Notes under the pieces: model-generated
Seen by the model: only the letters and a program-made list of their open reading frames with translations
Database searches by the model: none
Told to the model about the DNA's origin: nothing
NCBI GenBank assembly: GCA_030123605.1
Contig: CP126123.1
Coordinates: 2,398,001 to 2,462,000 of the forward strand
DNA from: Nitrospira sp.
Lineage (GTDB): Bacteria > Nitrospirota > Nitrospiria > Nitrospirales > Nitrospiraceae
Reading direction: 5' to 3'
DNA length: 64,000 nucleotides
Position numbers and translations under genes: made by a program
In this document: in pieces, positions 1 through 64,000 of the stretch
Layout of the letters: each line of letters begins with the position of its first letter
Numbering within the stretch: the first letter of the stretch is position 1

Positions 1-547
1 GGGGGATGGCAAGGATGGCGATCAGCAACAGCATGGGGCTGTGGTTCATGACGAATAATCCGATGAGGATCGGCACGCCCAGCCACCAGACCTTCGGCGA
101 AATGATAGCTGTGATCCTGCCGCCGTCCAAAGGGGAGAGCGGGATGAGGTTGAACAGGTTGATCATGAACCCGGCATAAGCCAGGGCCAGCAACAATTGG
201 CTGTGGGTATATTCCGCCCCATAATAACAGGCCATCGCCGCCACGGTTCCGGCCACCGGCCCGGCAATGCCGACATAGGCTTCGGTTTCGACGTCCATCG
301 GTTGCTCTTTGAGCTGAATCCAGGCACCCACGAAAGGAATGAATGTCGGCGCGCCCACGTCCAGGTTGCGCTGTTTGGCGGCGGCGTAATGGCCCAGTTC
401 ATGAAACAAAATCAACAACACGAACCCCACCGCGTACCACCAGCCGAACACGAAGCTATAGATCACCATCGACAGCAGCATCGTGCCGCCGGTGAGCGCG
501 ACCTTGCCCAGCTTGATGCCCGAAAGCAGCAGCAACAGGATCTTCAC
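1..547 (-). CDS. Site-2 protease family zinc metallopeptidase (partial, 3' end outside window)
   Basis: A multi-pass membrane metalloprotease that is expected to cut substrates within or next to the membrane. The visible 182 residues contain the HExxH zinc motif (HELGH, near residue 50) and, about 85 residues later, the second S2P signature NLIPLSPLDGG with its metal-binding Asp. Several hydrophobic segments surround both motifs. The start is a GTG overlapping the stop of the upstream DUF2167 gene (GTGA), so the two are translationally coupled. It matches the short S2P group without CBS or PDZ domains as far as can be seen. The C-terminus lies beyond position 1. The substrate is unknown. Confidence 0.88.
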   Translation of the reverse strand, partial: MKILLLLLSGIKLGKVALTGGTMLLSMVIYSFVFGWWYAVGFVLLILFHELGHYAAAKQRNLDVGAPTFIPFVGAWIQLKEQPMDVETEAYVGIAGPVAGTVAAMACYYGAEYTHSQLLLALAYAGFMINLFNLIPLSPLDGGRITAIISPKVWWLGVPILIGLFVMNHSPMLLLIAILAIP

Positions 548-1440
548 GACGACAGGCCCCCGCCACCTTCCAACCGTTCCGGCTTGGGTTTTTTCTTGAA
601 ATACTTCGCGGCCAATCCGCCGAGCGCGATCACCAACAACATCAGCACTTTCTTTCCCGCCAGCACCAAAGGGATGATGAAGCCCCAGAGTTTTGCCAAG
701 AGGCCCGACTTGATGGCCGCGCCCGCGATGAGCGCCGACAGCCCGACCGCCGCCACCTTGTCGGTCGTGCTATTGAAGTCGCTGTACCGTTTCCCTTCGA
801 CGAACTCCACATTCGCCAACAAGAGACTCACGTGCGGCTTCAGGGCCGGCAATTCCTCCAATGCCCCCACCATGTTCATGCTGAGGTAGCCCTGCCGTCC
901 CAGCGCCAACGTGTTGTAATTGACCCCCACCGACTCCCGCTCCTGCGCCGAGATGGCCCAGACCACCTTGTTCGCCGCCTTGTCGTAATGGGGCTTCTCT
1001 TCCCACCCGCGAATGACCAGCGGTGGAAAGCCCTGCGCCTGCCTGCTCTTGTTGTCTTCCTCCGTCCCCTCCTTGATCGAGGCCATGAGCGCATCCGCAT
1101 CCCAGTCGGCCGCCTCGTCGTCCTTGACGTACCCCGCATCGATGTAGCGGATCACCATGAACCACTGTTCCCCCTCGGTTGCCGACGTAATCAAGCCCAA
1201 CTCCGAACCGGACGGAACATTGCCCATCTGTCTGAGCAGCCGTTGTGTCTCCTGCGATCCGAGGAACCGATAGCCCTGCGGCACTGTCAGCAGAGCCTGG
1301 TCACCCAGCTTCGCCTCAGTCGGCCCGACGTACCAGGCAAGGGTCGGCTGGGAAGGCTCCTGAGCCGCGGCAGAAAGGTTCCAGCCCCCTCCCACCAACA
1401 AGACCACAACAGCTACGAGCATGAAACGACACCGCGCCAT
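544..1440 (-). CDS. DUF2167 membrane protein
   Basis: A 298-residue protein with an N-terminal signal sequence (cleavage near residue 26, AAA-Q), a soluble region (about 30-225) that I recognise as DUF2167, and a hydrophobic C-terminal segment (about 230-280) ending in a Lys-rich tail. This predicts an inner-membrane anchored periplasmic protein. The biochemical role of DUF2167 is not known to me. The start is supported by a strong GGAGGAGG box about 8 nt upstream. The stop overlaps the start of the S2P-type protease gene, which suggests a two-gene operon and perhaps a functional link with membrane proteolysis (inference). Confidence 0.85.
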   Translation of the reverse strand: MARCRFMLVAVVVLLVGGGWNLSAAAQEPSQPTLAWYVGPTEAKLGDQALLTVPQGYRFLGSQETQRLLRQMGNVPSGSELGLITSATEGEQWFMVIRYIDAGYVKDDEAADWDADALMASIKEGTEEDNKSRQAQGFPPLVIRGWEEKPHYDKAANKVVWAISAQERESVGVNYNTLALGRQGYLSMNMVGALEELPALKPHVSLLLANVEFVEGKRYSDFNSTTDKVAAVGLSALIAGAAIKSGLLAKLWGFIIPLVLAGKKVLMLLVIALGGLAAKYFKKKPKPERLEGGGGLSS

Positions 1441-1651
1441 AGACCTATCCTCCTCCGACTCCTTCCGTCTCTCTTACGGCCTTCACACACCGGCCATGTC
1501 ATCATACAGGTTTTGTCGCCACCACAACCTCACAATGAGCACCGCATCGGGCGGAATCAGATCGGGAATGCCTTCGTTCCGATAGGCTGGGTGCGGACTG
1601 ATGCGAATCTTTCGGTAGCCGCCTGCTTTCGTGGAGTCCCTCATCCCCCTC

Positions 1652-2761
1652 TCAGTAGACGATCGTGCTCAGTGATGGCCGCCCCTCGCTTTGGCCTTCC
1701 ACCCGGACCTCCACCCGTCCGATCACGCGCCCGTCTTCGGTTTCGACGTCCACCCGCCAGTCGCCTGGATCAAGGCCCTGCTTGAAGGTATAGGCCCGGT
1801 ACCCACCCTCGCGGCCACCAGTAATCTTGAGAGGAATCTTGTCGGCGTGCCCGAAGGACTGACTCTTATCTCTGCGATGATACCAGTGGTGATAGATCGT
1901 CGCATCGAGCGATACGGGCGCGAAGACCGCCGTGAAACAGTAGATCGGTTCGTCGGCCGGGATGGTGTGGTCCGACCGTTTCCAGACCTCATACCATCGT
2001 TTCTCGTACGACAGCTCGAACCGGTCGCCGGACCGCTTGACCTCGTGGTATATCCCGCCGAACTTCATCGACAGCGGCACGGGCGGAATCCAGTTCAGAA
2101 AATAGAACCCCACCAACAGGGCGATCACGGTCCAGGCCGGCGCACTGGTCAACATGGCCTCGCGGCGCGTCCGGTCGGCGTTGCCACGATAGATCAGCTC
2201 CACCACCCGCAGGGTCACGAGCACGCTCAGCCCCGCCCCGGCGAGAAACATCGCCTGGTTCATCCGGCCTGTCATCACCGGCAGGAAAAACGTGAAGAAC
2301 CCGAAACAGACCAGGGCGTAGAGACCGACCAACAGTTGCAGATTGGACAGTCGATCGCGCAGGAATTCGTTCCCGACGAGGAGCGCGACCAGCACACAGA
2401 AAAACACGGCGGTGCCGGTCAAGGTGGCGCTTTTCGAGTAGAAGATCGCATAGGCGCTGAAGAGCCCGCCCAGCAGAAACTGAATGGCCATCGGCGCGTA
2501 CGGCTTAGCCCGGATGATCCATTTCATGAGAGCCGGAGCATCCGGCGGGAGATCCTCAACCGTCGTCTCATTCGTCCCCAACCGGCCCGTCAGCACGATG
2601 AGAAACCCCAGCAGCGTGAGATAGAGAAGGAGCAGGAGATTATCCTGAAGCCGATCGATGCGCGTCAGCGTCACCGTGTCATAGGCCACCCCGCTGAAAA
2701 AAAAGAGCGGAGGCAGGTAGGGCTTCCCCAGGACCGCCTGGAACCGTTGCATCGAAACCAT
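1652..2761 (-). CDS. DUF2914 domain membrane protein
   Basis: About 369 residues. The first two thirds contain several (six to eight) hydrophobic segments. The last 100 residues are a soluble beta-rich domain that resembles DUF2914, with a conserved HHWYHR-type cluster and a GDWRV segment. Function is unknown; it is an integral membrane protein with an extracytoplasmic C-terminal domain. I place the start at the ATG of MVSMQ. Longer readings up to 2842 need a TTG codon and run toward a repeat element. No clear ribosome binding site is visible, so the start is uncertain (a second ATG lies at 2752). Confidence 0.75.
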   Translation of the reverse strand: MVSMQRFQAVLGKPYLPPLFFFSGVAYDTVTLTRIDRLQDNLLLLLYLTLLGFLIVLTGRLGTNETTVEDLPPDAPALMKWIIRAKPYAPMAIQFLLGGLFSAYAIFYSKSATLTGTAVFFCVLVALLVGNEFLRDRLSNLQLLVGLYALVCFGFFTFFLPVMTGRMNQAMFLAGAGLSVLVTLRVVELIYRGNADRTRREAMLTSAPAWTVIALLVGFYFLNWIPPVPLSMKFGGIYHEVKRSGDRFELSYEKRWYEVWKRSDHTIPADEPIYCFTAVFAPVSLDATIYHHWYHRRDKSQSFGHADKIPLKITGGREGGYRAYTFKQGLDPGDWRVDVETEDGRVIGRVEVRVEGQSEGRPSLSTIVY

Positions 2762-3125
2762 GGGGCTAGAGTTCAGGAGAAGCGCGGGATTGTCAAACGA
2801 AGCGAGGAATCGGACTGTGCGGATGCTTTCGACCCTGCACAAAGCGGGGAACCGGTTTCAGCACCGTGAAACCCGGCGGCTCAAAATGGTCATCCAGCAA
2901 GGCCGCAGGGAGTGAGGGACCCGAGGCGTACAGGTCTCGTACGTTGAGGATTATTTCGCCCCGAGAACGACGTTGGGCCATGTTCAGCTGACTAGCCAAG
3001 ACCGGATGCTCAAAACGGCTATCCGGCAAGGCCGCAGCGAACGAGGGGGCGAGGCGTACTTCGCCTGGTACGTCGAGCCCCTGAGAGAAGCGAGAACACC
3101 GCCGGGAGCCGTTTTCAGCGTCCGG
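2762..3125. repeat. Two tandem copies of palindromic repeat family 1
   Basis: This gene-free stretch holds two head-to-tail copies of a roughly 110-125 bp palindromic element (about 2878-2989 and 3001-3125). Both share a core reading CAAGGCCGCAG, a GAGGCGTAC...GTACGT-GAG middle and a GAGAAC segment. The outer ends are inverted repeats; in the second copy GCTCAAAACGGCT is answered by AGCCGTTTTCAGC. The second copy ends exactly at the stop codon of the 353-aa gene at 3126. No coding capacity is supported. Confidence 0.8.
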
Positions 3126-4187
3126 TCAGAGGAAGGGAGGGAGTGGGGCATAAACAACCGGATACCCCAGCAGACGCTCCAACCATCCCGCCATATGGTC
3201 TTCCGGCAGCGAAGCACGGTTCAACCGCGCTTCCAGCTGAAAACCGCCGGCATTGCCGACGACACCGATGATGGCCGAAGCCTCCTCACCGTCCGGCATC
3301 AACTCCTGTGTCTGGAATTCACAGAGCGTGCTGTACAGGCGGCCCTGCGGCTCGATCGTCTCCAGCACGTCCGGCAATTCGCCCAGGGCGCAATGCACGG
3401 AACAGCGGTACAGGGATCGGGCGCCCGGCTGAACGGCGGAAAATTTCTCCAACGCCGCCTCCGAGAAGCCGGTCAAATAGGCCCGCACGCCGGCGGCTTG
3501 TGGAGCGAAAGTTGCGGCCAGTTTGCTGGCCGGCACGAGAAACTCATAGGCATCCGATGAGTTGTATTCGAACTGACAGGGGCCGAAAGCGTCCGGCCAC
3601 GAACAGAAAAACGGAGTCGCAGGGTCCTCAGGCGTCAACAGCACATTGCCCTTGTCCACGGAGGTCTCGATCGGAAGGTCCAACAGGGCGATCGCGTCGA
3701 GAAAGATCGTCCGCCGTTCATCGATCCACTCGCCGCGCCGGGCGTCCTCGCGTGTTTCCCCGGGAGTCACCACCTCCCGCGTATACAACCGCACACGGAT
3801 AAAGGCGTGGTTGTGCCGGAAGCCCAGCCACAGCATCTGGGTCGGATGATGAAACCGCAGCGGCCCGTTCGTCCGCCAGGGATGACTGATCGAACAGTAG
3901 GTCCCGACGTCCTGATAGTGCTGATAGACCGTGTGGTAGCCGCCGGCCAGCAGAAAAAAATCGCCCTGCCACCCTTCGCGGACATGGAGCAGGGTGACGT
4001 CTTCGGTGGCCCAGTGATCGAGTCGATCGAACTCGGCCGGAGAATCGACCGCCCAATCCTCCACATAACAAATCACGTCCTTGGTGGGTTGCGCCGGTTT
4101 CAACCCCAAGGCTCCCAGCCGGTCGCCGACCGCCAAGACCTCGCGAAAGGTCAGCCGGTCCGGAGTTTCCCACCGCCGTTCACGCAC
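3126..4187 (-). CDS. Conserved hypothetical protein, 353 aa
   Basis: A soluble-looking 353-residue protein without signal peptide or membrane segments, rich in aromatic residues and prolines, ending in PLPPFL. I do not recognise a family. The start is taken as the GTG at 4187 because a GGAGG box lies 6-7 nt upstream; a TTG at 4211 is a longer alternative. The gene is followed at its stop codon by a copy of repeat family 1. The upstream lipoprotein gene begins 50 bp away on the same strand, so the two may share a transcript. Confidence 0.7.
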   Translation of the reverse strand: MRERRWETPDRLTFREVLAVGDRLGALGLKPAQPTKDVICYVEDWAVDSPAEFDRLDHWATEDVTLLHVREGWQGDFFLLAGGYHTVYQHYQDVGTYCSISHPWRTNGPLRFHHPTQMLWLGFRHNHAFIRVRLYTREVVTPGETREDARRGEWIDERRTIFLDAIALLDLPIETSVDKGNVLLTPEDPATPFFCSWPDAFGPCQFEYNSSDAYEFLVPASKLAATFAPQAAGVRAYLTGFSEAALEKFSAVQPGARSLYRCSVHCALGELPDVLETIEPQGRLYSTLCEFQTQELMPDGEEASAIIGVVGNAGGFQLEARLNRASLPEDHMAGWLERLLGYPVVYAPLPPFL

Positions 4188-4232
4188 GACAACCCTCCGT
4201 AGGCTCCGCAAGGCCGTCGAATCCGGGGCTCC

Positions 4233-4883
4233 TCACCGAGCGGACTTCAACGCGCGCCCCTCGATCTTCGTATCGGTGATAAAGCGATCGATCCCGTCCT
4301 GCAGAAGTCCGGCCATAAGGGTCTCGACATCCTCGCTCGTAAACCAAAACACGAGCTTGGACTGTTCACCTTGCATGTTGCGCACCGTGCTGCTGTCGTC
4401 CGCGAGATTCTTGGCCTTGATGGTCAGACGACTTTCGCCGGTCAGCTTCGTATTGAAGACACGGCTCTTTACGTGCGCGACGAACTCCCGTATGTCACCG
4501 CTGATCACGATATCGGCTCCCGACACCTCCACCCCGGACTGCACGACCCGCGCATCCCACCCTCGGCGGTTCCATCCACGCTGGCGAAGGGCTTCCGCCA
4601 AGGCTTCCGCGATCGTCACACCCGGCTGTCCGCCGCTGACGTTGAAATTCGTCACCCCGCCGCCCAGGTGGGTACGCTGGCCGATCTTCCCCTTGTCCGC
4701 CCGCAAATCTTCAAAGGGCTCGATGACGATCTTCAACGGCTCCGGTTGACCGCTCTGTACGAACGGCAGCTGCGGCTGAACGTTGAGCGAGACCATTTCT
4801 CCGGTTCCGGCACAACCCCAGAGCAGGGCCAAGCCCACCACGACACAGACCTGACTTGCGATCCGACATCCCTGTGCAATCAC
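4233..4883 (-). CDS. Putative lipoprotein, YajG-like
   Basis: A 216-residue protein with a typical lipoprotein signal: a hydrophobic stretch, then LLWGC, with Cys24 as the predicted lipidation site. The mature part begins a beta-rich region with a PFEDLR segment and later GADIVISGDI, a layout seen in YajG-type and related outer-membrane-associated lipoproteins that bind in the periplasm. The family assignment is tentative. The start is GTG with GGGAGG five nt upstream. It is probably co-transcribed with the 353-aa gene downstream. Confidence 0.7.
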   Translation of the reverse strand: MIAQGCRIASQVCVVVGLALLWGCAGTGEMVSLNVQPQLPFVQSGQPEPLKIVIEPFEDLRADKGKIGQRTHLGGGVTNFNVSGGQPGVTIAEALAEALRQRGWNRRGWDARVVQSGVEVSGADIVISGDIREFVAHVKSRVFNTKLTGESRLTIKAKNLADDSSTVRNMQGEQSKLVFWFTSEDVETLMAGLLQDGIDRFITDTKIEGRALKSAR

Positions 4884-5041
4884 ACGTCCCTCCCTATCGG
4901 TAAGTGGCTCTACGGCAAGACGGGCCCCAGTCTACCCAATCTCGGAGCCGGATGACAAACAGGAAGGGCGGATCGGAAGGAGAAAACTCGGAACTGACGT
5001 CCTCTGGCAGAAGCCGCCCTGAACGGACCGAACCAGCCGCA

Positions 5042-5671
5042 TCAGGGGCGCAGGAGCGGGAGCAGGCTCCGGAAGGTGTCTCGGCCCAATTCCGGCAAAC
5101 GGCCTTCACGCATCGCCGGGTGATCCAACGGCAGAAACCGTGCGATCTTGAATCGGGACCGCCCCGACAGGACTGCCGCCAGTTGAGCCTTGCGATCGTG
5201 GGTGATCGGCAGGGTGTACCCCTCGCCCTGCTTCCATTCCCACAACGTGGGAGCCAGCGAGAGTTCCAGCCCCAGACCGGCTATGTGATGGAATCGATCG
5301 ACGAAGTTTTTCCGGTACTGCTTCACATGCCCCCCTTCGACGATCATCGCGAAGACAAGCTGGTGTCCCCACCAGCACAAGGATCGAAAGGTGCACTTCT
5401 CGTCGCCCAGGAAATGTTTCGGGTAGTCCAGGTATTGATAGGGGCAATGCTCCAAATGCTCGCCTTTGACGAACTGCACTTTGCTCGGATCGAATTCCGG
5501 CGGCAACAGCAACGTGCTCCGGCTCAGATCTTCCCGCAGCACCCGGTGAAGCTCCATGAGCAGATCTCGCACCTTGAGGATAATTCGCTCCTTGGTTCGG
5601 AACAGATCCCGGTCCGCGACCAGCTTCACCTCGTCCGGCGTCAGGAATCGATCAGGCGAGAGGGTGGTCAT
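5042..5671 (-). CDS. Hypothetical protein, 209 aa
   Basis: A soluble protein of about 209 residues with an N-terminal acidic/basic helical region and a central segment rich in His, Cys, Trp and Tyr (HLEHCPYQYL, KCTFRSLCWWGH). I do not recognise the family. I chose the ATG at 5671 because it lies 24 nt after the stop of the upstream CxxC protein gene, whereas longer readings to 5761 overlap that gene heavily. No good ribosome binding site is seen, so coupling to the upstream gene is likely. Confidence 0.6.
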   Translation of the reverse strand: MTTLSPDRFLTPDEVKLVADRDLFRTKERIILKVRDLLMELHRVLREDLSRSTLLLPPEFDPSKVQFVKGEHLEHCPYQYLDYPKHFLGDEKCTFRSLCWWGHQLVFAMIVEGGHVKQYRKNFVDRFHHIAGLGLELSLAPTLWEWKQGEGYTLPITHDRKAQLAAVLSGRSRFKIARFLPLDHPAMREGRLPELGRDTFRSLLPLLRP

Positions 5672-5694
5672 GCGGGATAGCGCAACGATCCCGA

Positions 5695-6072
5695 TCACGA
5701 CTTCCGGTGAGATTCGAAGGTTGAGATCTGCAGGTCGAACATGCGGCGGCACTCGGCGCAACGCAAACCGACGCTGTCACGGATCACATCCAACTCTCGA
5801 ATGGTGACCGCCATCGCATGCTCCTGGAGGCAAGCCGCCAGCAATTCCTGCGCCGTGGTCGGTGCCGCCTTCCCCCCGACCGCTTCGCCTCCGAGCGGCA
5901 CGGCGGCCACGCGCGCCACCACCTGTTCCGGGACCATGCGATGCATCATACGGCAGGAGGTGCAGGTGACGAGGAGCCGCCCCTCGTCGTCGATTCGCTT
6001 CAACGACAGGCACAGGGGATGGACCGCGAAACATTGTTGCACAAAAGCGCCGCTTTGGTACCGTTGCCCCAT
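5695..6072 (-). CDS. Small protein with two CxxC pairs (zinc-ribbon-like)
   Basis: About 125 residues. Two Cys pairs are visible, VTCTSC in the N-terminal half and LRCAEC near the C-terminus, a spacing that suits one zinc-ribbon-like site or two half sites. No enzyme motif is seen. A longer reading to 6198 would run through a palindromic repeat element, so I use the ATG of MGQRYQ at 6072, preceded by a weak AGGTGG. The next gene follows after 23 nt. Role unknown; metal binding is inferred from the Cys pairs only. Confidence 0.6.
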   Translation of the reverse strand: MGQRYQSGAFVQQCFAVHPLCLSLKRIDDEGRLLVTCTSCRMMHRMVPEQVVARVAAVPLGGEAVGGKAAPTTAQELLAACLQEHAMAVTIRELDVIRDSVGLRCAECRRMFDLQISTFESHRKS

Positions 6073-6101
6073 AACCACCTGCTCGCGAACGACAGTATCG
6101 A

Positions 6102-6224
6102 CAGGATGTTCAAAAGGACTGCTCAGCAAGGCCGCAGCGTTGCGAAGAGGCGACGCGTACTGGTCAGTACCTTGAGCCTCTTCGCGATGCGAGAACAAAG
6201 CTGGCGGTCTTTTTCAACATCTTG
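6102..6224. repeat. Palindromic repeat family 1, third copy
   Basis: A roughly 123 bp element with inverted-repeat ends (GGATGTTCAAAAGGAC and GTCTTTTTCAACATC) and the same internal core as the pair at 2878-3125, including CAAGGCCGCAG, GAGGCGACGCGTAC and GCGAGAAC. It ends directly at the stop codon (6225) of the minus-strand gene, just as the copy at 3001-3125 does. It could form a long imperfect hairpin on either strand. Confidence 0.8.
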
Positions 6225-6557
6225 TCACAGTTTGGCCAACCCCAGCATCATGAGCACACCAAGAGCATAGGGGACCATACAGGAATACAGTACGGCGTTG
6301 AAGACCCGATCGGGCGAGGCGGACCGAACCGTATGGTCTTTGTAAATGAACTCGTAGGCGAGAATGAGCAAGGTGAGCGTCAGCACGAAAACTCGGCTCG
6401 TCCGCGGCCAGGTGTACTGTCCACTCATGATGAAATTGGCCGTAAAGAATCCGCTGGAGAGAAACAAAACCGGGGCGAGCCCATAACGCAGGCCGTGGGA
6501 AAAAAACACGTGCCAGGCAGGCCTGGCTGATCGTTGCTGAGGATCGACGAGGGTCAT
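6225..6557 (-). CDS. Small membrane protein, 110 aa
   Basis: A 110-residue protein with three hydrophobic segments (about 20-40, 50-70 and 90-110), predicted to lie in the inner membrane. No family recognised. The start ATG at 6557 overlaps the stop of the upstream zinc-finger-like gene in an ATGA arrangement, which decides the start and indicates translational coupling. A repeat element abuts its stop codon. Confidence 0.65.
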   Translation of the reverse strand: MTLVDPQQRSARPAWHVFFSHGLRYGLAPVLFLSSGFFTANFIMSGQYTWPRTSRVFVLTLTLLILAYEFIYKDHTVRSASPDRVFNAVLYSCMVPYALGVLMMLGLAKL

Positions 6558-6844
6558 GACCCGACGGGAGCAGGCTGGTTCGAAGGGGAAGGAGCAGCCC
6601 GTCCGGCTTGCTCTTCGGCCGTCCGGCAAGTTTTGCAGATACGCGGACGAGCCTTCAGGAAATTGACCTTACCGCTGGCGAGACAACTGTAGTGCACGAA
6701 CTCATCACAGACCGCGCAACGCGACCATCCGCCGCGCAACATCGTCTTGTCGCGATAGAGGCCCTGCCGGCAGACTTTGCACAGCCGAGGCTCGATCCCC
6801 AGCAGCATGGGCTCCCAATCGCCGGCGGCTTTCCTGATGCTCAT
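6554..6844 (-). CDS. Small zinc-finger-like protein, 96 aa, probably leaderless
   Basis: A 96-residue protein with four Cys/His pairs in order: CKVC, CAVC, HYSC and CKTC. This is the ligand pattern of a treble-clef or PHD/RING-like zinc fold. Partners are unknown. The ATG at 6844 has no Shine-Dalgarno sequence. Instead a promoter (-35 TTGTTT, 18 bp, -10 TATACT) places transcription start about 2 nt before the ATG, so the mRNA is probably leaderless. The stop overlaps the next gene (ATGA). Longer in-frame readings would cross repeat DNA and are rejected. Confidence 0.65.
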   Translation of the reverse strand: MSIRKAAGDWEPMLLGIEPRLCKVCRQGLYRDKTMLRGGWSRCAVCDEFVHYSCLASGKVNFLKARPRICKTCRTAEEQAGRAAPSPSNQPAPVGS

Positions 6845-7168
6845 GACGCGGGAGTATAACGAAGGGATCGGAGGAAAAACAAGGAGGGAGGGGAGGATGG
6901 ACCCACCTGGTGCCCTTCTTGCTCGCAGAACGCGCACGATCAGCATGTGCTCGTCCGATGCGCGCAGTGAAGGGCCACCAGGTGAGTCCCTACGGGAAAT
7001 GGTAAAGACGCTGAAATGCAGCGGAACGGCAGGTAGGGGTAGGAGGGCTGGCCTGGTGGTCACCCCTATGCTCGCGCAACGCGCGGCTTCGGAAGGCCCT
7101 TGCTTGGGTGATAGGTGCATCTTCGCGGTGGAGCCGCGGGCCAGTGCGATACGACTGCCTGGCAATTT
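6845..7168. repeat. Gene-free stretch with two copies of hairpin repeat family 2
   Basis: Copy A (6904-6984) has perfect 9-bp ends CACCTGGTG/CACCAGGTG around a core of the type GCTCGCaGAACGCGCA...CCGATGCGCGCAG. Copy E (7060-7112) has CACCC/GGGTG ends around GCTCGCGCAACGCGCGGC and is shortened. Related copies occur at 25235-25330, 49587-49636, 51452-51547 and 53847-53952. The promoter of the zinc-finger-like gene lies at the left edge. I see no gene. Confidence 0.75.
6853..6882 (-). promoter_or_regulatory. Promoter for the zinc-finger-like gene (leaderless transcript)
   Basis: On the minus strand, -35 TTGTTT (6877-6882) and -10 TATACT (6853-6858) are separated by 18 bp. The predicted transcription start near 6846 is almost at the ATG (6844). 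This is read from consensus only. Confidence 0.5.
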
Positions 7169-8068
7169 CTACCGAAGCGAACGGATAAAATGCGCCACGG
7201 CTTCTGTATAGGATGACGCTTCACCCAATTGCGCGTTGATTTCTCCATGCGTAAGCGGGGTGGGCATGACTTCCACTTTTGAGCGACCACCGAAGGAATT
7301 CGCCTTCTCAGCGTACGCCCTGGCTGCGCCACATGAATCGGCACGCAGCGATGAGCACACCAACAGCACCGGTGGGGGTGCGGCGTTGAGCCGTAACGTC
7401 GGCGAGACCTCTTCCCAGAAGCGTGGGTCGGTTCCGAAAGCTAGATCGTACAGTCGATAGTGCCTCCGCTTCATGATTTGGACCACATTGTAGGCAGCAC
7501 CGTCCAGCGCCACCGTACCGAGCCACGGCATGGCACCGGCCTTTTTCCAGATCGAGGGAACTGACGAAAGCAGCGTAACCAGGTGCGCGCCGGCCGAATG
7601 GCCCATCAGGACGAAGGAGGACGAATCACCTCCCCATTCCTTGGCATGCTGCTGCGCATAGGCAAGCACCCGTGCGACATCGTCGACCTCAGTCATGACG
7701 GTTACAGCAGACTGGTTGATCAACCGGTAATCGGCCGAAACGAAGATGTACCCCCTAGGCAAGAAATAGTTTATCTTGTTTTGCACCACGCCACGGGACG
7801 ATTTGCTGCCGCTCCGCCAACCGCCGCCATGCACCATGAAGAGGACAGGAGCGTCTCGAGCATCCCGTGGAATGTACACGTCGAATACCTGATTGCTATC
7901 AGGCCCATACGCCACGTTTCGTACGACATGCGCGCCGGACGGCAGTTGGATCGTCTGGTCCGGCAATGCGCTGCTCGTGGTCGGCATGAGGGCGAGCAGT
8001 ACCAGGAACGCGGGCACGAGGGTCGAGCCAACTTGAGCGGAGTACGTAGAGCGCCCGATTACATTCAT
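7169..8068 (-). CDS. Alpha/beta hydrolase (esterase/lipase-like), secreted
   Basis: A 299-residue serine hydrolase of the alpha/beta fold, likely a carboxylesterase. It has an N-terminal hydrophobic signal segment (about 15-34), the oxyanion motif HGGGW at 80-84, the nucleophile elbow GHSAG with Ser158, and plausible Asp244 and His274 (LTHGE). It is the gene furthest from the integrase and starts 5 nt after an attC core box, so it sits in cassette position twelve. No attC is visible after its stop. It may therefore be a cassette that lost its site or a fixed chromosomal gene. No Shine-Dalgarno is seen. Confidence 0.85.
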   Translation of the reverse strand: MNVIGRSTYSAQVGSTLVPAFLVLLALMPTTSSALPDQTIQLPSGAHVVRNVAYGPDSNQVFDVYIPRDARDAPVLFMVHGGGWRSGSKSSRGVVQNKINYFLPRGYIFVSADYRLINQSAVTVMTEVDDVARVLAYAQQHAKEWGGDSSSFVLMGHSAGAHLVTLLSSVPSIWKKAGAMPWLGTVALDGAAYNVVQIMKRRHYRLYDLAFGTDPRFWEEVSPTLRLNAAPPPVLLVCSSLRADSCGAARAYAEKANSFGGRSKVEVMPTPLTHGEINAQLGEASSYTEAVAHFIRSLR

Positions 8069-8072
8069 GGTC

Positions 8073-8168
8073 GCCTAACGTAAGAGGTAATCGGCCGCCT
8101 GAGTGCGCAGCGCGGAGGGAACCTGCGAGCGTACCTTGTAGACGGTCCGGTTGACCGAAGGGTTATGC
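8073..8168 (-). repeat. attC site (HNH cassette, 96 bp)
   Basis: Bounded on the plus strand by GCCTAAC (8073-8079) and GTTATGC (8162-8168). It is longer than the other sites and its inner arms are less clearly paired, so it is a weaker attC call. Confidence 0.6.
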
Positions 8169-8171
8169 GGC

Positions 8172-8954
8172 TTAGCGTTCATGTTTGGCCAGAAACTCTT
8201 CGTAGGGGGAAAAAGCGCGGTAGCCTTTCCCCTTATTGATTCTGGCTTGGCGCGTCCTAGCGATGCGGCCCTGAAGATACTCAAAGAGTGCGCTTGCCTT
8301 TTCAAGTGGCACCAAGCGCCATTGCGCACCGAAATTGCCTTCTATGTTTCGTCCAATGGCACCGTAGTTGAAGTGCGTCTTTCGTGTGGGATCAGAGCCA
8401 GCGAAATCATTGTATCGTTTGATCAGATACTGGATATACCGACTGGCGTTTTGATCGGCGCCGATTGTCCCCAGTGGCACATTCACGGATATTTTCTTCC
8501 TTGTGGCCTTTACGTTGATCGTATGTGCCTGCATGGCACCTGGGCTGTTGATAGCAACATTCCTAGAGTTGTTGACCACGGACATTCTCCGAAAATCGTT
8601 GAGGACTATCTTCGCGAAGAACCCATCTTGCTGTGTCACAGGGCGACCCGCATCGTTTTCGTGAATCGACTTCATTTCCAATAGAGCGTCCACTGTATAG
8701 AGCTCGGGTTCGGAATCGATTACCTTATGGTGATGACGACACAGCAGAATGAGGTTGACAAAGGCCTGCCGATCTTCCTCGGACTGCGCGGGATCGAATC
8801 GGGGGCCGCCGGCCTGCCTCGCTTTGATGTGACAAATCTCACCAGTGACAATGCCAGCGCGCTCAACGATCGGGAGTTGGCATCCAGGATACGCGCAGAT
8901 GTTCCCGGATAGTGCAAATAGTTGTTTGATCGTCTTCTCGGTGAGCTCAGCCAC
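8172..8954 (-). CDS. HNH endonuclease domain protein
   Basis: A 260-residue cassette protein. The N-terminal 110 residues form an HNH nuclease: zinc ligands CAYPGC near 20-25, the HNH His in CHIKARQAGG, and LLCRHHHKVID. The remaining 150 residues, containing a repeated Asn/Val-rich stretch and a basic tail (RTRQARINKGK), are not recognised and may set target specificity. The start is GTG with AAGGA six nt upstream. The stop lies immediately before the attC. Such nucleases in cassettes often belong to defence systems (inference). Confidence 0.85.
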   Translation of the reverse strand: MAELTEKTIKQLFALSGNICAYPGCQLPIVERAGIVTGEICHIKARQAGGPRFDPAQSEEDRQAFVNLILLCRHHHKVIDSEPELYTVDALLEMKSIHENDAGRPVTQQDGFFAKIVLNDFRRMSVVNNSRNVAINSPGAMQAHTINVKATRKKISVNVPLGTIGADQNASRYIQYLIKRYNDFAGSDPTRKTHFNYGAIGRNIEGNFGAQWRLVPLEKASALFEYLQGRIARTRQARINKGKGYRAFSPYEEFLAKHER

Positions 8955-8969
8955 TACGATTCCTTAGAC

Positions 8970-9030
8970 ACATAACGCTCGCGATGAGCGACGCTGTCTC
9001 ATAGTGTCGGCCTCCATCGCCTTGTTAGGC
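8970..9030 (-). repeat. attC site (MazF cassette, 61 bp)
   Basis: Plus-strand boxes ACATAAC (8970-8976) and GTTAGGC (9024-9030). The inner sequence carries GCGATGAGCGACGC-type arms. It lies directly 3' of the MazF gene. Confidence 0.75.
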
Positions 9031-9053
9031 ATGGTTTCTCAGACTCGCACTCA

Positions 9054-9398
9054 TCATGACGCGTTGCCCGCACGGAGGAGGTCCACCACAGCATCGACGA
9101 GTTGCTTCAACGACGGCGACTTCAGTGTGGCAACCTCTGAGACGATGAGATCCCGATTGGCGGTGAAGAGTTTACCAGGACGAGCATAGCTCAGGACCCG
9201 CAACGAGCCAGCGGAGAAGCTGGTGTCCTCTAACCTGATTGATCGAGTGTCGCCGTAAGGCTTGCTTGTCACTTGGCAGAGAATCCAGTCGCCCCGCCCG
9301 GCGTCAGCAAGCACCACAGCCGGACGCAGTTTGGTTTGTGACGAGTCGGAAAAGGGAAAGCGGACGAGGACTACGGCACCTGCTGTAGGTGTGACCAT
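9054..9398 (-). CDS. mazF: MazF/PemK-family mRNA interferase toxin
   Basis: A 114-residue type II toxin of the MazF/PemK fold. It has the expected opening GAVVLVRFPFSDSSQ, then KLRPAVVL and a WILCQVTS segment. The family cleaves mRNA at short sequences unless bound by its antitoxin. The reading frame is intact. The start ATG (9398) would overlap the restored end of the upstream antitoxin by about 28 nt, the usual compact layout of this pair. Its antitoxin is frameshifted, so the toxin may be free, inactive or controlled by slippage. Confidence 0.88.
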   Translation of the reverse strand: MVTPTAGAVVLVRFPFSDSSQTKLRPAVVLADAGRGDWILCQVTSKPYGDTRSIRLEDTSFSAGSLRVLSYARPGKLFTANRDLIVSEVATLKSPSLKQLVDAVVDLLRAGNAS

Positions 9399-9591
9399 GC
9401 TTCGTCCTCTTCCGGCCGGTTCCAGTCCTCGGCCAGCGCCGCTTCACTGAGCAGCGCACTTTCGGCCCCCCCGCCACCGGTCGTTCCTCCAAAATCATGA
9501 CCAGTGCTCGCCGGGCTGCAGAAAGATGGACGGGCTCAAGCAGTCGCACATTACCGTGCTCATCAATCACCGCTTCGACCGTTCGGATCAT
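9371..9591 (-). pseudogene. Frameshifted antitoxin partner of MazF
   Basis: The gene starts at ATG 9591 with a strong GGGAGGG box. The first 40 residues read as a typical small antitoxin (MIRTVEAVIDEHGNVRLLEP...). At a run of seven C on the plus strand (9467-9473) the frame is lost. One base more in that run restores a C-terminus reading ESALLSEAALAEDW followed by RPEEDEAW and a stop at 9371-9373, which is the toxin-binding tail expected for this family. The frame as it stands runs on to 9304 with unrelated residues. It could be a mutation, a sequencing error in the homopolymer, or a slippage site. Confidence 0.75.
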
Positions 9592-9636
9592 CGTTTTTCC
9601 CTCCCTCTGAAGGCATACATAAAGCTGGCCATGCAT

Positions 9637-9714
9637 GGCTAACACTCTACGCTCTGCGGTCGGGAGGCGAGCAGCGTGAGCCCCCGGATCTGCTGCATTG
9701 CAGGATTGGGTAGC
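9637..9714 (-). repeat. Degenerate attC site
   Basis: Boundary boxes are GGCTAAC (9637-9643) and a poor match GGGTAGC (9708-9714). It lies where an attC is expected between two oppositely unrelated cassette genes, which is the main support. Confidence 0.45.
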
Positions 9715-9716
9715 TA

Positions 9717-10118
9717 CTACGACAGAGCATCGAAATCGGCGAAGGCAGGAGGATCACCAGTGTGGATCACCCTAACTCGCTGAAACGGTGGATACTGCTT
9801 TCCTCGTTCGTTGTAGATGAGAACACGGCGCCCCTGCCATATCAGTTCGTCCTCGACCAGCTTGCACAACGCACGGTCGACTCCAGCCACGAAGACGAGG
9901 TTGCCCGACCTGTGCATCGCGGCATCCATCGCTCCTCCATCGCCTCCGTGGTACCTCTTGTCGAGGCCCTTGGACGCCATGCCAATCCGAACGGGACGCC
10001 TGTCCTTGTCAGTTTGCGCGTAGACGCACCCTTCATGCGGAAACTTGTCCCGTGCGTCGGTCAGCTTCGCAAACTTGGACCAACGAAGCTCGATCTGAGC
10101 GGGCGGTGTTGGCGTCAC
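9717..10118 (-). CDS. Cassette protein, 133 aa, possibly GIY-YIG-like
   Basis: A soluble 133-residue protein. The segment GCVYAQTDKD...VRIGMASKGLDKRYHGG resembles the opening strands of the GIY-YIG nuclease fold (VY...RIG...L..RY), but the full set of catalytic residues cannot be confirmed, so this is only a suggestion. The start is a GTG with GGAGGT about 10 nt upstream. It is a single-gene cassette between a degenerate attC and the IS-interrupted attC. Confidence 0.6.
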   Translation of the reverse strand: MTPTPPAQIELRWSKFAKLTDARDKFPHEGCVYAQTDKDRRPVRIGMASKGLDKRYHGGDGGAMDAAMHRSGNLVFVAGVDRALCKLVEDELIWQGRRVLIYNERGKQYPPFQRVRVIHTGDPPAFADFDALS

Positions 10119-10150
10119 TCGATCGGCACCTCCGGGTCAGCCTGTCGGCT

Positions 10151-10209
10151 GCCGAACGGCGAAGCTCAGTGGCGCCGCTTTCACGGCGTCCGCTGGAGCG
10201 CTTTGTTAG
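10151..10209 (-). repeat. attC site interrupted by an IS5-family element
   Basis: Starts with GCCGAAC (a T-to-G change in the usual GCCTAAC) and ends at GTTAG, where the IS begins. Its body is nearly identical to the attC at 13053-13112. Joining the sequence to the right flank of the IS at 11383 rebuilds GTTAGGT, a correct GTTRRRY core. Confidence 0.8.
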
Positions 10210-10361
10210 GGACGGTCTGATCAATTCACGTGTCCGCTCGGAAATCTGTTCCTGAGCTGATCACCAGGGGGAATTCGGTGGATATCCACTGGTCCGGGCG
10301 CCTGTTTGTGGGGCTCATCCACTGTCCGATGGCCCACTGCAAGCCTCCGGACACACCGCTC

Positions 10362-11309
10362 CTACGTTCCCACCACCAGCCGGTGTCGCGCGACGTACAG
10401 ATTTGCTAAGCCGCATGAGACGAAGAGCCAATTGGTGTTCTTCGCCAGCCCACGGTAGCGGACTTTCGCCCACCCAAAGATCCGCTTGATCACCACGAAC
10501 GCATGTTCGACTTTGGCCCGGACCTTCGATGTTGTCCGGTTCTTTGCCCGCTCCCCCTCACTCAGGGGCCGATGCCGATAGGCTTTGGCCTGGATGAAAC
10601 TCGTGGCTTCAGGGGCGTGTTGCTGAATGACCGCGCGGTGCCCGCTGTAGGCCGCGTCCCCCCAGACCCGCGTCTCCTGGCCATGCAGGAGGTCCGGCAA
10701 CACCTGGCTGTCATGCACGTTGGCCGCGGTGGCCGCCACCGCATGGATCAGCTTGGTTCGGCTGTCCACGCCAATATGCGCCTTCATGCCAAAGTACCAC
10801 TGGTTGCCTTTCTTCGTCTGATGCATCTCCGGATCCCGTTCCTTGGTGCGATTGTTCGTCGAACTGGGGGCGCTGATGATGGTGGCGTCGACGATGGTGC
10901 CCCGGCTGATCTGTAGCCCGTGCTCGGCCAAATACGTCTGGAGCACCCCAAAGAGCTGCTCACCCAACTGGTGCGCCTCCAAGAGATGCCGAAATTTACA
11001 GATGGTGGTCTCGTCGGGCACCGGCTCACGGCCCAGATCAATCCCCACAAAGTGCCGCATGGCCCGTGAGTCGTACAACGCCTCCTCGACCGCCGGGTCC
11101 GACAGATTGAACCATTGTTGCAGACACAGCATGCGTTCGACTCCCACCGGTGGGCGCCCCGGCCCCTCGGCCTTCGGATAGACGGGTTCGATTGCGGCCA
11201 CCAGGTCCGCCCACGGCACGACGCGATTCATTTCGTCGAGAAACCGTTCCCGCCGAGTGGGCTTACGATACTGTTCAAACGTGACCTCGGCAAAGGTCTG
11301 TTGCGGCAT
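10362..11309 (-). CDS. IS5-family transposase (DDE)
   Basis: A 315-residue transposase, intact. It has the N-terminal region common to the IS5 group (FLDEMNRVVPW, then LCLQQWFNLSDPAVEEALYD) and the DDE catalytic residues in GTIVDAT, VWGDAAYSG and the signature R(3)E(6)K (RAKVEHAFVVIK). A GAGGAGG ribosome binding site lies before the ATG but is placed inside a hairpin (11314-11336) that could block translation when transcription enters from outside. Confidence 0.95.
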   Translation of the reverse strand: MPQQTFAEVTFEQYRKPTRRERFLDEMNRVVPWADLVAAIEPVYPKAEGPGRPPVGVERMLCLQQWFNLSDPAVEEALYDSRAMRHFVGIDLGREPVPDETTICKFRHLLEAHQLGEQLFGVLQTYLAEHGLQISRGTIVDATIISAPSSTNNRTKERDPEMHQTKKGNQWYFGMKAHIGVDSRTKLIHAVAATAANVHDSQVLPDLLHGQETRVWGDAAYSGHRAVIQQHAPEATSFIQAKAYRHRPLSEGERAKNRTTSKVRAKVEHAFVVIKRIFGWAKVRYRGLAKNTNWLFVSCGLANLYVARHRLVVGT

Positions 11310-11313
11310 GGGC

Positions 11314-11336
11314 GCGCCTCCTCAGATGTGAGGCGC
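11314..11336 (-). promoter_or_regulatory. Hairpin covering the transposase ribosome binding site
   Basis: Arms GCGCCTCA and TGAGG(A)GGCGC pair just upstream of the transposase ATG and include the GAGGAGG box. Many IS elements use such a stem to limit expression from outside promoters; the use here is inferred. Confidence 0.45.
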
Positions 11337-11392
11337 CATCCTTAGCACATAACACGAGAGGAATAAATCAGACCTTCCCTAGGTCAGTCAGC

Positions 11393-11616
11393 CTATTCAG
11401 TAGCGAGAAACTCCTCGACTGACAGGCCGACATCGCGGGCAATCTGACGGAGCAAGGACGGCGAGATATCTCGACCCGGAGGAAGGGAACGGTTGTGACG
11501 CGGCCGTCTGCATGCCGGAACTGCTTATGTGAACCCCGCTGTCGCACTTCTCGAAACCCAAGCCGCTCCAGGATGGTCACCACCTCGCGTGGCTTGAGGA
11601 CAGGCGGCTTGCCCAT
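11393..11616 (-). pseudogene. hicA: HicA toxin gene, frameshifted
   Basis: The first 45 residues match HicA (LKPREVVTILERLGF, then the active-site region RQRGSHKQFRH and TTVPF). About position 11480 one base is missing. In the shifted frame the expected ending appears (PGRDISPSLLRQIARDVGL, then SVEEFLATE) and stops at 11393-11395, just before the attC. The literal frame runs out into the IS boundary at 11368. HicA family members are small mRNA interferases; this copy should be inactive. It follows hicB by three bases. Confidence 0.8.
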
Positions 11617-11619
11617 CGA

Positions 11620-11829
11620 CTAACTGAGCTGCACCGTCTGAATCCCGACAAATTCGGTTTCCAGCGTCGGCTCGCCGTCCTCCAGCAGCCTGGCCACGAC
11701 CTCCCGGAGGTTGCGGTTCAGATCGTCTAGTGTCTCGCCTTGGCTGTGCGCCCCCGGAAAGCCCGGAACATACCCCACGTACAGCCCGGTATCAGAGTCA
11801 CGCTCGACAACGGCAGTGTAATGTTTCAT
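11620..11829 (-). CDS. hicB: HicB-family antitoxin
   Basis: A 69-residue HicB antitoxin domain (MKHYTAVVERDSDTGLYVG, then PGFPGAHSQGETLDDLNRN). The fold is a degenerate RNase-H-like domain that binds HicA. There is no separate DNA-binding tail. A GGAGG box sits about 10 nt upstream of the ATG. Its partner hicA downstream is frameshifted, so only the antitoxin half is intact. The cassette ends in an attC split by an IS. Confidence 0.85.
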   Translation of the reverse strand: MKHYTAVVERDSDTGLYVGYVPGFPGAHSQGETLDDLNRNLREVVARLLEDGEPTLETEFVGIQTVQLS

Positions 11830-11890
11830 GGGAAAGGAGCCTCCACGTCCGCCCCAACGATAGCAGAAAAGCTTCTTCCGCTCCAGCGCT

Positions 11891-11953
11891 GTCTAACGCC
11901 AAAGCTCAGGGGCGCGCCGCTTGCGGCGCGTCCCCTGCAGCGCCGGGTTAGCC
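11891..11953 (-). repeat. attC site (63 bp)
   Basis: Boxes GTCTAAC (11891-11897) and GTTAGCC (11947-11953) enclose a strong inner palindrome (GGGGCGCGCCGC/GCGGCGCGTCCCC). The stop codon of the adjacent cassette gene (11948) is formed by the right-hand box. Confidence 0.85.
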
Positions 11954-12547
11954 CTCCAGCGACTTGTCATGGAAATCAACCCGTCCGACGAAGAGTGCTT
12001 CGAGGATTGACTCCTCGGTCCATGGTTGTCCCATTGACGTGAGCTGATGATTGCCCACGCGCTCGCCGGACCAGTATGCCCGACCAACGAAGTCGAGGGT
12101 TTGCTGATCCATGGAGTGACCTATCTGAAGGAAATTAACCCAGGCTGAGTCGTGTATCGAGTACACGTAGGGGCCAACGGTACTACACCGCTTCAGTAGG
12201 CGCTTGCCCACATGGTCCGGATGTCGTTCAGCGTAATTCTTCGCTTCTTCAACGCTGTCCAGCAAGAAGATCGCTTGCAACCTACACGGGTACTGCGCGA
12301 ATTGCCTTTGTCGTGAGAGTTCTAGGTTGTATTCGCCAATGTAGCTTCGGAGAAGATTGTTCTGAAACGGGGTGATGAACGTCTTGAACTGCGGATTCGG
12401 CAGGAACATCAATTTCGCGTCTGATGGATCGCTTGGCGATGAGCTGAAGCTGCCAATCAGACCGACTTGGTGACGAATCAACCAATCTTTGGGGTCCACG
12501 TACACGTAGAAGTCCCGCGTTTCAGAGGATGCGTGCAGATTCCCCAT
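11948..12547 (-). CDS. Cassette protein of unknown function, 199 aa
   Basis: A soluble 199-residue protein, rich in aromatics, with a segment HDSAWVNFLQIGHSMDQQ and a C-terminal WTEESILEALFVGRVDF. I do not recognise the family. The ATG (12547) is preceded by GAGGT six nt away. The last codons and stop lie in the attC. It occupies a cassette of its own between two HicAB-type cassettes, so a stress or defence role is only guilt by association. Confidence 0.65.
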   Translation of the reverse strand: MGNLHASSETRDFYVYVDPKDWLIRHQVGLIGSFSSSPSDPSDAKLMFLPNPQFKTFITPFQNNLLRSYIGEYNLELSRQRQFAQYPCRLQAIFLLDSVEEAKNYAERHPDHVGKRLLKRCSTVGPYVYSIHDSAWVNFLQIGHSMDQQTLDFVGRAYWSGERVGNHQLTSMGQPWTEESILEALFVGRVDFHDKSLEG

Positions 12548-12563
12548 GCGCTTACCTCGGGAG

Positions 12564-12623
12564 GACTAACGCTTGGCGTGAGCTACCTCGCTTCGGTGAG
12601 TCGGCTCCATGCCTTCGTTAGGC
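12564..12623 (-). repeat. attC site (60 bp)
   Basis: Boxes GACTAAC (12564-12570) and GTTAGGC (12617-12623), with GAGCTACCTCGCTTCGGTGAGTCGGCTC-like paired arms between them. Confidence 0.85.
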
Positions 12624-12624
12624 T

Positions 12625-12813
12625 TCACTTGATTCTTGGGACTCCAAGATCTTTGCAGATCTTACGTGCCAAGTCGTCATCGATTTCGCTATGCCTCGGA
12701 ACTGCCGAACGTTTGTTCTGGCTGGGATTGTGCCACCACGAATGTCGACCGCCTTCTCTCAGCAACTCACACTGATGTCTCCTGAGATGACGAAGAAGTT
12801 CTTCACGCTTCAT
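12625..12813 (-). CDS. hicA: HicA-family toxin
   Basis: A 62-residue HicA mRNA interferase of the short type, with the active-site His in REGGRHSWWHNP and the usual SEIDDDLARKICKDLGVP ending. The frame is intact. Its ATG overlaps the stop of the upstream hicB gene by four bases, so here the antitoxin gene comes first. Both sit in one cassette closed by the attC at 12564-12623. Confidence 0.88.
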   Translation of the reverse strand: MKREELLRHLRRHQCELLREGGRHSWWHNPSQNKRSAVPRHSEIDDDLARKICKDLGVPRIK

Positions 12814-13022
12814 ACGGCGATAGGCTCTTCTTGAAAGCCCTCGCCTGCCGCCTCGATCGCCTCACGGCGATTGAACTCCAGCGCCTCCTGGAGCGTGGTC
12901 TTCAGTGTCTCGAGCAATTCCTCTTTGGTCCCCTCCTGGCAATTGACGCCTGGCACCTCCTCAATCCATCCGATCCACCATGGACCAGACTGCTTAATAA
13001 CTGCTGTGTAAGCTTCTCGCAT
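12810..13022 (-). CDS. hicB: HicB-family antitoxin
   Basis: A 70-residue antitoxin (MREAYTAVIKQSGPWWIGW, then EEVPGVNCQEGTKEELLETL). The start at 13022 is chosen because GGGAGG lies six nt upstream; in-frame ATG codons further up lack such a box and enter the cassette boundary. It overlaps hicA (ATGA). It should neutralise the downstream HicA. Confidence 0.85.
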   Translation of the reverse strand: MREAYTAVIKQSGPWWIGWIEEVPGVNCQEGTKEELLETLKTTLQEALEFNRREAIEAAGEGFQEEPIAV

Positions 13023-13052
13023 GCAAACCTCCCATTGGTTGTTGCTCATGAA

Positions 13053-13112
13053 GCCTAACGCGAAGCTCAGTGGCGCCGCTTTCACGGCGTCCGCTGGAGC
13101 GCTTTGTTAGGC
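13053..13112 (-). repeat. attC site (60 bp), near twin of the one at 10151
   Basis: Boxes GCCTAAC (13053-13059) and GTTAGGC (13106-13112). The body differs from the attC at 10151-10209 by only a base or two, although the two cassettes encode unrelated proteins. Confidence 0.92.
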
Positions 13113-13126
13113 CGGTGGCGGTTGCC

Positions 13127-14305
13127 TCAACTTTTGAACCACTCATCGATCGCCAAGAGAAGCTGATTCGCGTTGTCTGCTCCATCTTGGGCCTTCGTGA
13201 TTTGCCCCGCATCACAGTACGCCTTCTCGTGCACCAACTCTTTTCGGCATTTCTGGAATTTCTGTGCGGCTTCGATAATTGCTGGTTCTGAGCAACCAAG
13301 CAGCTGAAGTTTATCGGCCAAGGATTTGAAATCGTATTCCTTGAACTTTTTCAGACCGTGATCCCGAACTATCCGAAGATGAAGAAAAGCTTCAAGCCAC
13401 ATTCCCGTGAATACGATCGCGATCATGGCCTGTTTGAAACTCCTCTGCTCATGATCGAAAGTGATAATCCATCCAGGGCTGCCACCATCCTTCAGTCTTC
13501 GGCCCGCGTTGGTGAGTTCATGCATCTTCAAATGGGCACTAATGGCAATGGCTTTGTAGACGGAGACGTTGGTGATGGCGAACTGGTTCATGGTGTTGTT
13601 GGGCATCTTGCGCTTCTGTAACAGGCTTCGCACCTCTTCAACAGTGCGAGGCGGATTCGTCAGATGGATGACTGCATGACAGTTCGGACACACCGGCCGT
13701 AGGTCTTCAACTGGGTCCACCTCGTACTCTGCGCCGACTTCAGAGAGCGGTTTGATGTGATGCACATGGATGAAACCAGCCGCTATCTCGCCATAGATTG
13801 CGCCGAAATCAAAACCACAGGCGGCGCAAATTGCCCCATGCACTTCGATGCATCTTTCTCTAGCAACTGGGTTGCGCTCATATGCATTGACACGCACTTC
13901 TCGAACCGCTCCTTCGAAGAGCGGCTCGCTGTCCCCAACCTCGTTCGCAGATGCTTCGCCAGACGTGGAGTACCCGCTCGCCACAAGGGCATCCACGACT
14001 TCGTTTCTGAGTTGCCATACGAAACCTCGATCGGCGGTATGCGTCCCTGTCGCAATGACATGCCACCATTCATATTCGTCTGGCCCAAGCCCATCGGGAT
14101 GCGCACCAAAGCTCTCTCGGACTTTGCGACCGATGCGGCCCATTGAGTTATTCACCTGAACTACCGCAGACAAGCCGAGGATCTTGCGAAGCTGCCCTGC
14201 GCTTGCGGCTTGATGCGGAGAGAACAGGAGAGCCTGGAACACTCTGGAGTCCGTTCCGGTTAATGTCGGGATGACCGTCTTCACCGCTTCAACTAGCGAC
14301 GACAT
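13127..14305 (-). CDS. HNH endonuclease fused to a HEPN-like domain
   Basis: A 392-residue cassette protein. Residues about 1-120 are unassigned; about 140-235 are an HNH nuclease of the McrA type (ICAACGFDF, HVHHIKPLSEVG, LRPVCPNCHAVIH). After a junction near KRKMPNNTMNQ, the last 160 residues are helical and end with RKELVHEK, an R-x4-H pattern typical of HEPN RNase domains. The combination suggests a nucleic-acid-targeting defence protein (inference). The DNA at the junction contains a GTTGGGC core box (13598-13604), so the gene may join two former cassettes. Confidence 0.8.
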   Translation of the reverse strand: MSSLVEAVKTVIPTLTGTDSRVFQALLFSPHQAASAGQLRKILGLSAVVQVNNSMGRIGRKVRESFGAHPDGLGPDEYEWWHVIATGTHTADRGFVWQLRNEVVDALVASGYSTSGEASANEVGDSEPLFEGAVREVRVNAYERNPVARERCIEVHGAICAACGFDFGAIYGEIAAGFIHVHHIKPLSEVGAEYEVDPVEDLRPVCPNCHAVIHLTNPPRTVEEVRSLLQKRKMPNNTMNQFAITNVSVYKAIAISAHLKMHELTNAGRRLKDGGSPGWIITFDHEQRSFKQAMIAIVFTGMWLEAFLHLRIVRDHGLKKFKEYDFKSLADKLQLLGCSEPAIIEAAQKFQKCRKELVHEKAYCDAGQITKAQDGADNANQLLLAIDEWFKS

Positions 14306-14322
14306 GTGTCCTTCTGGCTCTA

Positions 14323-14394
14323 CGCCTAACGCCCGCGTTGACCGGGCGCGGCGAGCGTGTGCGAGCCAGCGGTCCGGTCGAACGCGATGTTATG
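14323..14394 (-). repeat. attC site (72 bp)
   Basis: Boxes GCCTAAC (14323-14329) and GTTATGC (14388-14394) with inner arms CGTTGACCGGGCGC and CCGGTCGAACGCG. The hicB stop codon is formed in the right-hand box. Confidence 0.9.
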
Positions 14395-14614
14395 CGGCTT
14401 CTACCTCAATGAGTTCGCTTGTGGAGGAAGGGGCCGGGATCGGTTGCCCCTCTTCCTTCAATCCCTCTAGGTGAAGCTCAATCGCTTCGCGAATCAGCGA
14501 AAGGACCTCATCCTTCGATTCACCAGCCGCGACGCATCCGGGAAGGTCTGGAACATACGCGCCAAAGGAGGCGAGTCCCTTTTCGATGACGACGAGGTAT
14601 CGCATACGTTTCAT
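14390..14614 (-). CDS. hicB: HicB-family antitoxin
   Basis: A 74-residue HicB protein (MRYLVVIEKGLASFGAYVPD, LPGCVAAGESKDEVLSLIREA). It is translationally coupled to the upstream hicA through an ATGA overlap. In this module the toxin gene comes first, unlike the one at 12625-13022. The end of the gene lies in the attC core. Confidence 0.88.
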   Translation of the reverse strand: MKRMRYLVVIEKGLASFGAYVPDLPGCVAAGESKDEVLSLIREAIELHLEGLKEEGQPIPAPSSTSELIEVEAA

Positions 14615-14805
14615 TGCTCCTTTTTGAGCCCGGCCTGCTTCAACGCACTGTTCAAGGTGCCCGGCGGAATGTCAATACTTGGCTTTCCCGCAACCGTCAC
14701 TGTGCCCTTCTTCGTCGGATGATGAAATTGGCGATGGCTTCCTTTCATTCGAACCTGAAACCATCCATCGGACTCAAGCATCTCGATGAGTTCTTTGACC
14801 TTCAT
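14611..14805 (-). CDS. hicA: HicA-family toxin
   Basis: A 64-residue HicA with the active-site segment RMKGSHRQFHHPTKKG, then TVAGKPSIDIPPGTLNSALKQAG. Complete and in frame. It forms a cassette with hicB downstream. Family members cleave mRNA when the antitoxin is degraded. Confidence 0.9.
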   Translation of the reverse strand: MKVKELIEMLESDGWFQVRMKGSHRQFHHPTKKGTVTVAGKPSIDIPPGTLNSALKQAGLKKEQ

Positions 14806-14838
14806 GCGCCGAAGCCTACTCCCGCTCGTTTCTGAGCG

Positions 14839-14907
14839 GCATAACGCCGGTGTTCACGGGCGCCGAGCGCGAAGCGCGAAGGCGTCCCGTGGAACACCTT
14901 GCTATGA
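14839..14907 (-). repeat. attC site (69 bp)
   Basis: Box GCATAAC (14839-14845) and a weak second box GCTATGA (14901-14907). Strong inner arms GGTGTTCACGGGCGCC and GGCGTCCCGTGGAACACC support it. Confidence 0.8.
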
Positions 14908-14908
14908 G

Positions 14909-15310
14909 TCATTTGGCCTCGTCCTCAACGCAGTGGTCGCGTTTGCTTTCGAAAAGTCGCTTTGTCTTTGAATCTGCTTCCGTCATTGTCACGACCTGTT
15001 TGCCCCCGGTGTCTGTAACGGAATAGACGTAGCTTTCATTCGTGAGGGCGCCCAGGTTGGTGCTGCGCCCATTGGATGGGCTAGATATGTAAAAGAACGT
15101 GTCGTAGAAGATGTCGTGCGAGAGATGGCAAATGTTGTGGCTCGGGACCGCGAGTGTCTTTGCCTCTTTCCTCGGCCAGCCTAAATCGCGACGTTCCTGT
15201 TGGACTGAGACGACCAGCTCAGAATCAGATTCGTTGCGGATGAAATTTGATGCGGAAATGACGCAGCCCTGCAAGGCGCCGAAGAGGATCGCCATCAGGG
15301 CCTTACGCAT
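14909..15310 (-). CDS. Small lipoprotein in a cassette
   Basis: About 133 residues with a lipoprotein signal: hydrophobic LMAILFGALQGC, the Cys being the predicted lipidation site, followed by a beta-rich mature part with no recognised domain. The ATG at 15310 gives an MRK start suited to a signal peptide. An in-frame ATG at 15322 lies inside the cassette core box itself and is a possible alternative. No Shine-Dalgarno is seen for either. Confidence 0.65.
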   Translation of the reverse strand: MRKALMAILFGALQGCVISASNFIRNESDSELVVSVQQERRDLGWPRKEAKTLAVPSHNICHLSHDIFYDTFFYISSPSNGRSTNLGALTNESYVYSVTDTGGKQVVTMTEADSKTKRLFESKRDHCVEDEAK

Positions 15311-15318
15311 TAAATGAC

Positions 15319-15391
15319 TCATAACGTGCCGCTTCAGCCGCGGCGGCTCAGGATCGCACCATCCGCCATCGGCTGCAAGCGGATGTTAGAC
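15319..15391 (-). repeat. attC site (73 bp)
   Basis: Boxes TCATAAC (15319-15325) and GTTAGAC (15385-15391), with arms GTGCCGCTTCAGCCG and CGGCTGCAAGCGG. Confidence 0.82.
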
Positions 15392-15398
15392 AGCAGGT

Positions 15399-16043
15399 TT
15401 AGGTGTTCGGATCAAACCTCTCCCAAGTTTGAGCGCGCTGGCGAATCGCGAGCAACACAGCATCGGAGGCGGCTTGAATCTTGGCCGCGTTCTCAAGAGC
15501 GTTGTCCCAGTACTTGGGATCGTAGCCATCTCCGTGCGGCGCGCGATGCCGGAACTGGATCACCTCGTGCCATGCCACCTGGTCGAGCACTCGCAATGAC
15601 TCTAAAAGTGCTTCAGGCAGGAATGGCCTCCTCGGTTCGTAAAACTGGTAAAGATCTCGTGAGGCCGCTGTGTACCTCGTGAGCTTCCGCTGTTTCCGAT
15701 CTTGTTCTGGCTCTTCAGGATTCACGTACTCGCTTTCGGGGCGCAGCATCACGGTGGCGTCACGCAACTCGACGACCTTCTCGGACAATTGCACCAGGCT
15801 TTCGAACTCCCTCTGATAGCGAAACTGGTGAATGCCCAGCCGAGATCCAATTGCAGCGCGGACGCTTTCCAGCTCGTGCGCATAACCGGATTTCACGCCC
15901 TCGATCTGTCGTGTGATTTCGGCGATGTCTTCTTTCGTGGCAAGGTTCTTGCCCTTTTCTGCTGCGTATGCCGGTAGGTAGCGATACAGCAGTAGCCCCA
16001 ACGCGCCAATTCCAACGAGCGCTAGGATTTGGAGGAGAATCAT
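15399..16043 (-). CDS. Membrane-anchored coiled-coil cassette protein, 214 aa
   Basis: One N-terminal membrane helix (about 1-22), then the segment AAEKGKNLATKEDIAEITRQ, which I know from many integron cassette proteins of unknown function, a coiled-coil-like stretch and a charged C-terminal domain. The start at 16043 is preferred because a GAGGTG lies 9 nt upstream of this ATG. No enzymatic motif is visible. Confidence 0.7.
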   Translation of the reverse strand: MILLQILALVGIGALGLLLYRYLPAYAAEKGKNLATKEDIAEITRQIEGVKSGYAHELESVRAAIGSRLGIHQFRYQREFESLVQLSEKVVELRDATVMLRPESEYVNPEEPEQDRKQRKLTRYTAASRDLYQFYEPRRPFLPEALLESLRVLDQVAWHEVIQFRHRAPHGDGYDPKYWDNALENAAKIQAASDAVLLAIRQRAQTWERFDPNT

Positions 16044-16073
16044 CGCCCGCAACACCTCGGTGGTAGCTGTGCT

Positions 16074-16131
16074 GTCTAACGTTGGAGTTCAGCGGCTGCC
16101 GAAGGCAGTCCGCTGGAACGAATTGTTGGGC
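16074..16131 (-). repeat. attC site (58 bp)
   Basis: Boxes GTCTAAC (16074-16080) and GTTGGGC (16125-16131) with a clear inner hairpin (AGCGGCTGCC/GGCAGTCCGCT). The first cassette gene is translated into it and adds about twelve residues from it. Confidence 0.9.
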
Positions 16132-16931
16132 GTCTGCGCTGCATGCCATAGCTCCATGACGAAAATGACCAGCGAATGAGCCGCGTTCACGGCGAGGCGA
16201 GCCTCGGGAACAGCAATCTGTGGGGGATTGAGGCCGCGGCCGTGGGCGGAGCCGATGTGCGTGCGGTATGCGCCGACACCATCAACTATTGATGCCAGCC
16301 CCTGCAAGACGCGCTTCTGATCATCCCGAAGTGTCGAGTCTAGGTTGAGCCCAAGATGCCCTTGAACCACGCGCCATACCGGCCCGATGGACTGGTTCGC
16401 TGGCATATCAAGACCGAATGTTTCGATGTACGTCTTGCAGAGCGCTTCGATTATTGAACTGGCCGCTGTTATGGCTGCGTGCGGGTCTCGATCAAGCTGC
16501 TTGATTGCTCGTTCAAACTCGGCCTCAATGGATGCGAAGTCCCCAGCATTCAGGTAATCCGCGAGAGTCTTGGCAGCGAGACTTGCACCGGCAAGAGTGA
16601 CGAAGCCGTTGACTTGGTAAGTGAGCTGGTTTTTCGCGAGGCTTTCGCGAATGCGGCGTTGTCCTTCTGCAATTTCGGGTTGCCAATCCGAAGGCTCTTG
16701 ATCCATGAACTTCTGGATGACTTGCCCAAGCACTGCAAGCGGATCGACCGATGGGTCATCGTTGCACCGACGAAGCCATGCCGCGGACTTGGTCTCGCAG
16801 TTGCCGGGCGGTACATCACCCGGGGCGCCACTTTCCATGAACAGCGAGTTGAGCGTGGAGTGGCTGTAGTAGTAGGCCGCGATGACCGACGCCACGGCAC
16901 CAATCACTGAGTTTGGAATCTTGCTAGGCAC
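16089..16931 (-). CDS. Abi_C (abortive infection C-terminal) domain protein
   Basis: A 280-residue product of the first cassette. The C-terminal half matches the Abi_C domain: DPHAAITAASSIIEALCKTY, then a Pro-Val-Trp region, and the HEPN-like RTHIGSAHGRG. Such proteins are linked to phage abortive infection and probably act as RNases when triggered. The N-terminal half is unassigned. The start is GTG at 16931 with GGAGGAGG five nt upstream; a longer frame to 16988 would cross the attI junction. The last twelve residues (NNSFQRTAFGSR) come from the attC. Confidence 0.78.
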   Translation of the reverse strand: MPSKIPNSVIGAVASVIAAYYYSHSTLNSLFMESGAPGDVPPGNCETKSAAWLRRCNDDPSVDPLAVLGQVIQKFMDQEPSDWQPEIAEGQRRIRESLAKNQLTYQVNGFVTLAGASLAAKTLADYLNAGDFASIEAEFERAIKQLDRDPHAAITAASSIIEALCKTYIETFGLDMPANQSIGPVWRVVQGHLGLNLDSTLRDDQKRVLQGLASIVDGVGAYRTHIGSAHGRGLNPPQIAVPEARLAVNAAHSLVIFVMELWHAAQTPNNSFQRTAFGSR

Positions 16932-17090
16932 GCATGCCTCCTCCTGACGCCCAACTATTGAGTAGATTGGTCGGCCTATCCCGGCCAACCTACTTCGTGA
17001 TTCTCGTCAATCCTATTAAGCTTTTTCGGTACTTAGCAAGAAATTTCTCGCCCCTCCGGAGCCGGGGCAAACACTGCACGTCTGGTCAGA
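16932..17090 (-). other. Candidate attI region next to the 3' end of intI
   Basis: The first cassette joins at GCCCAAC (16949-16955; GTTGGGC on the minus strand). Between this point and the intI stop lie a short inverted repeat GGTCGGCC/GGCCAACC (16969-16990) and a candidate cassette promoter. By position this is attI, placed at the 3' end of the integrase gene rather than its 5' end. The extent is inferred. Confidence 0.65.
17010..17039 (-). promoter_or_regulatory. Candidate cassette promoter Pc
   Basis: On the minus strand, -35 TTGCTA (17034-17039) and -10 TAGGAT (17010-17015) are 18 bp apart, pointing into the array about 70 bp before the first cassette start codon. Confidence 0.5.
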
Positions 17091-18458
17091 CTATCCCGGC
17101 GCACCGTTACCTCGCCACTCCATTCCGAGGCGGTCAGCCGGGCTGTGGATTCCCCGGCCGCCACGGTTTAGGACATGCGTGTAGATCATCGTCGTGCTCA
17201 CATCTCTGTGCCCCAGCAATTCTTGGACCGTCCGAATATCATACCCGTCCTCCAGCAGATGGGTCGCAAAGGAGTGGCGCAACGTATGGCAGCTTGCCGG
17301 CTTGGCGATCCCGGCTTTCAGTCGGGCTGCCTTGAAGGCGCGCTGCAGGACGGACTCGTGCAGGTGGTGCCTCCGCCGCTCGCCGGTGACGCGATCAGTG
17401 TAATGGCTCGTGGCGGGAAAGACCCAGTGCCATGCCCACTCCGTCCCGGCGTTGGGGTACTTCCGTTCCAAGGCGTTGGGCAAGGCGACACAGCCCGAAC
17501 CGTTCCTGAGATCGTCCTGATGTTGGCTCTTCACCTTCTGCAAATGACGAAGCAGCGCCTCCTTGATCACTGCAGGCAACGTGGTATAGCGGTCCTTGTC
17601 CCCCTTGCCAGCCCGAACCACGATCTGACTCTGAGAGAAGTCAATGTCTTTGACTCGTAGACGGCAACACTCCAGCAGGCGCAGTCCCGCACCATACAGG
17701 AGCATCGCCATTAACCAGGGAGTGCCGCTTAAGCCACTGAGCACGCGTTTGACTTCCTCCCGTGTCAGGACCACGGGCAACCGTCTTGGCTTTTTGGCGC
17801 GGACCACGCCGTTCACGTACCCGATGGCGTTGCCTAAGACCTCGCGGTAGAGAAACAACAGGGCATTCAACGCCTGATTCTGCGTCGAGGCGCTGACGTG
17901 CGCGTCACTGGCCAAGCATGACAGGAAGTGGCCAATCTCCACTTCGCCCATCTCTGCCGGATGACGCTTGTGATGGGAAGTGATGAATCGCCTGATCCAT
18001 CCAACATACGCCTCCTCGGTTCGATGACTAAAATGCCGGGCACGGATCGCTTGGCGAACCTGGTCCAGGAGCTCTGGCCTTGGCGCCGTTGGCGGCGGCT
18101 CCCGCTGATCGAGGGCCATCGCCGGACGAAGCGACTGATCGACTTCGATCTGCTCTCCTGCAAAGAGCGTGAGCAGGTGCGAGACAGCCCCGCCAGTTCT
18201 TGGCACGGTCCAATATCGGCCCTCGGGGTGCCACCGGCATCCCTTCATGCGCTTGATCGTCGCGACCCGGTTCGGGTGATAGGGGAGGACGATTTTGAGC
18301 CGGCCGGCTTCTGCCGTGGTGATCTGGATCGATCCGTGTCCCATGGTCTTCGCCAAGAGCACGTGGGAATCAGGGCCACACTCGGGTGTAAGCCGCCTTC
18401 TTCTGTTCAACGTCAGTTCGATTTGAGGGTTGACTACAAGTAGCGTTGCAGAGTCCAC
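17091..18458 (-). CDS. intI: Integron integrase with an extra N-terminal domain
   Basis: A tyrosine recombinase of 455 residues. Catalytic residues are Arg260 (GAGLR), Lys near 285-288, His391-x2-Arg394, His417 (LLGH) and Tyr426. Residues about 326-375 are the patch specific to integron integrases ([17 protein letters not shown], then a WVFPA segment and RRRHHL), so this is IntI rather than XerC/D. Class 1 IntI is about 337 residues; here about 115 extra residues precede the core-binding domain. They include [18 protein letters not shown], which resembles the HARP-type DNA-structure-binding fold. The start is GTG at 18458; ATG at 18344 is a credible alternative that still keeps this domain. 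Confidence 0.95.
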
Positions 18459-18812
18459 ATTCTTCTCGAGAATTCGTGACGAAATCGCGGAGGTGCCGCG
18501 CGAGACGGGCGTGGGCAGTCAGAACAACCGTGGCCCACAGCGGCGCCGTTCCGATTGCTCACGAATCGGTGATTGGTGACTGAGCGCCTTGCGGCCGAGC
18601 CCTGCTGATGTGTGGGGCGCGGCTGCCTCGACCGAAGCCGCCGCTTCGCCGATATCCCTCCAAAATCCTTCCAAGCTTGCTCGCATTCCTCCCGCTCCCC
18701 GTCTTTGTTTGACACTCCCCGAATCCCTTTGTTACTCTCACACGCACATGAAGACCCACGGCTTCCAATCCACCTCCGCATGAGCCCCACGAGCCAACTC
18801 TCTCCCACAGGC
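18459..18812. other. Intergenic region between intI and ispA
   Basis: No gene is supported in these 354 bases between the divergent intI and ispA. It contains a strong sigma-70-like promoter toward ispA (18709-18738). I looked for a LexA-type site upstream of intI and did not find one. Confidence 0.6.
18709..18738 (+). promoter_or_regulatory. Promoter for ispA-hpnA-cruF
   Basis: -35 TTGACA (18709-18714), perfect to consensus, and -10 TACTCT (18733-18738) at 18 bp. Confidence 0.5.
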
Positions 18813-19703
18813 ATGGACATCCGCGAATACCTCGAACGCAAGCGCGAGGAGGTCGACTGCTACCTGCAATCGGTGATTCCGAGCGCGGAGACGATGCCGA
18901 CCACCCTGCACGAAAGCATGCGCTACAGCCTCTTCGCAGGCGGGAAGCGAGTGCGGCCCATTCTGGCCATCGCGGCGGCGGAAGCGGTCGGCGCGGCAGG
19001 CCAAGCCGTCTTGCCAGTGGCGTCTTCTCTGGAATTGATCCATACCTATTCGCTCATTCACGACGACCTACCCTCAATGGACAACGACGACTTTCGCCGC
19101 GGCAAGCCGACCAACCACAAGGTCTACGGCGAAGCCATGGCGATCCTGGCCGGCGACGCGCTGTTGACGATGGCCTTCGACCTGATCAGCCGCGACGACC
19201 TCATGAAGGACTGTGAGGCCTCGCGGCAGGTGCGCATCATCCAGGAACTGGCGTACGGATCGGGCAACAGAGGCATGGTCGGCGGTCAGGTGCTCGACAT
19301 CCAGGCGGAGAACAAGGACATCGACCTCGCCACGTTGCAAACGATCCACAAACACAAGACCGGCATGTTGATCCGCGCCGCCGTGCGCATGGGCGCCATC
19401 ACGGCCGGCGCAACGGCGAGCCAACTCGACGACCTCACAGTCTATGCCGAAAACATCGGCCTGGCCTTCCAGATCGCCGACGATGTCCTGAACGTGACCG
19501 GCACACGTGAGGAGCTTGGGAAGAATCCCAACACCGACGCGCAGCGGGGGAAGAAGACCTACCCCACGTTTTACGGCATCGAGGGGGCTAAACGGCTGGC
19601 CGAGGATTGCGTCACCCGCGCCAACGACCGGCTTGTCTCCTTCGGCACAAAAGCCGATCCGCTCCGCGAACTGGCGCGCTACATTACCTCGCGGAAAAAC
19701 TAA
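18813..19703 (+). CDS. ispA: Polyprenyl (farnesyl) diphosphate synthase
   Basis: A 296-residue short-chain prenyl transferase that condenses IPP with DMAPP and GPP to give FPP. The first Asp-rich motif is IHDDLPSMDND and the second is FQIADDVLNVTG; GGKRVRP binds IPP. Length fits the family. I start at MDIREYL (18813); an ATG at 18780 adds eleven residues and neither has a clear ribosome binding site. hpnA follows after 20 bp and cruF after that, so FPP made here probably feeds hopanoid and carotenoid synthesis. Confidence 0.93.
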   Translation: MDIREYLERKREEVDCYLQSVIPSAETMPTTLHESMRYSLFAGGKRVRPILAIAAAEAVGAAGQAVLPVASSLELIHTYSLIHDDLPSMDNDDFRRGKPTNHKVYGEAMAILAGDALLTMAFDLISRDDLMKDCEASRQVRIIQELAYGSGNRGMVGGQVLDIQAENKDIDLATLQTIHKHKTGMLIRAAVRMGAITAGATASQLDDLTVYAENIGLAFQIADDVLNVTGTREELGKNPNTDAQRGKKTYPTFYGIEGAKRLAEDCVTRANDRLVSFGTKADPLRELARYITSRKN

Positions 19704-19723
19704 CCAGCCGAGGACAGCCTTCC

Positions 19724-20707
19724 ATGAAAGCCCTCGTCACCGGGGCAACCGGATTCGTCGGCGGAGCCGTGGCCCGTGCCTTGGTCAGGGCTGAGGTCGA
19801 AGTGCGCGTGTTGTCTCGCAGGGGCGCGGACCTCCAAAACCTTGCCGGACTCCCGGTAGAACAGGTGGAGGGGGACTTGCGCGACCGCAGCTCGCTCAAA
19901 CGCGCCTTGACCGGCTGCAGGCAGCTCTATCACGTGGCGGCCCATTACGCCCTCTGGGCCAAAGATCCGTCCATTTTCTACGATATCAACGTTGGCGGCA
20001 CAAGGACTCTACTCGAAGCCGCCCGCGAGGTCGGCATCGAACGTACGGTCTACTGTAGCACCATCGGTGCGATCGGCCTGCCGCCGGAGGGTGGTCCGGG
20101 CACCGAGGAGACGCCGGTCTCGCTGGAGCAGATGGCAGGCCATTACAAACGATCCAAATATCTCGCCGAGCAGGAGGTGCTGAAACTGGCGCGGGAAGGC
20201 CTGCCGGTGGTCATCGTGAACCCCAGCGCGCCGGTCGGCGAAGCGGACGTGAAACCGACGCCCACCGGCCAAATCATCGTGGACTTCATGAAGGGCCGGA
20301 TGCCGGCTTACATTGAAACCGGCATGAACCTGATTGATGTGGACGACGTGGCGCAGGGCCACTTACTCGCCATGGAGAAGGGCCGCCAAGGCGAGCGTTA
20401 CATCCTCGGCAACAAGAATCTCCTCTTGAATGAGGTGTTTCAGATCTTGAGTCGGATCACCGGCGTGAAAGCCCCGACGATCAAGCTGCCGCGCCTGGCG
20501 ATTTTGCCCTTGGCCTACGCCAATCAGTGGATCGCCAACCTGACGAATCAACCGCCGCGCATCCCGCTCGAAGGCGTGAAGATGGCTAAGTACAAAATGC
20601 ACTACGACTGCAGCAAGGCGATTCGGGAACTGGGCCTGCCCCAGACACCGGTGGAAGTGGCGCTGGAGAAGGCCGTGCAGTGGTTTCGGCGCCACGGCTA
20701 CGTCTAA
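19724..20707 (+). CDS. hpnA: Hopanoid-associated sugar epimerase HpnA
   Basis: A 327-residue extended short-chain dehydrogenase. The NAD(P)-binding GATGFVG is at residues 7-13, and the catalytic YxxxK is in GHYKRSKYLAE. Overall order and features (INVGGTRTLLEAA, VNPSAPVGEADVKPTPTG) match HpnA, an NAD-dependent epimerase-like protein found in hopanoid clusters whose precise reaction is not settled. ATG 19724 has GAGG nine nt upstream. It lies between ispA and cruF in one operon. Confidence 0.92.
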   Translation: MKALVTGATGFVGGAVARALVRAEVEVRVLSRRGADLQNLAGLPVEQVEGDLRDRSSLKRALTGCRQLYHVAAHYALWAKDPSIFYDINVGGTRTLLEAAREVGIERTVYCSTIGAIGLPPEGGPGTEETPVSLEQMAGHYKRSKYLAEQEVLKLAREGLPVVIVNPSAPVGEADVKPTPTGQIIVDFMKGRMPAYIETGMNLIDVDDVAQGHLLAMEKGRQGERYILGNKNLLLNEVFQILSRITGVKAPTIKLPRLAILPLAYANQWIANLTNQPPRIPLEGVKMAKYKMHYDCSKAIRELGLPQTPVEVALEKAVQWFRRHGYV

Positions 20708-20727
20708 TCGAATGCTCAACTCCCCCG

Positions 20728-21537
20728 ATGGAATTCGTCCTCCTCTTCGTTAAGACCATCGCCTTCCGCCCCTACGTGTTCGCCTTCCTGGCGGCGTTTC
20801 TGGTTGCCTCCGTTGCGTTGATCGGCTGGCCTAGAACCTGGCGCTTCTGGATCATCAGTTGGTTCACCGCCTTCGTCTGTGAATTCTCCTCGACCCGGAA
20901 CGGCATTCCCTTCGGTTGGTACCACTACACCGGCTCCACCGTCGGGCAGGAGCTGTATTTCTCGAACATTCCCTTCATGGATTCGATCTCGTTCTCCTTC
21001 CTGCTGTACGCTAGTTATTGCCTGGCACTGTTGCTCCTACTGCCGATCCGCTCGCGTGACGAAGGCGCCCCGTGGCGACTTCCCGGCATGCGGTTCGACC
21101 TTTCTCTGCGCACGTCCTGGCCGGTTTTTGCGCTGACTGTGCTCCTGTTCGCCTCCATCGACATGGTCATCGATCCGGTCGCGCTAAGGGGGGACCGCTG
21201 GTTCCTGGGCAAGATCTATTATTATCCCGACCCCGGCGTGCATTTCGGCGTTCCGATGGCCAACTATGTCGGCTGGGCGGTAGTCGGGGCGATCTCGCTC
21301 TTACTCTATTTTCCGCTCGACCGGCGACTCGGCGAGCTCTTGCCGGCGCACCACCTCACGACGACCCACCGGCTGCTGCTGGGTGCCGGGCTCTATTACG
21401 GCGTGTTGGCCTTCAATCTCGGTGTGACGTTTTGGATCGGTGAATCGCTCCAGGGTACCACCGGCTTGCTGATGTACGTGCCGGTGACGGCGGTCCTCCT
21501 CCTGCGCCTGTTCACCCCCTCGACGACATCAACCTGA
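20728..21537 (+). CDS. cruF: Carotenoid biosynthesis membrane protein (CruF family)
   Basis: A 269-residue membrane protein with seven or so hydrophobic segments. It contains the family features FCEFSSTRNGIPFGWYHYT, DMVIDPVALR and FGVPMANYVGW, seen in the CruF/DUF422 group of 1',2'-carotenoid hydratases. The start is the ATG of MEFVLL; a longer frame overlaps the end of hpnA. It is the last gene of the ispA-hpnA-cruF set. The substrate here is not known. Confidence 0.85.
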   Translation: MEFVLLFVKTIAFRPYVFAFLAAFLVASVALIGWPRTWRFWIISWFTAFVCEFSSTRNGIPFGWYHYTGSTVGQELYFSNIPFMDSISFSFLLYASYCLALLLLLPIRSRDEGAPWRLPGMRFDLSLRTSWPVFALTVLLFASIDMVIDPVALRGDRWFLGKIYYYPDPGVHFGVPMANYVGWAVVGAISLLLYFPLDRRLGELLPAHHLTTTHRLLLGAGLYYGVLAFNLGVTFWIGESLQGTTGLLMYVPVTAVLLLRLFTPSTTST

Positions 21538-21573
21538 CGACAACCGGCCGCAGCTTCTCCGAACCCGGCATGA

Positions 21574-21603
21574 TTGGCATTCATTTCCAGGACTCTGTAT
21601 ATT
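21574..21603 (+). promoter_or_regulatory. Promoter for the cytochrome c gene
   Basis: -35 TTGGCA (21574-21579), 18 bp, -10 TATATT (21598-21603). Confidence 0.55.
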
Positions 21604-21634
21604 GTAGAAAGGCCCTGTGTTCGGACTGTGAGGT

Positions 21635-22261
21635 GTGCGCACGGTGAGGAAACTCTGCGGGTTGCTGTTTCTTGGGTTTCTGGTTGCCTTGGCACTGCTG
21701 GGATGGTTCGGGTATCAGTCTTACAGCACAGGGTTCAGTGCCAAGGCCGAGCCGAACGACATGGAAGTGCTGATCGCCAGACAGCTCCGGCACCTCGCGA
21801 TTCCGATCGAGAACCGGCGGCTCCGTAATCCCTTGCCTCTGACCAAGGACCTGCTCAAGGAAGCGCGTGCTCACTTTGCCGACCATTGTGCAAACTGTCA
21901 CGCCAACGACGGCAGCGGACAGACCGTTCTCGGTCAGAACGTGTATCCGAAAGCACCGGACCTCCGCAAACCTGACACGCAAACCATGTCCGACGGTGAA
22001 ATATTCTTCATCATCCAGAATGGGATTCGCTTCACCGCCATGCCCGGTTGGGGCACCGGCGATCCCGCAAAAGACGGCAGCAGCTGGGAACTGGTGCATT
22101 TCATCCGTCACCTGCCCAGTTTGACCGAAGAAGAGCTGGAGGAAATGAAATCCATGAATCCGAAGACGAAAAAGGAGTTGGAAGAAGAATCGCTGATCGA
22201 CCAGTTCCTCGAGGGAGACGATGCGGCAGAATCCCGCGCCGCCGGCTCACACCACCACTGA
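21635..22261 (+). CDS. Membrane-anchored mono-heme c-type cytochrome
   Basis: A 208-residue protein with an uncleaved N-terminal helix or signal (about 8-28) and a cytochrome c domain: heme motif CANCH, conserved FTAMPGWG with the Met axial ligand, and a C-terminal helix WELVHFIRHLPSL. The last 50 residues are acidic and end in three His. It should face the periplasm and carry electrons; its partner is unknown. The GTG at 21635 is used; a GTG at 21644, with GAGGTG upstream, may be the real start. Confidence 0.88.
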   Translation: MRTVRKLCGLLFLGFLVALALLGWFGYQSYSTGFSAKAEPNDMEVLIARQLRHLAIPIENRRLRNPLPLTKDLLKEARAHFADHCANCHANDGSGQTVLGQNVYPKAPDLRKPDTQTMSDGEIFFIIQNGIRFTAMPGWGTGDPAKDGSSWELVHFIRHLPSLTEEELEEMKSMNPKTKKELEEESLIDQFLEGDDAAESRAAGSHHH

Positions 22262-22283
22262 GACGCAACGAAAGGACTGCCCT

Positions 22284-22604
22284 GTGACCTGCTTGCGAAT
22301 GCTCATTGCAGCTCTGGTTCTGATTTCCATGCCGATTTGGGCAGCCGCCCACGGCAGCGGCCAGCATGTGCTCGGCGTCGTGACCGCCATCGACGCCACC
22401 CACATCGAGATCAAAACGCCCAAAGGCAAATCGGTCTCGGTACGCCTCACCGACAAGACCCAATACCTATCTAAAAACCTTCGCCGACCGAAGAGTCCGC
22501 CCCAAGTAGGCGACCGGGTCGTCGTGGAGGCTGAGAAGAGTGCCGACGGACTGACCGCCACGGAAGTCCACTACTCGGACTCCAAACCGAAAACGACTCC
22601 CTAA
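22284..22604 (+). CDS. Secreted DUF5666-like protein
   Basis: A 106-residue protein with a signal peptide (cleavage near AAA-HG) and a small beta-barrel domain of the DUF5666 type (VLGVVTAIDATHIEIKTPKG, VGDRVVVEAE). The GTG at 22284 is chosen because AAAGGA lies seven nt upstream. It follows the cytochrome gene by 22 bp and precedes the holin-like gene by 7 bp, so the three are probably one operon. Function is unknown; some relatives occur with copper or heavy-metal proteins. Confidence 0.75.
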   Translation: MTCLRMLIAALVLISMPIWAAAHGSGQHVLGVVTAIDATHIEIKTPKGKSVSVRLTDKTQYLSKNLRRPKSPPQVGDRVVVEAEKSADGLTATEVHYSDSKPKTTP

Positions 22605-22611
22605 GGATTCC

Positions 22612-23064
22612 ATGCGCATCGTTCAGGTGCAGCAGATGCAACGGACCGGCAACGATGGCCTGCGCCCCATCTTCATGCGGGTACTGGTCATGGGTCTTGC
22701 CGTCTTTCTGGCCGTAACGGTCGTGCCAGGTATCGAATCGGACAGCCTCGGAGCGGGGCTGGCGGCGGTGCTCGTCCTGACCATCTTGAACGCCCTGATC
22801 CGACCGCTGCTGTATCTGCTCTCGCTGCCGTTGATCGTCGTGTCACTCGGCCTCTTTCTGGTGGTGATCAATGCCGTGCTGTTGCAACTCACCGCCGCCC
22901 TCGTGAAGGGTTTTACCGTAGCCGGTTTCTGGTCCTCCTTTTGGGGCGCCCTCGTCATCAGTGTCGTCAGCGCCGTGTTGAACCTGTTCCTGGCGGTCGA
23001 ACAGACCAGGGTCGGCACGATCGACCGGCCTCATCGCCCTCCGACGATCATCAATCCCGACTGA
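22612..23064 (+). CDS. Phage-holin-IV-like four-helix membrane protein
   Basis: A 150-residue inner-membrane protein with four hydrophobic helices (about 22-42, 48-68, 72-100 and 108-130) and the family hallmark LTILNALIRPLLYLLSLPL. This belongs to the widespread PF04020 group, named after a mycobacteriophage holin but mostly chromosomal and of unknown role. Confidence 0.85.
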   Translation: MRIVQVQQMQRTGNDGLRPIFMRVLVMGLAVFLAVTVVPGIESDSLGAGLAAVLVLTILNALIRPLLYLLSLPLIVVSLGLFLVVINAVLLQLTAALVKGFTVAGFWSSFWGALVISVVSAVLNLFLAVEQTRVGTIDRPHRPPTIINPD

Positions 23065-23105
23065 CGGCCGAAGCGGAAAAGCTTGCCGCTCAAGGCTGGC
23101 ATTCC

Positions 23106-23134
23106 TTGAGTTACCATGATCCTGCTGCTACAAT
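23106..23134 (+). promoter_or_regulatory. Promoter for the GAF sensor kinase-like gene
   Basis: -35 TTGAGT (23106-23111), 17 bp, -10 TACAAT (23129-23134). Predicted leader about 150 nt. Confidence 0.5.
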
Positions 23135-23290
23135 GCGCCCCGACGCTCGACATGCATCGTACAGAGCGCACAACCTATTACCGGCACCGTGCTCCGAACA
23201 GGCTGCGGGTCCCGGCTCACCAGCCCATCCATGCGCACCGGTGAGCGGCCGATACCTGTAGTTTGGTCAGAGCATCCTGCACAGAGGTCG

Positions 23291-25108
23291 ATGAGTCCTC
23301 CAGTCGAACAAGCCAAAGCCGCCGCTGACACCCATCTTCAACGCACCTTGACCACCGTCCTCAACGGACTGCCGGCCGATGCGGCGTTGGCCGCCCTATT
23401 CCACCAGGAACAGGGGCCGCTCACGGCGCAGGTACACCGCGGGTTCACCCCTCGTGACGTCCAATCGGTTGTCCGCACGCTCTCTTCGCAAAAAGTCTTG
23501 ACGGCAGTCCCGGCCGGAAACGACCCTGACGCCTCGCGCACCCTGCGTCTCCGTCTGATCACGCCCGGCGCAAAGTCGCTTCTCGGCGTGCCTCTCCGCC
23601 ATCGCCAACGTACCTATGGATTCCTGGTGATCGGGCGGAAAGACAACGCCACCTATGCCAAAAAAGACAAGGCCATGTTGGAGCAGGCCGGCGACGACAT
23701 TACCAAGTCCCTCGAACGGGACCGCCTCTTCGACTTGAACATCCTTTTGAGCCGACCCTTGGTGTCGCAGGACCCGTTGCCGTCGAGTGTGCCGACGGAT
23801 GTCTACAACACGCCGACCTCCCATGCGACACCGGAGATCCAGGAGAAAGTCGTCGCGCTGCTCAACGAACTTGGACAAACTCTGCCATTCGACCGTGCCT
23901 GGATCGGCGCCTATGACCCGCTCGCCGGCAATGTCGAAGTGCTCGGCATCGCCGGAGAACAGAAGACCGACCCCAAAGACCAAAAGAAGGATCTCAAAAC
24001 AGGGCAACGCCTGGCGCTGGACGCTTCCGCCGCCGGCTGGGCAGTCCGCCATCGAAAGCCCCGGGTCGATCACGACCTCGCCTCGACTCAGGGTCGGTTC
24101 CTCGACCACAAACACCTGTACAAAGACCGCTTCCAATCGTCGCTCGTCTTGCCCTTCTTTCTACGCGGCCAGGTCGGGGGGACGATCACATTGGCCTCGA
24201 AAGAGGCGGACCGTTTTGCGGTCACCGACGCCCGCCTGCTCGAACCGATCAACCTCAAATTGGTGGACTTGCTCCAAGCGGCACCGCCCGCACCGCCAGG
24301 CACCGCTAAGGCCGAAGGAGCTCCGGATGCCGAGCCCGGCTCAGCTCCCCTGACCCCGGCGGAGCCGGTCATCAGGAAACAAGAACGACAGGCCGCCATC
24401 GGAGAATTCAGCGCCTTCCTCGCCACGGAAATACGCGAACCCCTCGCCTCGATTCGCGCACAGTTGGAGGAGGTCACGGCGGAAGGCATCCTCGACTTTG
24501 ATCCTCAGACCCGCGTCGAGAATGCGATGCGCGACCTGATCCGCATCGAAGCCATCCTCAACGAAATTCTCGACTTCGCCAAACCACTGGATCTCAACCG
24601 CCGCCTCTGTCGTGTCCCGGAAATGGTCGAAAACGCGCTGACGGTGGTGGGGACGGAGTTGGAAGCGACGCGCATTCAAGTGGTCAAGGAATATGCCAGC
24701 GTCCTTGCCCCGGTGCGGGCCGACGAGGCCAAGATGCAACAGGTCTTTCTCAGCATTTTCAAGAATGCGATCGAGGCGATGACGCCGGGCGGCATCCTGA
24801 CCATCTCGATGAGCAACCAGCGGGCGGGACGACATCTGGAAGTACAGATCCTGATCAAGAACAACGGCACGCCGATCCCTCCCGAACACGTAACCAAGGT
24901 GTTCGAACCGTTCTTCACGACCAAACGGTCCGGAACCGGATTGGGACTCGCCACTGTAAAAAAGATCGTCGAAGAACACCAAGGGAACATCGCCATTTCC
25001 GGGACTCCGGGCGAAGGAACGACCGTGACCATACGCCTGCCCGGTGTCAGCCGCGGCCCCGCACATCGCTATCGCGGCCGCCGACCGCCTCGCCGCCCAA
25101 CCAACTGA
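23291..25108 (+). CDS. GAF-domain sensor kinase-like protein lacking the phospho-accepting His
   Basis: A 605-residue cytoplasmic protein. Two GAF-like regions (about 20-150 and 185-345) precede a dimerisation helix and a HATPase domain. The ATPase boxes look intact: FLSIFKNAIEAM (N box), FEPFFTTKRSGTGLGLATV (F and G2 boxes). The H box reads LATEIREPLASI, with Thr379 where NtrB-type kinases have His (LAHEIRNPL). It therefore cannot autophosphorylate in the usual way. It may be a pseudokinase, an allosteric partner or a phosphatase. No response regulator gene is next to it. The start has an AGAGGT box. Confidence 0.85.
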   Translation: MSPPVEQAKAAADTHLQRTLTTVLNGLPADAALAALFHQEQGPLTAQVHRGFTPRDVQSVVRTLSSQKVLTAVPAGNDPDASRTLRLRLITPGAKSLLGVPLRHRQRTYGFLVIGRKDNATYAKKDKAMLEQAGDDITKSLERDRLFDLNILLSRPLVSQDPLPSSVPTDVYNTPTSHATPEIQEKVVALLNELGQTLPFDRAWIGAYDPLAGNVEVLGIAGEQKTDPKDQKKDLKTGQRLALDASAAGWAVRHRKPRVDHDLASTQGRFLDHKHLYKDRFQSSLVLPFFLRGQVGGTITLASKEADRFAVTDARLLEPINLKLVDLLQAAPPAPPGTAKAEGAPDAEPGSAPLTPAEPVIRKQERQAAIGEFSAFLATEIREPLASIRAQLEEVTAEGILDFDPQTRVENAMRDLIRIEAILNEILDFAKPLDLNRRLCRVPEMVENALTVVGTELEATRIQVVKEYASVLAPVRADEAKMQQVFLSIFKNAIEAMTPGGILTISMSNQRAGRHLEVQILIKNNGTPIPPEHVTKVFEPFFTTKRSGTGLGLATVKKIVEEHQGNIAISGTPGEGTTVTIRLPGVSRGPAHRYRGRRPPRRPTN

Positions 25109-25448
25109 TCCTCAGTTCGCGTCGGCCCCCGACCATCTTGAGGGCCCTGGCCGATTCATCTACCCTTCATGCGGGTGGTGTTTGGGGCCATCCACCTGCG
25201 TGCGTCCATACTTTTTCATTTCCTCTCCATCACCGCGAGCAGAGAGGAGAGGTTTCCCCTGCGCGCGTCCAACGAGGGCCTTCCCAGGCCGCGCGTTGCA
25301 CGAGCAAGGAAGCCTCTCTCCTCTGCTCGCCCCTCCCCCTTTGTCCTTGACACCGCTTCTCCGGCCAGCTAAGATTCCCGCACTCTTTAGGCTTTCAACG
25401 ATTATCATCGGCCACCATACTTTCACATTCTTTCAAAGGAGTAGGGGT
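25109..25448. repeat. Gene-free stretch with a family 2 hairpin repeat
   Basis: Holds an inverted copy of repeat family 2 (25235-25330) with arms GCGAGCAGAGAGGAGAGG and CCTCTCTCCTCTGCTCGC around CGCGCGTCCAACGAGGGCC, then the promoter of the next gene (25347-25375). No coding capacity is supported. Confidence 0.75.
25347..25375 (+). promoter_or_regulatory. Promoter for the small secreted protein gene
   Basis: -35 TTGACA (25347-25352), 17 bp, -10 TAAGAT (25370-25375); close to sigma-70 consensus, with a leader of about 67 nt. Confidence 0.6.
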
Positions 25449-25814
25449 ATGAAATTCGTGATCGGCACTGTGGCGACCCTTGCAGGCGTATTTTTCACCC
25501 TTTCATTGGCCTCTGCAAATCCGGCCTTATTACCGAAGCATGAGGGTTATCCGATGAAGAATGACGGCAGTCCGGTGAACGGTCAACCGACAGCCAATGA
25601 CCCGGGGCAGAAGGACGCCCGTGGCGAGGCCACCTTGATGAAATCGGCAGAGTCGATCCAGAGCGCCGAGCAGAAGCTGGTCAAAACGGACAATGCACGG
25701 ATCACTGACAGCCAGGGCGCCGGCCGGTTGCCGAACGTGCAGGGGCCGCAAATCAAGATCGAACCTCCGGTGTCTGCTGCAACCAAGGCTGATGCCAGCT
25801 TGGGCGTGAAGTAA
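25449..25814 (+). CDS. Small secreted protein of unknown function
   Basis: A 121-residue protein with a signal peptide (cleavage near ASA-NP) and a hydrophilic, probably disordered mature part rich in Lys, Gln, Asn and Pro, with no Cys. No family recognised. Start supported by AAAGGAG seven nt upstream. A strong promoter and a terminator make it a single-gene unit that could be highly expressed (inference). Confidence 0.7.
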   Translation: MKFVIGTVATLAGVFFTLSLASANPALLPKHEGYPMKNDGSPVNGQPTANDPGQKDARGEATLMKSAESIQSAEQKLVKTDNARITDSQGAGRLPNVQGPQIKIEPPVSAATKADASLGVK

Positions 25815-25836
25815 CACCTCCTCCATAGGAAGAAGA

Positions 25837-25866
25837 ACGGGGCAGCCACGCGGTTGCCCCGTTTTA
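25837..25866. terminator. Rho-independent terminator, probably bidirectional
   Basis: Stem ACGGGGCA/TGCCCCGT with a loop of ten bases, then TTTTAT on the plus strand. It lies between the convergent small secreted protein gene and the mpg gene, whose stop codon it overlaps. Confidence 0.85.
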
Positions 25867-26448
25867 TTTGCTGCGCCGCCTTCCGGCACGATCGGGCAAC
25901 CGCCGATTCGCGGTTCCCGTCTCCAAACGAAACCGCCACGGTTTCTTGGCCCATTCCCCCGCATAGTCCACACCGATGCGCGGATGGGTCTTGACGCTTC
26001 CGCGAAGCACGACTTCTCCGCGATCCTCGAACCAGAGGGCTTCACCCGCAGTCAGGTCAAGACGATTCAACCGCCGATCGACGTCAAAGGCGCGGGTCAG
26101 CCGGCCCGGCCCATCGATAAGCGTGCCATCACACTCCACTGCTCTCAACAGAATCGCAGCCGGAAACCCTTCCGCCTCGGTCACGACGTTCAACATTTCA
26201 TACATCCCATAGCAGAGGTACACATACGCGTGACCGGGTGGACCGAACAACACCTCCGTCCGGGCGGTCCGCCCCTTCGAGGCGTGACAGGCCTTATCTT
26301 CTGGCCCGATATAGGCTTCGGTTTCGATGATTTTCCCGGCGATCCTCCCCCGCCCGTTCTCGCGAATGAGATATTTGCCGATCAATGACCGCGCCACCTG
26401 CAGAGTAGGACGGGAAAAAAACTCACTCGTCAGCATCATGGCCGACAT
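25864..26448 (-). CDS. mpg: DNA-3-methyladenine glycosylase (MPG/AAG family)
   Basis: A 194-residue monofunctional glycosylase that removes alkylated purines such as 3-methyladenine from DNA. Recognisable features are LIGKYLIRE, the catalytic Glu in IIETEAYIGPEDKACHASKG, the FGPPGHAYVYLCYGMYEMLNV block and DGPGRLTRAF. Length fits the family. The start is ATG 26448; an ATG nine bases on is also possible. A terminator closes it on the far side. Confidence 0.95.
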   Translation of the reverse strand: MSAMMLTSEFFSRPTLQVARSLIGKYLIRENGRGRIAGKIIETEAYIGPEDKACHASKGRTARTEVLFGPPGHAYVYLCYGMYEMLNVVTEAEGFPAAILLRAVECDGTLIDGPGRLTRAFDVDRRLNRLDLTAGEALWFEDRGEVVLRGSVKTHPRIGVDYAGEWAKKPWRFRLETGTANRRLPDRAGRRRSK

Positions 26449-26455
26449 AACCTAA

Positions 26456-26555
26456 GGAACCTCTGAGTAATTCATCTTTTCGTCCATGCACCAGCGAAAA
26501 AGAAGAGAATTTCGCAGTTACCTGCTCGGTATTTGGAATTAATCAGAGGCTCCCT
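26456..26555. mobile_element. 100-bp MITE-like element
   Basis: Imperfect 18-bp terminal inverted repeats GGAACCTCTGAGTAATTC (26456-26473) and GAATTAATCAGAGGCTCC (26538-26555), 16 of 18 matching. Flanks CTAA and CTAC resemble an IS5-type YTAR target duplication. There is no reading frame inside. Confidence 0.55.
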
Positions 26556-26636
26556 ACGCATGGACTCTTGATGAAGGTTCGACTGGCGGCCCCGCCCGTC
26601 GCGAGTATACGACTGTCCTCCGGGCAAAGCCGTGAT

Positions 26637-27614
26637 TTACCACCCGAGGACATAGGCGAAAACCAAGGGAGCGACGATCGTGGCATCTGATTCGATCACA
26701 TACTTCGGCGTGTCAACGCCCAATTTCCCCCACGTAATCTTCTCGTTCGGCACGGCCCCGGAATACGAACCGTAACTGGTCGTAGAATCGCTAATCTGGC
26801 AAAAATACTCCCAGAGAGGGACAGTTTCTTTGCGCAAATCTTGACGCAGCATCGGGACAACACAAATTGGAAAGTCGCCGGCGATGCCTCCGCCGATCTG
26901 AAAGAATCCAAGAGAATGCCCCTTGGTCGCATCCTGGTGCCAGTCGGCCAGCCACATCATGTATTCGATGCCGCTCCGCACCGTATGCACATTCTTCACC
27001 GCGCCGGTCAGACAGTGCGCCGCATACATATTGCCGAGTGTGGAATCTTCCCACCCCGGCACAAACAGCGGAAGACCGCGTTCGGCTGCCGCGCACATCC
27101 AGCTGTCGGCCGGATCGATCTGATAGTGCTCCTTGATGGCTCCGTTGCGCAGAAGGCGATACAGGAATTCGTGCGGGAACGCTCGGCATCCGGCCTGATC
27201 GTCCTTCATCCATTCCTTGGCCACGGCGGCTTCGATACGACGCATGGCCTCGGCCTCGGGAATACAGGTATCGGTCACGCGATTCAGATGGCGATCCAGA
27301 AGACTTTTCTCGTCTTGTGCCGTCAATTCACGGTAGCGAGGAATGCGCACGTAGTGCTTCTGCGCCACAAGATTGAAGAGGTCCTCTTCGAGATTGGCAC
27401 CCGTACAGCAAATCCCATGAACCTTGTCTTGGCGAATCATTTCTGCCAGGGACAAACCAAGCTCGGCGGTACTCATCGCCCCCGCCAACGTGACGAACAT
27501 TTTTCCGCCGCGTTCCAGATGGGCACGGTAGCCCTGCGCCGCATCTTTCATAGCCGCAGCGTTGAAATGTCTATAGTGATGATCGATAAAATGTGAAATC
27601 GAGGTCGGCTTCAT
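26637..27614 (-). CDS. Deoxyhypusine-synthase-like protein
   Basis: A 325-residue member of the DHS family. Visible are GAMSTAELGLSLAEMI, the NAD-binding CCTGANLEEDLFN, GLPLFVPGWEDSTLGN, HSLGFFQIGGGIAGDFPI and the segment ITWGKLG containing the Lys that forms the enzyme-spermidine imine in true DHS. Bacteria lack eIF5A hypusination, so the product is likely a polyamine (for example homospermidine-type transfer) rather than hypusine; this is inference. The ATG at 27614 has only a weak ribosome binding site. Confidence 0.9.
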   Translation of the reverse strand: MKPTSISHFIDHHYRHFNAAAMKDAAQGYRAHLERGGKMFVTLAGAMSTAELGLSLAEMIRQDKVHGICCTGANLEEDLFNLVAQKHYVRIPRYRELTAQDEKSLLDRHLNRVTDTCIPEAEAMRRIEAAVAKEWMKDDQAGCRAFPHEFLYRLLRNGAIKEHYQIDPADSWMCAAAERGLPLFVPGWEDSTLGNMYAAHCLTGAVKNVHTVRSGIEYMMWLADWHQDATKGHSLGFFQIGGGIAGDFPICVVPMLRQDLRKETVPLWEYFCQISDSTTSYGSYSGAVPNEKITWGKLGVDTPKYVIESDATIVAPLVFAYVLGW

Positions 27615-27699
27615 GTTCGTCGTCCCGTCGCTAACACCGTTCTGCCGCTTCGTTCGAACAGGCTTCCGCCGCGGGAATCACACCTCGGCCAAAGCGCCC

Positions 27700-29745
27700 T
27701 CAAAAATACCACGCGAGCCCCCCCATGACAAATCGCGGATTGCCCGGCACGAAGTGAATGTCGGTCACACCGGCCGTTTCATTCTTGAGCCTCGACTCAA
27801 AGGCGAACACGGCCTGCTCCCACTTGGTATTGAACAGATTCTGAACGAACAGAAACGCCTCCAGATGCCCATGCGAAAGTTTGACCGGGATGTGATATCG
27901 CTCGGAGAGATCGAAGTCCAGCCAGGACGGCGAGTTGATGCTGCGGTCCTCCGTCAACGGCCGCACCCCCATGTAGGTCGCCTGGAGTTGCGAAATCAGG
28001 CCTTCCGGCCATCGCAAAATCAACGCGCCATAACCCGTGAGTTTAGGCGCAAGGGGGATCGCGTCGCCGTTTTTGAACTCTGCCTCCGACCAGGTCACAC
28101 TGCCGTTGAAATAGAGCGGCCCGACGATCTGCCCTCGCGCCGCCACCTCAACCCCCCGCCGCCGCGTCGCCCCGCGGATTTCGGTGGTCCCTTCGTCACC
28201 GACGAACACCAGTTCGGACTTAAGATCAATGGCCCAGAGGGTCGCAGTGAGTTCCAGTCCCTCCGCCCCCCAAGGTTTCGATCGGACTCCGACCTCGTAG
28301 GTCTTGGCGCGGGCGAGGGGCGCCGAACCGGGAGCGACCGCCGAGCGCGCATCGTTACTGTGATAGCCTTCGCCGTAGTTGACGAAGAACTCCGTGTGGA
28401 ACCAGGGACCGAGGATCAGATTGGCCTTCGGCAGAACAAGGCCGCTGCTGGTTCTCCCTGCAGGTTGTTCCGGACAATTTTGGCAACGGTTGCGGACATC
28501 GAAGGTGAACAGCTCGCTTCTCACCCCACCGATCACTCGCATCCATGAGATCGGTTGCACCTCCAGCTTCACGAACGGCGAGTAGGAGGCTTCAAGAATA
28601 TCGCTGTCGATCGTCGTCCCTGTCGGATTGCGTTTCGTTTGGGTGCCCAGCCTGGCGTGGATATCATCCACTCGGGATTGTAGGCCCACCGTCACGGCGC
28701 CGTCGGTCTCCAAGAACCGGCCAGCCTGTCGATAGCCGAGATCGCCTCCGTACATCACCCGCCGGTCGGACTGTTGAATGCCGTCTCCATCGATGGGGTC
28801 GTTGAGAAAGAAGGTGAAATTCGTGAAGAGATCGAACTTGTAGTACTGCCCATAGCCATTCGCGAAGAAACGGCCGCCTGAAGTCGTGTCGTAATGGTAA
28901 TTCACACGCGCGGTCGAACGAAGCGTTTTCCCGCCCTCGGATGGGTCGATCGCCCCGAACCGATCGAGCGACCCGTCCTGCACCGCCCTCAGGGGAATTT
29001 CGCCGGACGCATTCCACTGGGATTTTTGAAAGGTTCCCGTGAGGCTCAGCTCCGACCGGCTCGTCGGGTTCATCGTCAGCTTGCCCAACAGGTTCGTCCG
29101 AAAGTAACGATTGTCGTTCTGGAACGGTCCGTTGGTGTAGTAGCCCTCGGCAGCAAACAGCGTCCGCACCTTGTCTTTCGTCGGGGAAAGCATCAAGAGA
29201 TACCGTTGGGTGTCGAACTGGCCGCCGGCTGCCTGCACCAATCCTTCTCGCACCATCTCACGCGTTTTGAAATTGACAGCGCCGGCCGTATCGAAATCGC
29301 CGAATTCGACGTGATAGGCCCCCTTGTACGCATCCAATCCCTCGATCGTTTCCGGGATGATGAAGTTCAGATCGGCGTATCCCTGGCCATGCGCATGAGA
29401 TCGAAAATTGATCGGCATGCCGTCCGTGAAGAACGCCACGTCGGTGCCGTGATCCGCATCGAACCCGCGCAGAAAATATTGATCGGCCTTGCCGGCTCCG
29501 CCGGAATGTTCCACGGTAACGAGCCCTGGAATCAGGCGCAGTACCTGCGCAGGACGGCCCTGCGGCTGCATGACGTACTCTTTGTCGGGAATGAATTGTT
29601 GGGACGAGGCAGCGATCGGACGATCGGCCTCGACGCTCACTTCCGGCACTTCAACATCAGGCAAGTCGGGGTCATGTCCATAGGCCATCGGACCGAAGTA
29701 GAGCCCCATCACCCCCATGCAACCCAGCCACCGCAACCACCGCAT
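27700..29745 (-). CDS. TonB-dependent outer-membrane receptor, probably for nickel
   Basis: A 681-residue receptor: signal peptide (to about residue 23), plug domain (about 40-170, with IPGLVTVEHSGGAGKADQYFLRGFDADHGTD) and a 22-strand barrel that ends in Phe (GGLAWYF), as outer-membrane assembly requires. HG and His-rich loop HSHAHGQGYAD may contact the ligand. It lies downstream of nikR and a DUF3842 gene on the same strand, which suggests nickel or nickel-chelate uptake (inference). A GGAGCGGGT box precedes the ATG, after a possible structured leader. Confidence 0.9.
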   Translation of the reverse strand: MRWLRWLGCMGVMGLYFGPMAYGHDPDLPDVEVPEVSVEADRPIAASSQQFIPDKEYVMQPQGRPAQVLRLIPGLVTVEHSGGAGKADQYFLRGFDADHGTDVAFFTDGMPINFRSHAHGQGYADLNFIIPETIEGLDAYKGAYHVEFGDFDTAGAVNFKTREMVREGLVQAAGGQFDTQRYLLMLSPTKDKVRTLFAAEGYYTNGPFQNDNRYFRTNLLGKLTMNPTSRSELSLTGTFQKSQWNASGEIPLRAVQDGSLDRFGAIDPSEGGKTLRSTARVNYHYDTTSGGRFFANGYGQYYKFDLFTNFTFFLNDPIDGDGIQQSDRRVMYGGDLGYRQAGRFLETDGAVTVGLQSRVDDIHARLGTQTKRNPTGTTIDSDILEASYSPFVKLEVQPISWMRVIGGVRSELFTFDVRNRCQNCPEQPAGRTSSGLVLPKANLILGPWFHTEFFVNYGEGYHSNDARSAVAPGSAPLARAKTYEVGVRSKPWGAEGLELTATLWAIDLKSELVFVGDEGTTEIRGATRRRGVEVAARGQIVGPLYFNGSVTWSEAEFKNGDAIPLAPKLTGYGALILRWPEGLISQLQATYMGVRPLTEDRSINSPSWLDFDLSERYHIPVKLSHGHLEAFLFVQNLFNTKWEQAVFAFESRLKNETAGVTDIHFVPGNPRFVMGGLAWYF

Positions 29746-29840
29746 ACCCGCTCCGAATCAGATCACGCGAACGTGGTGAGGCGTTCACAACGGTCTCACG
29801 CGGCCCCTCTCGACCGGTTCAGACCCTCGTGATCTGACAG
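29746..29840 (-). promoter_or_regulatory. Possible structured 5' leader of the TonB receptor gene
   Basis: A perfect 10-bp inverted repeat TCAGATCACG (29758-29767) and CGTGATCTGA (29828-29837) closes a 60-nt loop that holds further possible pairs (GGTCT/AGACC). The ribosome binding site follows directly after the inner-side arm. No known riboswitch class was recognised. Confidence 0.4.
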
Positions 29841-29871
29841 TGCAGTATGGGAAGGAAAGCGGACGACCCAT

Positions 29872-30291
29872 TCAGGCGATCGGCCTGAGGAGGGACGCAA
29901 TACGTCGAACGGCATGGTCGATCAACGCCTCGAGGGTTCGTCCCTCGGCGCCGACCACTTCGACCTTCTGTTTGTTGACGGGCAGGAGCACCTTCTTCGC
30001 GTGAGACTCCAATAGCGCTTGCACCAGAACGGGCGTCACTTCGCCCAACATGGCCCCCGGCATGAGAAGACTCAACGACCCGACGATCATGTCCGCTCCG
30101 TCGAGTCGGCGGTGAATCATCTGCGGAGTCGTCTCAACGGAGGTCGCGCCGGCCCTTCTCATCGCCTCCGCAGAGACGTGATTGAGCCCCAGGCCGACGA
30201 TGGCATGACCATCCGCCGCAAACCCGCGCAGCCCTGCGACCATTCGGCTGCCCAGGCCTCCCCCTCGTCCGTCCACGACGCAGATCGTCAT
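29872..30291 (-). CDS. DUF3842 family protein
   Basis: A 139-residue cytoplasmic protein that matches DUF3842: opening ICVVDGRGGGLGSRMV, a nucleotide-binding-like glycine loop, then AIVGLGLNHVSAEAM, GADMIVGSLSLLMPGAMLGE and KKVLLPVNKQKVEVVG. The biochemical role is not known to me. Its ATG overlaps the nikR stop by one base (TGATG), so the two are translationally coupled; this ties it to nickel homeostasis by context. Confidence 0.82.
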   Translation of the reverse strand: MTICVVDGRGGGLGSRMVAGLRGFAADGHAIVGLGLNHVSAEAMRRAGATSVETTPQMIHRRLDGADMIVGSLSLLMPGAMLGEVTPVLVQALLESHAKKVLLPVNKQKVEVVGAEGRTLEALIDHAVRRIASLLRPIA

Positions 30292-30710
30292 CAGAGACTC
30301 AATCCCTTGCCGGTCGTCGTCATGGTCAATTTCCCATGCTTCACGCCCTTCACGCTGAGCAAGGTATCGGCAACCTTGCGGATGTCGGTCCCTTTGCCCC
30401 TGGCGACCAACACTTCAAGGCAATGGTCGTGATCGAGATGGACGTGCATCCCCGCCATGATGCGCCCCTGAAAGTCGTGCTGAATGCGGGTGAGCTTTCT
30501 GGACAAATCCGGCACGTGATGGTCGTAGACGAACGTGATCGTACCGATCGTTTCTTTGTTTTGATCCCACTCCTGCTCGACGAGATTGTCCCGAATCAGG
30601 TCACGGATCGCTTCGGACCGGTTGGTATATTTGCGCCTTTCGATCAGGCGATCGAAATCGTCGAGGAGGTGCCGGTCGAGCGAGACACCGAAACGCACGA
30701 GCTTCTTCAT
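30291..30710 (-). CDS. nikR: Nickel-responsive regulator NikR
   Basis: A 139-residue ribbon-helix-helix repressor with a C-terminal ACT-like nickel domain. The N-terminal [19 protein letters not shown] and [14 protein letters not shown] form the DNA-binding part. The nickel ligands of E. coli NikR have counterparts at His78, His89, His91 and Cys97. It should repress nickel uptake genes when nickel is plentiful. A 9-bp palindrome at 30723-30751 directly upstream is the likely operator, so it probably represses its own operon. A longer frame to 30782 would cover the operator and is rejected. Confidence 0.95.
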
Positions 30711-30722
30711 CAGACTCCCCTC

Positions 30723-30751
30723 GGTGTTACGAATTTCGAGAACGTAACACC
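30723..30751. promoter_or_regulatory. Candidate NikR operator
   Basis: Perfect inverted repeat GGTGTTACG-N11-CGTAACACC, centred 27 bp upstream of the nikR start codon. The two-half-site layout suits a NikR tetramer. Confidence 0.65.
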
Positions 30752-30810
30752 TGGAGAAATATTTCGTCAACCGAAGAATCATGCGCGGCGAGAAAAAGAT
30801 CGGCGCGGTC

Positions 30811-32244
30811 TTATTCGCCTTGAATGGGGACGTAAAGCATGCTGCCCTGGCGGTTGACGAGCAGGAGGGCGAGATCGGTGGGGCGCAGCGGTTCGGCGAG
30901 CCGTTGAAAGGTGGCGAAATTCGGGATCGGCTGCCGGTTGAGTTCCAGGATGAGGTCGCCGGGCTGGAGGCCGGACACTTCAGCCAGACTGCCCTCTTCG
31001 ATATCCGTGACGACGAGACCGGAGTTGACGGGGAGATCCATCTGCCGAGCCAACGCCGGGGTGATGTCGTCCACGATCACGCCGGCCAAGGGATGCGCCG
31101 ACGAACTCGCGGCCTCCGCGGCCTGGGGTTTTTTGACTCGTTCCCGGGGGGCCTCCTGCACCGTGAGGTCCGTCTGCATCAACCGGGCATCACGGATCAA
31201 TTCGATGCGGTGTTTGCTGCCGATGGCCGCAGCCGCCATCAGGTTGCGCAAATGGCCGCTGTCCATCACGTCACGTCCATCGAACCGCACGACAACGTCG
31301 CCGCGCTTCAACCCGGCGCGCTCCGCCGACCCCTTGGCTTGCAGGTCGGTCACGATCGAGCCCTTCACATCGGGGAGGTGAAAAACCTTGGCCAGCAGCG
31401 GCGTGACATCCTGAGTTGAGGCCCCCAAGAATCCGCGTACTACGCGGCCCGTCTTGATGAGGCTCTGCATGGCCGTTCTCGCCATGTTGCTGGGAATCGC
31501 GAATCCGACGCCGACGCTGCCGCCGGTCGGGCTGGCGATGGCCGTATTGATCCCCACCAACTCACCGTGGATGTTCACCAGCGCCCCGCCAGAATTTCCG
31601 GGATTGATCGGCGCATCGGTTTGAATGAAATCTTCCACATCGGCCACACCCACATCGGCGCGCCCCACCGCGCTGACGATGCCGAAGGTCACGCTGCGGC
31701 TTAAGCCCAGCGGATTTCCGATCGCCAGCACGAAATCGCCGACGGCCAGCGCGCTGGAGTCGCCCCACGCCACGGTGGGAAGGCCGGTAGCGCTGATCTT
31801 CACGACCGCGACATCGGTCTTCGGGTCGGTGGCGACCACGCGGCCCTTGAACTGCCGTCGGTCGGCCAGGATGACTTCCACATCCGACGCATCGGCGACA
31901 ACATGATTGTTGGTGATGATATAGCCGTCCGGCGAAACGATGACTCCGGAACCTTGGCCGTATTGCCGGCGGGGAGGCACGTCCTTGAACATGCCGAAGG
32001 GCAGCCCTTCGTCGCTGAAGGTCTGATCATGCACCACCACGGTCGATGCGATGCTGACGACCGCGGGAATGACCTTCGAAGCCGTGGCGCGCACCTGCGC
32101 CTGCAAGTCTCCGTTCGTGGTCACGAAGAGCGGACGTGGCAAGGACGAAGAACCGGCTGCTTCGGCAGGCCCGGAAGGGCAGAGTCCTATCAGAGCGCCG
32201 AGCAACGCGGCCGGAATGAACGGATGAGCGGTACGAGGGTCCAT
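30811..32244 (-). CDS. DegP/HtrA-type periplasmic serine protease
   Basis: A 477-residue protease-chaperone: signal peptide (to about residue 30), trypsin-like domain with His114 (TNNHVV), Asp144 (KTDVAVVK) and Ser218 (GNSGGA), then two PDZ domains (about 280-365 and 390-470). Length and order match DegQ/DegS-like HtrA proteins with two PDZ domains, which degrade damaged envelope proteins. The start is the ATG at 32244. It follows the copper ATPase gene by 68 bp on the same strand, fitting an envelope stress role during metal exposure (inference). Confidence 0.93.
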
Positions 32245-32312
32245 GGCCCTGAATATCCTGAGGAACGGCAGGCCCCAGCCTACCACGCTGCCGGAGGTTG
32301 CACACGTGGAAC

Positions 32313-34973
32313 TCATAAATCGGCGTGCCGGAGGCGCAAGGCGTTCGTGATCACCGAAACGGAACTGAAGGTCATCGCGGCGCTGGCCAGCATCGGACTG
32401 AGGAGGATGCCGAAGAAGGGATAGAGGAGGCCCGCCGCGATCGGGACCCCGACCATATTGTACACAAATGCAAAAAAGAGATTCTGGCGGATGTTTCGCA
32501 TCGTCGCCTTGCTCAACCGGCGAGCCCTGGCGATGCCCCTCAGATCTCCCTTGACCAGTGTGACGCCGGCATGCTCCATCGCCACGTCGGTCCCGGTCCC
32601 CATGGCAATGCCGACATCGGCCTGGGCCAGGGCCGGCGCATCGTTGATCCCATCGCCGGCCATCGCAACCACATGGCCCTTCTTTTGAAGGTCCTGCACG
32701 ATCCGCCCCTTCTGCTCCGGCTTCACACCGGCCTGCACCTCATCCAATCCCAATTCCTTCGCCACCGCGTGAGCTGTCACTGCATGGTCGCCTGTGACCA
32801 TCACCAGCCGGATCCCCTCTTGCTTCAACAGACGCAATGCCTCTGGTGTCGAACGTTTGATCGGGTCGGCCACACCGAGCAGGCCGGCGGGGCGGCCATC
32901 GACGGCGACGAACATCACGGTTTGCCCGGTCTGCCGCATCAGTTCCGCCGTCGCTTCCAACGAAGCAAGAGAGCTGTCTCCGCCCGCCCGTTCCTGTCGC
33001 AACAAATCGACGGTACCGACCGCGACCCTTCTGCCCCCGACGGTAGCCAACACCCCCTTCCCCGTCTTGGAGGTGAATTCAGCCACTTGCTCCAGTGCAA
33101 TGCCGCGCGCCTCGGCACCGCCCACGATGGCACTGGCCAACGGATGTTCGCTCCCCCGTTCCACGGAGGCCGCCAATCGCAACAGATCCGTTTCCGACCA
33201 AGGGGGCGACGCGCTCACCACCCGCAACTTGGGTTTTCCCTCGGTGAGCGTGCCGGTCTTGTCGAAGACCAGCGTATCGACTCTTTCGATGGTCTCCAGC
33301 GCTTCTGCCTTCTTGAATAGGACGCCCGCCGCAGCACCGCGGCCCGTCCCCACCATGATCGACATCGGTGTTGCCAAACCCAGCGCGCAGGGACAGGCGA
33401 TGATCAGCACCGCCACGGCATTCAGCAACGCATGGGCCAACCGCGGTTCCGGCCCCCACAATGCCCAGGCCAGTCCGGTCAAGACCGCGACTGCGACCAC
33501 GATGGGAACAAAGTATCCTGCCACCACATCGGCCGTGCGTTGGATGGGGGCCCGGCTGCGTTGCGCCTCGGTCACCATCTGAACGATGTGCGCCAGCAAC
33601 GTATCCGCGCCGACATGGTCGACCCGCACCACCACGCCGCCGGTGCCGTTGATCGTCCCCCCCGTCACTCGCTCACCCACGGTTTTTTCAACCGGCAAAG
33701 ATTCGCCGGTGATCATCGATTCGTCGACGGAGGTCGCGCCTTCGAGGATAGTGCCGTCGACCGGCACCTTCTCACCCGGTCGCACCCGCAGGCACTGTCC
33801 CACCTGTACCTGGCCGAGCGGAACATCCTCCTCTCGACCGTCCTCGCGCAACAGTCGCGCCGTCTTCGGAACCAACCCCAACAGCGCCCGGATGGCCCCG
33901 GTCGTTCGACTCCTCGCACGCAGTTCCAATACCTGGCCGAGCAAGACCAGCACCGTGATGACTGCCGCCGCTTCGAAATAGACCGGCACCGCTCCGCTCT
34001 CAAGATGAAACGATTGCGGAATCAGCGACGGAAACAAGGTGGCGAAGGCACTGTACAGATAGGCCGTCCCGGTGCCGATCGCAATCAACGTGAACATGTT
34101 CAGGCTGCGATGCATGATCGACGCCCATCCACGCTGAAAGAACGGCCATCCGGCCCAGAGCACGACCGGTGTGCTGAACAGGAACTGCACCCAGGCCGAC
34201 CGTTCGTCCGACAAGATCTGTTGGATCGGATGGCCGGGAACCATATGGGACATGGCCAGCACGAACACCGCCGCCGCCGGGCCGAAAGCGATCCGGAATC
34301 GCCTGGTCATATCGACCAGCTCGGGATTCTGTTCCTCTTCGACCGTCACCGTGCGTGGCTCCAACGCCATGCCGCACTTCGGACAGTCTCCCGGCTCCGG
34401 CTGCACGACCTCCGGATGCATCGGACAGACATATTCTGTCTTTGTCGGCGGCGGGAGGAACGAAGACGGCTCCAGCGCCATGCCGCATTTCGGGCAGGGT
34501 ATCGGTTTCTCCTCCAGTACTTCAGGACACATGGGGCAGACGTACTTCGTCCCGGGAGGCGCAACTGTTCCGGAAGTCGTCTGTTTCGATGACGAGGGGT
34601 TGAGATACCGCTCCGAGTCGGTACGAAATTTGGTGAGGCAACCCTCGCAGCAAAAATAGTAGGGCGTGCCCTGATGGGTAACTAGCCAGACCGTTGTCGC
34701 CGGATCGACCGTCATGCCGCAGACAGGATCGATCACGCCGGTCGTGGTCTTGCTCGGCGCAGGCGCCATCGTCATGGGCAACGGCTTGCCCCGAGAGGGG
34801 CGGTTGCCCAGATGAATCAAGGTCGGAGCCGAGCTGAGGTACCGATCCGGATCGGCCCGGAACTTCTCAAAACAACTCGTCGCGCAGAAGTAGTAGGTCA
34901 TACCGGCGTGGGTGAACTGCCCCGCCGCCTGCTCCGGCTCCACCGCCATCTTGCACACCGGATCGATCGCCAT
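32313..34973 (-). CDS. copA: Copper-type P1B ATPase with two YHS and two metal-binding domains
   Basis: An 886-residue heavy-metal pump. In order: YHS domain (about 3-45, IDPVCKM), a second YHS domain (about 80-125, IDPVCGM), two short heavy-metal-binding domains (YVCPMCPEV...CPKCGM and YVCPMHPEV...CPKCGM, about 140-215), then membrane helices, the TGES actuator, the IIACPCALG transport motif, phosphorylation site DKTGT and [13 protein letters not shown] indicates Cu(I)/Ag(I) export from the cytoplasm. There is no classical GMTCxxC domain. The start ATG has GAGGA six nt upstream. Neighbours are a DsbA-like protein and an HtrA protease. Confidence 0.94.
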
Positions 34974-35007
34974 GGTCGTCCTCAGAATCGCTGCCTTATC
35001 GCGCCGA

Positions 35008-35652
35008 TTATTTCTTCCCGTCACCGGCCAGAATACTGTGAATGATAACCTTCAAATTATCCGGGTCAATTTGTTCGACCTTGATGTTGCCGTCCAGCAA
35101 CACGGTGGGGGTCTGCTGAATCTTGATCCGATCGCCCCATTTCCGTCCGTCTTCGAAGGCCTTCGCCGGCTTGGCGCTGGACAACCCCGCTTCGAACGTC
35201 ACCGGGTCGAGACCGACCTCCCGGATCAGCACCTCGCGGATGGCCCGATCGATGATGCCGACCTTGTCCTTATGGATGGTCCGGAAGAGCGCCCGCTTCA
35301 TCTCGTTGCCCTTACCCATGGTCTTGGCCTGTTCGTACATATCGAACGCCGTCGGCAACTTGCCCGGAATGACCGGATAGCCCACCATGACCACATCCAG
35401 CTTGCTCCCGAACTCCTTTTCCAAAATCGCCAGCCCTTCGCCGTCGAACCGGTGGCAATGGGGACAGTAAAAATCCGCAAACTCCACCAACTGGACCTTC
35501 CCCGGCCTGTGCGTCGACGGTTCATCCTTGAGCAACTCGAAGGTGCCCTTGAGTTCCGTCTTCCCGGCCGCCGCCGTGCCTGCGAACCAGGTCACCGCCA
35601 GCATCGTCAAGGCACCGACCATCAAACCGTGCCATCCACGACTCTTCACCAT
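35008..35652 (-). CDS. DsbA-like thioredoxin-fold protein
   Basis: A 214-residue periplasmic protein with a signal peptide (to about residue 29) and a thioredoxin fold with an inserted helical domain. The active site is Cys63-Pro-His-Cys66, as in DsbA, and [10 protein letters not shown] carries the cis-Pro loop. It should introduce or shuffle disulfides in exported proteins. AAAGGAG precedes the ATG. It is expressed from one side of the symmetric divergent promoter at 35695-35746. Confidence 0.92.
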
Positions 35653-35694
35653 ACGCTGAACTCCTTTCCGACTGCGATCCGTTTCGAAGGCCTT

Positions 35695-35746
35695 GCGGGC
35701 ATTATAAACAATGCCCGTGCTCTTATGCGTCTGTTATAATGCCCGC
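35695..35746. promoter_or_regulatory. Symmetric divergent promoter with a 12-bp inverted repeat
   Basis: GCGGGCATTATA (35695-35706) and TATAATGCCCGC (35735-35746) are perfect inverted repeats 28 bp apart. Each contains a consensus -10 TATAAT, one for the DsbA-like gene (minus strand) and one, with an extended TG, for the Slp lipoprotein (plus strand). Confidence 0.65.
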
Positions 35747-35747
35747 G

Positions 35748-36299
35748 ATGCGATGCAAAGTTCCACAAGGGATCGGCGTCCTCGTGCTCGCCGTCACCCT
35801 GACTGCATGCGCATCGACCAACGAATCACACGACTCCCCACAAGGTGAGCCACAAACCCCGTCCTTTTCCCAGGTCAAGGCGATGCCGGATTCCTTCCGG
35901 GGGCAAACCCTCGTGTTCGGTGGTCAGGTGCTCGCGACCCGCCGCATGAAAGACGGGACACGCATCGAAGTGTTGCAGCTCCCGCTCAACGATTCGCAGC
36001 AGCCGACGATCGATCTCATGAAATCCCAGGGACGTTTTGTAGCGATCCAACGAGAATTTCTCGACCCCGCAACTCTCCCCCATGGAACATTCATCACCGT
36101 CACGGGAGAAATCACCGGCTCCGTCACCTTGCCGCTCGACGAAACCGACTACACCTACCCTGTGATCGACATCAAAAACCTCCGGACCTGGATGCAGCAG
36201 GACTCCATGCAGTGGAGAAACCGCCCCATTCCCTACTACAGCCCGTTTTGGCATCCCTATTGGGGCCCCTATGGGCGTGTCTGGCCGTACTACTGGTAA
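35748..36299 (+). CDS. Slp-family outer-membrane lipoprotein
   Basis: A 183-residue lipoprotein: signal peptide with lipobox LTAC, then the Slp domain (FSQVKAMPDSFRGQTLVFGG, then IEVLQLPLN and GRFVAIQREFLDP) and a Tyr/Trp/Pro-rich tail. Slp proteins are starvation- or stress-inducible envelope lipoproteins. I start at the ATG at 35748, because the ATG at 35739 lies inside the -10 box. Transcription should begin within a base or two of 35748, so the mRNA is probably leaderless. Confidence 0.88.
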   Translation: MRCKVPQGIGVLVLAVTLTACASTNESHDSPQGEPQTPSFSQVKAMPDSFRGQTLVFGGQVLATRRMKDGTRIEVLQLPLNDSQQPTIDLMKSQGRFVAIQREFLDPATLPHGTFITVTGEITGSVTLPLDETDYTYPVIDIKNLRTWMQQDSMQWRNRPIPYYSPFWHPYWGPYGRVWPYYW

Positions 36300-36530
36300 C
36301 CGACAACGCGTCCTGAAGAAACAGCAACGCTCCGATCATCGTCGATGGCGACCGGGGCATTCGGTCGCCGCAGCCGATCGGGAAGCTACTTCACCATGAT
36401 CACCTGACCACAGGACGTTCACCTTCAACGCGAACGGCGCGGACGCATTCAAATGGAGACGGCGCTGACCTTGTCTGGCCGACCGATGCTCATGGATGCT
36501 CCACAGCCCACCTGCATCCCAGCCTATCGC

Positions 36531-38531
36531 CTACTCTAACTGGCTCGTGAGGAATCGCTCCAGCTCGGCAAACACCTGCAGCCGATCCTCCTCGCGGCTG
36601 AGGGCCTGATCGGCGAGGGGAAGTTCCACATAGCGATAGGTCGTGACCTTGGCTTCTTGCAAGGCTTCGGCCATGGCCCGTCCATGAGCAACCGGCACCA
36701 TACGGTCCATAGCGCCATGGATCAGCAGGAGGGGCGCACGGATGTCTTGGGCATGGTAGAGGGGCGAGGTCTCCCGCAGGCGTTCGCGATCGCCCCACCA
36801 GGCACTGATGCGCGACTCGACCACCTGCTTTTGATTCAGGTACCAGCGGCTGTCCGCCACAAGTTGCGGCAAGTCCGTCACACCGTCCAGGCTGACGGCG
36901 CAGCGATAGCGGTTCGGCTGCTTCACCAGGCCCATCAAGGCCGCATACCCGCCGTAGCCGGACCCGACGATGCAGATCCGATTCGCGCTCGCGAGACCCG
37001 TTTGAATCGCCCATTGCACCGCGTCGGTCAGGTCGTCCTGCATCGCAAGCCCCCAGCGTTGGAACCCGGCCCGCAGCAGCTCTTCTCCATACCCGTCGGA
37101 GACGCGAAAGTTGACCTGCAACACCGCCCACCCCCGGCTCACGAACCACTGCGTCCAATAGTTGAAGGCATCGCGTTCATGCGCGGCAGGCCCGCCGTGC
37201 GGAAACAGAATCAGAGGAAGCCGACTGGGGATGTGATCCTTGGGAAGGGTCAAGAGCGCCTGCAGTTCTTTTCCGTCACGAGCGACCGGGGTGACGGACT
37301 TTGGGGCAGGCAGATCGGCCCCTTCCAGATCGGGATAGTCCTGACCGATCAGCACCAGGCGACCGTCACGCTCGTCGAACAGGTACCAATGCGGCGGCTG
37401 CGCCGGACCGTTCGATTTCACGATGTGCAAGCGTCCGTCGTCGCTGCTGCTGTGAATGACGTTGGCGCGCCCTGGAATCGCGCGATCGATTCGAGCCTGG
37501 AGACGCTGAGCGTCGAAATCCCAAAACAACACCCGCAAATCTTCCGCGCTGTACCGGACACCGATGATTTTCCTCCGCCCCGGCGCATAGACCAGGTCGC
37601 CGGCCAGATCGAATTTCGGATCTGCCGCCACCAGCCTGCGATCGACCGTGGGATCCCCGGCGATGTTGACCTTGAAAATCGCCGCCCTTCCTCGATGTTG
37701 ATCTCGCACGTACAGCCAAGCGGGATCGGCATCGAAGGCCAAGGGCATCAAGCCGGTCTCTTTCGCCAGGTCGTACTCGGCGAGGTCGCGCCAAACGCTG
37801 GACTCCGGCGGTTTCACGATCACATGGACCGTGGTCCCGAATTGACCGACTCCAACCCGCACCTGGCCCTCACGATCGGCAATCCACTGCAACACATTGC
37901 GTCCCCCCGGCTTCAGCCCGGGATTCGTCTGCACCAGCCGCCGGTCACCGGAATACACATCCAGCCTGTACACATCCGGCGACAACGGCCGTTCCAGATC
38001 GAGCGCGATCAGGACCTGCCGAGGATCGCCCGGCACTGCTCCCACGATATGGTCCTGAATCTGCGGTACATGTTTCTTCCCGAAGATGGAGGGCAAGGAG
38101 GATCGCTTGAACAAATGTTCGTTCCGCTGCGTCCCGTCCCGGTTGACCCCCACCAGTCGGGTCTCCTGCGTGTCGATCCCCTCGCGCCGATCCGCGAATC
38201 GGATCGCGACCAGGAGGCGTTCGTCGTTCACCCACTGGAACCAGGTAACGACGGAGTCACGATTATCGGTGGTGACGATGCGGTGCGCATCCTGACCGGT
38301 GACGGCTTGAACTTCCAGGGCGGTCTTTCCATCTTGATTCCGCAACACCGCCAGATGTGTGCCCGAAGGGGACAGTTGAATCGAGGAGATGCGCGGGAGG
38401 GCCGCGAAGGATTCAGTCGGCGGAGGGACGGTCCCCGAAACCGCGTGGACTGATTCCACGCACCAGGCGACCAACAACATGACAAACAGTCCGTACATGG
38501 TCCGGCACAGCCCATCCCTGAATGACCCCAT
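36531..38531 (-). CDS. S9 (prolyl oligopeptidase-like) protein without catalytic Ser and His
   Basis: A 666-residue exported protein: signal peptide (about 1-32), a beta-propeller-like region (about 40-390) and an alpha/beta hydrolase domain (about 410-660) clearly of the S9 acylaminoacyl-peptidase type (LPLILFPHGGPAAHERDAF, DLTDAVQWAIQTGLA). The nucleophile motif normally GASYGGY reads GSGYGGY, with Gly525 at the Ser position. The Asp of HGAMDRMVP is present, but the usual EGHG region reads LADQAL, without His. It is probably a pseudo-peptidase, perhaps a binding protein. A start at 38498 is also possible. Confidence 0.87.
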   Translation of the reverse strand: MGSFRDGLCRTMYGLFVMLLVAWCVESVHAVSGTVPPPTESFAALPRISSIQLSPSGTHLAVLRNQDGKTALEVQAVTGQDAHRIVTTDNRDSVVTWFQWVNDERLLVAIRFADRREGIDTQETRLVGVNRDGTQRNEHLFKRSSLPSIFGKKHVPQIQDHIVGAVPGDPRQVLIALDLERPLSPDVYRLDVYSGDRRLVQTNPGLKPGGRNVLQWIADREGQVRVGVGQFGTTVHVIVKPPESSVWRDLAEYDLAKETGLMPLAFDADPAWLYVRDQHRGRAAIFKVNIAGDPTVDRRLVAADPKFDLAGDLVYAPGRRKIIGVRYSAEDLRVLFWDFDAQRLQARIDRAIPGRANVIHSSSDDGRLHIVKSNGPAQPPHWYLFDERDGRLVLIGQDYPDLEGADLPAPKSVTPVARDGKELQALLTLPKDHIPSRLPLILFPHGGPAAHERDAFNYWTQWFVSRGWAVLQVNFRVSDGYGEELLRAGFQRWGLAMQDDLTDAVQWAIQTGLASANRICIVGSGYGGYAALMGLVKQPNRYRCAVSLDGVTDLPQLVADSRWYLNQKQVVESRISAWWGDRERLRETSPLYHAQDIRAPLLLIHGAMDRMVPVAHGRAMAEALQEAKVTTYRYVELPLADQALSREEDRLQVFAELERFLTSQLE

Positions 38532-38679
38532 CCGGGGATGCCGACAGGTCTAGTTATCACATGTTCACCGGGCGGCCGTCTATCGCATATTGTGGCTCGC
38601 GCCCTCGGGGAATGGTCGGAGGCGCGCGGTTGCCCTCATCGTTTCCTCTCATTCGACGGGGGAGATGGCTCGGAAGACA

Positions 38680-40941
38680 TCAGAACTTGTATTCCACCCC
38701 CGCGAATCCGCTGATGCCCAATCCGGGATTGGCGAACCGGTTGAACTGATCGTTGACGACCACCGCTCCCGCGTAGGTCTTGTCGGTCAGGTTGCGCCCT
38801 TCGGCAAAGAGGGTCCAATGTTCACCGATGTTGTATCCCGAACGCAGATTGACCAAGAAGTAGGAAGGATTCTTCACCGTGTTGAGATAGTTGGTATAGA
38901 ACCCGGACAGGGACCACTCGAAATTCGGCGCGATCCACCAACCGGCCGGATGGTCGTATCGAAGCTCCATGTTCAGGTTGTGCTCCGGCGCACCGGCGAC
39001 CGTATTGCCGTCTTTCGCAATCAAGACGTTGGGACCGCCGATGCCTCCTCCCCGCACGTCGTCGGTGAACTTGAAACGCGACCAGGTATAGGCCACGCGA
39101 GTCTGCAGGCTGTCCTCCTTGCCGGCTCCACCCTGCGCGAACAGGCCCTTCGTCAGGACCATTCCACCGCCGACCTCCACGCCCGTGTGGCGCGTCCCGT
39201 TGGCGTTTTGGAACGTACTCTGGTTGTTGATGTTCGACGCCAGAATTTCTTTTTGCATCTCGAGATTGTAGACCGTGGCATCCCAGCTGTAACGTTTATC
39301 GGCCGACGTTCCCCGGTGACCGAGTTCCAACTGCCAAGCCCGTTGCGCATCGAGATTCAGGAAGCCGGTGTTGGCGCTGCCGTTCGCATTGACCGAGGAC
39401 AACAACTCCAGATTGAGCGGCGCCTCATAGGCTCGGCTCGCGTTGAAATACAGTTGTGACGTGGGCGTCGTGCGATAGACGAATCCGAGCTTTGGGTTGA
39501 TCGCATCGAAATGTTGCAGCGGTCGCTGGGTGCCGGTCGGCGTGGACGGCGTATTGGGATTGAAGGGATTCCCGGCCGGCCCGAAGTTGTCCACCGTCGC
39601 CTGACGTCCGCTGTAGTCCCACCGGCCGCCGATCACGATCGTGAAGGCCTCGGTGGCATCGAACGCATCCTCGGCATAGACGCCGAAGTACGTGGTCTTG
39701 GCCGTGTAGTTCTGGGTCATCGCTCCGATGCTGCCGTTGATGTTCACGAACCGTTGCTGACGCTGATTGCCGTACCGCGGCTGGACCCCCACGACGAAGG
39801 AGTTGTTTTTTCCGAACAGGGAATTGGAATTGACGTACCGGAATTCGCCGCCCACGTTGTTGTTCTCCTGCCTGAGCGTCTGGAAAATCGGATGGTCCAC
39901 ATATTGGTTCGAAAAGTACGGCACGATCTCGACATATTGATTGGCCGCGAATTCGTTGCGATAGGCGATCCCGATCCGTTGCAAATTGTAGTAGCGCCCG
40001 TAGTTGCAGACCTGGTTGCTCAGGTTGCAGGCAAAAAACGGCGGGGTCCCGGGAGGGCTTTGTCCGCCGGCCTGTTGCCGATTGGAAAACAGCTGCTGAT
40101 TGGTCAGCGAGCCTGGGATGCGCTCTGCCACATTCGCCTGGAGGAAATAAGCACGGATCTCCTGATGGTTGCCCAACTGAATGCCGATGTTGGCGTTGAC
40201 GCGCTCTCTGGCCTGCTGGTTGTTGTCTTGGAATCCGTCCTGGCGATTGCCGGACACGCTGATGTAGTAGTCCATCGTCGCGCTCATGTTGCCGACCTGG
40301 AAGGGCTGCAGCACCTTCCCGCTGGAAACCTGACCGCTGACCATGCCGAAGCTGCCGGCCAGCATCCGCATTTGTAGGGTCGAAGCATTGTAGCCGGTGC
40401 GTGGCACCAGGTTGATCGCGCCGCCGATGGTGTTCGCGCCGTATCGCAAGGCATTGGCGCCCTTGTAGACCTCGATGCGCTCGTAGGCCAACAGGTCGAT
40501 CGATTCAAAGTCCGAGAAGCCGTCGGCGTCGCCGAAGAAAATCCCATTGATCAGGATGTTGATGCCTCGATGGTGGAAGTTGTTGCGCAACGAGGTACCG
40601 CGGATCTGGAACTGCCCTTCGTCGGCTCCGAAACGCGACTGAAACCGGACGCCGGGCGCGAACTGCAGGACATCCTGAAGGTTGAAGGCCCTTGTCTCGG
40701 TGATCTGCTTTTCTTCGATGAGGATATTGCTGCCGGGACGGCGGGTGAGTTCCTGTTTCACATCCTCGACGTTTTCGATTCGCTTCCCCTTCACCTCGAC
40801 CGGCTCGACCGCCACGACCGGCACCTCTTCTTCGGTAGGCTCTTCGGCCGCCCAACCACTCGGCGGCTGAAGGCCCGTCGCCAGCGCAGCGACCAGGCAG
40901 ACCATCCCCGCTTTGCTTATCCGACATAGCCCTGACTTCAT
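38680..40941 (-). CDS. TonB-dependent outer-membrane receptor
   Basis: A 753-residue receptor: signal peptide (about 1-31), an N-terminal VEVKGKRIENVEDVKQELTR linker, plug domain (about 70-190, with IRGTSLRNNFHHRGINILING) and a barrel ending VEYKF. A strong GGAAGGAG box precedes the ATG. It heads a minus-strand locus with TlpA-type thioredoxin, a TonB protein, a BNR-repeat protein and two His-rich small membrane proteins. A metal or metal-chelate ligand is likely from context; the plug has some likeness to the FecA group. Confidence 0.9.
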   Translation of the reverse strand: MKSGLCRISKAGMVCLVAALATGLQPPSGWAAEEPTEEEVPVVAVEPVEVKGKRIENVEDVKQELTRRPGSNILIEEKQITETRAFNLQDVLQFAPGVRFQSRFGADEGQFQIRGTSLRNNFHHRGINILINGIFFGDADGFSDFESIDLLAYERIEVYKGANALRYGANTIGGAINLVPRTGYNASTLQMRMLAGSFGMVSGQVSSGKVLQPFQVGNMSATMDYYISVSGNRQDGFQDNNQQARERVNANIGIQLGNHQEIRAYFLQANVAERIPGSLTNQQLFSNRQQAGGQSPPGTPPFFACNLSNQVCNYGRYYNLQRIGIAYRNEFAANQYVEIVPYFSNQYVDHPIFQTLRQENNNVGGEFRYVNSNSLFGKNNSFVVGVQPRYGNQRQQRFVNINGSIGAMTQNYTAKTTYFGVYAEDAFDATEAFTIVIGGRWDYSGRQATVDNFGPAGNPFNPNTPSTPTGTQRPLQHFDAINPKLGFVYRTTPTSQLYFNASRAYEAPLNLELLSSVNANGSANTGFLNLDAQRAWQLELGHRGTSADKRYSWDATVYNLEMQKEILASNINNQSTFQNANGTRHTGVEVGGGMVLTKGLFAQGGAGKEDSLQTRVAYTWSRFKFTDDVRGGGIGGPNVLIAKDGNTVAGAPEHNLNMELRYDHPAGWWIAPNFEWSLSGFYTNYLNTVKNPSYFLVNLRSGYNIGEHWTLFAEGRNLTDKTYAGAVVVNDQFNRFANPGLGISGFAGVEYKF

Positions 40942-41049
40942 CTCTCTGCTCCTTCCATGTGAATGCAGGACAACGGAGGTACACCACGATCATCCCTGTC
41001 AGATTGAATGACAGAAGCGACTGACGGGACCAACGTTCTGAACGAGGGA

Positions 41050-41370
41050 TTACGGCAGAATGGGGGGCGCGCGGGAGGCTGCGTGGAATCCACTGACGCT
41101 TGCGATGACGACGTGGTCGCTCTGGACGAAGGGAGCGGCCGCAAGAAACGGGTGCAGCACGAGGGCGGAAGATCCGATGGCCGACGTGGGATTGACCTGG
41201 CAAGCCCAGGCACAGAAGCCGGAGTGGGACACCGTACTGCCGTGGTGATGGCCCGAGGTCTGCAGCTCAAGATGTTCGGCAGCACAGGCTATGGAAAAGA
41301 CGGCCAGGACCAGATAGGTCCCGGCGAGGAAGGTCGCGAGGCCGGTGAAGGGTCGTCGCGCACGGCTCAT
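41050..41370 (-). CDS. Small His-rich membrane protein (paralogue 1)
   Basis: A 106-residue protein with one N-terminal membrane helix, a GHHHG segment, the motif FCAWACQ and a C-terminal end SRAPPILP. The protein at 45156-45461 has the same order (His cluster, ICAWMCA, RAPPISA), so they are paralogues. The His and Cys residues suggest metal handling in the periplasm, somewhat like DUF2946 proteins found with copper receptors (inference). Its ATG overlaps the tlpA-like stop (ATGA). Confidence 0.7.
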   Translation of the reverse strand: MSRARRPFTGLATFLAGTYLVLAVFSIACAAEHLELQTSGHHHGSTVSHSGFCAWACQVNPTSAIGSSALVLHPFLAAAPFVQSDHVVIASVSGFHAASRAPPILP

Positions 41371-41897
41371 TCCGTCATACCCTGCAGCAGATGAATTGTC
41401 TTGGGAGTATCCCATTCACGCGGCCCGACGGCACGTCCCACCACGGTCCCTTGTCGATCGATGAGCACGGTGGTCGGCAAGGCCCGCACCAGGTACGCAC
41501 GGGACACGTCCTGATCTTCATCGAACAATACGGGAAGCTGCACGTTCAGGTTTGCCAAGAAATGCTTGATGCCGTCCCGCTGCATGTCGGTGGTGATCGT
41601 GACGAGGGCGAACCGTTCAGGGTCCAGCCGCTGCCGCAACCGTTCGAAGGCCGGCATTTCCTCCTTACAGGGGCCGCACCAGGTGGCCCAGAAATTCACC
41701 AGGACCACTTTCCCTCTCAGGTCTGCGAGTTGAACAGAACGTCCGTCCAGTGCCTTCAAGTCGAACGGCGCCGCGGCAGTTCCCGGCACGACCCGTGCGA
41801 TTTTCAAGGCCGCCATGGGATCCTCGGCATACCCAGCACCTGCCGCCAATACCACCACGACCGACAAAACAAGGGCTCTCACTGAAACCATTCTCAT
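41367..41897 (-). CDS. TlpA/ResA-like thiol-disulfide oxidoreductase
   Basis: A 176-residue periplasmic thioredoxin-like protein with signal peptide (to about residue 24) and active site Cys74-Gly-Pro-Cys77 in VNFWATWCGPCKEEMP; LPTTVLIDRQG holds the cis-Pro loop. Proteins of this type reduce disulfides for cytochrome c maturation or metal-site assembly. It sits between the TonB gene and the His-rich protein gene, to which it is coupled. Confidence 0.93.
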   Translation of the reverse strand: MRMVSVRALVLSVVVVLAAGAGYAEDPMAALKIARVVPGTAAAPFDLKALDGRSVQLADLRGKVVLVNFWATWCGPCKEEMPAFERLRQRLDPERFALVTITTDMQRDGIKHFLANLNVQLPVLFDEDQDVSRAYLVRALPTTVLIDRQGTVVGRAVGPREWDTPKTIHLLQGMTE

Positions 41898-41981
41898 CTC
41901 TGCAACCCGCTCGTCCGGTCCGACATGCCCTGCTCTCTACGGTCGGTGCACTCCCCCCTCTGTCCTCATACGTAAACCCAA

Positions 41982-43220
41982 CTACCGGCTCAAACTGTAA
42001 CTGACTGGAAGATGCAATACGACCATCGGGGCCGCCAGTTCATGCTTCATGTGCAGAGGACAGGCTCGCCGCACCGCTTCCATCGCCGCCTGATCCAGCG
42101 ATTCATGGCCGGAACTCTTCACCACCTCGACATCTTTCAATTGCCCGTCTTTCTTGATCGATACCTTCAGAACGACCTTGCCCTCCCAGCCGTTCAAGCG
42201 TGCCGTGCTGGGATAATGCCGAAATTCGATGATGCGGCGATGGAGCGATTCCGCCAACCAACCATAGTCGGCCTTGGTCGCAGGCCTCGGACCGACCGCG
42301 CGAGCCACGACCTGATGTTCTTGCAGCGTGGCAGGATCCTGCTGTGCCTCGGCGACAGGTGCAGGCTGCGCGGCGGCCGGTTCCGGCTCTGCCGCCGCAA
42401 CAGGCGCGGGCGGCGTCGGGGCCGGGTCCGCAGCAACAGGAACCGGAGGGGCGGCCTGAGGTTCGCTGACTGCGGGAACCGGTTCCGCAAGGGCCGCGGG
42501 AGTCGGCCCCGCCGGAGCCGGTTCGGCGGCAGAAGCAGCAGGAACCTGTCGTACGACCGGCGCAGTCGCCGTCACCACCGGCTCTGGCTTGGTTTCCACG
42601 GCGGGAGGCGCGCTGACCACCGGCTCCGCCTGATAGGTTTGAGCGGCAACAGGCATCGACTCGACGAACTTCTGCTCAACCGCCGGAGCGACCTCTCGCT
42701 TCACCTCAGCTGGAGTCGCGGCCTGGACCGCCGGCTCGGTTTTTTGAACCTCCTGCTGCTCGATGGGCTTGGGTTGCACCTGAACGACTTCCTGCGGCGG
42801 CTGAATCTGTTCCTTCGGCCGAACCGCTTCAAGGACCGGCTGCGGTTCCCGCTGCATCGGCTGCGCCACCCGTTCAACCGGTTGCCTTGCTCGCTGAACC
42901 GGCTGAGGTTCCATCCGCGTTTCCACCTGCCGTTGGACCGGCTGGGGAGGCGGCTCGACGGCACGCATCGGCTCACGCCGCGGTTTACTCGCTGTCGAGG
43001 CCTGCGCCTGAGGTGCCGGTTCCTCCGACCGCACGACCTCGCGCGGAGCCTCTACCAAGGCCACGTCCCACTTGAACGGCTCGTGCTGCACCAACACGGC
43101 CATCTTCGGCATGAGGATGAATGCGGCCAGCGCGAGACAGGCATGCAACAGGCAGGACACTCCCCAGCCCTGCAATGCCTGTTTGGATTGTCCAGATTGC
43201 GCCATGAGCACATTGTCCAT
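41982..43220 (-). CDS. tonB: TonB-family energy transducer
   Basis: A 412-residue protein: short cytoplasmic N-terminus, one membrane helix (about 18-40), a very long periplasmic linker rich in Pro, Val, Gln, Glu and Ala (about 60-320), and a TonB C-terminal domain (HYPSTARLNGWEGKVVLKVS, SSGHESLDQAAMEAVRRA). It passes proton-motive energy to TonB-dependent receptors. ATG 43220 has GGAAGGGGG six nt upstream. The linker is unusually long and repetitive for TonB. The receptors at 38680 and 27700 are likely clients. Confidence 0.92.
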   Translation of the reverse strand: MDNVLMAQSGQSKQALQGWGVSCLLHACLALAAFILMPKMAVLVQHEPFKWDVALVEAPREVVRSEEPAPQAQASTASKPRREPMRAVEPPPQPVQRQVETRMEPQPVQRARQPVERVAQPMQREPQPVLEAVRPKEQIQPPQEVVQVQPKPIEQQEVQKTEPAVQAATPAEVKREVAPAVEQKFVESMPVAAQTYQAEPVVSAPPAVETKPEPVVTATAPVVRQVPAASAAEPAPAGPTPAALAEPVPAVSEPQAAPPVPVAADPAPTPPAPVAAAEPEPAAAQPAPVAEAQQDPATLQEHQVVARAVGPRPATKADYGWLAESLHRRIIEFRHYPSTARLNGWEGKVVLKVSIKKDGQLKDVEVVKSSGHESLDQAAMEAVRRACPLHMKHELAAPMVVLHLPVSYSLSR

Positions 43221-43254
43221 GGGATGCCCCCTTCCGAAACGATCCCTCTCCGCG

Positions 43255-43713
43255 TTACTTGAACACCACTTTGGAAATCGATCCGATCGGCACCTCGACC
43301 TGCCCGAAGTCGGACTCACCCTTGAAGCTTCCGTCCACCGCCGGAACGAATTCTCCGTTCTTGCCGTTGGTCAAGGTCACGGTCATCGAAGGCGCGGCCT
43401 TGTCGACGCCCGGCTTGATCTCGATCTGTTTGATCTGGTCGAACTTGATGTTGACCGTGGCCGTGCCCCGTTTGGCAGGCAGGTGCCGGAGTTCATGGGG
43501 CACGAAGGAGGTCTCGCTCATTTTTTCTTCCCAATAGAAGATGCCGTTCTTGAGTTCGGTTTCGACACCCTGCTGGTCGGTCACGACGATATGGAATGTC
43601 TTCTCACCTTTCGAGTCTGCGGCGGTACCAACCGCGGCCCACAACAGGAACGCCGCCCCCACCAGCCCATGGACACCGATCCGCATCGCTCTCTGCAACA
43701 CCTGCGTCTTCAT
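43255..43713 (-). CDS. Secreted protein of unknown function
   Basis: A 152-residue protein with a signal peptide (cleavage near TAA-DS) and a beta-rich mature domain with several Gly-Lys-Asn turns; it ends VEVPIGSISKVVFK. No Cys in the mature part and no recognised family. GGAGGAG precedes ATG 43713. It lies between the BNR-repeat gene and tonB in the same operon, which suggests a periplasmic role in the same uptake pathway. Confidence 0.72.
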   Translation of the reverse strand: MKTQVLQRAMRIGVHGLVGAAFLLWAAVGTAADSKGEKTFHIVVTDQQGVETELKNGIFYWEEKMSETSFVPHELRHLPAKRGTATVNIKFDQIKQIEIKPGVDKAAPSMTVTLTNGKNGEFVPAVDGSFKGESDFGQVEVPIGSISKVVFK

Positions 43714-43759
43714 GACTCCTCCGCTTGCTTGCCCTTGGAATGGGGCCGACCGCACTCCG

Positions 43760-45028
43760 CTACTGTGCCGCCCGCTGCAATTGCCCCTGTTGCACGATGA
43801 TCTTGTTATGCGGGAATGTATGTTCAGTCCAACCGATCGCCACTCTTCCGCTGTCGTGGATCGCCACCGTCGGATGCTCGGCCTTGGTCCCGCCGCTCAA
43901 GGTCTGCATCGGACCGAATGTCTGCCCGCGATCCGTCGAAACCCGCATGACCACTCGCTTCCGCACTCCGGTGACCTCTTCCCACACGGCCACGACCTGT
44001 CCGTCCGGATGGACCGCCATCTGCAGATTGTCCGGCAGCGAGGTCACGGCGGAATGCAGTGCCGTCGCTGTTGAAAAGGTAGCGCCTTGGTCGTCCGACG
44101 TGGCGATGAAGAGACGTGGCTGCTCGTCCTTGCCCTCCGTGTACCAACCGATATAGAGCCGTCCCCGGCCATCGAACGCGATCGAGGGACCGCGATGCGG
44201 ACAGGCGTCGAAGACCCACCCGTCACGGCTGACTACCATGGGCGGAGAAAAGGTGCGTCCCTGATCGGTCGAACGGGCAATCACGATGTCCCTCACATTT
44301 CCCTCGAAGGTCTTGCGCCAGGCGACCCACAGCGATCCATCCGGCGCCTGGGCCAGCATCGGACGGCAACAGGGGCAGGCCATTCCATCGATCACCACGT
44401 TCTTCCCGACCGTGGCCCCGTTGTCTTGCGAGCAGGCAATCATGGCTCCGGCTCCGCTCCGATCCTTATTTCGTCCGTCCAGCCAGGCGATATAGACCTC
44501 GCCGTCTTTGCCCACGGACAGGTCTTCAAACGTGTGCGAGATGGCCAACCCATCGTCATTGACCGGCACCGGCGCCTGGAAGAACCGGCCGTCGGCCGAG
44601 CGAGCGAGCTTGAGGTCCGACGCGAACAACGACCCCGGAGCCCTGTTGGCGGAAGACCAGGTGACGAACTGAGCCCCATCGGTCCCGATGGCAAACCCCG
44701 GCGACTGATGGACGGCTTCCGGCCCGCCTTCGGCCGGACTCACCCGCACCGGCGTTGCCGCCGATTGGCCAGCCGGAACCTGCGCCGTGGTGACTGCTCC
44801 CTGCCCCCCGGCCTTCTCAATCCAGGCGGCGTGCAACTGCCCCTCTCGGCTGAAGCGCAGGGTGGGAGGGGAAATCGCCGCCGTCCCCTGCATGAGTGTG
44901 AGCGGTGTCTCCAGCACGACGGCAGCCTGACGGCCATTTTCGGCCGACGCAACGACACCGGATCCGGACATCAAAACCAGAGCCACGGCGGCCCTCAGGA
45001 CCACGCTGAAGTCAGAAACCCTGCACAT
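43760..45028 (-). CDS. Secreted BNR-repeat (sialidase-fold) protein
   Basis: A 422-residue exported protein with a signal peptide and a six-bladed propeller carrying Asp-box (BNR) repeats: SADGRFF, SQDNGATVG, STDQGRTFS, SDDQGATFS and STDRGQTFG. A CPCC cluster (DGMACPCCRPML) sits in a loop after the second blade. Sialidase catalytic residues are not evident, so it is a propeller binding protein rather than a proven glycosidase. The CPCC motif and the TonB context suggest metal contact (inference). Confidence 0.8.
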   Translation of the reverse strand: MCRVSDFSVVLRAAVALVLMSGSGVVASAENGRQAAVVLETPLTLMQGTAAISPPTLRFSREGQLHAAWIEKAGGQGAVTTAQVPAGQSAATPVRVSPAEGGPEAVHQSPGFAIGTDGAQFVTWSSANRAPGSLFASDLKLARSADGRFFQAPVPVNDDGLAISHTFEDLSVGKDGEVYIAWLDGRNKDRSGAGAMIACSQDNGATVGKNVVIDGMACPCCRPMLAQAPDGSLWVAWRKTFEGNVRDIVIARSTDQGRTFSPPMVVSRDGWVFDACPHRGPSIAFDGRGRLYIGWYTEGKDEQPRLFIATSDDQGATFSTATALHSAVTSLPDNLQMAVHPDGQVVAVWEEVTGVRKRVVMRVSTDRGQTFGPMQTLSGGTKAEHPTVAIHDSGRVAIGWTEHTFPHNKIIVQQGQLQRAAQ

Positions 45029-45155
45029 CTCTCGCCTCGTTCATGAAGGGTCTGGAATAGGAATGCGCCTGCCCAGACGCAACGGAGCCTGAACTGTAAC
45101 CGCACGCGCTCCCGTGTCACGGCGCGGAACGCGGTCGGCACAACGTGATAGGGGA

Positions 45156-45461
45156 TCAGGCGGAAATGGGGGGTGCGCGAGGCCGGCTCTGGACGAGCGG
45201 TTGAGACAGGGACGTCTTGTCGGAACGGAGAGGAACGTGGCCGACCAGGTCAAACAGTTGCGCCTGGTGCACGGGGGTCACCACATGCGCTCCGGCGGCG
45301 GCGCACATCCAGGCACAGATACCGGACCCATGTATGCCGGCGTTGTGATGCGCCGCATGCTGGATCTCGTGTGCTACGGCGTTGCCGGTCGTCAGGCTCA
45401 GCAACACGATCACGGCACCGGCCACGACCCAGACGATGGTTCTGAAGAATGGACTTCTCAT
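45156..45461 (-). CDS. Small His-rich membrane protein (paralogue 2)
   Basis: A 101-residue protein with one membrane helix, a His-rich segment (AHEIQHAAHHNAGIHG), the motif ICAWMCA and an end RAPPISA, the same layout as the protein at 41050-41370. ATG 45461 is used; a TTG 15 bases upstream is possible. It lies at the opposite end of the TonB locus from its paralogue. Confidence 0.68.
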   Translation of the reverse strand: MRSPFFRTIVWVVAGAVIVLLSLTTGNAVAHEIQHAAHHNAGIHGSGICAWMCAAAGAHVVTPVHQAQLFDLVGHVPLRSDKTSLSQPLVQSRPRAPPISA

Positions 45462-45541
45462 AAAAAGACCGGGCAACCTGATACGCAGCGTAACAAAATG
45501 ACCTGGAGACCGTCAACGCACCATTCGCCGCTATTCAACCG

Positions 45542-46615
45542 CTAAGAGCCTCCGAGGCCGATGATGCGCTCCACCCGTTCATCCCGTCCGCCCAGGTCCC
45601 GGTACCGACGATATTGCGCCAGGGCCCTGACCATGTCCTTGCGGTGGAGTTCGTAAAAGACCCCGAGGTTGTAGTGAGCCTCCGCCGAATTAGGTTTGAG
45701 GGTGACGGCCCGTTCATGCTCCTTTTCTGCCTCGTCCAATCGATTCAAGCTGGTATAGACCATCCCCAAATTCAAATGGGCCTCCGCATATTCGGGTCGG
45801 TACCGGACCACTTCCAGAAACTCTTGCTCGGCTTCCGGTAACAGCCCCTGACTCCGGTAGACGAAAGCCAGGTTGTAATGGGCATCGACTAGGTCCGGCT
45901 TGACCGCAATGGCTTGCTGAAAAGCAGCAGCCGCCGCATGCAAGTCGTTTCCCCGCTCAGCAAGGCGCCCGAGCAGATACCAGGCATCGGCATGCCGCGG
46001 ATTCGCCTGCGTGAGGCGGGTGAGTTGCTCTCGAGCCATCTTGAGGTCGCCTTGGCTGTCATAGAGATTGGCCAGATGGTACAGGGCCTCCGCATGGTCG
46101 GGCCGCACCCGCAGCAAGGATCGATACATCTTCACGGCGTTTTGACGATCGTGCCGTTCTTCATAGAGCCGCGCCAAATCCAGATGGGCCTCTTCGTTTC
46201 CCGGCGCGATATCCAGGACCTGGCGCAGCGTCGCCTCGGCGTCGGCCCCTCGTCCTTGTGCGAGATACACATCGGCCAAGTCGTTGAGGATCTCCGCCGA
46301 CGGCAGGCCCAACTTCAGCGACTGTTTGTATGCCTGAATCGCCTCGTCCGGATTGCGCTTGCTCTGGAAGTAGACCAGCCCCAACACATGGTACGCCTCG
46401 GCCAATTTAGGATTCTGGGCGATCGCCTTTTTCAGCGCCTCAATCGCACCGTCGGCATCACCCTCGCGAAAGAGCGTGACACCTCGTTCATAACTGCGCC
46501 TGGCCGAATCAGCGGACGTGGCCGCCGATGCCTCGAAGGCGAACAATAAGACGACGAAACAAACAAACGGAAGGTACATGAGAAGGTGAGGCCGGAAACA
46601 GGCTGCTCGCCGCAT
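45542..46615 (-). CDS. TPR-repeat protein, exported
   Basis: A 357-residue protein: N-terminal hydrophobic signal or anchor (about 12-32, ending ASA) followed by about nine tetratricopeptide repeats (for example AEAYHVLGLVYFQSKRNPDE, AHYNLAFVYRSQGLLPEAE). It is a protein-protein interaction scaffold, probably periplasmic or lipid-face anchored. The start at 46615 is the first ATG giving a signal segment; no clear ribosome binding site. Longer in-frame readings upstream lack any family likeness. Partner unknown. Confidence 0.8.
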   Translation of the reverse strand: MRRAACFRPHLLMYLPFVCFVVLLFAFEASAATSADSARRSYERGVTLFREGDADGAIEALKKAIAQNPKLAEAYHVLGLVYFQSKRNPDEAIQAYKQSLKLGLPSAEILNDLADVYLAQGRGADAEATLRQVLDIAPGNEEAHLDLARLYEERHDRQNAVKMYRSLLRVRPDHAEALYHLANLYDSQGDLKMAREQLTRLTQANPRHADAWYLLGRLAERGNDLHAAAAAFQQAIAVKPDLVDAHYNLAFVYRSQGLLPEAEQEFLEVVRYRPEYAEAHLNLGMVYTSLNRLDEAEKEHERAVTLKPNSAEAHYNLGVFYELHRKDMVRALAQYRRYRDLGGRDERVERIIGLGGS

Positions 46616-46868
46616 CGAAGTCCGCAGTAGAATCCGTGGGTGACCTTCGCCGCAATAATAAGGAATCATCGGTGGAGCGATGGACTTCACTATAGACGGC
46701 GGGGCATCCGAAAGCAACGACGGCGACGACCGTGCGACCTTCATCGCAAACCAGTTGAGACAACCGCCGCTGTTTCGGTAGGATTCCCTTGTGGATTCCT
46801 GTATACTCCGCCGCCGAGCCGATGCTCCCCTTTCGAGCCTCGCTCGAGAGTAATGAAGGTGCGCCCGC

Positions 46869-49574
46869 ATGCTGACGCAAGTACTGAACATCCTATTCGG
46901 AAGCAAAAACGACCGCGAGATCAAGGCATTGCGCCCGATCGTCGAGCGGATCAACGGACTCGAATCGAGCCTCACGCCCCTGTCGGACCAGGCGCTGGCC
47001 GACAAGACGCAGGACTTCAAGAAACGCCTCGAAACAGGTGAGACGCTGGACGACATTTTGCCCGAGGCCTTCGCGGTCTGTCGGGAAATGTCACGACGCC
47101 GGCTGAACATGCGACATTTCGACGTGCAGTTGATCGGCGGCATGATTTTGAACAAGGGCCGCATCGCCGAAATGAAAACCGGAGAGGGCAAGACCCTGGT
47201 CGCCACCCTTCCGCTCTATTTGAATGCGTTGGAAGGGAAAGGGGCCCATCTCGTCACGGTCAACGATTACCTGGCCAAACGGGACGCGCAATGGATGGCG
47301 CAACTCTACAGCGCGCTCGGCCTCTCCGTAGGAGTCATTCAACACGACGCCTCCTTTCTCTACGATCCAACCTATGAAGCGGCCGACAAGCGCCTCCAAC
47401 ATTTGAGGCCCTGCAACAGGCAGGAAGCCTATCGCGCCGACATCACCTACGGCACCAACAACGAGTACGGTTTCGATTACCTGCGCGATAACCTGATCGT
47501 CAGCGACCTGAGCCAATGCGTCCAGCGCCCGATGAACTTCGCCATCGTGGACGAAGTCGACAGCATCCTGATCGATGAAGCGCGGACGCCCTTGATCATC
47601 TCCGGCCCGACCGACCAAACCACGGACCTGTATTACCGCATCAACGCGATCATCCCGCAGCTCAAGCCGGAACAGGACTATACGATCGAGGAAAAGACCA
47701 AAACCGCCTCGCTCACGGAAGAGGGCAACGTCCGTGTGGAAAAACTGCTCGGAGTCGAGAACCTCTACGACCTCCAACACATGGACCTCGTCCACCACGT
47801 CGTGAAGGCGCTGCAGGCCTATGCTCTGTACAAACGCGACGTGGACTACGTAGTGAAGGACGGCGAGGTCATCATCGTCGACGAGTTTACCGGCCGTTTG
47901 ATGCCGGGCCGCCGTTGGAGCGACGGATTGCATCAGGCTGTGGAAGCCAAGGAAGGCGTGAAAATCGCCAACGAGAACCAGACGCTGGCCTCCGTGACCT
48001 TCCAGAACTATTTCCGCATGTACAAGAAGCTCGCCGGCATGACCGGGACGGCCGATACGGAAGCCGGGGAATTCGCCAAGATTTACAATCTGGACGTGAA
48101 CGTCGTCCCGACCAACCGGGCCATGATCCGCAAGGACTATGCGGACGTGGTCTTCCGCACGGAAAAGGAAAAGTTCACCGCGATCGTCGAAGAGATCAAG
48201 GACTGTCACGAGCGAGGGCAGCCGGTGCTGGTCGGCACGATCTCCATCGAAAAGTCCGAACGGCTGGCGGGGTATTTGAGCCGCCACGGCATCAAGCACA
48301 ACGTCCTCAATGCCAAGTTTCACGAAAAGGAAGCGGAGATCATCGCCCAAGCCGGACGCAAAGGCGCGGTGACCATCGCCACCAACATGGCGGGCCGCGG
48401 CACGGACATTCTCTTGGGCGGCAACGCCGACTTTCTCTTCAAACGCATCCTCTACCAGGACGAAACCCTGACGGACTCCCGCAAGCTGGAGGTCTTCGAG
48501 GAGATCAAGGCCGATTGCGAAAAAGATAAGCAAGAGGTCGTAGCATTGGGCGGGTTGCATATCCTCGGAACCGAGCGGCACGAAAGCCGTCGCATCGACA
48601 ACCAGCTTCGGGGCCGCGCAGGCCGTCAAGGCGATCCCGGCTCCTCACGCTTCTACCTGTCTCTCGAAGACGATCTGATGCGCATCTTCGCCTCCGAGCG
48701 TGTCTCGCAACTCATGCTCAAATTGGGCATGGAGGAAGGCGTCCCGATCGAGCACGGCATGGTCACCAGGGCCATCGCCAACGCGCAGAAAAAGGTCGAG
48801 GCCCATAACTTCGAAATCCGCAAACAGCTCCTCGAATATGACGACGTGATGAACAAGCAGCGGGAGGTGATCTACCAGCACCGCCACGCCGTCCTGGCCG
48901 GAGAACATATCCAGCAGGATATTCACGATATGATGAAGGACGTGGTGCAGGCCTTCATGGACACCTACTGCCCGGCCGACCAATACCAGGAAGAATGGGA
49001 CTACGACGGTCTCGGCGAAGCGCTGCAGGGACAGTTCGCCCTGGACATCACCCAAGGTCGCGGCAGCGTGGCTGAGCATTTCAAGGACGTCGGTCGGGAT
49101 GCCCTGATCGAGGATGTTCATCAACAGGTAAGCCAGGCCTACGACCGCAAAGAACAGGAACTCGGCTCCGAGTTGATGCGGTATCTGGAAAAGATGCTGC
49201 TCCTACAAGTGATCGACCACCATTGGAAAGATCACCTGCTGGGGATGGATCACCTGCGCGACGGCATCGGCCTGCGCGGCTACGGTCAGAAAGATCCGTT
49301 GATCGAATACAAGCGTGAAGGCTTCGACATGTTTTCCACCATGATGGACCGCATCAAATCGGATGTGCTGGAGCGGATGTGCCGCGTGCAGGCCGTCAGG
49401 GGCGAGCAACTGCCGCCGCCTGCACCGGAACCGGTCCCTCCGCCGCGCATGGTGCTCAATCGCAGCGACGAACCGGCGTTGCAAAGCGCCCACCGCCCGG
49501 CCGACAAGGTCGGTCGCAACGATCCCTGCCCCTGCGGCAGCGGAAAAAAATACAAGAAGTGCCACGGGATGTGA
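46869..49574 (+). CDS. secA: Preprotein translocase ATPase SecA
   Basis: A complete 901-residue SecA. It shows Walker A in [29 protein letters not shown] (Walker B/DEAD region), the preprotein cross-linking domain, [18 protein letters not shown] in the second helicase half, and a C-terminal zinc SecB-binding motif [13 protein letters not shown]. It drives protein export through SecYEG. The ATG has GAAGGTG seven nt upstream. It is transcribed divergently from the TPR gene. Confidence 0.98.
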
Positions 49575-49586
49575 AGATGGAACGTG

Positions 49587-49636
49587 GTGCGCGCATCGGC
49601 CGAGCACTTGCTGATCGTGCGCGATCTGCAAGCATG
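49587..49636. repeat. Hairpin repeat family 2, copy F
   Basis: The reverse complement of this 50-bp segment (core GCTTGCAGATCGCGCACGAT, then CAGCAAGTGCTCGG and CCGATGCGCGCAC) aligns closely with the copy at 6904-6984. It lies just after secA. Confidence 0.65.
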
Positions 49637-49685
49637 ATGGGGCTGTTCGCCGCGACAGGACTCGCGCTATCCTCCCCTTTTCGCC

Positions 49686-49715
49686 TTGACTTGGCTCCAA
49701 GCCAGCAGCTAATCT
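49686..49715 (+). promoter_or_regulatory. Promoter for the methyltransferase-nuo operon
   Basis: -35 TTGACT (49686-49691), 18 bp, -10 TAATCT (49710-49715), giving a leader of about 88 nt to the TTG start. Confidence 0.5.
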
Positions 49716-49809
49716 AACCCCCTCTTTTCCCTAAAGAATCCGGCAGGAGAGCGGTTTCGTACCGCGACGCGCGAACCGAGCCTCGACTACCGACAAGGGT
49801 GGTGTCACT

Positions 49810-50982
49810 TTGAGCGGCGGGCATCCACAACTCGTAGCGGACATCAAAGCCGAGATCGCGGCGAAGGGTGCGATCTCGTTTGCCCGTTTCATGGAGCTGG
49901 CTCTCTATCACCCGCAATTCGGCTACTACGTACGTCCGGTCGATCCGGCCCAAGAACGCATCGGCTGGTCGGGCGACTTCTATACCAGTTCGGACGTTCA
50001 CCCGATTCTCGGCCAGGCATTGGCGAAACAGGCGCAGCAACTCGACGCCCTTCTCGGGCACCCGGATCCCTTCACGGTGGTTGAAATGGGCGCCGGCAAG
50101 GGCCTGCTGGCTCGGGATTTTCTCACGACCTGTCGGAAGGCTCCCGCCGACCTCGGTGACCGCCTCCGCTACCTGTCGATCGAGCGCAGTGCCTCAATGC
50201 GCATGCTCCAGCAGAAGAACCTGGCACCCTGGATCCAACACACCGGTCGTGTGGCCTGGATCGATCGCCTGGAGGACCTGTCACCGAACAGCGTCACCGG
50301 CCTCTTCATTTCCAATGAGCTGGTGGATGCCTTCCCGGTTCATCGCATCGCCGTCATCGACGGCGAGCCGCAAGAAATTTATGTCGATGTTCGTGAAGAT
50401 CGATTCACCGAGGTCCATCGCCCCCTCTCCAAGGACCTGACGAGTTATTTGCGGGATGGCGGCATTACCCTGCCGGACAGCTATCGCACGGAAATCAATC
50501 TCGCGGCGATCGGCTGGATACAACAGGTCGCGCAGGTCATGGCGCGAGGCGCCGTCCTGACGATCGACTACGGCCATACGTCCGAGGATCTCTATGGGCC
50601 CGAACGTAAAAACGGCACGTTCCTCTGTTACTACCATCAAACCGCCTCAGAAGATGCGTACGACCGAGTCGGTGAGCAGGACATGACCGCCCATGTGGAT
50701 TTCACGGCGCTGGCGCAGGCGGGCCAACAGGCTGGGTTGGACGTGACCGGATTTACGAATCAAATGAGTTTTTTGATCGGCCTGGGTGCGGAGCAGATGC
50801 TGGAGTCGCTCCAGCCGGAATCACCGGAATTTTATGCCGCGATTCACCTGCTGCGGCCCGACGGCATGGGGCGTACGTTCAAAGTCCTGGTGCAGCACAA
50901 GGGCATGCCGAAGCCGGCATTGGACGGGCTGAAGTTCCAACCGTTCTTCGGATCGATTTTGGCGACTCAATCGGCCGCATAA
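49810..50982 (+). CDS. NDUFAF7/MidA-like SAM-dependent methyltransferase
   Basis: A 390-residue class I methyltransferase of the PF02636 family. It has ISFARFMELALYHPQFGYY, the GDFYTSSDVHP segment, SAM motif I VVEMGAGKGLLARDFL and FISNELVDAFPVHR. The human homologue NDUFAF7 dimethylates an Arg of NDUFS2, the NuoD counterpart, during complex I assembly. Here the gene lies directly before nuoA, which supports the same role (inference). The start codon is TTG at 49810 with a weak AAGGG upstream. Confidence 0.9.
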   Translation: MSGGHPQLVADIKAEIAAKGAISFARFMELALYHPQFGYYVRPVDPAQERIGWSGDFYTSSDVHPILGQALAKQAQQLDALLGHPDPFTVVEMGAGKGLLARDFLTTCRKAPADLGDRLRYLSIERSASMRMLQQKNLAPWIQHTGRVAWIDRLEDLSPNSVTGLFISNELVDAFPVHRIAVIDGEPQEIYVDVREDRFTEVHRPLSKDLTSYLRDGGITLPDSYRTEINLAAIGWIQQVAQVMARGAVLTIDYGHTSEDLYGPERKNGTFLCYYHQTASEDAYDRVGEQDMTAHVDFTALAQAGQQAGLDVTGFTNQMSFLIGLGAEQMLESLQPESPEFYAAIHLLRPDGMGRTFKVLVQHKGMPKPALDGLKFQPFFGSILATQSAA

Positions 50983-51066
50983 CAAGACCACGACGAGGAA
51001 TGATGAGCACTGTGGTAACTGCCGGCGCTTCACGTTTCACGCTCCACGGGTATCACCGGGTATCAC

Positions 51067-51438
51067 ATGGGTAGCGAAGCGGCTCCGCTGAATTACATCC
51101 CGATCCTGATTTTTATCGTGATCGCGTTCGCCTTCGGCGCGGTCCAGCTCCTGGTCGGGCGCATCGTCCGGCCAAGCCGGCCCTACCGCGCCAAACTCGC
51201 GCCCTACGAGAGCGGCAGTCCCCTGTTTTCCGATGCCCGGGTGCAGTTTCCGATTCGTTATTACATCATTGCGATGCTGTTCGTGATCTTCGATATCGAA
51301 ATCGTGTTCATGTTTCCCTGGGCCGTGGCGTTCAAGAAGCTGGGGCTGGTAGGGTTGGTGGAGATGGTCGTGTTCATCGGCGTCCTGGTCGTCGGATTCT
51401 GGTATGCGTGGAAAAAAGGGGCGCTCGAATGGGACTGA
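51067..51438 (+). CDS. nuoA: NADH-quinone oxidoreductase subunit A
   Basis: A 123-residue membrane subunit with three helices (about 9-30, 65-87 and 95-115). Recognised by YRAKLAPYESGSPLF and FPIRYYIIAMLFVIFDIEIVFMFPW, the latter with the conserved acidic residues. It holds the junction between the peripheral and membrane arms of complex I, near the quinone site. It is the first nuo gene; nuoB follows after a 154-bp gap filled by a hairpin repeat. Confidence 0.97.
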   Translation: MGSEAAPLNYIPILIFIVIAFAFGAVQLLVGRIVRPSRPYRAKLAPYESGSPLFSDARVQFPIRYYIIAMLFVIFDIEIVFMFPWAVAFKKLGLVGLVEMVVFIGVLVVGFWYAWKKGALEWD

Positions 51439-51451
51439 GTAGGAGATGTGT

Positions 51452-51547
51452 GATGAGCGACCTAGTCGCCTGCCTTGCTCGCGGAACGCGCGGCCTCGGA
51501 AGACCCTCGTTCGACGCGCGCAGTGACAGACGGCTAGGCCACTCATC
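51452..51547. repeat. Hairpin repeat family 2, copy C, inside the nuo operon
   Basis: Ends GATGAG...CCTAG and GGCTAGG...CTCATC pair around the core TTGCTCGCGGAACGCGCGGC, then CTCGTTCGACGCGCGCAG. It fills most of the space between nuoA and nuoB. Confidence 0.8.
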
Positions 51548-51592
51548 GCCCTTCTCGCTGAAGGCCTGGGGAAATAGGGAAGTGGGAAGAAT

Positions 51593-52072
51593 ATGAGTTT
51601 TTTAGAGCGCCAGCTGGATGCCAATATCATGACGACGAACCTCGACGCCTTCGTCGGGTGGGCGCGCAAGTCTTCGTTGTGGCCCATGACGTTCGGATTG
51701 GCCTGTTGCGCCATCGAGATGATCGCGAGCGTGTCGTCGCGCTATGACATCGACCGGTTCGGCGCCGGCGTGTTCCGCGCCTCGCCTCGTCAATCGGACC
51801 TGATGATCGTGGCCGGCACGGTCACGCGCAAGATGGCCCCGGTCATCCGCCGCATCTACGACCAGATGGCGGAGCCGCGCTACGTCATCTCCATGGGGTC
51901 CTGTGCCACCTCCGGCAACCATTACAACAGTTACGCCGTGGTCCAAGGCGTCGATCAGATCGTCCCGGTCGATGTGTACATTCCCGGCTGCCCGCCGCGT
52001 CCGGAAGCCCTGATCGATGGCCTGCTGAAACTGCAGGAAAAGATTCAACGCGAGAAGGTGTTCGTGCGCTAG
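51593..52072 (+). CDS. nuoB: NADH-quinone oxidoreductase subunit B
   Basis: A 159-residue subunit carrying cluster N2, the last iron-sulfur centre before quinone. Ligands are the adjacent pair in GLACCAIEM, one Cys in SMGSCATSG and one in [11 protein letters not shown]. Length and motifs are typical. It starts at ATG 51593 shortly after a GGGAAG box and is followed 18 bp later by nuoCD. Confidence 0.98.
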
Positions 52073-52090
52073 TCCGTTCCAGGCTCTTCA

Positions 52091-53851
52091 ATGAGTGCAA
52101 TGCAACCGCTGCTTGAACGACTGATGACGACGTTTCCGGACGCCATCCGCGCCGTAGAAGTGGATGCGGTCCGTAACGAGGTGACCGCCCACGTGGCCGC
52201 CGCCCGCATCGTCGAGGTCGCGCGCTGGCTGCACGACACACCGGATGCCTTGTTCGATCATATCACCGACATTTGTTCGGTGGACTATCCCGACGATCCG
52301 GAGCGGTTCGAGGTGGTCTACCAATTGCTGTCGCTTGCACATCGCCGACGCATCAGACTGAAGGCGCGCGTGACCGAAGATGCGCCGGAAATCGCGTCGG
52401 TCACCGGCATTTGGAAGGGCGCCGAATTCATGGAGCGCGAGGTGTACGACCTGATGGGCATCACCTTCGTGGGGCACCCCGACCTTCGGCGCATCCTCTT
52501 GCCGGAAGACTACGAGGAAGGCCATCCGTTGCGGAAGGATTTCCCGACCGAGGGGCGAGGCTGGCGTAGTTCTTTTCCCTTCATTCCCCGCCTGGACGAA
52601 GCGCCGGTGGAGCAAACGGAAGGCGAAGTCGCCGACAGTGAGCGGCAAGCCTTCGTCGTCCCCGAAAACAGAAACGGCACCCGCCGGCGCGAAGAGTTGC
52701 TGTTGAACATGGGGCCGCAACATCCCAGTACCCACGGCGTACTCCGGGTCGTGTTGGAATTGGACGGCGAACGGATCGTGAAAGCGACCCCGGACCTTGG
52801 CTATCTGCATCGCGGCGTCGAGAAACTGGCGGAAGGTCTCCATTACATGCAGGTCATTCCACACACGGACCGGCTCGACTATGTCTGTGCCATGGCGAAC
52901 AACTACGCCTACGTGCGGGCGGTGGAAAAGCTCCTGGACATCACGGTGCCGGAGCGGGCGGAATATGTCCGCACCATCGTCGCCGAGATGCAACGGATCA
53001 TCGGCCACCTGTTCTGGCTGGGCACACAAGCACTCGACATCGGCGCCATGACGGTCTTCTTTTGGACCTTTCGCGAACGCGAAGTGTTATTGGACATGTT
53101 CGAAAAGTTGTGCGGCGCACGCCTCACCTTGAACTACTACCGCATCGGCGGCGTGGACAGCGACTTCACCCCCGACCTGACGGCCCGGCTGAAGGCATTT
53201 CTCAAGACGTTTCCCGAGAAGGTCAGCGAGTACGACCAACTGCTCCTGTCCAACCGGATTTGGGTGGGGCGCACGAGAAACGTGGCGGTGATTTCCGCCG
53301 AAGACGCGATCAATTTCGGATTGACCGGTCCGACGCTGCGTGGATCCGGAGTCTACTACGATATACGCAAGTACGAACCCTACGGAGCCTACGACAAAGT
53401 CGAGTGGGAGGTGCCCGTCGGCAAACAGGGCGACACCTACGATCGCTACTGGGTGCGCATGGAAGAAATGCGACAGAGCGCGCGCATCATCGCGCAATGC
53501 CTCGACCAGATGCCGGAAGGGTCGATCATGGCGGATGTGCCGCAGGTGATTCCGCCGCCCAAGGCCAAGGTCATGCGCGACATGGAGAGCCTGATTCACC
53601 ACTTCATCATTTTCACGCAGGGCTTCAAGCCGCCGAAGGGAGAGACCTATTGCGGCACGGAAGCTCCCAAGGGTGAACTCGGATTCTTCATCGTCAGCGA
53701 CGGCAGCCCGCGGCCTTACCGACTGAAGATCCGCGCCCCCTCGTTCATTCACATGGGCGCGTTCGACCACATGGCCCGCGGCTACTTGATCTCGGACATC
53801 ATCACGATCTTCGGAACGTACGACATCGTGATGGGGGAATGTGATCGATGA
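52091..53851 (+). CDS. nuoCD: NADH-quinone oxidoreductase fused subunits C/D
   Basis: A 586-residue fusion. Residues about 1-165 are NuoC (30 kDa; DITDICSVDYPDDPERFEVV, then EREVYDLMGI and ILLPEDYEEGHPLRKDFP). A 40-residue linker leads to NuoD (49 kDa; NMGPQHPSTHGVLR, then LGYLHRGVEKLAE and YRIGGVDSDF), which shapes the quinone pocket with NuoB. The fusion occurs in several bacterial groups. The Arg that NDUFAF7 modifies in mammals should lie in the early NuoD part. The stop codon lies in a hairpin repeat. Confidence 0.97.
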   Translation: MSAMQPLLERLMTTFPDAIRAVEVDAVRNEVTAHVAAARIVEVARWLHDTPDALFDHITDICSVDYPDDPERFEVVYQLLSLAHRRRIRLKARVTEDAPEIASVTGIWKGAEFMEREVYDLMGITFVGHPDLRRILLPEDYEEGHPLRKDFPTEGRGWRSSFPFIPRLDEAPVEQTEGEVADSERQAFVVPENRNGTRRREELLLNMGPQHPSTHGVLRVVLELDGERIVKATPDLGYLHRGVEKLAEGLHYMQVIPHTDRLDYVCAMANNYAYVRAVEKLLDITVPERAEYVRTIVAEMQRIIGHLFWLGTQALDIGAMTVFFWTFREREVLLDMFEKLCGARLTLNYYRIGGVDSDFTPDLTARLKAFLKTFPEKVSEYDQLLLSNRIWVGRTRNVAVISAEDAINFGLTGPTLRGSGVYYDIRKYEPYGAYDKVEWEVPVGKQGDTYDRYWVRMEEMRQSARIIAQCLDQMPEGSIMADVPQVIPPPKAKVMRDMESLIHHFIIFTQGFKPPKGETYCGTEAPKGELGFFIVSDGSPRPYRLKIRAPSFIHMGAFDHMARGYLISDIITIFGTYDIVMGECDR

Positions 53852-53952
53852 GGTTCATGAGCCAGGTGTCCGCAGTGCTCGCGGAACGCATGCCCTCGCA
53901 GGGGCCTCGTTCCACGCGCGCACGTTGGGCTACCATGGTTCAAACCCTCATC
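53847..53952. repeat. Hairpin repeat family 2, copy D, inside the nuo operon
   Basis: Ends GATGAGG and CCCTCATC pair around GTGCTCGCGGAACGCATGCC, then CCTCGTTCCACGCGCGCA. The left arm contains the nuoCD stop codon. It separates nuoCD from nuoE. Confidence 0.78.
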
Positions 53953-53972
53953 GTGTTGAGGCAATGGGACCT

Positions 53973-54509
53973 ATGCTGATAGACACACACAAGGCTGAAA
54001 TCGAAAACATCCTGTCCCGCTACCCTGTGAAGCGGTCGGCGCTGTTGCCCTTGCTCTACCTCGCGCAGAGAGAAGAGGGCTACATTACCGAATCGGCCAT
54101 GCAGGAGATCGCCGGAATCTTGAAGCTGACCCCGCCGCAGGTGTATGAGACGGCCACGTTCTATACGATGTTGAACCTGAAGCCGGTGGGGAAGTTCCAC
54201 ATTCAGGTCTGCAAATCGCTGATGTGTGCACTCGTCGGCTCGGACACCCTCATCGGCTGGATCGGCAAGAAACTCGGCATCAAGCCGGGCGAGACGACCC
54301 CGGACAAGCTCTTCACCTTGAGCGCGGTGGAATGTCTGGCCGCCTGCGGGACCGGCCCGATGATGCAGATCAACGACGACTATTATGAGCGACTGACCGA
54401 GGACAAGGTCGATCGCATTTTGGCCGACTTGCGCCAGACCGGCAGCTGTGCATTGAAGACCGGCCCCTTCATGTGGCCGGAACCGGCCGGCACTCAAAGC
54501 CAAGGGTAA
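53973..54509 (+). CDS. nuoE: NADH-quinone oxidoreductase subunit E
   Basis: A 178-residue thioredoxin-fold subunit with a [2Fe-2S] cluster (N1a): Cys pairs CKSLMC and CLAAC with the usual spacing. The N-terminal helical bundle ILSRYPVKRSALLPLLYLAQ and TPPQVYETATFYTM are typical. The ATG at 53973 is preferred; an ATG nine bases earlier has GAGG too close to it. nuoF follows after 10 bp. Confidence 0.95.
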   Translation: MLIDTHKAEIENILSRYPVKRSALLPLLYLAQREEGYITESAMQEIAGILKLTPPQVYETATFYTMLNLKPVGKFHIQVCKSLMCALVGSDTLIGWIGKKLGIKPGETTPDKLFTLSAVECLAACGTGPMMQINDDYYERLTEDKVDRILADLRQTGSCALKTGPFMWPEPAGTQSQG

Positions 54510-54519
54510 TCGCGACACT

Positions 54520-55827
54520 ATGCCGACATACGAGCCGATTCTTCTGAAGAACATGCTGCAACCCGGCTATACGGGTTCGCTGGCGGACTATGAGCGCACA
54601 GGCGGCTACCAGGCCCTGCGGAAGGTGCTGGGCAAGGTCAACCCCGCTGATGTGACCGCGACGGTCATGAAGTCGGGCTTGCGGGGGCGCGGCGGCGCCG
54701 GATTCCCGACGGGAGTTAAATGGGGGTTCCTGCCCAAGGACTACCAGGGCCCTCGCTACCTCTGCTGCAATGCCGATGAGAGCGAGCCTGGCACCTTCAA
54801 GGATCGCCAGCTGATCGAGCGTGATCCGCATCAATTGATCGAAGGGATCCTGATCGCCTGCTACGCCATCGGCGCCGCCAGTTCCTACATTTATATTCGC
54901 GGGGAATTCGTCCTCGGCGCCAAGATCCTCGAACAGGCGATCGGGGAAGCCCGTGCCGCCGGCTATGTCGGCAAGAATATTCTGAGCAGCGGTACCACGA
55001 TCGATGTCTGGGTCCATCGAGGAGCCGGCGCTTATATTTGCGGTGAAGAAACAGCGCTGCTGGAATCGCTCGAAGGCAAACGCGGCCTCCCGCGCGTCAA
55101 GCCGCCCTTTCCGGCGACGCACGGGCTCTACAACAAACCCACCGTCGTCAACAACGTCGAAACCCTGGCCAACCTGCCGCACATCATGATGCGCGGGGCC
55201 GAATGGTTCGCCTCCATCGGCTCGCCCCCCAAGAGCACCGGCACCAGGGTCTTTTGCGTGAGCGGCCACGTGACGCGCCCGGGCAACTACGAAGTACCGA
55301 TGGGCATCACGTTCCGTGAGTTGATTTACGAGCACGCAGGCGGCATGCGGGGGCAAAAGAAACTCAAGGCGTTCATCCCAGGGGGAGCCTCTGCGCCCTT
55401 CCTGACGCCCGACCACCTGGATGTCAAATTGGATTTCGAGTCGGTGGCGCAGGCCGGTTCCATGTTGGGTTCGGGCGGCGTGACGGTCATGGAAGAAGGC
55501 ACCGACATGGTGTGGGCCGCCCTCCGGCTGATGGAATTTTTCTATCACGAATCCTGCGGTAAATGCAGTCCCTGCCGGGAAGGCAGTTCCTGGTTGGTCC
55601 AGACGATGCGCCGGATCATCAACAGGCGCGGCCGCATGGCCGACCTCGAAACGTTGATCGACCTGTGCAACCACATTGCCGGACGCACGGTCTGCGCCTT
55701 CGGGGATGCGGAGGTCTCGCCGATCTTGAGCACGCTCAAACATTGGCGACATGAATACGTTACCTATATCCACGCCGCCGAAGCCGCGAACTTGATCAGG
55801 CCCGAACCGGTAGGCACGAAACAGTAG
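54520..55827 (+). CDS. nuoF: NADH-quinone oxidoreductase subunit F
   Basis: A 435-residue subunit that oxidises NADH. FMN and NADH site: GLRGRGGAGFPTGVKWGF and CNADESEPGTFKDR; the ICGEETALLESLEGKRG block; and [4Fe-4S] N3 ligands in ESCGKCSPCREGS with the fourth Cys in VCAFGDAEVSP. Length fits the family. It works with NuoE and NuoG as the electron input module. Confidence 0.98.
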   Translation: MPTYEPILLKNMLQPGYTGSLADYERTGGYQALRKVLGKVNPADVTATVMKSGLRGRGGAGFPTGVKWGFLPKDYQGPRYLCCNADESEPGTFKDRQLIERDPHQLIEGILIACYAIGAASSYIYIRGEFVLGAKILEQAIGEARAAGYVGKNILSSGTTIDVWVHRGAGAYICGEETALLESLEGKRGLPRVKPPFPATHGLYNKPTVVNNVETLANLPHIMMRGAEWFASIGSPPKSTGTRVFCVSGHVTRPGNYEVPMGITFRELIYEHAGGMRGQKKLKAFIPGGASAPFLTPDHLDVKLDFESVAQAGSMLGSGGVTVMEEGTDMVWAALRLMEFFYHESCGKCSPCREGSSWLVQTMRRIINRRGRMADLETLIDLCNHIAGRTVCAFGDAEVSPILSTLKHWRHEYVTYIHAAEAANLIRPEPVGTKQ

Positions 55828-55847
55828 GCCATCGAACCGTTCACGTT

Positions 55848-58517
55848 ATGCCCGATTCCAAACCAGACACTGTCCGCCTGACCATCGACGGCACCACGAT
55901 CGCGGTTCCCAAGGGGACGCTCGTGATCGAAGCGGCGCGGCGCGTCGGCGTGATGATTCCGCACTTTTGCTACCACCCGAAGCTGAAGCCGGACGCCAAC
56001 TGCCGGATGTGTCTGGTCGAAGTCGAGAAGATGCCGAAGCTCCAAACCGCCTGCAGCACGCCGGTCGCCGAAGGAATGGTCGTCCGCACCGCCACCACGG
56101 TGGTGGATGACGCCCACAAGTCGGTGCTGGAATTCATCCTGGCCAACCATCCGCTCGATTGTCCGGTGTGCGACCAAGGCGGTCGTTGCGACCTGCAGGA
56201 CTTCTCGCACCAATACACCCCCACGACCAGCCGCTTCATCGAGACCAAACGGATTTTCCAGAAAGAGTACTTCAGCCCGCTCATTGAAACGCAGATGAAT
56301 CGCTGCGTGCAGTGCCTCCGCTGCGTCCGTTATTGCGACGAAATCATGGACGTCAAGGCGCTGGCCCCCGTCGGCCGCGGCACCATGACCGAGATCAAAC
56401 ACTTCGGCCCGCATCAGCTCGACTGCGAATTCTGCGGCGGCTGCGTGCAGATCTGTCCTGTCGGCGCCATCACCAGCCGGCTGTCGATGTATGAATATCG
56501 GCCCTGGATGCTCAAGCGGGCCGACACCATCTGCACTTACTGCGGCGATGGCTGCCGCATCACCGTCCAGACGAAGGACAATCAGCTCATCGAAGTCAAT
56601 TCATCCCATGGCGCCGGACGGAACAACGGCGACCTCTGCGCCCGTGGCTACTTCGGCTTCCATGCCACCAGCCACCCCGACCGCCTCACACATCCTCTGA
56701 TTCGGCGTGACGGCACATTGACCGAGGCCACCTGGGAAGATGCATTGGAATATGTCGCCGAACAGGCCACCCGCCTGAAACTGGCCCACGGCCCTGATAC
56801 GTTCGGAGGCCTCATCACGTCTCGCTGCACGAACGAAGATCTGTATGTGTTCCAAAAATTCATGCGACAGGTGATCGGGACCAACCAGATCGACAGCAGC
56901 GCACGATACGGCCACCTGAACGGCGTGCAAGCCCTGCGCCGAGTCCAAGGCACCCACCGATGGACCATCGCCTTCGAGGACATCGTCGCCGCCGATACCT
57001 TGCTCCTGGTCGGTACCAACATAACCGAGACCAGCCCGATCACCGGGCTCAAGGTCAAGGAAGCGGTCAAGAAACGGCAGGCTCGGTTGATCACGGTGGA
57101 AACCCTGCAGCTGGCTATCGACACCCTGAGCAATATCGTCAACCTGGCCGCGCAGCATTTCCCGACTCATCCGACGCAATTCGGAAACAGCGTCATTGGA
57201 CTGATCAAGGCCGTCATCGAAGGGAACCTGGTCGATGCCGTCGTCGCCCAGGAGGCCCCGGCCTTCGTGCAGCGCCTTACCGAGGCCCTTCAGGGCATCG
57301 CCTGGGAAGGTTTGGAAGCAGCCACCGGTCAGACACGTTCACAGTGGGTGGAGGCCGCGCAGACCCTGGCCGCGTCGAAGCGATTGGTCATTCTGGTCGG
57401 AAACGGCGTGCTGCGGCATCCCGGCGGACAGGGTACGGTCACGAATCTCCTGGATTTGCTGATCCTACTCGGAAAACTCGACAGTCCTGGTTGCGGAGTC
57501 GCTCCGCTGGCCGAAGAAAACAACGATCAAGGCGCCGTTGAGATGGGTACCGTGGCGGAATTTTTCCCAGGCCCTGCTCCCGTCAACGACCAGGCCGCCC
57601 GCGAACGTATCGCGACCGTATGGCGAGAAGAATTGCCGCGCGCGCCCGGTGCCTCTCTGACTCAGATGCTTGCCGCTGCCGACAGAGGCACGCTCAAGGC
57701 CCTGTTCGTGGTCGGAGAAAACCCGGCTGGCACGTTGCCCGTAGCGGCCAACGCCAAGGAAGCCCTGGCCAAATTGGATCTGTTGGTCTGTCAGGAACTG
57801 TTCCTCACCGAAACCGCGGCCATGGCCCACGTAGTCCTACCTGCCTGTTCATACATGGAAAAGAACGGCACCTTCACGAATTCCGAAGGGCATGTCCAAG
57901 CAGTCCGGCAGGCGATCGATCCGGTTGGTGACAGCCGTCCCGACTGGGAAATGTTCTCGGTCCTTTCGGTCCTGATGGGCTCACCCCTCGAATACGGAGA
58001 GGCGCGGGAAATCCTGAAGGAGATCCGGAGCGTCATTCCCGGTTATGGCCTGCTGGGGCCGACGCCGACTCAACCGAAAGTGGACAAGGCCAGGTTGCAC
58101 CACTACTTGGCGGAAGGTTTTTCGGCGGATCTGGCAACACGCTACGGCCTCGCTTCCTCTCCGCATACCGGCGCCAACACCTTCACGATGCTGTTCGTCC
58201 AAACACTGTTCCACTCCGGAAAGTTCTCGACCCGTTCCAAGGGCCTGCTCCAATTGCAGCAGGATGGGTTTCTGTCGATCAACCCGGAGGACGCGAACAG
58301 ACTGGGGCTGGCGGAGGGTGGGCAGGTGCGGGTTTCGAACCCACGTGGATCGGTGACCACGACAGTGAAGATACGCGCGCGTGTGCCTGTCGGTGTCGTA
58401 TGGTTTCCCGAACATTTCGACGGCGAAGCCAAACAACTCGCCGACTGGACGATTGATCCGCAGACTCAAATCCCCTATTTTAAGCTCGCGCAGGTATCTC
58501 TCGCGAAGGTCTCGTAG
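55848..58517 (+). CDS. nuoG: NADH-quinone oxidoreductase subunit G
   Basis: An 889-residue subunit. In order: plant-type [2Fe-2S] (Cys in HFCYHP, CRMCLVE, ACSTPV), the His-Cys3 cluster region HPLDCPVCDQGGRC, cluster ligands CVQCLRCVRYC and CEFCGGCVQICP, a further set CTYCGDGC with Cys in GDLCARG as for cluster N7, then a molybdopterin-oxidoreductase-like domain without evident active-site Cys or SeCys. It carries electrons from NuoEF toward NuoI. Presence of the N7 set resembles E. coli and Thermus rather than mitochondria. Confidence 0.96.
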   Translation: MPDSKPDTVRLTIDGTTIAVPKGTLVIEAARRVGVMIPHFCYHPKLKPDANCRMCLVEVEKMPKLQTACSTPVAEGMVVRTATTVVDDAHKSVLEFILANHPLDCPVCDQGGRCDLQDFSHQYTPTTSRFIETKRIFQKEYFSPLIETQMNRCVQCLRCVRYCDEIMDVKALAPVGRGTMTEIKHFGPHQLDCEFCGGCVQICPVGAITSRLSMYEYRPWMLKRADTICTYCGDGCRITVQTKDNQLIEVNSSHGAGRNNGDLCARGYFGFHATSHPDRLTHPLIRRDGTLTEATWEDALEYVAEQATRLKLAHGPDTFGGLITSRCTNEDLYVFQKFMRQVIGTNQIDSSARYGHLNGVQALRRVQGTHRWTIAFEDIVAADTLLLVGTNITETSPITGLKVKEAVKKRQARLITVETLQLAIDTLSNIVNLAAQHFPTHPTQFGNSVIGLIKAVIEGNLVDAVVAQEAPAFVQRLTEALQGIAWEGLEAATGQTRSQWVEAAQTLAASKRLVILVGNGVLRHPGGQGTVTNLLDLLILLGKLDSPGCGVAPLAEENNDQGAVEMGTVAEFFPGPAPVNDQAARERIATVWREELPRAPGASLTQMLAAADRGTLKALFVVGENPAGTLPVAANAKEALAKLDLLVCQELFLTETAAMAHVVLPACSYMEKNGTFTNSEGHVQAVRQAIDPVGDSRPDWEMFSVLSVLMGSPLEYGEAREILKEIRSVIPGYGLLGPTPTQPKVDKARLHHYLAEGFSADLATRYGLASSPHTGANTFTMLFVQTLFHSGKFSTRSKGLLQLQQDGFLSINPEDANRLGLAEGGQVRVSNPRGSVTTTVKIRARVPVGVVWFPEHFDGEAKQLADWTIDPQTQIPYFKLAQVSLAKVS

Positions 58518-58541
58518 GACGAGACGAGGAGTATTGTCGTT

Positions 58542-59609
58542 ATGGAAATCGGATTGCGACTGGCGGTGTCGTTGGCCCAAATCGCCGCGGTAATGGGGGT
58601 CGTGATGCTGACCGTGATGGTCCTCACCCTCGCCGAACGGAAAGTTCTCGGCTGGATGCAGGACCGCATGGGCCCGATGGAAGTCGGCCCCTACGGCGTG
58701 TTGCAACCGATCGCCGACGGACTGAAATTGTTCTTCAAGGAAGACATCGTCCCGGCCGGTGCCAACAGGTTCCTGTTCAGCCTCGCACCGATCCTGGCCC
58801 TGGTGCCGGCGATGATCGGGTTTGCGGTCATCCCCTTCGGTCCCAGCAATACCATCGAATTGTTCGGCATGCAGATCAAGCCGTTCGTGATCAGCGACAT
58901 CAATATCGGCATCCTCTACATCCTGGCCTTCGCCTCCATCGGCGCCTATGGGATCATCCTGGGCGGCTGGGCCTCCAACAGCAAGTATTCTCTCCTCGGC
59001 GGACTCCGCTCCGCCGCGCAGGTAATCAGTTATGAATTGAACGTGGGGCTCGCGATCGTAGGCGTGATCCTGCTGACCGGCTCGTTGAGCCTCGTCAAGA
59101 TTACAGAAGCACAGTCCGGCTGGTTTTGGAATTGGTACGTCCTGGCCATGCCGTTTCCGCAGATCTTCGCCTTCGTGGTGTATGTGATTTCGTCGGTCGC
59201 GGAAACCAACCGCGTCCCGTTCGACCTTCCGGAAGCCGAGAGCGAACTCGTCGCCGGTTTCTTCACCGAATACAGCGGCATGAGGTTCGCCTTCTTCTTC
59301 ATCGCGGAATACGCCAACATGATTCTGGTGTCCTGCGTCGCAGCGGCGTTGTTCCTCGGCGGATGGAACGCCCCCTACCCCGGCACTCTCCTGGAGCACC
59401 TCGGCTTGGAGAGCATCGCCTGGGTGGAAAACGTGGTGTGGTTTGCGGCCAAGGTCTACTTCTTCCTGTTCTTGTTCTTCTGGCTGCGTGCCACCTTGCC
59501 TCGGCTACGGTACGATCAGTTGATGCGGTTCGGGTGGAAAGTGATGTTGCCCATCGCGTTGGGCAACATCGTGCTGACATCCATCGCCGCCTATTTTTTC
59601 CCGCGGTAA
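58542..59609 (+). CDS. nuoH: NADH-quinone oxidoreductase subunit H
   Basis: A 355-residue membrane subunit with eight or nine helices. Signatures: AERKVLGWMQDRMGPMEVGP, QPIADGLKLFFKED and ETNRVPFDLPEAESELVAGF. It forms the quinone access channel and links redox to proton movement. ATG 58542 follows nuoG by 24 bp. Confidence 0.98.
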   Translation: MEIGLRLAVSLAQIAAVMGVVMLTVMVLTLAERKVLGWMQDRMGPMEVGPYGVLQPIADGLKLFFKEDIVPAGANRFLFSLAPILALVPAMIGFAVIPFGPSNTIELFGMQIKPFVISDINIGILYILAFASIGAYGIILGGWASNSKYSLLGGLRSAAQVISYELNVGLAIVGVILLTGSLSLVKITEAQSGWFWNWYVLAMPFPQIFAFVVYVISSVAETNRVPFDLPEAESELVAGFFTEYSGMRFAFFFIAEYANMILVSCVAAALFLGGWNAPYPGTLLEHLGLESIAWVENVVWFAAKVYFFLFLFFWLRATLPRLRYDQLMRFGWKVMLPIALGNIVLTSIAAYFFPR

Positions 59610-59618
59610 CGGAGTGCC

Positions 59619-60194
59619 ATGAGCGTCGCCCTTCCGACAGAACCCAAACGTAAACAGTCTCTCGGCGACTGGCTGAAGACCTTGACCTTCTACGAACTCC
59701 TCGTGGGCATGAAGGCCACGCTCAAGCATCTGCTCAACTACAACCCGATCACCCTGCAGTACCCGCATGAGAAGCGACTGCTGCCGGACAACTACCGTGG
59801 CATGCTGTCGTTGTTGCGCTACGACGACGGGACGGAGAAATGCGTCGGTTGCGATCTCTGCGAAGCCGCCTGCCCCTCGCGGGTGATCAGGGTCGTCAGC
59901 GCCGAAGTTCCCGGAGAACCGACGAAGCGCTACTCCAAGGAATACTATATGGACATGACCCGCTGCCTCTTCTGCGGCCTCTGCGTGGACGCCTGTCCCG
60001 TGGATGCGCTCGCGATGACGCGCGAATTCGAATGGTCCGTCTACGACAAACGCCAACTCCATCTCAACAAACAGCAGCTGCTCGCCATCGGCGATCGCTC
60101 CTTTCCCGTCCGGGAAAAACGTCTGGAGCTGCAGCATCCGAACGTGGCGTTTTTCAACGTCGCCTTCAAACATCTCCCGCCAAAGGAGAACTGA
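59619..60194 (+). CDS. nuoI: NADH-quinone oxidoreductase subunit I
   Basis: A 191-residue ferredoxin-like subunit with two [4Fe-4S] clusters (N6a, N6b): CVGCDLCEAACPSRVI and CLFCGLCVDACPVDAL, about 40 residues apart. An amphipathic N-terminal part attaches it to the membrane arm. It passes electrons to NuoB. Confidence 0.98.
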   Translation: MSVALPTEPKRKQSLGDWLKTLTFYELLVGMKATLKHLLNYNPITLQYPHEKRLLPDNYRGMLSLLRYDDGTEKCVGCDLCEAACPSRVIRVVSAEVPGEPTKRYSKEYYMDMTRCLFCGLCVDACPVDALAMTREFEWSVYDKRQLHLNKQQLLAIGDRSFPVREKRLELQHPNVAFFNVAFKHLPPKEN

Positions 60195-60276
60195 CAGGTG
60201 TCGAGCAACCATGTCGGCACCCCGGGATACCGGACTGCGGAAGGGTGCGGCAGTTTTCAGGATGAGTGACTGACCT

Positions 60277-60792
60277 ATGGATCACATTTTTTTCTTCTAT
60301 TTCGCCGGCGTCATCGCCACGACCTCCCTGTTGGTCGTGGCCTTGCGGAACCCGGTCTACAGTGCACTAGCCCTGTTGATCATGTTTTTTCATGTGGCGG
60401 GACTCTACGTCACGCTGCATGCGGAATTCTTGGCCGCGGTCCAGATCGTCGTCTATGCCGGCGCAATCCTAGTATTGTATCTGTTCGTGGTCATGCTGCT
60501 GAATGTGAAGGCCGAAGAGCGGTACCACAACCAGCTCCCGGTGGCAGGATTACTCGGCGTGATGCTGTTGACGGAAGTGATCCTGCTCGTCATCCAGTCC
60601 CGATCGACCGCCGCTCCAGCGGTCGCGGCGGATCCCGTCACCTCAGCCGGCAATACCGAGACCATCGGAGAAGTGCTCTATTCGACCTATCTCTTCCCCT
60701 TCGAGGTCGCCTCCCTGGTTCTCTTGGTAGCGATGATCGGCGCGATCATCTTGGCCAAAAAAGATATCTTCGAAGGGTCCGGTGACGCATGA
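60277..60792 (+). CDS. nuoJ: NADH-quinone oxidoreductase subunit J
   Basis: A 171-residue membrane subunit with five helices. [20 protein letters not shown] and [21 protein letters not shown] are the conserved third-helix region around the pi-bulge important for coupling. The stop overlaps nuoK (ATGA). The 82 bp before it hold no gene. Confidence 0.96.
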
Positions 60793-61094
60793 CCGTTCCC
60801 CTGTCCTACTACTTGATCCTGAGCGCGTTCGTATTCCTCACCGGAGTGGTCGGGGTGCTGATCCGGCGCAACATCATCGTGATCCTGCTGTCGGTCGAAC
60901 TGATGCTGAACGCCACGAACATCAACTTCGTGGCCTTCTCGGAATATTTTCACCATGTGGCGGGACAGGTCTTCGTCTTTTTCGCCCTGACCGTCGCGGC
61001 GGCCGAAGTCGCCGTGGGCCTGGCGATCATCATCGCCCTCCACCGGGCGAACTCGACGATCTATGTCGATGAACTTAACCTGTTGAAACGGTAG
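60789..61094 (+). CDS. nuoK: NADH-quinone oxidoreductase subunit K
   Basis: A 101-residue, three-helix, MrpC-like subunit. The two conserved membrane Glu residues are in [15 protein letters not shown] and [14 protein letters not shown]. It is translationally coupled to nuoJ by a four-base overlap. Confidence 0.97.
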
Positions 61095-61109
61095 GCCGAC
61101 GTTTTCACC

Positions 61110-63008
61110 ATGCTCTACGCGTTGATTCCATTCCTTCCGCTGTTCTCCTTTCTGGTCGTCGGCATCGGCGAGCAGTGGATCAAGGATCGGGCACACCTCG
61201 TAGCGGTTCCGGCCATGGTGGGATCTTTCATGCTCTCCCTGCTGGCCCTCTACGACGTGGCGACGGGCCATCCCATGAATGTGCCCCTCTACACCTGGCT
61301 GACGTCGGGGCATCTGGACATTCACATCGCCGTTTCCATCGATCGACTCACCGCGGTCATGCTGGTGCTCGTCACCACCGTCAGCACGTTGGTACACATC
61401 TACACCATCGGGTACATGCAGGGGGAACCGGGATACGCGCGCTTCTTTGCCTACATCGCCCTGTTCACGTTCTCCATGTTGATGTTGGTGATGGCGGACA
61501 ACCTGCTGCAGCTATTCGTGTTCTGGGAGGCGGTGGGACTCTGCTCCTACCTCCTGATCGGCCATTGGTATGAACGGCAGAGTGCCTGTTCGGCCGCGAC
61601 GAAGGCGTTTTTGGTCAACCGAATCGGAGACGTCGGCTTCATTCTCGGCCTGTTCCTCGCCTGGTACACATTCGGTTCGCTCGACTACGCCGTGATGTTC
61701 GCGCAGGCCTCGACCCTGGCGAACGAGACACTGAATGCCCTCGGTCCCTTCGGTGGGACATGGGATGTTTCCGTAATGACCCTGATCTGCCTGCTGCTCT
61801 TTACGGGAGCGGTGGGTAAATCGGCACAGGTTCCTCTCCACGTCTGGTTGCCGGATGCCATGGAAGGCCCGACTCCGATCTCCGCCTTGATCCATGCCGC
61901 CACCATGGTGACGGCCGGCGTCTTCATGGTCGCACGACTCTCGCCGCTCTACAACCTCTCACCGATGGCCATGACGGTGGTGGCCGTCGTCGGCGCTCTC
62001 ACGATGATGCTGGGCGCGACCATCGCCCTGACCCAGACCGATATCAAACGGGTGGTGGCCTATTCGACCATGAGCCAGTTGGGGTATATGGTGATGGCCT
62101 GCGGCCTAGGTGCCTACGGCGCCGGCATGTACCACCTGCTGACCCATGGCGCCTTCAAGGCGCTGCTGTTCCTCGGCTGCGGTTCGGTCATCATCGCCCT
62201 GCACCATGAACAGGACATGCGTCACATGGGCGGCCTGAAGGACAAACTGCCTGTCACCTACTGGACCTTTCTGGTGGGGTCCCTCGCGCTGGCGGGATTC
62301 CCGCTGACCGCCGGCTTTTTCAGCAAGGATGACCTGCTCGTCTCCTCCTGGTCCGCCGGTACGCTCGGACAGGTGTTCGCGGTCTGTGGGCTGATCACGG
62401 CGGGGCTGACGGCGTTTTACAGTTTCCGCCTGGTCTTCGTGACCTTCTGGGGGTCGTCCCGCGTCGATCCACACCATGCAGGCCATGTCCATGAACCCTC
62501 GACCACGATGACGGCTCCACTCATGGTCCTCGCGGTCCTCAGCATCGTCGCCGGGTACCTGGGCATCCCGACGTTTTTGGAGCCGGTCTTCCACGGCGAA
62601 GGCGGGGTTGCGCACCACGAAGGGTCCGCCGCCTACGGCATCATGGCGTTTGCCACCTTGATGGGATTCGCCGGAATCGGCGCCGCCTATTATCTCTATG
62701 TCTTGAATCCCGGTTTGCCGGACCGACTCGCGCGCCAATGGCGGACGGCCTACGAACTGTCCTTCCACAAGTGGTATGTCGATGAGGCCTACGACCGCGC
62801 ATTCGTCCGCCCGACCATCGCGGCCGCGAACGATCTCTGGAAATATGTCGATGTGTCGATCATCGACGGGGCCGTCAACGGGGTAGCGCGAGCCGTGGCC
62901 TGGGTAGGCTGGTTCATCCGCCTGACACAGAGCGGACAAACGCAACATTACGCCCTCGGCATGACGCTGGGCGCCGTGGTGATCCTGACGGTGTATTTGC
63001 TGCTCTAG
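61110..63008 (+). CDS. nuoL: NADH-quinone oxidoreductase subunit L
   Basis: A 632-residue antiporter-like proton-channel subunit with about 14-16 helices and the long C-terminal lateral helix. Signatures: FVFWEAVGLCSYLLIG, GAVGKSAQVPLHVWLPDAMEGPTP (conserved Lys and His) and TQTDIKRVVAYSTMSQLGYM. Length is typical. Confidence 0.97.
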   Translation: MLYALIPFLPLFSFLVVGIGEQWIKDRAHLVAVPAMVGSFMLSLLALYDVATGHPMNVPLYTWLTSGHLDIHIAVSIDRLTAVMLVLVTTVSTLVHIYTIGYMQGEPGYARFFAYIALFTFSMLMLVMADNLLQLFVFWEAVGLCSYLLIGHWYERQSACSAATKAFLVNRIGDVGFILGLFLAWYTFGSLDYAVMFAQASTLANETLNALGPFGGTWDVSVMTLICLLLFTGAVGKSAQVPLHVWLPDAMEGPTPISALIHAATMVTAGVFMVARLSPLYNLSPMAMTVVAVVGALTMMLGATIALTQTDIKRVVAYSTMSQLGYMVMACGLGAYGAGMYHLLTHGAFKALLFLGCGSVIIALHHEQDMRHMGGLKDKLPVTYWTFLVGSLALAGFPLTAGFFSKDDLLVSSWSAGTLGQVFAVCGLITAGLTAFYSFRLVFVTFWGSSRVDPHHAGHVHEPSTTMTAPLMVLAVLSIVAGYLGIPTFLEPVFHGEGGVAHHEGSAAYGIMAFATLMGFAGIGAAYYLYVLNPGLPDRLARQWRTAYELSFHKWYVDEAYDRAFVRPTIAAANDLWKYVDVSIIDGAVNGVARAVAWVGWFIRLTQSGQTQHYALGMTLGAVVILTVYLLL

Positions 63009-63049
63009 CAGCTCTGAACCTTTTGCTTTTTACTGTGGGGTGAGGCTTC

Positions 63050-64000
63050 GTGACGACGTTTCCCTGGCTGACCCTGATCGTGTTCTTGCCTTTGATCGGA
63101 GCCCTGCTCTGCCTGCTGGTCAAGGTTGAGTCCGCCCGCCGGCTGGCGCTCGGCTTCACCGTGGCGACCTTTCTCTGCTCGCTGCCGCTCTGGTGGCTCT
63201 TCGATTCCTCCACCGCGGAGATGCAGTTCGTGGAACGGGCCTCTTGGATTGCTTCTCCACCGATACAATACAGCCTCGGCCTCGACGGCATCAGTTTCCC
63301 GCTCGTGCTGATGACGACCTTTCTCATGCCGTTTTGCGTCACGGTCTCTTGGACCTCGATCGAAAAACGGGTCCAACTGTTCATGGCCATGCTGCTGGTC
63401 ATGGAAACGGCGATGCTGGGGGTTTTCGTCGCGTTGGATTTCGTGCTGTTCTACGTGTTCTGGGAAGCCATGCTGATCCCGATGTATCTGCTCATCGGCG
63501 TCTGGGGCGGTCCGAACCGTTTATACGCGGCGATCAAATTCTTCCTCTATACCCTGGCCGGCAGCCTGTTGCTCCTGGTCGCGATCCTCGTCCTCTATTT
63601 CCACGGCGGGCATACCTTCGACATCATTGCGCTGAGTCGGGGAACCTACGGCGCCTCGCTCCAATTCTGGCTGTTCCTCGCCTTCTTCGCCGCCTTCGCG
63701 GTGAAGGTCCCGATGTTTCCGTTCCACACCTGGCTGCCCGATGCCCACGTGGAGGCTCCGACGGCGGGCAGCGTGATCCTCGCCAGTGTCTTGCTGAAGA
63801 TGGGCACCTACGGCTTTCTCCGTTTTACCCTGCCGATGCTGCCGGACGCCACCGACACCTTCACCAAACCGATGATCGCCCTGTCGGTCATCGCCATCCT
63901 CTACGGAGCCTACATGGCGCTGGCCCAGGCGGACCTCAAAAAACTCATCGCCTATTCCAGCGTCAGCCACATGGGCTTCGTCACGCTGGGCATCTTTGTT
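63050..64000 (+). CDS. nuoM: NADH-quinone oxidoreductase subunit M (partial, 3' end outside window)
   Basis: Begins at GTG 63050 with GTGAGG upstream and runs open to the window end (317 residues seen). Reads MTTFPWLTLIVFLPLIGALL, then FYVFWEAMLIPMYLLIGVWG, AVKVPMFPFHTWLPDAHVEAPT and ADLKKLIAYSSVSHMGFV, the NuoM signatures with the conserved Glu, Lys and His. It is the second antiporter-like proton channel of complex I; nuoN is expected beyond the edge. Confidence 0.96.
   Translation, partial: MTTFPWLTLIVFLPLIGALLCLLVKVESARRLALGFTVATFLCSLPLWWLFDSSTAEMQFVERASWIASPPIQYSLGLDGISFPLVLMTTFLMPFCVTVSWTSIEKRVQLFMAMLLVMETAMLGVFVALDFVLFYVFWEAMLIPMYLLIGVWGGPNRLYAAIKFFLYTLAGSLLLLVAILVLYFHGGHTFDIIALSRGTYGASLQFWLFLAFFAAFAVKVPMFPFHTWLPDAHVEAPTAGSVILASVLLKMGTYGFLRFTLPMLPDATDTFTKPMIALSVIAILYGAYMALAQADLKKLIAYSSVSHMGFVTLGIFV

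What the first reader, a model, noticed from the sequence alone, without database searches (positions are those of the whole stretch)
13127..14305. HNH-HEPN fusion with a cassette core box at the domain junction
The gene joins a McrA-type HNH nuclease to a helical domain ending in an R-x4-H HEPN motif. Exactly at the junction the DNA reads GCCCAACAA on the coding strand (GTTGGGC at 13598-13604), the start of an attC as seen after the first cassette (16125-16131), and translates to MPNNT much like the attC-coded PNNS there. This suggests two cassette genes fused after loss of most of the attC between them.
Basis: partly seen in the sequence, partly recalled or inferred. Interest (0 to 1): 0.6.

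Follow-up and report, generated by a model that had tools for sequence, protein, structure and literature searches.

The report
Two integron cassettes fused: HNH–HEPN nuclease
In a Nitrospira integron, a DNA-cutting gene and a probable RNA-cutting gene that occur elsewhere as separate mobile cassettes have become one protein after the recombination site between them was lost down to its first seven bases; this looks like a composite anti-phage defence protein made by cassette fusion.

Summary
ORF 13127-14305(-), 392 aa, has an McrA-like HNH domain followed by a helical domain with an invariant R-x4-H. GCCCAAC (13598-13604) is the only RYYYAAC in the gene and lies in the 5-residue linker. The fusion reading is well supported. 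(1) The C-terminal half exists elsewhere only as a standalone gene (~150-160 aa; more than 15 loci in Nitrospirota, Pseudomonadota, Planctomycetota, Myxococcota), several flanked by attC or next to intI. (2) Standalone HNH relatives end where the fusion turns into linker; two are followed directly by attC-like sites, but with weak scores. (3) In close relatives the HEPN start codon follows attC R' by about 6 nt; in the fusion R'' sits exactly at the R' position, as if everything from after R'' through R' had been deleted. (4) No second HNH-HEPN protein was found. Beyond the finding, this HEPN family also sits beside other endonucleases: a Mrr-HEPN pair lacking an intervening attC, a Shedu-HEPN pair, and intI-HEPN-Mrr_cat. 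Fused cassettes and HEPN-HNH fusions are each known; a translational fusion of two putative defence cassettes with the attC scar preserved appears to be a new variant. HEPN fold, both catalytic activities and phage defence are inferred, not shown.

The parts
13127..14305 (-). fused gene, 392 aa: N-terminal domain + HNH + linker + HEPN-like domain
   Evidence: only full-length copy seen
13931..14305 (-). N-terminal domain (res. 1-125), unknown; no relative in phages or plasmids, weak HTH_20 hint
   Evidence: low-confidence model
13607..13930 (-). McrA-type HNH nuclease domain (res. 126-233), catalytic and zinc residues conserved (C160, C163, H182, H183, C206, C209, H210, H214)
13592..13606 (-). 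linker MPNNT (res. 234-238) at the junction
   Evidence: HNH relatives end at the matching place; HEPN relatives start right after it
13598..13604 (-). GCCCAAC = attC R'' (1L core) remnant, located where standalone HEPN cassettes have R'
13130..13591 (-). HEPN-like domain (res. 239-392)
13229..13246 (-). R354-x4-H359 motif (RKELVH)
   Evidence: invariant in 17 relatives
13053..13112 (-). attC of the fused cassette (intact)
   Evidence: CM R1, E=7e-14; this site was used to build R1
14324..14395 (-). attC of the preceding cassette; its R' gives the 5' edge of the fused cassette (TTAGGC from 14329)
   Evidence: CM R1
16074..16131 (-). attC after cassette 1, read in the same frame as the remnant (TPNNSFQRTAFGSR*)
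17091..18458 (-). integron integrase (TIGR02249), pointing the same way as the cassettes
   Evidence: E=5e-139

Best explanation
A translational fusion of two integron gene cassettes. An HNH cassette (unknown N-terminal domain plus McrA-type HNH) stood upstream of a HEPN-family cassette. Its attC was deleted from just after R'' through R', probably by slippage across the attC hairpin at a short repeat (for example ACAA). The HNH reading frame, which as in cassette 1 of this array could read into R'' in the PNN frame and stop inside the attC, thereby ran on into the HEPN gene. The fused pair moves as one cassette on the HEPN cassette's attC. Most likely function: a two-warhead defence effector. 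The N-terminal domain and HNH recognise and cut foreign DNA; the HEPN domain cuts RNA, halting the cell when DNA cleavage is engaged or fails. Shown: the fusion anatomy, conserved active-site residues, cassette context, and separate counterparts. Inferred: the deletion mechanism, the HEPN fold, both enzyme activities, their coupling, and phage defence. My confidence is about 0.9 for the cassette fusion, about 0.6 for a defence role and about 0.4 for a coupled DNase-RNase mechanism; the single figure given is a compromise.
For: Separate counterparts with cassette flanks. R'' at the exact R' place: GCCCAAC|AACACC|ATG versus GTTAGGT|AACTAT|ATG (L031) and GTTTGAC|AACACC|ATG (L026/L027); joining GCCCA[ACAA]T to GTTAG[ACAA]CACCATG reproduces the observed letters. 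The fused sequence nests in a clade of standalone HEPNs, support 94/95. The HEPN half has lower G+C, 0.487 versus 0.561 for the HNH half. Precedents: GES-1/aacA4, where the attC is reduced to the 1L core (PMC4670013); a bifunctional fused-cassette protein and attC-stem slippage as a proposed cause (PMC8876359). Function: HNH residues conserved, R-x4-H invariant, McrA and mREase_IV matches. The same HEPN family sits beside Mrr (L029/L030), SduA_C with putAbiC (L034) and Mrr_cat in an integron (L036). HEPN-DNase linkage is a known theme in defence (PMC3710099).
Against: Only one fused copy is known, so selection on the joined frame cannot be tested. No standalone copy with this N-terminal domain was found as a direct precursor. 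The R'' remnant is only 7 nt. HNH-cassette attC sites score weakly (E about 0.03). The HEPN fold search is not significant (best E=0.32) and no Pfam family matches. M239 could be an internal start giving a separate HEPN protein. Most HEPN loci have no nuclease neighbour.
Confidence: 0.72

Rival explanations
1. The fusion is real, but GCCCAAC is a chance 7-mer; the two genes were joined by an ordinary deletion unrelated to attC hairpin biology.
For: Seven bases carry little information; linker codons CCC AAC AAC are ordinary.
Against: It is the only RYYYAAC in the gene, lies at the exact R' place (chance about 0.0006), and is read in the same frame as the intact attC of cassette 1. The Mrr-HEPN pair in L029 also has an R''-type 7-mer, ATCTAAC, at the same place; its relative L030 has GGCTAAC, one mismatch.
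Confidence: 0.15
2. The reverse: an ancient HNH-HEPN protein was split and the halves became separate cassettes.
For: The root of the HEPN tree is unresolved.
Against: Standalone HEPNs span four phyla while the fused form is one tip inside a supported clade; HNH relatives carry different N-terminal domains and no HEPN.
Confidence: 0.03
3. The HEPN-like domain is not a nuclease toxin but an accessory or inhibitor subunit of the DNA endonuclease (multimerisation, restraint or regulation), as suggested by its standalone form beside several nucleases.
For: Standalone copies have no recognisable antitoxin next door in most loci; paired with unrelated nuclease families.
Against: R and H are invariant in all 17 relatives, as expected of a catalytic HEPN.
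Confidence: 0.25
4. The ORF is translated as two proteins, with the HEPN made from internal M239, so the fusion is operon-like rather than bifunctional.
For: M239 and its 6-nt leader are kept as in standalone HEPN cassettes.
Against: The frame is open across the junction without a stop; no Shine-Dalgarno-like stretch is seen before M239.
Confidence: 0.15

Closest known systems
Fused gene cassettes of resistance integrons (blaGES-1/aacA4; ant(3'')-Ii/aac(6')-IId)
   Same: Two cassette genes in one cassette after loss of the upstream attC; in GES-1/aacA4 the attC is cut down to the 6-bp 1L core, as here; the aminoglycoside pair makes one bifunctional protein (PMC4670013, PMC8876359).
   Different: Putative defence genes in a chromosomal Nitrospira integron; excision as a unit not tested.
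HEPN-endoDNase fusions in R-M/defence loci (Anantharaman et al. 2013, PMC3710099)
   Same: HEPN domain physically linked to an HNH or REase-fold DNase.
   Different: This HEPN family has no Pfam match, is usually standalone and often cassette-borne, and the fusion junction preserves an attC core. Whether it is the paper's 'Integron cassette HEPN' (3jrt) was not settled; a profile search found no PDB relative.
EcoKMcrA (type IV restriction, 6ghc)
   Same: HNH domain homologous (E=8e-6).
   Different: N-terminal domain not detectably related; modified-base specificity unknown; the 6ghc match shows no HEPN domain.
HepT/MntA-type HEPN toxins
   Same: Rx4H motif; the highest-probability Foldseek hits are mostly HepT-type toxins (1wwp, 6m6w, 7bxo, 8xeh).
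   Different: No MNT antitoxin recognised beside it; similarity not significant by E-value.

Membership tests
Fused integron gene cassette | two complete coding regions between one 5' cassette edge and one 3' attC | tested here: met
   attC at 14324-14395 and 13053-13112, none between; HNH and HEPN parts complete against standalone relatives
[quoted passage not shown]
   only the R'' core GCCCAAC remains
Fused integron gene cassette | the two genes exist elsewhere as separate cassettes | tested here: met
   HEPN: L079, L011, L028, L036, L032; HNH: L014, L013 with weak attC scores and other N-terminal domains
Fused integron gene cassette | excised by integrase as one unit | not testable with these tools
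   needs inverse PCR of circular forms
HEPN superfamily | Rx4-6H motif | tested here: met
   R354-x4-H359, invariant in 17 sequences
HEPN superfamily | HEPN helical fold | tested here: inconclusive
   AF2 pLDDT 83, helical; HepT toxins lead by probability (0.5-0.9) but E >= 0.3
HEPN superfamily | match to a known HEPN family profile | tested here: not met
   no Pfam or NCBIfam match above cut-off
HEPN superfamily | RNase activity | not testable with these tools
   bench assay needed
McrA-type HNH endonuclease | HNH domain with conserved His and Cys pairs | tested here: met
   PF01844 above cut-off; residues invariant
McrA-type HNH endonuclease | N-terminal domain binding modified DNA | tested here: inconclusive
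   no similarity detected for res. 1-125; poor model
McrA-type HNH endonuclease | restriction of modified DNA | not testable with these tools
   phage challenge needed

The most novel reading that the evidence does not exclude
This HEPN family is a portable cassette-borne partner that has been joined repeatedly and independently to different DNA endonucleases (HNH in frame, Mrr in one cassette, Shedu, Mrr_cat), and integrons drive this by losing the attC down to R'': integrons as a workshop for building composite defence systems.
Probability: 0.4. Interest if true: 0.68.

Novelty: new variant of a known kind. Interest (0 to 1): 0.52.

Why it matters
Integrons are known to shuffle whole genes. 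Here the scar of a cassette-cassette fusion is still legible, with separate counterparts of both halves at hand, and the product joins a DNase to a probable RNase. It makes testable the idea that multi-domain defence proteins can be assembled from cassettes, and points to an unnamed HEPN family that several times sits with DNA endonucleases.

Tried and rejected
A first attC finder was too strict and missed most sites; it was replaced by covariance model R1. Viral contigs and phages hold no HEPN relative. A full-length mixed alignment was misaligned by MAFFT and not folded. The HNH-half model was poor except for the HNH domain; Foldseek gave only Cap5-like HNH hints. An apparent fused match on a Burkholderia plasmid (L025) is a spurious extension through a stop codon. 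A simple stop-codon point mutation as the cause of fusion was considered: standalone HNH genes L013/L014 stop at the TAA inside R'', but in another frame from the fusion, so it does not explain the join.

Full report
What is there. The gene at 14305->13127(-) is one open frame of 392 aa. Residues 160-211 match Pfam HNH (E=1e-5) and residues 140-221 match EcoKMcrA (6ghc, E=8e-6). The C-terminal 154 residues have no Pfam or PDB sequence match but belong to a clear family whose R-x4-H and following EKA are invariant in 17 aligned members. AlphaFold gives a helical domain (pLDDT 83). The PDB hits with the highest probability are mostly HepT-type HEPN toxins (1wwp 0.89, 6m6w 0.80, 7bxo, 8xeh), but none is significant by E-value, so 'HEPN' rests on motif plus a weak fold signal.

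It lies in an integron. A 455-aa integrase (TIGR02249, E=5e-139) at 17091-18458(-) is followed by ten attC sites, all on the minus strand, found by a covariance model; eight of them were used to build it and two (10151-10211, 14839-14907) are new. The fused gene has an attC on each side (14324-14395, 13053-13112) and none inside. The host is taken to be a Nitrospira because its nearest relatives with named records are Nitrospira; the window itself carries no name.

Both halves exist apart. The HEPN half was found in open frames of 130-199 aa in all other places: 8 of 396 and 6 of 336 sampled Nitrospirota genomes (overlapping samples, own genome counted), 15 loci in a scan of 84,980 species genomes by one conserved peptide, and rare hits elsewhere. 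Cassette context: attC directly upstream in L079 (E=1e-8) and L011 (6e-4), directly downstream in L028 (8e-4) and L026 (0.017); L032 has an evident attC over its stop codon; in L036 the HEPN is the first gene after an integron integrase. The HNH domain is common with other N-terminal domains and ends where the fusion's linker begins (..EEVRDLLRRRSGV* in L013 versus ..EEVRSLLQKRK-MPNNT). In L013 and L014 an attC-like site starts at the stop codon, though the model scores are weak (E about 0.03). L014 has a second, better-scored site (E=0.002) further on.

The scar. In several standalone copies the HEPN start codon follows an attC R'-like core closely: GTTAGGT|AACTAT|ATG (L031), GTTAAGA|AACTCT|ATG (L028), and a tandem GTTAGACAACA-GTTTGAC|AACACC|ATG (L026/L027). 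The spacing is longer in some (L032, L036, L011, L079). The fusion reads GCCCAAC|AACACC|ATG: R'' stands exactly where R' should. Deleting from after R'' through R' gives this; joining GCCCA[ACAA]T (as in cassette 1's attC) to GTTAG[ACAA]CACC (as in L026) reproduces every letter, although another overlap would give a product three bases shorter. The frame through GCCCAAC is the one used by cassette 1, whose gene stops inside its attC; losing the attC would then remove the stop by itself. GCCCAAC is the only RYYYAAC in the gene. Precedent: in blaGES-1/aacA4 the first attC is likewise reduced to the 1L core (PMC4670013), and slippage across attC stem-loops is a proposed route to fused cassettes (PMC8876359).

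Direction. In a maximum-likelihood tree the fused HEPN sits inside a clade of standalone copies (94/95), so fusion rather than fission is favoured; the root is unresolved. G+C differs between halves, 0.561 versus 0.487.

A wider pattern. In two Nitrospira genomes (L029, L030) a complete Mrr endonuclease (Mrr_N plus Mrr_cat, E=4e-37, tested on L029) directly precedes the HEPN with no attC between; in L029 an attC (E=2e-7) lies just upstream of Mrr, and the 7-mer before the HEPN leader is ATCTAAC, again R''-type (GGCTAAC in L030, one mismatch). In L034 the order is putAbiC, SduA_C (Shedu nuclease), HEPN; in L036 it is intI, HEPN, a Mrr_cat protein. So about four of some thirteen independent contexts pair this HEPN with a DNA endonuclease. 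No background rate was measured, and defence genes are common in integrons, so this is suggestive only.

Function. Type IV-like HNH plus HEPN suggests a DNase-RNase defence effector. HEPN domains linked to REase-fold and HNH DNases in restriction and abortive-infection loci are described (PMC3710099). The array also holds an AbiJ-like cassette (16089-16988, Abi_C E=6e-16) and an HNH cassette like PADLOC PDC-M68A (8172-8954, E=2e-30). Nothing here shows activity.

Verdict. Observation confirmed; interpretation supported; new variant of a known kind.

Noticed in passing
17091-18458(-): The integrase points in the same direction as the cassettes ('reversed' integron layout), unlike the usual opposite arrangement.
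   Followed up: partly
18070-18458(-): The integrase has about 129 extra N-terminal residues before the integron-integrase match (130-444 of 455).
   Followed up: no
10159-10210 and 13060-13111: Two attC sites share 52 identical bases, with an IS5-family transposase gene (10362-11309) and other cassettes between them.
   Followed up: no
16089-16988(-): Cassette 1 encodes an AbiJ-like (Abi_C) protein whose C-terminus TPNNSFQRTAFGSR is encoded by its attC.
   Followed up: partly
8172-8954(-): Another HNH cassette protein, similar to PADLOC PDC-M68A and to CBASS/SAVED-HNH effectors.
   Followed up: no
14400-14810(-) and 12640-12830(-): Small gene pairs that look like HicA/HicB toxin-antitoxin cassettes (by reading the sequence only).
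   Followed up: no
L034 188-2674: Gene order putAbiC - SduA_C (Shedu) - HEPN in a Nitrospirota genome: a possible composite defence operon.
   Followed up: partly
L029 3961-5471, L030 4069-5471: Mrr endonuclease and HEPN in one apparent cassette without an attC between: a second nuclease-HEPN joining.
   Followed up: partly
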